Source: Powellomyces hirtus (lineage: Eukaryota; Chytridiomycota; Chytridiomycetes; Spizellomycetales; Powellomycetaceae). Taken from it: a stretch of 47,168 bases of DNA. Positions 1 to 47,168 of the stretch are shown piece by piece (position 1 is the stretch's first letter; every line of letters starts with the position of its first letter). Made by a program: the position numbers and the translations under genes. The notes below the pieces were generated by a model. It searched no databases. It was not told the DNA's origin and was given only the letters and a program-made list of their open reading frames with translations. The stretch lies in NCBI GenBank assembly GCA_025526995.1, contig JAHLKG010000039.1, positions 1-47,168 on the forward strand, written 5' to 3'.

Positions 1-2250
1 TTGCCAGGGTCTCTCAGCTGCGAAGTCGGATTCTGATTCTGATTCTGCTGTTGCTGTTGCTGCCCACCACCACCTGCGGTACTGGTCCCATTCTGACTCT
101 GCTCCGCGGCACTCCCACTACTGTCATCACCCTCACTCAACGAAAACAGGCTCGCGGACGATTTGGCCAAGCTCCCGTGGCTCTTTCCGACGGGCGAGGT
201 GGGCGACATGGGTGACATGGGGTGGGAGGTAGATTGGGCCATGATGGCTTCGAGAGTCACGATGGCTTGGTTTTCGTCCGAGGAGAAAAAGGACATTTTG
301 TCTTTAAGCGACATCCGCCGCCCGCCGCGGTTCAGGGTCGTCGTCGTCGTCGGCGCAGCAGCGGCAGTCCCGCCCGCCACGAGTGTACCCGCGGAAGACG
401 ACGATTGGGCCGAGGCGGGCACCATGGTCATGATCGTCGATGTCGCGGTCGCCGACGCGCCCGTCCCGCCGGCAGCCGTGACCAGCTTGTTGAAATTGCC
501 CGGGCACCCCGTCCAGACATTGTAATCCATAGCGACGCGCTTGAGGTACACCAAACCTTTCTTCAACCAGTGATCCGTGTCCGGATCGACTGCACAGCCG
601 CGGCGGACCAGGATGCGCACACAGTCCTCGCGCCGCATCCACGCCGCGTACATGACGGCGGTGCGGTGCGTGCGGCTGGGGCCCGAGGCGAGGTCGATGG
701 CGGCTCCACAGTCGAGAAGATGCTCGATGATGGACGGGTGGCCTGCGATGGAGGCGGCGATGAGAGGCGTCATGGCGTTTTGGTAAGTCCACCCCGGTGC
801 TGGGTCCGGGAGGGTGGGTGACGAGGTGGGTGGTGTTGCTGATACGCCTCCGGCTTGCGGGTCGGCGCGCCCGCGATGGCCGTTGATGAGACAGTGCTTT
901 TGCGCGGTGAGTTCCTTGACGACGTCCCGTTTCCCGGCGTAGGCCGCCCACACCAACGCGGTATTTCCAAAGCGGTCGACGGCGTTCAGATCGACACTGC
1001 GCGCGAGCAGGGCTTCGACGATATGCAGGTGGCCTTTTGCTGCGGCTTTCATGAGCGGGGTGGAGCCGAGCTCGTCGGGGTGGGTGAGGTAGTGTTTGGG
1101 CACGAGCGGGATTTGGTCGGCGGCGATGCCGAGGTAGGCTGCATCGTGCAGCGGCATGCGGTACGTCGGGAAGCGAAGCTGGGCGTGCGGGTTGGGGCTG
1201 GGCGGGTGCTGCTGTTGGAGCGCGGCGTGTTGTTGTTGTTGCGCTTCGTGTTCCAGGCCGTCCGGGTCAGCGAGGTTGGTGAAGTAGATATTGTCCCCGT
1301 CGCTGCCGTTACTGAAATGAGGGTGCTGCGGCAGCTGGTTGCTGTGGGTGGGGATCTTGTGCCGCAGCGGTCCGCTCGTGGGACTCGCGCCACCACCACC
1401 CGCACTGCCGCCCGCTGCATTGTGGGTGTCCGGCACCAACAACTCGAGATTATTCGCGATCCTCTTCTTGACCACATCCGCATTCACAGTATTCGTGGTC
1501 CGTCCGCTTTTCCTCCTCCCCTGCCCCGCCGCCGCACTCTGTCCACTCCGTTCCTCCTCCACCGGCCCGACCACCGCCATGCTTGACCAACACGTTCAGC
1601 AAGTTCGTGAATTTCATCCGTTGGGCAATCACGGTCGGAGTGGACGCCGCCCTTGTTGGCGGCATTCGCGTCCGCGCCCTTGAGGAGGAACAGCGAGGAC
1701 AGCACGAGATCTTTCATCGAGACCGAGAGGTGCAGCAGCGTGTTGCCGAACGGATCGAGCGCGACGTTGATGGATTGGATAATGGCGCCCGCGTGGTGGT
1801 ACGCGTGGTGCGCGAGTTCTTGTTCGTCTCCTTCCTGTTTTGCGCGGGGCGGGGAACGAACGGGAAAAGGGTTGGAATGAGATAGGCGTAAAGCAGCTGG
1901 TAGGAGATTCCCTCAACCCGCTACTCACATATATCAGTCTCTACCCACCTGACACAACTCCAGCAACGTCTTCCCCGGCGCCCCGGCCCCCTCTCCCTCC
2001 AGAGTCCCCATCGCCGCGCGTCTGGTATCAATCGCCAAGGCCGACAATCCCGCCAACGCAGCTGCCACGGGACTGCCCACTGCATTGGCTGAATTTGAAT
2101 TTGAATTTGAATTAGAATTCAGGAGCGTGGCGGTACTGCCATCCACCCCGTTGCTGCTGCTGGTGAGGCTGTTGACGGTACTGCTGCTGGTCGCCGCGGC
2201 GCTCGTATTGCTGTAGTTCCAGTCACGCGCTGAGATGGAGGTGTCGCTGC
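1..2250 (-). CDS. Ankyrin-repeat protein, 3' end beyond window
   Basis: This is a minus-strand multi-exon gene whose C-terminal part continues past position 1. The conceptual protein shows repeated ankyrin signatures: GNTLLHLSVS (about 1750), GADANAANKGG (about 1670), LGSTPLMKAAAKGHLHIVEALL (about 1020-1075), FGNTALVWAAYAGKRD (about 930) and MTPLIAASIAGHP (about 760). A Ser/Gly/Gln-rich low-complexity tail follows (1-500). An intron with good borders lies at 1835-1948 and joins in phase. Between about 1650 and 1530 the ankyrin reading moves frame twice, by one base each time, near GGCGGCG and GGCGGTGGT; this looks like sequence error rather than splicing, because the skipped frame still reads as ankyrin. 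The exon starting near 2250 (RDWNYSNTS..) is clear, but the 5' end is not resolved. Partners and function are unknown beyond protein-protein interaction. Confidence 0.7.
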
Positions 2251-3157
2251 GACCGGGCGGCCATCTGTGTCCATGGAAAAGAAAAAAGGAACTTTTAGAT
2301 CATCTCTCCCAATGTATGTGTGTTCTTTCATTCGTCTATTTATTTGATGAACCAACGGGCATCGGCAAGAAACAAGGGTGGGGATAGAGTCCTCTCCCTC
2401 CGTTCCCAATATCCACTCTCACTCTGTCTCTCACTTACCCCTCCTTTGCCCGATCTTTGGGAAGAAACGACCACCGTTTTGACGGCCCGCCAAACATAAC
2501 TGTCTTGTGCTATCAAGCGGTGGGGGTGTGGTGTATGGGGGGTGGCGAGTTATCGAATGAATGAATTGATCAAGTAGCCAGTGTGCGGGTGAGAAGAGGT
2601 GGAAGTGGGTGCGTGTGGCGAATGATGCGCAGCAGAAAGCGAGAACAGTATTGTGGGCTGGGTACCGAAAGAAATGGACGGTAAATACGGGTGTCTCACG
2701 GGGTCGGCGGAGAGTTCGCTTACCTGATCTTGGATGTACGCGTCGTCCCTCCAATTGATCAGGTGTTACTTCCAACGAAAACCTAATATCAAATCTCTCA
2801 ACACTGTGGAACGCAAGTCAAGGCGGGAACTCACGACGAACGCCGGGGCGGCGCCGCCCATCGTCAAAAAGCGACAGCTAACACTTGGGCCACATCGGCA
2901 GGTTGTTTTTTTTTTTTGGTCAGTCTGTTGGCAATTGGGGAGCCCTGCTGGGCGGTGGGCTGTCTCAAAAAACATCTGGACACCTCCTGCCCGCGCATGG
3001 GGACCGTCATTTTCAAGCGGGGAAAGGGGCAAGAGCGTAGATGGTGGAAAAAAAGACACGTTGCGTGGAATATTTATTTACAGTTGCGCAGGAAAAAAAA
3101 CACCCCCCCCCCCCCCCCAAAAAAAACCCCCCCCCCCCCCCCCCCCCAAAAAACCCC

Positions 3158-3195
<38 letters not shown>

Positions 3196-3276
3196 AAAAA
3201 GTTGAAACCTATAATACAAAGACAGAGTGTTTGCGACGAGAGGATAAATAAGTGTAGGTTGTTTTCACTTCCGCAT
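2251..3276. other. Upstream region of the first ankyrin gene
   Basis: No complete gene is visible here. On the minus strand a probable small exon at about 2721-2758 ends at a good donor (CAG|GTAAGC), and an ATG at about 2861 is followed by a possible donor GTGAGT. These may be 5' exons of the ankyrin gene, but I could not find a phase-consistent chain linking them to the exon at 2250. The rest is low complexity. Confidence 0.35.
3093..3200. repeat. Alternating A and C homopolymer blocks
   Basis: The block reads as A8, C16, A8, C21, A6, then a C run with one A ending in a 35-base C run (3159-3193), then A7. It lies just beyond the 3' end of the ankyrin-DIL gene and before the next gene's upstream region. 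It is either genuine low-complexity spacer or a tract whose length was distorted in assembly. Confidence 0.9.
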
Positions 3277-5686
3277 TTACATAGTGGCAGCAGCATGGAA
3301 GTCCAAAAGACTGTAAGTCGCGGGGTCGACCCGGACGGGACCCGCGCCCCACCCGCCTTGCTCTTCTGGCGCAGGGACCTGGAACGGGAGGAGGTAGGCG
3401 ATATCGAGGAGGTCAAGGTGCGGGTTGCGTTTAGGGTCTGGTATGGATTCGTCCAGGTCTGCCGCGTCGTTGCCGTCGTTCGTGATGATGTTGTCATCCT
3501 GTTCGGGGGGCGATTGGGCGAGGGTTTCGCACATGGCGCCGACGTAGGTGGCGATCTCGGCATTGACGGTCCGTTCATCGACCTCGTATCTGTATCGGTC
3601 AATGACGCGTCCAAGGTGGAGGTACGACAGGGCGTTAGGTTTGGTTTCCAGGAGGGGGGAGGGAGTCGAGGGTAGTGAGGACGCCTACAAAGCGACATAG
3701 GTCCACGACCGGTTGCAGGGGGGCGATGAGCGGGGTGCGGGGCGAGGACGGCACGTATTTCCCCGTGTCTCGTATCCAGTCGCGGAGTGGGGTGAGGTTG
3801 AGGTGGATTCGGAGTGCGGTTGATTTCGAGCACGGGTGGTGCGGGGCGGTGGAGGTGAGGATGGTGTTGAACAGAGTGGATGCGATAAAGTGGAGAACGT
3901 TGTGGATGACGAGGTTGAGGATGTGCGGGTGGGTGTGGGTTGCGTGGAGGTGCTGTAGGGTTTGTTGAGGATCGCGGTGACGATTTGCGGGTGGGCGGGC
4001 GGGCGGTCCATGAGTCGGGTGGGCAGATTTGGGCTTTGTGAAGGTGGTGCTGTGGTGCGGGCGGAGGAGGGAGCGTGCGGGGTTGGTGGTGGTGGTGGAG
4101 GTGGTATGGGGTGATGGCGCTGAAGAGATCGCCGGTGGATTTATGAGTGGGTGAGGTGGGAAAGCTGGGAACGACGGCACCGCCCAGGCCCACGGGCAAG
4201 AGCTGAAGTGCGGAGCCAAAGTGTTTTCTCCTAGACATTCTCGACAGCAACGAGTTTTCATACTTGACCCGTGTCTCTTTGCGAGTTCTGCGGGGTGAGA
4301 GGGACGAAGTTGATGACGATGTGCGGACAATGATGGGGTCGTCGAGATCGCCGTCAAATCCAATGATGGCTTCTTCAACGCACCCAGCAATTCTGGCCTG
4401 CACGGCGCGGACAAAGATGACATACAGCTCGCCGACGAGCTCTGCGATCATGGCCTGGGCGGCCGAGGTGGTCAGGACAAGGTGAGTGTCCCATTTGAGA
4501 TGATGCAGGAGAAGCGTGAGGTTGGACATCCAGTAAGCGACGAGGAGTTGATCGTCCCTGTTGGACCGCACGACTCCACAGACGCGTTCGACGACGGCTG
4601 CGAGAAACTCTTGCAGGATGGATTCCGAGCAGTGGTACCCGGCAAACCGCGCGCAGAGGTACAGCACGTTGGCGGCCTGGTGGGGTTTCATTTTTCTTTT
4701 TTCCGCGGGATTCCAGCCACAGCAACCATATTTTGATGACGGCAACGTTCAGCATGGCTTCCATAGAGTCGACATCGAAGACGAGCATTTCGCTGGGCAG
4801 ACAAATGGAGTAGGAGAACCGGGCAGCCTCGTCGCCGCCATCGTCCGCTTCGTCCATGTCATCATAGTCGCTCAGGTGGATGCTGGCCGCAATGGTGCTC
4901 TTGTTCGGTGCTCCATTCGCTGCCAACGACACTCTCAAGGTCGTCCAGGTCGTCATCGGGTACCGAGTCCAGCAACGCCAGGATGGTTCTCGATGCGAGG
5001 GTTTGTGCTTTGCCGATGAGGTCTTTGATGGATTTGCCGGACGCCGATCGGTGGTCTTTGCCGGCGTGGTGGGAAAGGAGAATGCGCGTTGTCAGCGAGT
5101 GGTTATTGGTGCAGGACCAGAAGAGCGGCGTCCAGCCTGTGGCGTCAGGTGCGTTGACCGACGCGCCGGCTCCGAGCAGGACTTTGATGATATCGTTGAA
5201 GGCAAAAGCGCTGGCGTAAGTTAGAGCCGTGTTGCCGTCAGTGTCCCGCGCGTCCAGATCTATGAGAGCTTTGCAGTTGGGGTTTTGGACAATGTTTGTT
5301 ACCTGCAGCGGGGAAATTTATGGTTAGAGACGCGCGCGCAGCAAGGGGGGCGATTTTCATGAATGCGGTACCCTCTCGAGGTCGTCGGCGAGAACCGAGT
5401 GCATGAGCAACGCCGTCATCCTAGTGCGTTTCTGTGCCTCATCAAGTGACGAGTCGTTTAGGACGGCCATTTCGTCTTTGAAAAGAGCCAACTCCTGCCC
5501 AACATGGTTGTCTGGTGGCATGTGCGTTCTGCAGGAGGAGGAGGAGGAGGAAGGGAAGGTAGTGGTGGGCAACCGAGGAGCAGCAGCGTCCTGGTCTGAA
5601 GAGCCGGCTGAAGTGTAGCCCGAGTCGGTGGCCTTTGGATCTTCTTCTTCCTCTTCTTCTTCTTTGGCTGCGCCGGTGGCCTTCAT
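3277..5686 (-). CDS. Ankyrin-repeat and DIL (dilute) domain protein
   Basis: The start is the ATG at 5686, followed by an acidic and Ser-rich N-terminus. Exon 1 ends at about 5371 (ERV|GTACC) and the next begins near 5303 after ..GCTGCAG. Ankyrin repeats follow: ALIDLDARDTDGNTALTYAS and GASVNAPDATGWTPLFWS (5110-5290). A DIL-type segment comes next: KPHQAANVLYLCARFAGYH (about 4640-4690), SNLTLLLHHLKWD (about 4500-4530), HILNLVIHNVLHFIAS (about 3910) and LHLGRVIDRYRYEVDE (about 3600). It stops at 3277 with TAA. DIL is the cargo-binding fold of class V myosin tails, and ankyrin-DIL proteins are known from fungi. Frame changes near 4900-4950, 4700 (A-run), 3975-4000 and 3635-3650 (C-run) break the coding sequence by one base each. 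Homopolymer indels explain them best, but a pseudogene cannot be excluded. Confidence 0.72.
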
Positions 5687-6543
5687 TTGACAAGGTTGCC
5701 CGCAGTAGGAATTGAGTTGGGGGAGTTGCGGGTCGCGACCAACAAACAAGACCAGGCAGGCAGCAGGGAACGACCAACAGCTAAACTTGTAGAGATAGAG
5801 CGATGGCTATGGCAATCTCGCGATACAGACGATCGACTATAGAAAATAAATAGTTTGCTGAGAAAAAAGCGCCATGGGGAAAGCGGGGGACGAAGGATGC
5901 TGAACGTTGGGAAGGTGGGTGTGTGCACGTGATGTGCGCAGAGCGAGACGCGTTTCAAGTGTGCATCCCATATCGAGTATGGGGAATGAGGAGTGAGTCA
6001 TGATGAGTGAGTCATGAGGCTTGTTGGCTGCGGCGTGGCGAAGAGGCCAAGCCACAGGACGCGCGAGCGAGTGAGTGCTGGATATAGGATGGGATGGCCT
6101 GTCGAAAGTGACTGACTGAGTGACTGACTGACTCTCTCTCTGAGAAAGAAGGAAGGAAGGAAGGAAGGGGCTCAGGAGAGTCAATCAAGCGAGTGAGTCA
6201 ATCAATTGGGGGCCATCCTTTTGTAAGCATCCCTTCAATCCATCAATCCATCAATCAATCCATCAATCCCATCAGAGAAGTGAAAGGAAGGAAAAGGGTT
6301 AATGGGATATCGGATGGGAAAGGGCGCAAAGGAAAGAAAGAGGGCAAGAGGGCAAGAGGGGAAGGGAGAGTCTGTCTGTCTGTCTGTCTGTCTGTCTGTG
6401 CGCTGCGAAGGGAAGAGAGAGACTGTCACGCTGACCCGCAACTGCACTGCACTGCTTTTTCCTCGTTCCCCACCTACCCACAGATCGCATCAACCCACTC
6501 AATCACTCAATCCATCACTCCATCAATCACTCATCATTCAACC
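5687..6543. repeat. Divergent intergenic region rich in tetranucleotide microsatellites
   Basis: This region separates two divergently transcribed genes and has no convincing coding sequence. It contains GACT-type repeats (about 6108-6135), GGAA repeats (about 6148-6168), CATCAATC repeats (about 6232-6270), at least seven TCTG units (6371-6399) and more CATC/AATC repeats (6485-6540) up to the next start codon. Confidence 0.8.
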
Positions 6544-8317
6544 ATGTCCGCCGCCACCACCGGCTACTCGTACGTAAACCCAAACAAGATCAAGAAGAGG
6601 AAGAAACCCTTCGATCCTGCCTGGCTTCACGCCCCAAAGACAGACATCCCCGGCTACCAAGAAGAACTGCTCTGCGCCGGATGCGACGAGACCCTCTCGC
6701 GCGACTCTTACTCAGACACACAGCGCAGACGAGACTACAAGCGTCGCTGTATAAAGTGTGTGGCCGAGTACCAAGGCTCTTGGGCTGACTTTAAACTCTC
6801 CCGAGAGTATCGCATCCACCGTGCCGCCATACCCCAAAAACCACCCACCGGCCTGCCTCAACCTCCTGGTCAGGGCAAAAAAGTTGCGCCCCACAAGAGA
6901 TGGGCCAACTACATGGCCATGGAGACTCGAGCCAAGCATGAGGCCGGAAATTCAACGAGCGGATGGGACACCCCCGATGACAAGGACAACCACCAGGACC
7001 AGCGCCCCACCGTCGTCGGCAGCGCCCAATGGAACAGTGCCCAGAAGACCAAAGCCCACACTCCCACTCCTCTTCCCGCGCAGCAGTCTCCTGGCTGGGG
7101 CGATCCCGACATCTTCCAACTAACAAAGGGCATGGACGCCATCTCTGTCACCTCGAGCAGCCGCGACAAAAGCATCTCTAGCGGTAATGCTTCAAAACAG
7201 ACGGCCGCCGCTCCCAGCAAGCCTGATCAAGCCATGGCTCAGGCCCAAGCACCGACTTCAGCACCTCCTCTCGCGTCAAAGGACCGGCGGAATCAGCAGG
7301 CTCGTCTAGGACATCTAGGCTCGGACGCCATCACCGTCGCCAGCATCAGCACCAGCCAAAGCAGCATCGCCCCCATCATGTCTGATCAGAAGAAGAGACA
7401 ACAACCTCCTGCTGCTGCTGCGGCAGAGTCAACCGCCCAATCCGGTTCCGCTACTTTGCTCAAGAACGATTCATCCCCGACGGCTCCCGCCCACGACGAC
7501 GAGCGCGTCCCCGCAACCCGGGTCATCCAAGGAACCCGCTCTCTGATCCGCCTGGACCGTCTCACGGACGTCAAGAGTAAGTTCTCACTACAGCTACCCA
7601 CCGAGAAAAAACCGTTCATCATCATCTTCTTCTTCTTCTTTCAAACCAACTCGCCACTCCCACATCACCCTGTCTCTGTGACAGAGCGCCAGACCATTTT
7701 AGCGACCGCCATGGCTCTGGGCCTCGGCCTCATCATGCGTTCCGGCAGTCAGGGATTCCTCCTCGCTGAAGGCCCTACAGACTCGATGGCCGACTTTTTG
7801 AAATCCTTCAAGGTAAAATTATCAGCCCCAGTCCATTCGATATCCGAGCCACAAAAAAGAGCCATCTGGTCGCCCAAAACTCAGTTCTTTGCGACTTTTC
7901 TTTGTTTGCTCCTGCCTCACAGAATGAAAAGACTGTCGTCGTAGTCAGGGCCCAACAAACGTTCACTTTCTTTAACGACACTGACAACAACAGCACACAG
8001 AATACCTTTGCTGCTGCTGCTGCTGCTGCTGACGGGAAAACGGGCCGTAAATTGGTCGAACGTAGGACCTCCAACAACCGCGGCGGAGAGGTCACAACTC
8101 CGCTCTTGGAAGACGTGAACACCGCTCATGAATTCATGCGCAGGTAAAAGTTTAACCAAAACAGCCCTTCCACAACGAACATTGAACCAGAATCTTTATT
8201 TACATCTCACCAACATGTTGATCTTGCTGCAATCATCCATCCATCCCCCATTCCCCCAGGCTCAAGGATCTCGGGCTCTTTGAACTCTGGCAAGACCATC
8301 TTGCCCACCGTATTTGA
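6544..8317 (+). CDS. Zinc-finger-like protein, four exons, unrecognised family
   Basis: The start is ACCATGTCC at 6544. Exons are 6544-7576, 7685-7812, 7923-8143 and 8260-8317. Phases agree at every junction, giving 479 aa ending with TGA at 8315-8317. Near residues 40-75 a pair of CxxC motifs (CAGC and CIKC), separated by a basic segment with SDTQRRRDYKRR, resembles the treble-clef arrangement of Stc1-type or LIM-like fingers. This is a weak match and is inference. The middle is a long Ser/Pro/Gln-rich disordered region. The C-terminal about 120 residues are ordered: an EGPTDSMADFLKSFK segment and a final FMRRLKDLGLFELWQDHL helix recall the C-terminal domain of RWDD2/DUF1115 proteins, again only by pattern. 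No frame break is needed, unlike in the neighbouring genes. Function unknown. Confidence 0.75.
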
Positions 8318-8861
8318 ACGAAACGCGTGCTCTGGACAGCAGTATACGAGCGCGTTCGCCCTTTTCACATTTTTTTTTTTTTTTTTTTTTACGAATGCAA
8401 ATATAGTTCCCCCCCCCCCCCCACCACCCCTTGAAAACCCTTCTCGCTTTCATTTTTTTTTACTCTAACCCTAACCCTAATTCACCGTGACGGACCCCAA
8501 TCGAGAAATTGATTTAAAAATATTTGATTCAACGTAGTTGGGTCTTCTGCCCCTCCCCGCGCTCACGCTTTCACGTGCTTTGCCCCCAATCAGTCAGTGT
8601 AACACTACAAACAGTGCGTTCGAACCAGGGAAAAACCCCCGGATGGGTGGATTGTATTCTACGCAACCCTTTATCTATACGTGGTAAAAGCTAACACAAG
8701 ACATTGCTAAGCAAATGCAGAGGCATGGGGGGGGGGGGACGGAGGGACGGGAAATGCGGGTGGAGAAAAAAAAAAACAGAAGTTCAGGATGTCTGTCTGT
8801 GTCTACAGTAAAAACGTGGGGGGGGAGGCGAGTAGGTGTTTTTGTCTATCCAACGCCATTC
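8318..8861. other. Convergent intergenic spacer with homopolymers
   Basis: The spacer lies between the convergent 3' ends of the zinc-finger-like gene and DBT. It contains a 21-base T run (8370-8390), a 14-base C run (8409-8422), a short telomere-like repeat (listed separately), a G run near 8727-8738 and A runs. I see no gene in it. Confidence 0.7.
8466..8480 (+). repeat. Interstitial telomere-like repeat (TAACCC)2TAA
   Basis: Two and a half copies of TAACCC, the complement of TTAGGG, lie in the convergent spacer. It is too short to be a telomere. It may be a chance match, a relic of double-strand break repair, or a telobox-type factor site. Confidence 0.6.
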
Positions 8862-11012
8862 TCAACGCATTGCGGCAGCCATGGTCGCGGGGTGTTCCAA
8901 GTACATTTTCCACAAGGCGACAAACCGGGCCAAGGTGGCGCCATCGACGACGCGGTGGTCGGCATTGAAGCTGACGTTCAAGACCTGGGTGGCGCGCACA
9001 ACGGGGGGTGGGTCGTGTCATTGTGTTCGGATGCAAAGCGGGGCAGGGTATGGATGAGGCCCGACGGCGCCAATGCAGCTGCGAAGCGACGAGGAGGGGC
9101 GTGCAGCAGGTGCCGCCGATATTGCCAATGTTGGACAGCGTGGTGATGGTGCCGTCCGCGAGGTCGTGCGCCGACAGGGCGTTGCGCGCCCCGTCGTGTT
9201 TGAGCGCTCGAGGTCCGCCGCGATGGCAAGGATGGATTTGAGGTGCGCGTTTTTGAGTGTTGGGGACGAGGAGGCTGCGGGGGGAAATTAGACAAGCAAA
9301 GAAAACGAAAAAGGTTGTTGAGTTTTTGTTTTTTTTTTTTTCCTCATACACCGCATTGTATTTTGTTTTGTGTTGGGTAAAACTTACCCCTGCGGCGTAT
9401 CCATGGCCACTCCAATATTATGTGCGGCGCGGTACTGCAACTGTGCTTTCGCGGGGCCCTCTTCCGCATGGATCAAGCGGGCGTTCAAGATCGGGAACTC
9501 GTTGAGGGCCATCGACAGGGCCTTGATAAAGATGGGCATGTACGAGATTTTCTTGACGGGGGGCAGCGGGGGGGTGATGAGGGACGGGGTGGTGGCGGGG
9601 GTGTGGATGCGAGGCGGTGGAGGGGGCGGGGGGAGGGGGGCGTTGAGGGAAGACGGCGGGCGGGGGTGTCGAGGAGATGATGAACGAAAAGCCGAAATGC
9701 GGGATTTGAGGCGAAGCGAAACGCGTCATGGATTTGAACATGGCTTTTGGATGGCGCCGAGAGGGACGGTGGTGATCGCCGAGAGGGACGGGGTGCGGGT
9801 AAGGGGGGGGGTGGGAGCAGGAGCAACCTTGGCGTGGGGTGCGAGGACTGCAGCTGCAGCTGCTGCCGTTGTGGGTGGGGGTGGGGGGGTAGCGGTCCCC
9901 GCCACAAACGCCAAAATATCACCCTTCAAAATCCGGCCCCCGGGTCCGGTGCCCCTCACATTCGCCAAATCCACGCGATTCTCCCGCGCAATCCGCCTAA
10001 CCGCGGGAGTCGCGAGCGTGTACGCCTCTTCCATCGCGGCGGTCGTGCTATCCGCCGTCACGGCCGCAACCACCGTCCTGCCCGCCGCGGCCATCGCATC
10101 CACGGCCGGTGAAGCTGCTTGCTTGATCGAATCCACCACTGCCGCCACCGCACCGGCGCTGCTGCTGCGCTGCTGTGCTATCGTCAGCAGCATCGGACGT
10201 GGTGATATCAACCAACGGCTGCCCAACCCGCGCCACATCCCCCTGCGCGTAATGCAGCTTCTTGATCACCCCGTCGTACCGGGACGTGATCTCCACCGCG
10301 GCCTTGTCGGACTGGACTTCGGCAATCGGCGAGAATTGTTCAACCCGGTCGCCTTCCTTGACAAACCTGAAAAGTAAACAAAAAAAAAATATACAGAAAT
10401 CAGATATGTTTTTTTTTTGTCAACCTGGACTTTGCCATTCAATGGCCTTTCTGTTTTCTCTCTTGTCTTTCTCTCTCTCACATACCATTGAATCACCTCG
10501 CACTCGGTAATCCCCTCCCCGATATCCGCCAACAAAAACGGCACGTCTTTGCGCTGCACCCGCGTGCCCACATGGAAGGACCTGGCCGCTGGAACGGTCG
10601 TGGTGGTCGTCACACCACCTTGGCTGCATGTGAATGCTGCAGGCCTTGCCGTCTGAAAATAGATCCAAAGTATGTAACAGTTTAGACCCTCAACGTTTAC
10701 ACACCGGTCGATTTCCCCCCCGGTCGCAGGCTGGCAAACACCTACCAAGATCCTCGCCGCAGAACCGCGCGCCAAGATGGTCAATGGCCGCGAGACGGTG
10801 CCCACACCCAGTCCCCGCGGCTGCCCACACACAAAAAGAGAAAGAGATCAGTCGACGCACCACACACAGCACAAAGGTTTTCTCTCTCCTCTCCTCTAAC
10901 GTCACTCCGTCCCTCTAATTCCCGCCTCATTCCAAACGCCCATGACACGCACCTTTGGACCCGCCGCCCGCATAAGCGTAGCCGCAATCGATGCTGTTGT
11001 TCTGCGCTGCAT
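8862..11012 (-). CDS. DBT: Branched-chain alpha-keto acid dehydrogenase E2 (dihydrolipoyl acyltransferase)
   Basis: The E2 core of the mitochondrial BCKDH complex transfers the branched acyl group from lipoamide to CoA in Val/Leu/Ile catabolism. Start is ATG at 11012; exon 1 is 11012-10953 (basic, targeting-like), exon 2 is 10820-10746, then a lipoyl-domain exon with [12 protein letters not shown], a donor after ATTCAATG, and an exon with [17 protein letters not shown], where the K in SDKA is the lipoyl lysine. The peripheral E1/E3-binding domain follows ([20 protein letters not shown], about 9960-10020). The catalytic domain includes [25 protein letters not shown] (about 9485-9540), [16 protein letters not shown] (about 9115-9165) and the active-site motif DHRVVDG (about 8960). 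The TGA is at 8862. At least five single-base frame shifts (about 10180, 9740, 9700, 9280-9080) interrupt it, while order and content of all domains are preserved. Sequencing indels are the likely cause. Confidence 0.88.
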
Positions 11013-11523
11013 TGAAGAGGATGTAGTGTGTGTACTATGCTTGTTGCGTGGGTTGTGATGGGATGCGCGGGTGCGATAAAGGGGAACGAAAACCTTGAAC
11101 CTCAACGGTTTAGTTTTGTTGGTTGGGGATGGGAGGGGTTTGTTGGCAGTAGTGTGCGTCTACACGTGTCGCGTGTTCTTTTTGCTTTGTCGCCCATGTC
11201 GCACACACTTACAACTAGAGTATCACTCCCAACAACAAACAAAAAAAAAAAAAAAAAAAAAAAAAACATCCACAATGCGCAACCAGCAGAATGACAACAC
11301 ACAACAACTATTTTTGTAGATTTTTACGTATGCGGGTTGTTGAGACGGCGATGATTTGGCTAGGGGACGAGATTAAGTATGTTTTTTGGGTAGGTACAAC
11401 AAAATAGTAAGCCCATATAATGTAAAATAACAAGAAAAAATGAGTGACAAAAAAAAAGGGAGAAGAAGAAAACAAAAAATAACGGGTTGACAAAGTGATG
11501 TTTTCCAATCGTGGGTTCCTCCA
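11013..11523. other. Intergenic region upstream of DBT
   Basis: No gene is seen. It contains a 26-base A tract (11241-11266), AT-rich sequence and probable 3' untranslated sequence of the next minus-strand unit. Confidence 0.6.
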
Positions 11524-11850
11524 TCAGAAACCGATCTCCGCCCTCGCGTTCTCGGTCCTACGTCGGGTTTTGTAGCAGCAAGATTGGTAGTTGCCAACAA
11601 CATTTTCGTCCAGATATCCCATTGAGCCCCAGTCACATCCGTCGCTCCATTCGTCAATTTCCGAGTACTCATGTCGCCGCAATTGATTTTCAGCAAGGAA
11701 CCGCAGCAGATTAACGGTCGAGAAGGCGAATGACAAGCCAAAAGTAATCGGCGCCCATGCTAGTAATGCTTCTTGACCCAACCACTTGCAACCGCCCAAG
11801 GGATACTGCTCATCCGCAAGCTCGTACGTACTTCCTCTCCGCCTGTTTCA
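11524..11850 (-). CDS. Candidate small hypothetical protein, 3' exon
   Basis: A minus-strand reading frame ends with a stop at 11524 and reads back through GYLDENVVGNYQ, FAFSTVNLLRFLAENQLRR and ELADEQYPLGGCKWLGQEAL. It has one possible hydrophobic segment (LAWAPITFGLSFAFSTVNLL). It appears to begin at an acceptor near 11850 (..TGTGAAACAG|). A possible upstream exon around 11900-12000 was not resolved. I do not recognise the family. It lies directly downstream of MO25 on the same strand, so it could also be untranslated sequence. Confidence 0.25.
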
Positions 11851-12019
11851 CAGCCCCCTTCTCTTTCTCCCCAAGGCCTGTCCTTCTTCCTTTCTTCATT
11901 CCGGCCCTGGGTTCCCGTGTTGTATGTAGATGGCCCGTGAATCTGCCGATCGTTTCTGCCAAAATGTCGAAACCGCCATCCTCGCTGATATCAGTTTCCG
12001 ATATCTGTCGGATGTGATA

Positions 12020-13626
12020 TCAGAGATCGTGTATTTGTTTTATCAAGAACGCCTTTTCGTCGTTGAATTGCTCGTCATCTGTCAAGAAAAAAGAGTTACT
12101 ATATGAGCGAGTCGCAGATGCATTTTGAAGTCACAGACACAACACCCACCGGCTCGGTCGTTGTGGAAATTGGAAAGGAAGGTGATGAGCTTATCCCGGT
12201 TCTTTTGTAATATGTCTAGGATAGATTTGTGCTTGTTGGGATTTGCGACAAACACCTAGTTTTCAGGAGTAATAGACCGGATATGATCAACTGAATGGTC
12301 TCTTTTGACAGCTTTTCTTGTAGTTGCAACTCACCTTGAACACGTGGAACGCTTCGAATTGTATATTCCGACTTTTGTCTCGCAACAGATTCATCATAAG
12401 TTTAAGGTTCTCCGCGTTCGATATGTATTTCGTCATGATGGTAAGTTCGTTCGATCCAGAAGCAACTCGCCCAGGAGCTAAAGAGTTTTGTTCGCGATCG
12501 CGATGAGTTACATGATGGCAATATCTGTGAAGAGAGCGGACCAATGACATACCTTCAGGGATTGTCGTTTTGTTACGTAGTTGGAGGAGTTCAAGAGCTG
12601 CGTGTATTGTTCGAAAAACTGCACAGTCAAGCGTCAGTCACTTCTGAGCTACACATGTACTCATATGGCAAAGTGCTCATTACTTGATCATAGTTTTTCG
12701 TCAAAAAATCAGCTACGAGTGGCTTGTGTTTGGTGAGCAGATCCTATAGAGACAGACACACTCGTTAGCACCGCGGGCGGATCCTGTCCCAAACTTTTCG
12801 ACAGCTCGCGTGCATCACCTTGAATGTCGCAAAGGCATCGGAAGCAACATCGAACGTCGACAACTCTACATACGTAAAGAACTTCCAGAAATGAGGTGCC
12901 TCAAGAATGATTTTGCGAGAGATTCGTGACGAATGCACTCTCTGAGGATCATTCCGCAATTGAGCGCGATTTCCTGGTTCTCATAACCGTGTATCAATGC
13001 GACCAGGATCTCTTCGCGTGTGCCTATGTATTCTGATGTCGGGAACCGTGTTCCGATTTGTCTCCGGAGGAAGATTGTTGAAAATCTGTGCCACGTCCTT
13101 TTTTGCCTGTCGAATTTCTGGAGTCAGTTGCCAAATTCGCCCAGGAGAAAACAAAGGCATCCAACCGCACTTCAAATTCGAACTTGCAATGTTGTTGATC
13201 CATTATGGGCAGCAGGTCACTGTTGTACACTTCTTGCGACAGCTGGGCTACTTGTTCTGGGACAGGGTCACTATACTGAGGAGTTGGTCAAAATCGCGGA
13301 CCGCCACGTTAGAAACATGAGGGCTGCGCGCACGTTGAAAAGCCACACGTGCTCCCACTTTGTTGAACCTACCTCCGTCTCCGTACAGGATGCTTTTCAT
13401 GGCAATTAGGTTTTAGATATTTTCTTCGTTTGGCCTGCAAGATGTCGGGACGCGTTAATTTGGACAGGCGCTACCAGTGGCGTCTTCACTGCGGGGAAGC
13501 AATGGCAAAGCAGACTGTTTGCGTTACCTTTTTCCTATCTGTGACATCGAGTTTTGCGACGGCATCCTTTGTGCCTCTGACGAGTTCGGCCGGTGTTTTG
13601 GGTCGTGTCTTGAAAAGAAAGCTCAT
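12020..13626 (-). CDS. CAB39: MO25/Cab39-like scaffold protein (Hym1 family)
   Basis: MO25 is an armadillo-like helical scaffold that activates STE20/GCK kinases (with STRAD-LKB1 in animals, in the RAM/MOR network in fungi). Start ATG is at 13626; exon 1 is 13626-13528 ([20 protein letters not shown]). Exon 2 is 13434-13373 with [13 protein letters not shown]. Later exons carry [10 protein letters not shown] (about 13095), [21 protein letters not shown] (about 12930-12990), SDAFATFK (about 12830), DLLTKHK (about 12735), [10 protein letters not shown] (about 12560), the hallmark [20 protein letters not shown] (about 12350-12405), [20 protein letters not shown] (about 12200-12250) and [19 protein letters not shown] ending at 12020. 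The family is normally about 340 aa and the content is complete end to end. Single-base frame breaks occur at A runs in exon 2 and around 12840-13200. I read them as assembly indels. Confidence 0.9.
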
Positions 13627-14131
13627 TTTTGGCAGCGACTATGATGCCGGGAGGAAGAGGGACAGAGGGAGCTGTGACAGGAACGCAAGGTGGGGGGGGG
13701 GAAGACGAGGAGAACAAATAAGAGGCGTAAGGGTACGGGGCGGAGGGACGGAAGGGAGGAATAGGCGGAAGCGGGGCAGGCTGAGAAGGAGATGGCGAGA
13801 AGGACGTCCAAAGTAAAGTGAAGTGGATGGGATGGGCGCCCAACTTAGCAGACTTGGATGGCGTGAGAGCGTTGATGACGGTCAGCCTACATCTAGGGCG
13901 CTCGGTGCAACTCCCCCAGACTATTGTGCTTGGGCAAGTGCGTCGTCGTTCTGCGAAAAAACACTCGACTGTCGACAAGAGATCAGAGCTCTCGGCAGAC
14001 GCTCATCCCAAGACCCCCCCAACCGCCTACCGTCTGCTCACTCACTGCTCAGCGTCCCATAGATCTCTCCCCATCCTCGCAGCCTCTCTCGCCCACAGTC
14101 TTCCACACACACATACGCCCATCCGTTCGGT
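13627..14131. other. Divergent promoter region between MO25 and TAF12
   Basis: This 505-bp spacer lies between the MO25 start codon (minus) and the presumed TAF12 start codon (plus). It has a G-rich stretch at 13690-13830 and a CT-rich stretch near 14050-14100. No coding sequence or clear TATA box was seen. Confidence 0.6.
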
Positions 14132-20812
<6,681 letters not shown>

Positions 20813-21348
20813 ATGCTCCTTCCCCCATGCCCATATTACTTCAATCTCCTAACGCTAGCCCCCCCCCCCCCCCCATTCCTCTCCTCCTCCATACGGTCTC
20901 CTCTTTGCAAACCACTGTACATATTTGTATATCTTTATCATTATTTCAAAAATCGATTCGCTCAACATGTCTCTTACGAGCTTTGGGATACCTTCCTCAC
21001 TCGCGCTTTATGGATTGAGCTTTTCGAGGTTTGCAAATAACGAGGATATGGCAGAGATGCAACAACCGAAGATGGGGGAACGAACGTTGGCCTTTGGGTG
21101 TTCCGTATATGTACAGCATTGGTGTTTCTTGTATGGCCTATTATCGTTTTCCTCTCTTGTATATCTGATCGAAATACATTCTTCTTATCTCCGTGAAGCC
21201 CTCTCTTCCTGTATATCTGATGGCTTCAGGTGCCCTTTCCACCGCCCATACAGTATGCCCTGCCAAGCGCCCAGCGCGTGATCCTGGCGCAATCGCTTAC
21301 GTGATGCGCTTATGCGAGGCGGGAGAACCACACGTGATGGATCGGGTG
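20813..21348. other. 3' flank of TAF12
   Basis: No gene is seen. It holds the presumed 3' untranslated region, a C run (about 20860-20873) and AT-rich sequence, leading to the first transposon. Confidence 0.6.
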
Positions 21349-21351
21349 TTA

Positions 21352-21563
21352 GAGCATCTTTAACGGCGGGCATTTAATTGTGGCACAGTCAGAATTTGAA
21401 GCCCGTGGTTCCCAAAGCACTGTTATAGGTGTGGCGCGGGGCGCTATTTTACTAAGCGTCGCTACTTTCCTGCGCCACATTTCATATTTGAAACCGGTCG
21501 GCTCCCAGCTTTAAAAATGAAGCCTGCTGTGCCACAATTAAATGCCCGCCGTTAAAGATGCTC
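21352..21563. mobile_element. PIF/Harbinger-like MITE with 37-bp perfect TIRs
   Basis: The left arm 21352-21388 is the exact reverse complement of the right arm 21527-21563. Termini read GAGCATCTTTAACGG. The element is 212 bp, noncoding, and flanked by TTA at 21349-21351 and 21564-21566. A 3-bp TTA/TAA target duplication and GAGCATCT-type termini are typical of PIF/Harbinger (Tourist-like) MITEs. Perfect arms suggest recent activity, so a transposase source may exist elsewhere in the genome. Confidence 0.85.
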
Positions 21564-21591
21564 TTAAAGAAGGTAAACACCTGACTTTCTA

Positions 21592-22305
21592 GGGGATTGT
21601 TATTTCCACCCCTCCGATGTGGCACAGTCAAACACGTGACAGCTCGCGATGAAATTTAAATGATTGCGCAGCGCGACACGTGACCCTTCGCCGCGTCGCG
21701 ATGAACTTGAAATGATATATAAAGACCAGAATCACGAACGGCGTGTCATTTGTGACTTCCTGACCCAGAAAACCTCCTGACCTCCTGGCCATGGCTTGCA
21801 CCAAAAATGGCTTGGACCTTGTGAGATGGCCATAAAGGCATATATACATTATTCTTTCCTTGGCTAGTAAAAAGCCATATCCTACAAGGGCAGACGTGCC
21901 TCATAAGCGATTATCATAGTCCTTCATCAGCCTACCCCACAGTTGCAGGACTGCCAAGAGATCATCTCCTTGTTTGCCACAAGTTAGTTAGTTACTATAG
22001 ATAGAACAAACCTCTGATAGAGAATGCAAGAGACCAGACATGTGCAGATGTTGTCAATCATGCATTTAAATTTGTGCTCTTCACATGGAATTCTGTGTGT
22101 TGCAGAGTTGTCCATAGTAGTCAAGATTGCAAATGGTGTGCTTAAACGTGTTTTCTAGGTCAGGAAGTCACAAAAGGCACGCCGTTCGTGATTCTGGTCT
22201 TTAGATATCATATAAAATTCATCACAACGCGGCGACGAGTCACGTGTTGCGCTGTGCTACTGGAGAGGTGGAAATAACCGGAGGGGGGTGAAAATAACAA
22301 TCCCC
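21592..22305. mobile_element. 714-bp long-inverted-repeat (foldback) element
   Basis: The outer about 185 bp on the left (21592-21776) pairs imperfectly with the right (22150-22305). Both begin GGGGATTGTTATTT(T/C)CACC and both contain AAGACCAGAATCACGAACGG in inverse orientation. The arms differ by substitutions and a short internal insertion. No transposase is encoded. TTTCTA occurs just outside both ends but offset by two bases on the right, so the target duplication is uncertain. The centre contains a diverged LTR fragment. Confidence 0.75.
21820..22015 (+). repeat. Diverged 5' fragment of the Gypsy C LTR family
   Basis: It begins TGTGAGATGGCCAT and contains GGCTAGTAAAAAGCCATATCC, CCTCATAAGCGATTA and CCACAAGTTAGTTAG in the same order as the Gypsy C LTRs. 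Similarity fades after about 22015 and no matching LTR end is present. It lies inside the foldback element. Confidence 0.6.
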
Positions 22306-22515
22306 AATTTCTACCGTGGTGTGTGCCCCTTGAAACCAATAGGGTGTCGCGTTACATTGAAAAGTTCCAAATTATAAAAGGCAAGGGACGGGCGCGTTAG
22401 CCGCCTGGACTTTAAGTTCACACCAGGTTCCACCTTGAGAAACACACACATTGTTGCTGAAGAAAAACGATTTTAAAAAAATTCAACCCCTCACCCAGAA
22501 TGGTCCGACAAATAA

Positions 22516-23757
22516 CGTGTGCGAGTGCTGAAAACTCCGGAAATTCAAAAGCTACTTACCGCACTCGAGCTTGGAAAGACTTCCACCATACAGGTTTCCT
22601 CAGCATCTGCTTATGAGGTGAAATTGATTACTGGAGTCAATGTTAAGATGCACAACGGCTCTGCAGGTTTTTTCAAACTGGGATTTTGACAAACTCAATC
22701 CTTTACCTGCCATTACCCCCTCACCAACCTTCACCAAAACAATTCGCATAGGTGGAGAAATGGTTTCAACTTGGACGCAGAGCCAGGTGTCCATCTTTAA
22801 TTGATACCTACATCCTGGAAAGCTGCAGAGCATGCAGGACGTGGATCTTTGCAGCAGTCTCCTTTTGAATTTCTTCTGGCAAAATCAGTGTCTGTCAATA
22901 CAACCCAGTAAAGCATACATCTCTGTTGGGCAACATTGATAATGTTCTTTGCATATGGTGATGCCGTACAAGCAAACATCCAGAATATTGTGCTGTTGGC
23001 AGAAGTGGAAAACAGCTTTGACAGGTGTCATCGGAAAGCTGTTGATACAACTCCTAGCTTATATGGCAATGGTGTTCAAGCAAAAGAAAGCGGGAAAGAA
23101 ACATAACTCCGGTGTATTTGGGTTCATCATAAACAGATATGACTGGAGTTTGCGCGCATTGACAATCAAGGCTCCATCTATTGGACTCTTTCATTCAGGG
23201 ATCAGGCCAGCATCCTACATCATTTGCTTTTCTTCCTTACCGCCAGAATAGCCAATCCTGAGGCTTTCTTGGATGTAGACGTTGAGAATTTCAGTATGGA
23301 TACTTGTGAGGATACAGATGGTCATCATGGCATATTATACTTTATTTATTTTTGGTTAGTAAAAAGCCATATCCCAAGTTAAGGCAGACACACCTCATAA
23401 GCGATTAGCAAATCCGTCATAAGCTGAACTCCCCACAAGTTTATCCCGCGGTCTCAGTACTGCGCAGTAACACTGCCGCTACTACACTGCCATAAATCCC
23501 TAGATCATCTCCCCCATTCTCCACAAGTTAGCTAGAGATATTAGAGCCAGAGAACTTCATATATAACGGGAAGGAAAGTACCTCCCGACAGAAAAAAAAT
23601 CATCCATCAATATATTGACATTCCTCACTCAAAACATCACTTCTCTTCTTCTTTCAAACCTCTCGTTCATAGTCCAACTTTGAAATACACTCCTCCACCG
23701 TGAAATACAGGCTCCTCACAATACTGTCGGAACGGAAGAGAAGGATGACGATGAGTG
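22516..23757 (+). pseudogene. Decayed open reading frame split by a solo LTR
   Basis: One frame reads protein-like sequence from about 22516 (RVRVLKTPEIQKLLTALELG) through AYGDAVQANIQNIVLLAEVE, WVHHKQI, LEFARIDNQGSIYWTLSFRD and ANPEAFLDVDVENFSMDT. At 23304 a solo LTR interrupts it. Discounting the LTR and one ATACT copy, the frame continues VGTEEKDDDE and stops at 23755-23757, giving an acidic C-terminus. About six in-frame stops (TAA or TGA) interrupt it, one a TGA in KQI*LEF. TATAAAA lies at about 22375. I do not recognise the family. Confidence 0.5.
23305..23720 (+). mobile_element. Solo LTR of the Gypsy C family, TSD ATACT
   Basis: This 416-bp element begins TGTGAG and ends CTCACA, with LTR landmarks AGTAAAAAGCCATATCCCAA, CTCATAAGCGATTAG and the late CCTCCACCGTGAAATACAGG. 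It is flanked by ATACT at 23300-23304 and 23721-23725. It is diverged from the two full LTRs of Gypsy C, so it is an older insertion reduced by LTR-LTR recombination. Confidence 0.85.
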
Positions 23758-24295
23758 AAAAAGTTGACATGTGCTGACACCTACCGTAGAATAATTGCTC
23801 GCTTTCTGGCCCCCCCCTCGACTGGTTCCGAGTGTGGCACAGGCTTCAGCGCCAGGCAATTCCGCAATTGTCGTTAGGCTGCACCACAATTTCCAATCAA
23901 AGCCGCGGAGGGAGGGGAAGGAGAGCGAGTCTTGATTCTGCGGTAGAATGGTTTTTGTTGTAGAATCATCATATTTCTCATGCTTTGGGCTCTCTTGTCT
24001 ATTATTTGCTTTTCTATAACGTTCATTATTTGTTTTCAATAGCCTTTGCCAAATGATACTTTGAGTGAGGTGGAAGAAGTGTCACTGCAGGTAATAACGC
24101 TAAGGCAGATTATTACACATGATACAGAAGCAAGATGACAGCTTTCCCTGCAAGGTAAGACAGACAGGAAAGCACATCAAAATACCTTCGACTGACTTTG
24201 TGCATGACTCTAACTACTGGAACGCTGGAGGAAGAAACAAAGAATTTCAGAACTCTCACAAATCGGACATTCTGGAAACGTACAAGTATATTATG
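23758..24295. other. Region between two solo LTRs, no recognised gene
   Basis: AT-rich sequence with no convincing reading frame on either strand. Confidence 0.5.
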
Positions 24296-24695
24296 TGTGA
24301 GGTGCCTATGTTTCAAGGCGGGAGGGTTATGATTCGAACGAAAGATGGTGAGCGGGCAGGAAGAAGAAGGAAGAGAGAGAGAGGTAGTTGTTTTAGATGT
24401 AGGTGTTGGTGTATTGATGATGATGTCTCTAACTGGGAAGTACTTTCCTTCCCTTTTTATATGAGATTCTTTGGCCTAATGACTCTAGCTAACTTGTGGA
24501 GAACGGGGAGATGATCTAGGGATTCTATGGCAGTGTAGCTGCGCAGTACTGAGACCGCGGGGTAAACTTGTGGGGAGTTCTGCTTATGAGAGATTTGATA
24601 ATCACTTATGAGGCGCGTCTGCCTTAACTTGGGATATGATCTTTTTACTAGCCAAAATAAGTAAAGTATAAATATGCCATGATGGCCATCTCACA
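24296..24695 (-). mobile_element. Solo LTR of the Gypsy C family, inverse orientation
   Basis: On the plus strand it begins TGTGAGGTGCCTATGTTTCA and ends GATGGCCATCTCACA, the reverse complement of the Gypsy C LTR ends. Flanks are TTATG (24291-24295) and CTATG (24696-24700), a 5-bp duplication with one C/T difference. No internal retroelement sequence is attached. Confidence 0.8.
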
Positions 24696-25042
24696 CTATG
24701 GACAAAGTTTTTGTACACATATTCTGGCAGTCGATTGGCAGAAACAACTTTCCTCTCCTCCGCTACTATATTTCATATACATTCCCCATACCCTATCAAT
24801 GCCCTTTATTCCACTCCCCAGCCTCAGGAATCCCCTGCACCCTCTCATGAACCCTACTCATATTCACAAACTGGTCTGTTTACGTCCCCAAAACTCCATC
24901 CATCACTGCAGACTTGAGCCTATCAATCAATCATACAATATTAAACCACATCCGATACGCTCGTACGGTGTCTGACTGTGTGCTTGGGGACCGAATTCTT
25001 GCCGACCACAGTGTCGATTTTGTGGAGGAGGGTTGTGAGGGG
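24696..25042. other. Host sequence left of the Copia insertion
   Basis: No recognised gene lies on the plus strand. On the minus strand, 25042-24927 continues the frame of a reading frame found on the far side of the Copia insertion (44584-44835). Confidence 0.45.
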
Positions 25043-25298
25043 TGTTGAGATTGGACTTGTGAGATAAACCTGTCAAATCGACAGCGCTCCAAGACTCCAC
25101 GTGACTTCTACTGCGCAATGGTGCTTCATCTGACCGCGTATGCTTAGATAGCTTGCACAGCCACTTTCCTTTGTCTTCTTAGCTTAGATCTTCTTCTTCC
25201 CACCGGTTTACACTAAGAACAATCATACCATTGTCATTGAGAGTGTCGAGCTAGCTTCCCTCTGTTGCACTACACCTTAACCGGATCTACGCACAACA
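25043..25298 (+). repeat. Copia 5' LTR
   Basis: 256-bp direct repeat of 44350-44605, bounded by TGTTG and CAACA. Confidence 0.95.
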
Positions 25299-25313
25299 GG
25301 TTATGAGCCCTGT
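25299..25313 (+). promoter_or_regulatory. Copia primer binding site, complementary to initiator tRNA-Met anticodon arm
   Basis: GGTTATGAGCCCTGT directly follows the 5' LTR. Its complement, ACAGGGCTCATAACC, matches the anticodon stem-loop of fungal initiator tRNA-Met (CAU anticodon). Drosophila copia primes from the 5' half of initiator tRNA-Met through the same region, so this element probably uses a cleaved tRNA half rather than the 3' CCA end. Confidence 0.75.
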
Positions 25314-25953
25314 TAGCCCGCTCAATGCTTAAAACAACAAGCACCCTGCATCCTTCTTCACGTTGTTCAATACTCAACCATGCCATTGTCCCGTAGCCCC
25401 ATTCGGGCCAGGTCCGGAACAAACACTGCCCCTGCGCCGACGCAGGATTCTGCAGATGAGGGTCCTCACGGTGAAGACGACAAGAGTCGAGCCGCTCGAC
25501 CTGACAACGAGGTCGTCACCAAGGAGTATTTGGAGAAGGTGCTGTTGGAATCCCAACGCATTATCGCTGAAATGCAGGAACGCATGCTGCTGGAATCGCA
25601 GCGACTCGCCGCCGAGTCACAAAGGGAGTCTCAGCACCTTGCAGCTGAATCCCAACGAGAGATGATGGAGAAGATGATTTCTACCTTTGCACAAATGCAA
25701 ATGCAGACGGCCGCCGCTGCAAACCCTCATGTCTTCCCGGAGGACCGCCCACACTCTTGCTCATCGGAGAATTCTTCTCCCACGTCGTCCTCAATGAACT
25801 CTGCCGCAAAGGAGCTCCTTAAACAGGTTCCCAACTTTGATGGCAATATGAGTAGTCCGCAATTACTTCTCAAATTCATTGCAAAACTGGACAACTTCTT
25901 CAAGGTTGCATACCTTCCGCCACTTCTCGAAGCAAAAATGGCGGTAAGCAAAC

Positions 25954-26228
25954 TGTAATGAGGCGTGGCTCACCAGCCTAAGCCTAGACACGCGTCGGGA
26001 AGGGTCCCGCGCGAGATGGATGCTAGCGTCAGCATCCCGAAGGGTACTAGACCTCAGGGATGGCCACGGATGGCCATCACGTGACCAGGGCCGCTCCGCG
26101 GCCTAGAAGAAAAGTAGGAATGCTCCGACGAGGGCGCATTCAAGACTTAGTGATCTGACAGTAGAATTAGAGATAGGGAATTCCCGAATAGAAGACTAGA
26201 CTCTGGCAACGGACCTAGTATTATTACA
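25954..26228 (+). repeat. Gypsy A 5' LTR
   Basis: Begins TGTAATGAGG and ends TATTATTACA. Direct repeat of 33642-33916. Confidence 0.95.
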
Positions 26229-26243
26229 TGGTAGCACCACCCC
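26229..26243 (+). promoter_or_regulatory. Gypsy A primer binding site
   Basis: TGGTAGCACCACCCC follows the LTR directly. TGGTAGC is complementary to the GCTACCA 3' end of initiator tRNA-Met; the remainder would have to be compared with this species' tRNA. Confidence 0.65.
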
Positions 26244-26256
26244 GTAGACAACAACA

Positions 26257-27465
26257 ATGGCACGTAGCACCAGGAACAGCCCAATGGCGGTAGGAGCACC
26301 GGAAGTCGACACACCGACCGACAACCCCGTCGCAATGTTGGCTGCACAATTGGCGGAGACCCAACATCTACTGCAGGAACAGATTGCAATGGGAGAGGCC
26401 CGCTTCGAAGCCCTTCTCTCAAGGATTCCGACTCCAGTCCAACCAGCGGTTGCAACACCGCACGTCGACATCATCCTGGCGGAAGAAAACCGCGCACGAA
26501 TGCAAGCCGAGAAGGAACGCCGCGAGAACCTTCGCAAGCAGCTGACACACTTCGACAGAAAAGGGAACAGTGAAGAAATGGGGTCGAAGGTCGATGAATT
26601 CTTGAAGGTCCACACGTGCTACCTTGAGGCAACCGACTTCAGGACGCACCACCGGGACGTCGACCACATCTCGGGGTACCTCAAGGAAACCGCCGACGAA
26701 TGGTGGCAAATGCTCAGAGATGCCGGCGACCAGCCCACGACATTGGAAAAATTCACGAGGGTCCTCCGCATCCGCTTCTACCCCGCCAACTTACGAAACA
26801 CCGCAGAAGCAAAGATGAAGCGGCTGGTTTTCACTAATAGCATATCGGAGTATATCGTCAAGTTCAACACCCTTTGGGCCCAGATCGTGACGCTCGACGA
26901 CAAGGAGCGGCTTACCCCAAGGCAAGAGCGTGACTATTTCTTGACGGGATTCTTGACCAACCACGTCGGCCAGCGCATTTGAGACCACTGCTATGCCGCG
27001 ATCATGAGGAACAACGGCGCCGAGATTCCGATCACCGAGCTACAGAACGAAGCCCTGTTATGCTACAGGATTCAAGGCTATGCGGACGATGTCGCGCGGG
27101 TAACCCCCGACGGAAGGAGACGTCAGTACGCTGCAGCCCAGCCGGCTCAGGTACATCGAGAGAACTATCAAGCACGAGAAAGGGGACGTCACACCTATGG
27201 CTCAGGTCGTCCCACGCGCGGTACGGACAACCACCAAGGGATCTCAGACCTCGAGCGCATCACCTATAACGAACGTCGTGAACGCAACGAATGTTTCAAC
27301 TGCGGAGGCAAGGGGCACTATGCCCGTGGGTGCTCAGCAGGTAAAGGTAAGACTGGTGGGCATAGAACGTTCGCCGCCCCTGTAGAGATCACCGAAGAGC
27401 CCGGGGACGACGCGGTCAGCGACGGGGGCTCAGTCAACAGCTCGGATTTTCGCCCCGGGTGCTGA
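26257..27465 (+). pseudogene. Gypsy A gag with one in-frame TGA
   Basis: ATG at 26257. The retrotransposon gag core lies around residues 85-240 (FLKVHTCYLEATDFRTH, WWQMLRDAG, FTRVLRIRFYP). The zinc knuckle CFNCGGKGHYARGC is at about 27295-27335. A TGA at 26980-26982 splits it in GQRI*DHCYAAI, where CGA (Arg) fits. The frame then runs to TGA at 27463-27465. The protease frame lies at -1 and overlaps the end, as in many Gypsy elements. Confidence 0.85.
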
Positions 27466-30400
27466 ACGCTTGCACCGTCTCAGTACCCCAACCCCGGATG
27501 CAAGACAAGATCCCCACGGACAGGCCGGGACCCCGCATCCACAGGAAGACATTTGTGGTTCACGGGAAGATACAAGGGCACTTTGCCCGCATCCTAATCG
27601 ATACCGGCTGTAACACCCTGATCATCAGCGACACTTGGGCAGCCAAGCACGGCCTCCGGACCTACACCTCTCCAACCCCGCTGGAGGTCCGATGGGGCGA
27701 TAGAGCGGGAAACTATGGTGCAACGAAGATGACCAGTGGGGACCTCTCGGTGTTCACCGAGGAGAAGATTACCTACCGGGAAGACACCGTACCGTTTGTG
27801 GTTGCACCGATCAGGGTTGATGTCATACTCGGCTTGCGATTCATATTGGGATTGGACGTCCGAGGGCTTTTCGATCAAGAAGGCTTCCCAACAATGACGT
27901 TTTACCACAACGGCCAGAACCTCAGCCTTCGAGCCAAATCGACTAATCGCCATTTGGAAGCACCGTCTGCATGTGCCGCCCGCCTGCTCTCCCCACGAGA
28001 GATACGACCCTGCAGATTCCAGCCGGCGAAGCCAGCACTCAATGCAGAGGGAATCTACACGGCCAAGCAATGGAAACGCTTGATGAAGAAGGGCGAGATC
28101 ACTGGAGTCTTTGAGGTACACATCGTAGATGCGATTCCAGTTGTAGAGGCTCAATTCGTACAGACGGTCGACGCCAAGAAGAGGGCGATCTTGGAGGAGC
28201 GACGCCACACCAACGCCAAAGCCAAGGCGGCAGATCAAGAGGACCCGCTAGAGACGCTGGCGGCCAACCATTCACTCTGACCGACCCTACAGAAATACGT
28301 CACGACGTTATTCACCGAGCAGTCAGGCATGCCTCCGGATCGAGGCGAGGACAATTTCACCATTCGGCTCAAACCCGGCTCGAAGCCCGTGATGCAGCCA
28401 CTCCGACATTTGAGCCTGGACGAATTGGACGAGCTCGGCCAGCAGATGCAGCGCTTAATGGACAAGGGTTGGATCTCACACTCTCGTAGCCCGTGGGGCA
28501 CGCCCGTCCTATTTGCCTCAAAGAAGGACGGCGGCTTACGCTGCTGCATTGACTACTGGGCACTGAACAAGATGACCCACAAGGATGCCACGCCACTTCC
28601 GAACCTCTCGGAACTGCGCGACAGGCTTGTCAACATGCGGGTATTTACCGCGATCAACATCCGCGACGCATACCACTGCATCATGATTCAACCGGAAGAT
28701 AGGGAGAAAACAGCGTTCCGAACACGTTTTGGACACTTCGAATACAATGTTCTACCTGTCGGCTTAACTAATGCACCTGCTACATTCCAGCGACTCACCA
28801 ACAAACGCTTGGGCGACAAATACGACGCCTACGTGATCTCATACTTCGACGATATTCTCATATTCAGCACCGACATGAATTCGCACATTCAGCACGTTGA
28901 CGAGATCCTCAAGACCTTGGCGGAACATTGCCTTCAAGTCAAACCCAGTAAATGTCAATGGGCTGTTGACAAAGTCGAGTTCTGCGGCCACCGAGTCGGC
29001 AAGGATGGCCTGAGTATTGCCCCCTCCAAGGTGACCGCGGTTTGGGAACGACCTCGCCCGACCAACTCTCTGGAGCTTCTTAGCTTCATGGGCCTCGTCA
29101 ACTATGTCAAGGAATACATCCCCGAATATGCACAGATTGCCCTACCACTAACGAATCTGCAATCCGGCAACCGCCCATGGCAGTGGGGTGACGAGGAGGA
29201 CCGAGCGTTCAATCGCTTAAAGGAATTATGCTCCTCGGCACCCCACCCTAGCGTACTTTGACCCGGCGCTCAACATCTACTTGTTCACGGACGCATTGGG
29301 CTATGCTTACGGCGGATGGCTGGCACAGCCGGCCAAAGGGGATTTCCCTTACCCCCACCCACTACCAACCACCAAATGGGGCTTAGCCAACCTTCCGCAA
29401 CTTCGCCCGGTGACATACTACTCCCGCAAGATGCAACCCGCCGAGACTCGATACCCCGTGCATGAACAAGAACTGCTGGGATTAGTCAAATCCATACGCG
29501 CCAACCGCCATTACCTCATCGGCCGCCCATTCCGCGCGTTTGTCGACCACAAATCCCTGATCTACCTCCAGGAACAACCCCTCCTGTCACGTCGCCAAGC
29601 CGGCTGGGTCGAGTTCCTCCAACAGTTCGATTTCTCAGTGGAATACCTCCCCGGCACATGGAATTCGATCGCCGACTTCCTCAGTCGCGACCCGACTTAC
29701 GCCCCCAAGTGTGCGACCTGCCAGGCCAAGATCGACATGGTCACCGCCATTGTGCAGACGGAGAAGCCCGTCACGACGCACATGCCGACCGATGCGGACT
29801 GGACCCAAGCGCTCGCATTGGATGATTTCGGCCAAAACATCTTACTAACCATCAACAGTCCACCGGAGAACCTATCCGGCCATGCACGCCGATTCCGGAC
29901 AGTGGACTCCCCTCTGCACCGCTTCTTGATGTACCATGACCGTCGGTACGTCCCCAACAGCTTGCGGGGGCCACTCCTTCAGATTCATCACGACTCCCTC
30001 GCGAACGGCGGTCACTCCGGTGTCCAACGAACGCTCGCCAAACTTCTGGAGTCGTACTATTGGCCTCACATGGAGCGTGATGTGTACCAATATGTCCGCA
30101 CCTGCCCTGCCTGCCAACGTCACAAGCGAACCGCGCCGATCGGTTTCCTCCGCAGCTTACTGATCCCCGACGCTCGTTGGCAACAAATCAGCATGGATAT
30201 ATTCTTCCCCACGTCAGGCTCTAAGGGGGGGAACCTTGGGTAGAGCCCGACGTGACAAAGAACCCTTCGCACCACACCGGCGAGAGACTGACCAAGACGG
30301 CGGACACCGTACTCCTCATCGTTGACTACCTTTCATGCTGCGTGATACTTCTACCTACTAACACACACGCTACAGCTCCGGAGACGGCTCAACTCTTTCT

Positions 30401-31388
30401 AGAACAGGCATTCCGCCACACGGGGTTACCCCACACCATTGTGAGCGATCGGGACCCCAAGTGGCTATCAGAATTCTGGCGGTACCTTATGCGGGCACTC
30501 GACGTCAAGCAGGAACTCTTGTCGGCATGACACCAACAGACCGACGGCAAGGTGGAGAACGCCATCAAGACGATCAAGGGAATCATGGGCCCCTTTCTTG
30601 ACTATGCCGGCTCCAACTGGAAGAGTTTACTCCCCACCCTCGAGTACAACTACAACCGAACGCTGCAGACGTCGACGGGACTATCCCCTTTTGAGATTGA
30701 CCTAGGCCGCGTTCCCCGGGTACCGAACCAATGGGTAGCACCAAACCCCGGAGAGATGATAAGACAATCGGCACGAACCGCCGTGGAGAGACGGATGAAG
30801 GAATTCGCCGACGTGAGTTGCATCGTGCAGCAACGGCTCCAAGACGCACAGGACCAGCAGGCAAAGTACTACGACCGCAAGAAGCACACGGAAGCATACC
30901 GAGAGGGTGACAAGGTCTTACTCCATTGTGAGGGTATCGCGATTACCAGCGTCACCACAAGGAACAAAAAGCTGGCTGAGCAATGGATTGGGCCGTTCAC
31001 AGTACGTGGCAAGGGGCCGCATCCTGACACCTACGAGCTCGAACTACCCAAGGAGTTCACCGGGTTGCACCCAGTCTTTCATGTCAGCATTCTGAGACGG
31101 TACCATGACCCGGGCGGTACCCCGTACAGACAGGTCACCGCTCCGCCTGAGCCCGAGAAGGACGAAGACGGTCAGGAGACCTACCAAGTGGACAAGATCC
31201 TAAACGCCAGATGGCACAGGAACACCGAGCAGTTCTTAGTCAAGTGGACAGGTTACGACAGCACCCAGAACACGTGGGAGCCGTATGCACACGTGAAGGG
31301 GACGACCGCACTGGAAGAATGGCTTCGGGAGCACCCCGGAGAGGACCGCGGCCAAAAGCTAGCAGCCAGGCGACGTAAGAGAACCTAG
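27444..31388 (+). pseudogene. Gypsy A pol: PR-RT-RH-INT-chromodomain
   Basis: It begins in the -1 frame relative to gag. Protease ILIDTGCNTLII (about 27590-27630). Reverse transcriptase has YFDDILIF (about 28840); the usual first catalytic Asp is Asn (TAINIRDAYH) and the CIDYRALN-type motif reads CIDYWALN. RNase H with FTDALGYAYGGWLAQ. Integrase zinc finger HHDSLANGGHSG..CPACQRHK, then MDIFFP, VSDRDPKW and VENAIKTIKG. Chromodomain YQVDKILNARWHR..FLVKWTGYDS..TWEPYAHV (31182-31330). In-frame TGA codons are at 28278-28280 and 30528-30530 (ELLSA*HQQTDG, Arg expected). One-base frame changes occur near 29240 (C-run) and 30230 (G-run). It cannot be active as written. Confidence 0.88.
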
Positions 31389-31439
31389 ATAGCGAGCTGT
31401 ACCGTAAATTAACAAGAGATATGCTACTTGAGGTAGAGG

Positions 31440-32225
31440 ACATTATAGCGCGAGATCTCGGCATCATTGGACGATGGCCGAAGGCTGCTGGGCAGCATAC
31501 CTCGCTGGGCGAGATGCCGGCATCGTTGGACGATGGCCGAAGGCTGCTGGGCAGCATACCTCACTGGGTGAGATGCCGGGATCGCTGGGCAATGAGCCGA
31601 CGGCTTGCTGATGCAAGGTGACCGGCACCAGATTTGCATGGCAGCGTACCTCGAGACCCGCGGGGACCATGGCCGTGGTACATACCTACGCGAAGGGGAA
31701 GAGAAGGGCTTCGGCCAAGATACCGGCATTGTTTGACGATGAGCCGAAGGCCGCTGGGCGGCATACCTCACTGGGTGAGAAGGGTGATGCTGGGCATCGA
31801 CCGGCTGCCGATGCAAGGTGACCGGCACCAGATTTGCATGGCAGCGTACCTTGAGACCCGCGGGGACCATGGCCGTAGTACATACCCATGCGAAGGGGAA
31901 GAGAAGGGCTTCGGCCAGGATACCGGCATTGTTTGACGATGGGCCGAAAGTCGCTGGGTGACATACCTCGCTGGGCAAGATGCCGGGATCGCTGGGCGAT
32001 GAGCCGAAGACTGCAAGGCAGTAGACCTCACGAGGTGAGATGCCGGCATTGTTGGACGATGGCCGAAGGCTGCTGGGCAGCATATCTCGCTGGGCGAGAT
32101 GCCGGGATCGTTGGACGATGAGCTGAAGACTGCAAGGCAGTAGACCTCACTAGGTGAGATACCGGCATCGTTGGACAATGGCCGGGGAACCGCTGGGCGG
32201 TCTTCCCAACGGGGAAGTGTGATGC
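31440..32225. repeat. Tandem-repeat block in the Gypsy A 3' region
   Basis: Units of about 59 bp share GATGCCGG(C/G)ATCGTTGGACGAT and GAAGGCTGCTGGGCAGCATA. They are interspersed with two copies of a longer about 200-bp segment containing GATGCAAGGTGACCGGCACC and CGGGGACCATGGCCGT. The block lies between the 3' end of sense pol and the 3' end of the antisense RING gene. The minus-strand frames it opens are translations of the repeat and not genes. Confidence 0.8.
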
Positions 32226-32450
32226 AGGGCATCTACCATGAGCACCATAGCCGGGAGGAAGCCGAGTGACATTGGACACAGCGGACGCATACGAAATGCT
32301 ATAAGGCTCAAGGGAGCACAGCGATGAGAAGGCAAGTACAGCGATGAGATTGTGGTACTGAATTTGATTATACGGGCCGAAGGCCAGGCCCCAAAGGAGC
32401 AACAGACAACAAGTGAAAGTATGTACAAGAAGGAGGGGGGGGAGAACTAA

Positions 32451-33182
32451 TCAACCAATCTTGGTGAAGGAGAATTGGCACCGGTCGCCCAACCCGCACC
32501 GGAGGGGGGTGTAATTTGCCACTTTCATCTCGCTGTGGAGAGAGCTGAGTTCGTCAGGTAAGACAGCAGCAGGCCAAAGAGTACTACTTACGCGCGGACG
32601 TGGCCCATGCAGTGGAGATGGTTGCATGGAAACATGCAGAGGTCCGCTCCGACATGGTTGCAGCCAGCGAACTGGCACCCAGCGGGGATGGCCGCAAAGA
32701 AGAGAACCCGGCCACAGTCGGGGGCGCCGCACGTCAACTGGCCCTGAGGGCCGTCATTCTGGAAAGCAAAGGAACGAAGGAACCACACCGTTAGGAAGAC
32801 ATCAGGCTGCCTCTCAGCAAAGGGGGGGACATACCGTGTCATCGGCCGCCGCCACGATGCAGGGCCGGCACACCAAATGGTGGCATTCCAATGTGAACAT
32901 CTTGCTCTTGCGGAATTGGTTGCACTTCCAGCAAGTGGGCAAGTTGGCCGACCTCTCGGGGGTGGACTTTTCATGGACCGAGGGGGCCTGTAGACAACAA
33001 CGGAAGACGGGGAACATGAGACGAGTTGCCACAGCCAAGGATGAGCACCGACCCCTACTCACCCGGGCGGGCTGGGCCCGCTTGGTTGCGCCTTTTGCAA
33101 GTTGTTGGGCAGGCCGGCGCTTGCCCATGGTGGTGGTGGTGGTGTCGGGGGGGGGAGGAGAGTTGTTGGGGGTGTCAGCCAT
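32451..33182 (-). CDS. Spliced antisense tandem-RING protein inside Gypsy A
   Basis: ATG at 33182 (ACCATGGCTGAC). Exons are 33182-33063, 32987-32835, 32758-32592 and 32532-32451. Introns are 75, 76 and 59 nt with GTGAGT, GTATGT and GTAAGT donors and CTACAG, TTCCAG and CCACAG acceptors. All phases agree, giving 173 aa without any frame break. Module 1 has RING spacing: C59-x2-C62, C75-x-H77, C80-x2-C83, C101-x4-C106. Module 2 is C119-x4-C124, C136-x-H138, C141-x2-H144, C159-x5-C165. RING modules commonly act as E3 ligases for ubiquitin; that function here is inference. It is read opposite to gag-pol, so its introns are not removed from the element's genomic RNA. The gene lies between the repeat block and the 3' LTR; its promoter probably lies in or near that LTR. 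Origin (host capture or old element gene) is unknown. Confidence 0.8.
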
Positions 33183-33641
33183 GGTGTGTGTGTGTGTGCG
33201 TGTGTGTGCGTATGTGTGTGTGTGTGGTGTGAGTTCATCAAGCTACAAAGAAAAGAAGAGCAAGAGGGGGAGATCCAACGGGCAGTACCTTTTTAAAGGC
33301 TTGACCTGCTTGGGAACGCTCGGAAATTCAGGTGTTAGTGTTTCATCCCTTACGGAGCGCAGCAGATGTTACTTATCGAAATCCGTATGGAGGAAGCTAC
33401 TCGTGATTCATCTAGGGCCCCTACGAAGAGAGAAATAGACTTTCCGACGACTTTGCGCACCACGAAGGGCGGAGACTACCCGTCGGAGACTACCGCGATG
33501 CGACCCGCTCCAGGGTCACCTCCCCAGCCTAATCTTCCCACAACCACGTCAGCATCCGTTAACCCGCCGCCACCCGGCTTAGGCAAGCTTCGCCTCGCTG
33601 AAGAGATTCGAGCCTAAGAGATAGTCGCGAATCTAAGGGGG

Positions 33642-33916
33642 TGTAATGAGGCGTGGCTCACCAGCCTAAGCCTAGACACGCGTCGGGAAGGGTCCTGCGC
33701 GAGATGGATGCTAGCGTCAGCATCCCGAAGGGTACTAGACCTCAGAGATGGCCACGGATGGCCATCACGTGACCAGGGCCGCTCCGCGGCCTAGAAGAAA
33801 AGTAGGAATGCTCCAACGAGGGCGCATTCAAGACTTAGTGATCTGACAGTAGAATTAGAGATAGGGAATTCCCGAATAGAAGACTAGACTCTGGCAACGG
33901 ACCTAGTATTATTACA
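33642..33916 (+). repeat. Gypsy A 3' LTR
   Basis: 275-bp direct repeat of the 5' LTR. Two of the three differences are C-to-T or G-to-A at CpG sites. Confidence 0.95.
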
Positions 33917-36900
33917 CAAACTCACATCCACCGCTCACATCTGGTGGAGGACCCAGGAAGGCCAGGGGACCGCCCCTCAAACATGGAACCATCTCAAAAC
34001 AACGCTACGCCTGAGATTCACACCACCAGCGTTCAGCTCGATGATCCGTGATAAACTGGATGATCTTTTGCAGACCACGTTGGTCATTGCATACAACAAT
34101 GTGTTCAACAAACTTGTCATGCAGATCCCCGACATGAACAAAGGAGAAATCGAGCATCGCTATCTCAAGGGACTCAAGCGTCCTATCTACTCGGCCATCA
34201 TCTCAAAGGATCTCTTGGACCTGGACGCCATGCAGGAAGCCGCAATCCGTCAGGAACAGCTTACCTCAGAACGGGGCGCTCGTGTGCCCAAAACCGAGTC
34301 TCACGTTGAAGCCCATGTGATGCATGGCAATTCAGACGCCAACGCAAATGAACACGCGCCTCGAAAATCATGGAAAAAACAACGTCGACGCTCAGTTCCA
34401 GGATCTCCCTGCCTCCTCTGCGAACAAACCGGTCACTGGATGAAGGACTGCCCGAAAATGAAGGACGCGTGCGAGTTCCTAAAACAACATCAGCAAGAAC
34501 CCGCTGCTGAAGCAAACCTCGTTCTGGCAACTAACCACAGATCCTCGCATTCAATCGCCCTTGACTCTTGCGCAACGCACCACACTATCAAGGACGCTAT
34601 CCTCCTTACTGACCTGCAACCCATCCCGGCAGTCCAAATCAGCGTCGCAAACGGCGAAAACCTTATCGCTCGCGAAGCAGGCACGCTCACCATCAGTAAT
34701 AACAACACGGACGAAGCCATTGTCTGCGTCGACGTGCTCTATGTACCTGAAGCGAGCCGCAACCTGGTTTCTACATCGCCACTGAACCGGGACGGTTACG
34801 AAATCATGTTCTCAACTAACGGTTCGTCCATCTTAAAGAACGGTCACGTTATCCTACCGCTCCGCCACAACGGAAACCTGCCATTTATCGATGGCTATGT
34901 TGAAACCACCGCCGCTGCTTTTGCGACCGAAGCTGCAAAACAGGACCGCAATGTCTATAAACTATGGCATCAACGCTTTGGACACATTGGACAACGAGCG
35001 CTTCAAGCTGCGAATCTGATCTATTCTCTTGATCTGCCAAACAACGTCGAACCGGAGCACGCGTTGTGCTCCGGCTGCTCTCTCGGTAAATCCACCCGGC
35101 TGCCCTTCAATGGGCAAAACTCTCGACCTGCGACCAAACCACTTGATCGCATACATTCAGACATTCTCGACATGGGCGCCAATCTTCTCTCTCTCTCTGG
35201 CGCCCGCTACATCCTCATGTTCATCGACGAATACACACAGTATTCCGTCATCTACCCCCTCAAGACCAAAGATCAAACCAACAATTATTGGCAAAAATAT
35301 TGTGCATACGCTGAACGTCACCTCGACTCCAAGATCAAGGAGCTGCGCTGCGATAACGGCAGTGAATACTATCCCCTACAGGCTGAGCTGCTCGCCGACA
35401 GGATCACGTTAAACCCTACTCACCCGTACTCCTCTCAGCAAAATGGCATTGTTGAACGGTTCAACCGTATGCTCATGGACCAGGTCCGAGCAATTCTTCA
35501 TGACAGCTGCGCTCCTTTCAAGCTTTGGGGAGAACTCGCTATGGCCGTCAACTATCTGCGTCAACTGACGCCATCAACGTCTCTCAACGGAGAGACCCCA
35601 TACCAACGTTGGTTTGGGACCCCTGCCGATGTATCGAACCTCCGCACCATCTGGAGCGTGGCCTATATGTATCAACCTGTGCACCGTCGCACACACCGCA
35701 AGCTTGGAGCTCACGCTGTCGGACCGTTCCGACTAGTGGGATATCACCCCACTAAACAAGGCAACTATCACCTTTATGATGCATCGACGGATTTGATCAT
35801 CGACGCACAAGACGTCACAATCAACAAGGCTGATTACATCAGCCCTGTCGCTCAGAGCGACACCACTCCCGAATATGTGGTTGAGCGCATCTTACTCTCT
35901 CGCTACGGCGAAGGGGGAGAGGAATTCCTGGTCAAGTGGCTTGGCTACGACGAACCAACATGGGAACCCCTCGACAACGTCAAGGATTCAGAGGCCCTGA
36001 CGCGATTCACCGGAATCAAAGATGACGGCACACCCGTAATCGCCGAACTGCATGCCGCATGCAGCACTGACATTGACGAGCCTGCCACTTACCAGGCGGC
36101 AATCAACTCACCGTACGCGAAAGAGTGGAAACAAGCGATCGACGCCGAACTCTCATCTCACTGCACTAATAAGACGTGGGACACGGATACCACGCAAACA
36201 CCACCCGGCACTCACCTTGTTGATTCTAAATGGGTCTTCAAAGTCAAACGCAACGCCGATGGTTCCATCAAAAAGTTCAAAGCCCTCCTTGTCACCCGAG
36301 GCTTCACGCAGCGTGAAGGCATTGACTTCAACAAAACTTACGCGCCCGTCGTCAAGTTTAACACCTTGCGGGTGCTACTCGCGCTTGCTGCTAAGCTCGA
36401 CCTTCACGTCCATCAGATGGACGTCATCACCGCATTTCTCAACAGAGATCTCAACGTAGAGATCTGGATGCGGCTCCCAGCTGGCGTCGCTGACAATGTC
36501 GTCAAACTACGCCGTTCCCTTTACGGCCTTAAACAATCGCCGCGCCTATGGAACAAGGTCCTTGACTCCTTCCTTCAACAGCTCGGGTTCTCAGTATCAG
36601 AATTTGACACTGCGCTCTACATTAAGCGGACTGACAACACAAAGATCCTGATTGTTGCTGTCTACGTGGATGACCTCACGATTTCCGCATCAGACCTTGA
36701 TGACCTGCTCGCTCTCAAATCCGCACTTGCCGAACGCTTCAAGATGGAGGACATGGGGGAGATCTCTTTCCTTCTCGGTCTTCAGATTACGTGCGACCGG
36801 TCAAAGCGATGCATTACCATCGGCCAACAGAAGTACATCAAAGACATGATTGACAAGTTTAACCTTAATGGCATGCGGCCGCATCACATCCCGATGGACC

Positions 36901-38035
36901 CGAACCTACACCTTAATGCGAACGATGGAGCCGACGCCCTCGACGCATCAGGAATCAAGGAATACCAGTCGATCATTGGAACACTAATGTATCTGATGTT
37001 AGGGACTCGCCCCGACCTGGCCTACTCAGTCTCCCGCTTATCTCAGTTTCTGGCAGCACCGACGGCCGCACACATGACAGCCGCAAAGAACGTTTGCGCG
37101 TATGCAAACACAACCAGTGATCTCTCTCTTGTCTTCAAAGATGGGGGAGATATTGTCGGATATTCGGATGCCGACTATGCACGCTGTACGGACACGCGTC
37201 GCTCAACCTCTGAATATGTATTCATGCTCAACGGAGCTGCCATTTCATGGAAATCTCAACGTCAAAAATCAATGTCGCTATCCACAGCAGAAGCAGAATA
37301 CATTGCACTCGCGGAATGTGCAAAGGAAGCACTCTGGATCCAGGGTCTCCTATCCGAACTGTCAGCAACGGAGCAGACAGCAGTTCTCATCTATGAGGAC
37401 AATCAGGCCGCTATCAAACTTGCTGCCAATCCAACGCATCACCAATGAACCAAACACATCAATGTCCGTTATCACTTCCTGCGAGACCTCGTTGGTAACG
37501 AGCGCATTCACCTGCAGTACATTGAGTCCAAGCTCATGCTGGCTGACGCCCTGACGAAACCGCTACCTCGCCCATTACTTGATGATCTGCGACACTGAAC
37601 TGGACTCCGAACGAAATCAGATTACGCCAAATCTCATTGATATACACCCATCATAAGTCTAGTTGAAATACACCCGCCGCAACCACCATCTCAATCGACG
37701 GTCCGACTTGTTGCATTTCGGGCAGCGTACTTCTCCACTCTGATGCACCAGACCCCGTGAACAGCTTTCACACAGAAAACAGGGGTCATTCTCTCCACAA
37801 GCGTGCGGCGTCCGACAGTCTTTTATTGTATAACACAGCGCACACCGCTTTCTCGTCACGTCCCCTTCGAAGAGGTTAACCCACGACCTCCTGTGCAATA
37901 CGAAACATCAATACCCTGAAACCAGCACAACGGAACTCCTTCCTCACCTGCAGATAGCACATCTGCGTGCAGCGTCGTCAAGTGCCACCCAACTGTACTG
38001 CAAACACTTGAACCAAAACAGGTGTCCGCAGCTCC

Positions 38036-38449
38036 TGTGAGATGGCCATCATGGCATATTTATACTTTACTTATTTTTGGCTAGTAAAAGGCCATATCCC
38101 AAGTTAAGGCAGACGCGCCTCATAAGCGATTACCCAATCCCTCATAAGCAGAACTCTCCACAAGTTTACCCCGCGGTCTCAGTACTGCGCAGCTACACTG
38201 CCATCGCTGCACTGCCATAGTCCCCAGATGATCTCCCCGTTCTCCACAAGTTAGTTAGAACTAAGGACCCGAGAACCTCATATATAAAACGAGAAGGAAA
38301 GCACCCCCGGTAGAGATCATCATCCATCAATACATCAACATCCAAAAACTCAAAATACCATATCATTCCTCTCTGCCTCTCTTCTTTCTGGAAACAACTC
38401 CAAGCCCTCAAGCTTCATACCTCCCGCCTTGAAACATAGGCATCTCACA
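38036..38449 (+). repeat. Gypsy C 5' LTR
   Basis: 414 bp, TGTGAG..CTCACA, direct repeat of 43839-44256. It contains CATATATAAAACGAG (about 38279), a likely TATA element for the element's own transcription. Confidence 0.93.
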
Positions 38450-38464
38450 TGGTAGCATCACCGC
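38450..38464 (+). promoter_or_regulatory. Gypsy C primer binding site
   Basis: TGGTAGCATCACCGC directly follows the LTR. It shares TGGTAGCA with Gypsy A and is complementary to a tRNA 3' end TGCTACCA, probably initiator Met. Confidence 0.65.
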
Positions 38465-38528
38465 GTCTTTCCTGTCAGAACTCACTTCTTCTCGCTCTTT
38501 TTCTCGATTAAAAACACAGTGATTCACG

Positions 38529-39731
38529 ATGGCTGCACCTGGACCTGCCGCCTGGACCTTCCCCGCCGTAGGCCCCGCCCTCCAAAATGGTGATCGGCTC
38601 AGTGAAATCACCTTGCGTACAACTCTCCTTGCCAATACGAAGATGATCCCATACTTCTCCAGCGAGCATGATATGGAGCTGATCGACCTCTTCGTCACTA
38701 CGAACGTCTGAGCGTGCAATCACTTCATCACGGCTTATACCGGCATTGCCTACAACGAGTTCAATTACTTCAATGAGTACGCCATCACCAACATGGACCC
38801 TTCAGTCGTCGCTTGGCACACTGCTATCATGAACAATCTCCGTGTTCAGCCCGCCGCTCCTGCCGAAGGCGTTGCCGCCTGGTGGGCCACCCAGTTCTAT
38901 CAACGCTGGATGCCTCGCAACGTCACCAATTGTCTGCATCAAGAAATGGCGGCCCTTTCACTTGGAAACTCGCTTGAAGATTACATCCGTGAGCTAGAAC
39001 AATACCGACATCTCGAGACAATTGCTGTCCGCGCCAACGGCAGTGCCACCGAGCGACTTCTCCTTGAATCCGAGATGATCGACATCTTTTGCGCAGGCCT
39101 TCTCCGCAATCCAACTTAGGGCCTCTATGTCCTTCAAGCCCTCCAAAACTTTATGACGATGAGACTTACCAATGGTCAACCCGTCACCTGGCCCTTAGCC
39201 GTGATATGCGTCCGAAACGCAGCAGCCTCCCGCAATCTGGTCGATGGCTACCTTACTACTCCGGCACGGGCACAAGCCAAGGCCCCTGCCCGATTCCATC
39301 CTTACTCGGGCATCGAACAAGCTCCCTCTCGTACTCCTCGCCGGAGCTTTCAGCAACCCGTACCGGTTACTCCTCGAAGGACAACAACAGAATCGCAAAC
39401 ATCCAAACAATCCATTCCGCAAACACCAAGAAAGAGATCTGGCGTGCCAACCCCAGTTATGACTCCACAACAAACTCCTACACGGAGACCAGCATTCCCC
39501 AGGACTCCAGGTACTCCTAAAACTCCAACGAAGCGGGGAAGTGCGATGCTTTGCAAACGATGTGGACAAACAAATCACACCATCCAAGATTGTTTCACCA
39601 AACGGGACGTCAACGGTGAAACTCTTGAACAACGAGCCACTGGTAGCAACTATCCCGTCCGACAAATCAACCGCATCAGTGAAGTCGAAACCGACGAGCA
39701 AGAACAGGATTTTCTGGACGGCTGGGAGTAG
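38529..39731 (+). pseudogene. Gypsy C gag with TGA and TAG stops
   Basis: ATG at 38529 (MAAPGPAAWTFPAVGPALQN). One frame continues through TGA at 38709-38711 (FVTTNV*ACNHF) and TAG at 39117-39119 (RNPT*GLYVLQAL) to a TAG at 39729-39731. A gag core (WWATQFYQRWMPRNVT, LEDYIRELEQYRHLE) and zinc knuckle CKRCGQTNHTIQDC (about 39550-39595) are present. The rest is Pro/Thr/Arg-rich. Confidence 0.82.
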
Positions 39732-42700
39732 AAATCGGTTCCTCTCAGCTCAATAAGGGACATACTATCTTCCCTGAATCCGATATACCATGGATGACAT
39801 GCAATCGACCACCTGAAAGCCCTAAGGGCAATCCTACATCCATTCGACAAATGGACTTCCAAACCCGACTTCAACCCGGCAAGGCTTCGAGTGCACCTAG
39901 CTGGGTCTTCCGAGTCAAGATGGGTACCAAGCCAATTATAGCCCTCCTAGATACTGGTTGCAACACTATGGTCGTTCAAGAACGCATCGCTAGCGAACGA
40001 AAACTCGAGAAAAGGGCTCTCGACAAACCATATGATATCGATACCGCCGGCGCCGGTCAAACCATTCGAATCACCTCCCTCACAACTCAACCAATTCAAA
40101 TCTTTAATGATGCTTCGCAAGATTATGATCCCGTTGCCTCGTTCCACTTCGAGATCGTGCCTATTGAAATCCCGCTCATCTTGAGACTTCCATTCTTTGA
40201 AGCGATTGGTACTTTCACCTGTGTTGCTATCGAGCGACCACACCGCATCCTGTTTACTTTAGACAGAAAAGCTTTCAACTGTTCATCTCTTCCATCCAAG
40301 CGGCACGCTCAGAGTCCCGACTCATTCGTCAAGAAGGCTCAAACGTTCACCATTCACGGAGCTGCTAAAAGCGTTAAGCGTGAGCAACAGAAGCCCTTCC
40401 AGGGTATTGCCACTATCTCGACGAAACGATTCAACAAACAACTTCGACATAAGCAATATCAAGAAGCGTTCGCAGTCCATATACGCCCTACTACGAAAGA
40501 TAACAAGGCTGAGACTGATCCTTCTTGGCCTAAATTCCTTGACTCAATCCTTCAATGATTCAAAAATACTCTCTTTAAGGAAACCGATGAGTTACCTCCC
40601 GATCGCGGCGATAACAACTTCCATATTGACATCATCCCCGGATCGAAACCGGTCTTCCAGGCATTACGTCCTATATCACAAGATCAACTGAGCGAACTAC
40701 GGAAACAACTAGATCACCTCCTCTCAAAAGGATGGATTCAACATTCGAAGTCACCATGGGGAGCATCAGTGGTCTTTGCTGTCAAGAAAACGGGTGGAAT
40801 ACGCGTCTGTTGGGACTATTGTGGACTGAATGCCGTCACAATCAAGGACCGCACTCCACTTCTCAATCTTTGAGAAATGCGCAACCAGCTTCTCGGCGCC
40901 CGCCTCTATACGCTCATTGATTTGAAGGACGCATACCATCGACTGCTCATCGCTCCGGAAGATCGCGAGAAAACGGCCATCCGTACAGGATTTGGACTTT
41001 TCGAATATGTCGTCATGCCCTTTGGGCTTTGCAACACACCTGGCGCCTTTCAACGGCTCATGAACCAAGTGCTAGGCGATCTCTACGACATCTGCGCCAT
41101 CTGCTACCTCGACGACATTCTTATCTTCTCGCCCGATCCCACTACACATTGACAACACGTAGCCGAAGTCCTTCAGCGATTACAAGATCATTCGCTCTAT
41201 GTTAACGCTGCCAAATGTCAATGGGGCCAAAGGGAAATTGAATTCTGCGGCCATCTCTTCAGTGTCAATGGCATGCGAATTGCGGACAGCAAGGTCGCAG
41301 CTGTTCGGGATTGGCCAACCCCACGGACCACACGACATATCCAACAATTCCTTGGGTTGACAAACTACTTTCTCGACTACATCCAACGGTATGCCGAAAT
41401 CGCTGCGCCACTATCAGCTTTGCAAGGCGTCAAAAGCGCTTTCGAATGGACAGCCAAGGAGCAAAAAGCCTTTGATGCTCTCAAGGATGCTATCACAAGC
41501 GCTCCAGTCCTAGCGACGACATTCAATCCAGACCATCCAATCTACGTCCATACCGATTCATCTGGCTATGCCATTTCTGGATGGTTAGGACAAACTAACG
41601 ATGGAGCATCTCTCCCCATGCCTTTACCGATCCATCGAGTACAAGCTATGGAGCAACTACCCAAACTTTGTCCGGTACTTTTCTTTTTGCGCAAGATTAA
41701 TGGAGCCGAGACCCGATATCCGGTACACGAGCAAAAGCTACTAGCCCTTGTGAAGTTCCTCAAGACGAATCGGTTTTACCTTATCAATTGGCCCTTTATC
41801 GCTCTTGTTGATCATCGATCACTCGTGCACCTGCAAATGCAACCACACCTGAGTAAACGCCAAGCCGGATGGGTTGAAACGCTGCAAGAATTTGACTTCT
41901 CAATCCAATATCTTCCCGGCCGATTCAACACCATCGCCGACCTGCTCTCGCGAAACCCTACATATGCACCACGGTGCATTGAATGTCAAAAACGACTCAT
42001 AGTTACAACGTATATGAATACCAACAAGCATCCATTTCCGACTACATTCGGATTCGAACAATGGAAACATGAATTGCTTCAAGATGAATATGCGCTCCAC
42101 ATCATTGAAATGCTTGAAAAACCAGAGCATGAGCGCCCTGGTCGTTATCGCAGATTCGCCATACGACCCAATGGAATCATCAGGTACGAAGGCGAATGGC
42201 TTTACGTCCTGTATACAATCCGACCACACGTTCTCAGAGAGTTCCACGATGAACTTCCTAACGGCGGACATCAAGGGCCATTAGTCACTTATGCTAAAAT
42301 GTTGCGTTGATACTTCTGGCCCAAGATGCAGCAAGACATTCGCTCTTTCATCCGAACCTGCGCCAAATGCCGCTCGTTTTCACGTCCACCTCACAATGGC
42401 CTCTTAAGACCACTTCCCATACCATCAACGGTCAATCACACTCATGGGTTCGACCTTTTTGAGTTACCCCGACCTCGAGGAAGTCCCGAGCGCCCCTTTA
42501 TCATTTGCATCGTTGACTATTTATCAAGCCGAACGCACCTAGTCCCTGCGGAAAGCACTCCCTCTACAAACGAGTTAATGACGCTCATCCTGAGCCAAGT
42601 TTGGAAACATACCGGCATACCTCTCCTCATAATATCCGACCGAGAACCCAGGTTATTAGCAGACCTTTTCTCCGCCTTTGCCAAGTTAACCGGCGTCAAA

Positions 42701-43556
42701 CACGAGTTTGCTACAGCACGACATCAACAAACTGACGGCCGAGTAGAAAGAATGATCCAAGTTACTAAATTTGTCATCCGCAAATACCTTGATTATAGCG
42801 GATCCAACTGGCGTGAATTCCTACCATTGGTCGAGTTCTGCCTCAATTCGATGCCCCGACGCCATCTCAATGGCCTTGCTCCATTCGAAATTGAGTTGAA
42901 CCGAATGCCACGCCCTCCAGGCTGGAATACCGATCCAGAACAACTTGCTCAGATGACATCGCCAAACCGAGCTCTTGTTCGACTGTACCAGGAACGAGCT
43001 GCCAAAATCAATCTCACGGTTCAACAAGCTCTTCGCGACGAGCAGGACCGTTATGAGCAAATACTTTAACCAAGGGCACACCCCCATTGCCTTCGAAATA
43101 GGCGATCTCGTCGATCTTAATCGCGAACAACTTGCAATCAACTTCGACCAAGTTAAACCAGCCAATCTCACGCCCAAGTGGATCGGACCGTTTACTATTT
43201 CGGCCAAAGGACCTCATCCAGACACATATCGCTTAGACCTTTCCCAAACGGTTCTCAAGGCGATCTGGCCCTATTTTCATGTTAACATATTACAGAAGCA
43301 CGTGCCCCCCACGCACCCGCTCTGCAATCAAACACCACCTCCGCCAGAGCTGGTCCTCATCGAAGGGGAACTCGAGTACCCGGTCGAAGCAATCCTCAAT
43401 GAGACGGTAACCGGCCAAGGCCGAGCCCGCCGCCGAATGTTCCTGACCAAATACATTGGCTGGCCCGAACCCTCCTGGCAACCCGAAGCCAACCTCAAAG
43501 ACACGGAGGCGTTCGAGATATGGCGAGTCAACAATCCCCCTCTCCCGCTCAGATAG
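39732..43556 (+). pseudogene. Gypsy C pol: PR-RT-RH-INT-chromodomain
   Basis: The frame is -1 relative to gag. Protease LLDTGCNTMVVQ (about 39945). Reverse transcriptase with TLIDLKDAYH (first catalytic Asp present) and YLDDILIFS (41105-41130). RNase H with VHTDSSGYAISGWLGQ. Integrase zinc finger HDELPNGGHQG..CAKCRSF, GFDLF, ISDREPRL and GRVERMIQ. Chromodomain YPVEAILNETVTG..FLTKYIGWPEPSWQPEANL (43377-43515). Interrupting codons are TGA at 40556, 40871 (LNL*EMRN), 41150 (TTH*QHVAEV) and 42308 (KMLR*YFWP), with Arg expected at several. A one-base frame change occurs near 43060. The final stop is at 43554-43556. Confidence 0.88.
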
Positions 43557-43838
43557 CGAACAAAGCATTAAGCTCCCTGTTCAAAGGATAAAGCCGCTTA
43601 GGAGCCGCTCCCTGTCCTGACCATGAGCTGAACTTTACCGAGCCCGACGGGGTTTCGATGTACCAATCTACTCGATGGAGAGATTGAAGCCAGTGTAAGC
43701 CTAAGCGCTGCACCAGGAGCTGACACCATATGGGAGCTCGTCCTATGGCAAGTCAGCAGCTGACGATTGCATGGGAGCTCGACCTGCGGCTCAGCACCCT
43801 CATGCCTCCTGTACTAAAGCCCAAGAGGCCAAGGGGGG

Positions 43839-44256
43839 TGTGAGATGGCCATCATGGCATATTTTTACTTTACTTATTTTCGGCTAGTAAAAGGCCATAT
43901 CCCAAGTTAAGGCAGACGCGCCTCATAAGCGATTACCCAATCCCTCATAAGCAGAACTCCCCACAAGTTTACCCCGCGGTCTCAGTACTGCGCAGCTACA
44001 CTGCCATCGCTGCACTGCCATAGTCCCTAGATGATCTCCCCGTTCTCCACAAGGTAGTTAGAACTAAGGACCCGAGAACCTCATATATAAAACGAGAAGG
44101 AAAGCACCCCCAGTAGAGATCATCATCCATCAATACATCAACATCCAAAAACTCAAAATACCATATCATTCCTTCTGTCTCTCAGCTCTTCTTTCTGGAA
44201 ACAACTTCAAGCCCTCGAGCTTCATACCTCCCGCCTTGAAACATAGGCATCTCACA
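43839..44256 (+). repeat. Gypsy C 3' LTR
   Basis: 418-bp direct repeat of the 5' LTR, preceded by the purine tract AAGGGGGG. Confidence 0.93.
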
Positions 44257-44349
44257 GCTCCCACAGAACTCGGCATCTCGAAAAAGACAAATGGGACACT
44301 TTGGAGCTTGACCGGTTTGTGGCATGTTTGGTCTCAAAAGTCGGGGGAG

Positions 44350-44605
44350 TGTTGAGATTGGACTTGTGAGATAAACCTGTCAAATCGACAGCGCTCCAAG
44401 ACTCCACGTGACTTCTACTGCTCAATGGTGCTTCATCTGACCAAGGATGCTTAGATAGCTTGCACAGCCACTTTCCTTTGTCTTCTTAGCTTAGATCTTC
44501 TTCTTCCCACCGGTTTACACTAAGAACAATCATACCATTGTCATTGAGAGTGTCGAGCTAGCTTCCCTCTGTTGCACTACACCTTAACCGGATCTACGCA
44601 CAACA
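44350..44605 (+). repeat. Copia 3' LTR
   Basis: 256-bp direct repeat of 25043-25298. The likely promoter of the antisense RING gene must lie in or just before it. Confidence 0.95.
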
Positions 44606-44835
44606 AGGGGGCTGCTGGGGTGGATGAGGTCTTGCCGCAGTTCCAATGTCTTTTGGGGGTTTTGTTCCAGAAGGCTGGGTCGTACTTGGTTTGCTACACC
44701 CTCGTTGTCCGTTAACATCACGGCAGGATCAGAGTGGAAATTGAGTCCGGTCCCATGGGGAAGGGAAAACAGCCGGTTGTGAAGGAGGGATACTTCATAT
44801 AATCTACCTCTTCTGGCGTCGCTTTCCATACACAT
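44584..44835 (-). pseudogene. Host reading frame interrupted by the Copia insertion
   Basis: ATG at 44835 (MCMESDARRGRLYEVSLLHN). The host part reads to 44611. If the Copia and one AGGGG copy are discounted, the same frame continues at 25042 and stops at 24927, about 115 codons in all. The segment with PAVMLTDNEGVANQV looks protein-like, but I do not recognise it. It may be a broken host gene, or a chance frame. Confidence 0.35.
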
Positions 44836-44838
44836 GAA

Positions 44839-44910
44839 GGTTCTATGGTGTAGCGGTTAGCACTCAAGACTCTGAATCTTGCGACCCGAGTTCGATTCTC
44901 GGTAGGACCT
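44839..44910 (+). tRNA. tRNA-Gln (anticodon CTG)
   Basis: A 72-nt cloverleaf. The acceptor GGTTCTA pairs with TAGGACC with one G-T wobble. The A box is TAGCGGTTAGCA; the anticodon arm CAAGA-CTCTGAA-TCTTG gives CTG; the T arm CCGAG-TTCGATT-CTCGG is perfect. The discriminator is T, and no intron is present. A short T run follows at about 44926-44929. Confidence 0.96.
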
Positions 44911-45208
44911 TGCGAGCATCAAAATTTTGATGGATTTGCCCAGTCGGTTGATGAGACGCATTGGTCCGTGTTTCTGAGGAGATTAAGACCCTCTGTACGA
45001 AGAAACTACAAAGCCTTAGTGCACCTCTGACGACTAGAAATTATAGCAAACTTCTTTTTCGCCTTTCCCTGTTCACTGATATATCAGAGGATACCGGTAG
45101 GGCTGGCAGCGGCAGTCGATTTGGTTGTCATTGCGTTTGACGATTTGGGTGGAGGAAGGAGGCGCGAAGACGAATCCACCAAGAAAAAGGAAGAGAACAA
45201 AAGACATA
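44911..45208. promoter_or_regulatory. Upstream region of the Tubby gene
   Basis: The spacer between the tRNA and the Tubby start codon contains presumed promoter and 5' untranslated sequence. No gene was seen. Confidence 0.5.
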
Positions 45209-47143
45209 ATGGCAGACGCTGGCGGGCGTGGGTTCTGGCGGCCAAATATGCTGCGGCTCGATAGCGAAGTCAACCTCTCGGAAGCTGCCGTCGGCGCCCT
45301 GGAGGCTCTGGAGCGGCCGGCGCGACCACCTGCCAATGGTAGGGGCTTGTACCGTAGTGGGAGGGTGTATGAAGGAAAGGGCTCCTTGGCGAGAATGCAA
45401 TTCGTTTGTTTCCAAAGACGGTACCAAAGACTAATAGTCTAAATACGAAACATTGCTTGAAAAAATGCAGACTACGAAGCACAGAATCACACTGTCCGAC
45501 CGCCATACCGCCCGCCAGCTGTGAATAATAGCGACGACAACGACACTGACAGCGATGAGGAGCGTCACAATGATGGGCATCAGCAAGACCGGTCTTCATC
45601 ATCGCTACATCCAGATAACAACGGCCGCCACGACCCGACGGATTCAGAAGACGACGATCATCCGCTATCACGACTCGAGGACGCCGCCAACCCCGGAGGA
45701 GTAGCGGTAGGGGTTGCAGGTGGATATGGTAGTCTCCCCCATACGCCGCGCGACCAACGCCCTGAAGCCGACTTTGATCATACGTTCGAACCCCAACATA
45801 TGGGTGTACCCGCCCCGACGCCGACTACCGTGCGTTCCCCCTCCGTTGCGGAACTCGATGCTTTCGTGCTAAAGTACGTGACAGGGTATATACCGCAAAT
45901 TGCTCCAATATACTGTCGCACCACCTCTTACCATTGAACCTTCAAGCTAAATAACGTATCGTCGACCTTTGTAGACCGATACCAATGGGTCAAAAGCTTC
46001 TCTGCCGCATCATCCGCCGCAAAGACGGCGTTGAGAAACTGTACCCTCGCTACGAACTCTACATTGAGGACCCCGACAACTCCCACGTGTTTCTCCTCTC
46101 TGCACGCAAACGCAAAAAATCGTCTTCGTCGTACTACGTCATCACCACCATTCGCTTTGCGGGGAAAGCCGACGATAAGGCGAGCGTCGTGGCGAAAGTT
46201 AGGTCCAATTTTGTTGGGACGGCGTTCACGATATACGGGTCGCGAAATTACCCTGTGGATGCGAAACCGGGGAAACGACCCATGAGAGAAGAATTGGGGA
46301 TGGTGCTCTATGTGAGTGTCGAGTCTTGCTTTTCGCGAGTCTTCTCCCTCTTCTCCCCTCCCTTCATTCGTTGCGCCTTGACGATGTATTTCGAGTAGCT
46401 CACAGCCACATGTCTCATACCCTCTTTCAGGACCCAAATCTGCTTGGTTTCAAAGGACCCAGGAAGATGACCGTCGTCCTGCCCTCCATGACCCGCGACG
46501 GAAAGCGCAGCGCCCTCAATCCTGTCGATGTAAGCGGGTGGCAACGAAAGCATTCCCCTTTCTCACGCGGTCCCCTCATTACTCAGTCCCTAACCCTCTT
46601 TCTCATGTTCTGTTTGCATCACTAGGACAAAGATACCCTTGCTGCCCGCTGTCGCGCGGGGAACGACCGCAATGTACTCAAATTGCATAATAAGGCTCCT
46701 CAGTGGAATGATGGTGAGTGGCGTTAGCACTAATGGAGGTGTGCACCTTGAGGGGTTTTCCGTTTACTCAGGACCCCCCTCCCGTTCCGGGGATTTCTTT
46801 TTTGTAGAAACGCAATCGTTTGTCCTCAACTTCAACGGTCGCGTCACCCTCGCTTCCGTCAAAAACTTTCAGATCGTGCACGATAATGACCGTAAGTGTC
46901 CGCAAAAACCTAGTCTCTCTTCTTTTCCTATACTGGTTCTTTTGGCCTATCACACTCACGCATTTATCCATTTCTTCTTCTTCTTCGTTTTTTTTTTTTT
47001 CGGTCACAGTCGATTACATCATCCTCCAGTTTGGAAGAGTCTCGGAAGACACATTCACCATCGACTTCCAGTACCCCATGTCCTGCGTCCAGGCCTTTGC
47101 CATTGCCCTCACCAGTTTCGATGCTAAATTGCTCTGCGAATAA
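45209..47143 (+). CDS. TUB: Tubby-like protein with full C-terminal tubby domain
   Basis: ATG at 45209 ([20 protein letters not shown]). Exons are 45209-45338, 45471-45873, 45975-46311, 46431-46529, 46626-46713, 46808-46891 and 47010-47143. Every phase agrees and no frame break is needed. The N-terminal about 175 residues are acidic and disordered. The tubby domain begins [20 protein letters not shown] and includes [97 protein letters not shown] and the diagnostic C-terminus FALTS-type/FDAKLLCE. The family binds phosphoinositides; animal TULPs deliver membrane cargo to cilia. In a fungus this favours a flagellated lineage, though that is inference. Tubby genes are uncommon in Dikarya. Confidence 0.95.
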
Positions 47144-47168
47144 TGTGCAATTTAGTTACTCCCACCCG

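Follow-up and report, generated by a model that had tools for sequence, protein, structure and literature searches.

What is a gene with introns doing inside a retrotransposon, and does it belong to the element that carries it? The window considered here, the 47,168-nucleotide contig JAHLKG010000039.1 of the chytrid Powellomyces hirtus, holds a copy of the Ty3/Gypsy chromovirus Gypsy A, on the opposite strand of which a sequence-only reading had placed a four-exon gene. Taken as a whole, the statement that this is a genuine accessory gene of a P. hirtus Gypsy chromovirus, spliced, host-directed and carried as an exchangeable cassette, seems probable. The element is laid out as follows.

25954..33916, plus strand: Gypsy A chromovirus copy, gag-pol on the plus strand (LTR pair, CAAAC target duplication, Pfam domains)
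25954..26228, plus strand: 5' LTR, 275 nt
26257..31388, plus strand: gag-pol region, several frames broken in the window copy (Pfam, stop-free stretches)
31389..32440, plus strand: repeat region of about 1 kb separating pol and the antisense gene (tandem repeats; found in other copies)
33642..33916, plus strand: 3' LTR, 275 nt

Assignment to the Ty3/Gypsy chromoviruses follows from the two 275-nt LTRs, with 3 mismatches over 275 positions and CAAAC bordering each side, so that the target duplications are intact as had been claimed, and from RT, RNase H, H2C2 and a C-terminal chromodomain arranged in Gypsy order. Pfam matches in the plus-strand ORFs comprise gag, CCHC, protease, RT, RNase H, H2C2, SH3 and Chromo; the integrase core has no Pfam match in the listed plus-strand ORFs of this broken copy. 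Its longest stop-free stretch on the element strand is 340 codons, versus 1338-1340 codons in four other copies (L014, L016, L019, L024). The element region and its flanks equal a stretch of contig C23 (955/955 and 889/889 flanking bases), and the two copies are not independent and were therefore counted once. The window, which is the whole of contig C39, thus repeats part of C23, at least the element and the compared flanks; a host protein, DFJ77DRAFT_551438 (91% identity to a window ORF over 73% of the ORF length), is also present on two contigs. Elsewhere in the window, a run of about 5,085 C at 14427-19511 (99% matches) is probably an assembly artefact and accounts for the huge overlapping ORFs listed in that stretch. 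A 1135-aa Copia-type ORF (RVT_2) at 34041-37448 on the plus strand has, between its integrase and RT, a match to the chromodomain (E 5e-10), a domain that seems unusual in a Copia pol, and 39153-43069 on the plus strand holds another Gypsy-like element in pieces, with CCHC, protease, RNase H and integrase matches.

Splicing the minus strand reproduces the proposed gene, with its splice borders and 173-aa product, from an ATG at 33182 to an end at 32451. It lies between pol, with its adjoining repeat region, and the 3' LTR, where it had been placed, and thus has the position and orientation of an antisense additional ORF.

32451..33182, minus strand: antisense gene, four exons, 173 aa
33063..33182, minus strand: exon 1, 120 nt, P/T-rich start, poly-C tract, basic stretch
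32988..33062, minus strand: intron 1, 75 nt, GTGAGT..CAG
32835..32987, minus strand: exon 2, 153 nt, C59-C83 of the RING-like module
32759..32834, minus strand: intron 2, 76 nt, GTATGT..CAG
32592..32758, minus strand: exon 3, 167 nt, C101-H144
32533..32591, minus strand: intron 3, 59 nt, GTAAGT..CAG
32451..32532, minus strand: exon 4, 82 nt including the stop
33183..33641, minus strand: upstream region, presumed antisense promoter (conservation in 49 aligned copies)

A TTTAAAA box at 33297-33290, upstream of the gene, is conserved in a base tally of 48 copies, and the region 33183..33641 presumably acts as an antisense promoter. The poly-C tract of exon 1 (33182 to about 33125) is the site at which most frameshifted copies differ; in the window-type gene, an ATG in CCACCATGG context (Met19) comes after it. 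Coding on the plus strand was considered as an explanation for this stretch and rejected: the ORF at 32626-33438 is without a Pfam match, and copies differ in the length of the longest stretch left open on the element strand.

The cysteine and histidine residues of the product were numbered correctly in the sequence-only reading, and of its two RING-spaced modules the first is RING-like, whereas the second is a putative one. Module 1 reads C59-x2-C62-x12-C75-x-H77-x2-C80-x2-C83-x17-C101-x4-C106, and the ligands named for module 2 are C119/C124/C136/H138/C141/H144/C159/C165. Module 1 is RING-like below the Pfam cut-offs: PF00097 scores 19 bits against the window protein (E 0.0013; cut-off 21 bits), and no Pfam RING model reaches its curated cut-off for that protein. 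At E up to 1, PF00097 matches 8 of the 8 members of profile A1 and PF14634 matches 8 of 10 in A2 (best E 0.001). In a PDB profile search, the RING of Polycomb group RING finger protein 5 (PCGF5; PDB 4s3o) was recovered at E 0.0018 (A1) and 0.023 (A2); its ligand spacing resembles that of the first six module 1 ligands, and the match is weak and ends ahead of the last pair. Neither of the two versions of the gene described below contains the strict RING consensus, with its final C-x2-C, because the last ligand pair is C-x4-C. Exon 3 alone, which encodes most of module 2, matches no profile, and PHROGs gives a weak match in 1 of 10 proteins (E 0.077). Among 100,000 shuffles of the protein, the module 1 core arose in 26 and the tandem pattern in 0, so both exceed chance. 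The protein is best called RING-like, the similarity of module 1 being consistent with a RING; a role as ubiquitin ligase is conjectural, and the basic N-terminal stretch could be a nuclear signal.

The gene recurs across the genome. A DNA search returned 89 candidates, from which 40 copies with 89-100% identity were scored, and a 26-nt exon-3 motif, allowing up to 3 mismatches, occurs at 68 places (control, 0). Copies of the window type (type I) were read at 57 loci (20 + 20 + 15 + 2). Repeat region, gene and upstream region keep the same order and orientation in all 20 loci of the first set read, with part of the chromodomain seen in 18 of these and the 3' LTR in 18. In 51 of the 57 copies an LTR is found no more than 900 nt upstream of the ATG; two of the remaining six are short fetches. 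At 13 loci with two near-complete LTRs, which differ from one another at 1-13 bases, the 5-bp duplication is perfect in 11 (10 distinct), matches at 4 of 5 positions in one and is absent in one. Ten distinct insertions with perfect target duplications therefore carry the gene, introns included, which bears out the earlier proposal that it travels with the element and is expected if the genomic RNA carries the introns in antisense.

Other copies had been named as the place where the gene or its splice sites might prove to be lacking, and there both are kept: the GT-AG borders of every intron are intact in 47 of 57 copies aligned to the window. All 57 have an exon 2 of 153 nt and 55/57 an exon 3 of 167 nt, while intron 2 ranges from 73 to 81 nt. 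In 41 of the 57, exon 1 is in frame and the sequence stays open for 165 aa or more (34 of the 41 with GT-AG at every intron; 32 distinct coding sequences); in 13 of 57, the length of exon 1 is not divisible by three, mostly around the poly-C tract. Seen from the element, a 28-nt chromodomain motif marks 92 places, and a gene in the right orientation within 4 kb was found at most of them (76/92): 63 of type I and 13 of a second type, with none found in 16. The gene may thus be dispensable to a copy. Both structure and spread of the gene are well supported by these counts.

A gene-free sister family was considered for the 16 places; the two read (2/16) are damaged copies, and among the rest one on C53 lies within about 1.1 kb of a contig end. 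L068 (C15:384800-386963) is a Gypsy A copy whose repeat region is split by an unrelated insertion resembling another retroelement, apparently a Copia-like one. L069 (C1:127625-129260) has lost most of the antisense gene to an internal deletion between G-rich stretches and retains the repeat region, the ATG end, the upstream region and the LTR start; a second C1 copy shares its LTR spacing.

Selection was analysed in 53 distinct copies over 160 codons from the basic stretch on, after L055, L066 and two identical duplicates were dropped. Diversity at codon positions 1, 2 and 3 is 0.052, 0.031 and 0.084, with 0.069 in the introns. Pairwise NG86 dN/dS is 0.32 and 0.31 within two subgroups and 0.29 between them, hence about 0.3 and not near 1, the value that had been held to speak against the gene; shifted frames give 0.79-1.04 (frame +1) and 1.46-1.82 (frame +2). 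Nonsynonymous and synonymous changes number 98:33 when seen once, 26:9 when seen in two copies and 34:37 when seen in three or more (p 1.8e-4 for these against singletons), against a neutral expectation of 2.59 that was computed with transitions weighted fourfold, a weight of our choosing. With CpG sites removed, the ratios are 48:16, 10:2 and 7:16 (p 2.9e-4). Changes shared by at least three copies are therefore constrained and singletons near neutral. The introns show no such contrast in any of the three frames (p 0.63, 1 and 0.63) and no coding constraint. The contrast recurs in pol, for RNase H/H2C2 (14 copies, p 8.9e-6) and the chromodomain (16 copies, p 8.3e-5), and is absent in gag (13 copies, p 0.18) and RT (14 copies, p 1).

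Some results count against this reading of the gene: the contrast is absent when the 18 distinct long loci are taken alone (41:28 vs 2:3, p 0.64), and frame +1 of RT departs in the same direction as the gene (p 0.021, few sites). Frame +1 of RNase H and of the chromodomain depart in the opposite direction (p 0.046 and 0.038). The contrast of the gene frame reappears (p 6.7e-5) in the reverse frame with common third positions, so the test alone lacks the power to fix the strand; two shared changes are silent in the gene frame only and none in the reverse frame only. The strand is fixed by the introns, exon lengths and ligands. Selection on the gene is well supported.

A search of 5.8 billion proteins at E up to 0.1, with the sequence and with profile A1, returned a sole match, P0001, a 197-aa protein deposited as 'oncoid [Powellomyces chytrid fungus MELD virus 1]'. 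It is identical to the antisense gene product in 141 of 197 aligned columns; its insertions sit at introns 1 and 2, which make up the gaps, and it ends where exon 3 ends, at a TAA in the intron 3 donor. In the deposit, unlike here, the ORF is unspliced and truncated and is assigned to a putative DNA virus. P0001 is identical to none of the genome copies, the nearest being 95-96% identical among the matches listed. Judged by this alignment, the viral 'oncoid' is an unspliced reading of the gene that retrotransposons carry in this genome. P0001 found no relative in IMG/VR, and PF03175 (PolB) gave no match in the P. hirtus genome, a result whose control was uninformative.

A genome search with P0001 extended to relatives with as little as 34% identity among the matches listed, and at least 18 places, by reading of those matches, carry a second version of the gene, type II. 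Ten divergent places were read, eight of type II and two (L073 and L074, on C16 and C38) with a decayed third form in which several ligands are lost. Aligned to L070, the type II exons are 120, 153, 167 and 97 nt in 8/8 copies, with GT-AG at introns 1 and 2 in 8/8 and at intron 3 in 5/8, and 7/8 are free of inner stops. The type II protein is 53% identical to that of the window, and its gene has the same three intron positions. Four pairs of type I and type II genes differ by dN 0.37-0.39 and dS 0.91-1.10, with introns 47-57% alike. All 16 ligands named in the sequence-only reading are identical between L013 and L070, versus 79 of 162 other residues (p 2.5e-5), a comparison independent of that reading, to which the second version was not visible. 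Within type II, no difference is seen between changes found once (65:50) and those shared (24:25; p 0.40), and both ratios lie below neutral.

The element around the type II gene is nearly that of the window. Bins of 100 bases show the type II element on C15 to be 89-99% identical to the window copy from the end of pol to about 32,390, 53-67% over 32,489-33,288, 83-88% over 33,289-33,588 and 97% in the following bin, where the LTR begins; its chromodomain matches that of the window at 96%. For this one type II element, divergence from type I is 4.8% in the repeat region (15 type I copies, 3.8% among themselves) and 6.9% in the LTR (50 copies, 6.1% among themselves), while it reaches 38.2% in exons 2 and 3 (53 copies, 5.8% among themselves). 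Mosaicism in this element is well supported. The two versions appear anciently diverged and seem to ride near-identical elements, to go by the one type II element compared, and the simplest reading is that gene and promoter may have been exchanged between elements, for example by template switching. A broader reading, that this is a polymorphic, intron-bearing antisense accessory cassette recombining between near-identical LTR retrotransposons with at least two ancient versions kept by selection in one genome, can be offered only tentatively. Equally tentative is its corollary, that version diversity resembles that of a host-parasite conflict or of self-recognition, with a RING-like effector in an allele system of accessory genes.

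Antisense genes in Gypsy elements are themselves known, from Grande, Retand and the fungal element Boty (PMC7264820), and in this respect the novelty reaches less far than the sequence-only reading supposed, since an antisense gene between pol and the 3' LTR had already been described in plants and in Boty (PMC7264820). Boty-like elements of Botrytis cinerea carry brtn (Zhao et al. 2011, cited by PMC7264820 and PMC8365987), an extra gene drawn, as here, between pol and the 3' LTR on the strand opposite gag-pol; the consulted parts of both papers make no mention of introns or a RING in brtn, and the likeness is one of description. Plant antisense additional ORFs include Grande gene23, RIRE2, Retand TRP28 and PvRetro13 (PMC7264820, PMC11963269). 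Retand, like Gypsy A, also has tandem repeats, whereas the plant ORFs encode other protein domains than the gene here, and the words intron and RING are absent from both texts. Rotifer LTR elements also bear extra ORFs (PMC5408684). No intron-bearing or RING-coding antisense gene of an LTR element was recognised among the hits listed in searches of the open-access literature, and the gene, set against the accounts in the parts of PMC7264820 consulted, is best regarded as a variant new in its splicing and RING-like protein. Antisense genes of LTR retrotransposons, in plants and one fungus, are described there as being without known function (PMC7264820).

In the preferred reading, the gene would be transcribed opposite to gag-pol from its own promoter, located between the 3' LTR and the gene, and its mRNA would lose three spliceosomal introns. 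These would outlast retrotransposition because the genomic RNA that is reverse-transcribed holds them in antisense. The gene would encode a short polypeptide, basic at the N-terminus, whose two modules bind zinc and of which the first resembles a RING. Selection would keep this protein over rounds of transposition, while a copy, once inserted, would decay neutrally; a benefit acting in trans would be common to all copies in the cell, and selection on any single copy would accordingly be weaker. Gene and promoter would form an exchangeable cassette. Its likeliest role is an action in trans on some factor of the host, for example via the ubiquitin machinery, which would blunt silencing of the element, with the two versions reflecting conflict between host and element.

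Host-directed action is our first choice and self-regulation the second. HBZ of HTLV and p22 of Ty1 regulate transcription or copy number of their own elements, and HTLV-1 HBZ, like the gene here, is a spliced antisense gene of a retroelement. Its bZIP domain is without a counterpart in the present protein (no Pfam match at E up to 1, A1 and A2). A nuclear zinc protein, encoded by the same gene and directed at the element's own transcription or copy number rather than at the host, would fit the basic N-terminal stretch, the proposal that plant antisense proteins are nuclear and regulatory (PMC7264820) and, as autoregulation, the inclusion of the presumed promoter in the diverged cassette. LTR and pol, however, are common to both versions, with no diverged partner seen there, which makes a pol or LTR partner less likely than a host target; self-regulation is on balance unlikely, though it deserves to be taken seriously.

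Could the gene instead be a captured host gene, a passenger without benefit to the element? Host genes typically have introns like these, LTR elements are known to have captured genes (PMC7264820), and an origin from the host long ago is possible. A mere passenger is nevertheless very improbable, given a gene at 76 of 92 chromodomain places, purifying selection in the changes common to copies, an internal-branch dN/dS below 1, as found by proxy, two anciently diverged versions in elements and no host copy recognised among the matches listed. Just as improbable is that the antisense RNA matters and not the protein, through double-stranded RNA or transcriptional interference: antisense RNA control has been proposed for such genes (PMC7264820), but the codon-position pattern, frame-keeping exon lengths and conserved ligands need a protein, and an RNA role and a protein role could be combined. 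That the gene goes unspliced and its real product is the read-through ORF deposited as the 197-aa 'oncoid' is hardly credible, for although P0001 is that ORF, intron 2 is a multiple of three in 27/57 copies and read-through ORFs of about 200 aa occur in many, the length of intron 2 is not divisible by three in the other 30/57, intron 1 of type II is 58-59 nt, the introns lack coding constraint, and the frame and ligands of exon 4 are kept beyond intron 3.

For the biology of such elements, one genome thus presents an antisense gene of an LTR element as a protein gene with introns, kept by selection during movement of the element and present as two ancient versions on nearly one backbone. An element that replicates through RNA can retain spliceosomal introns, in the mode seen here. 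The exchange of cassettes suggests that the target lies outside pol and the LTR, and with the important residues known, the function of antisense genes of this kind becomes testable.
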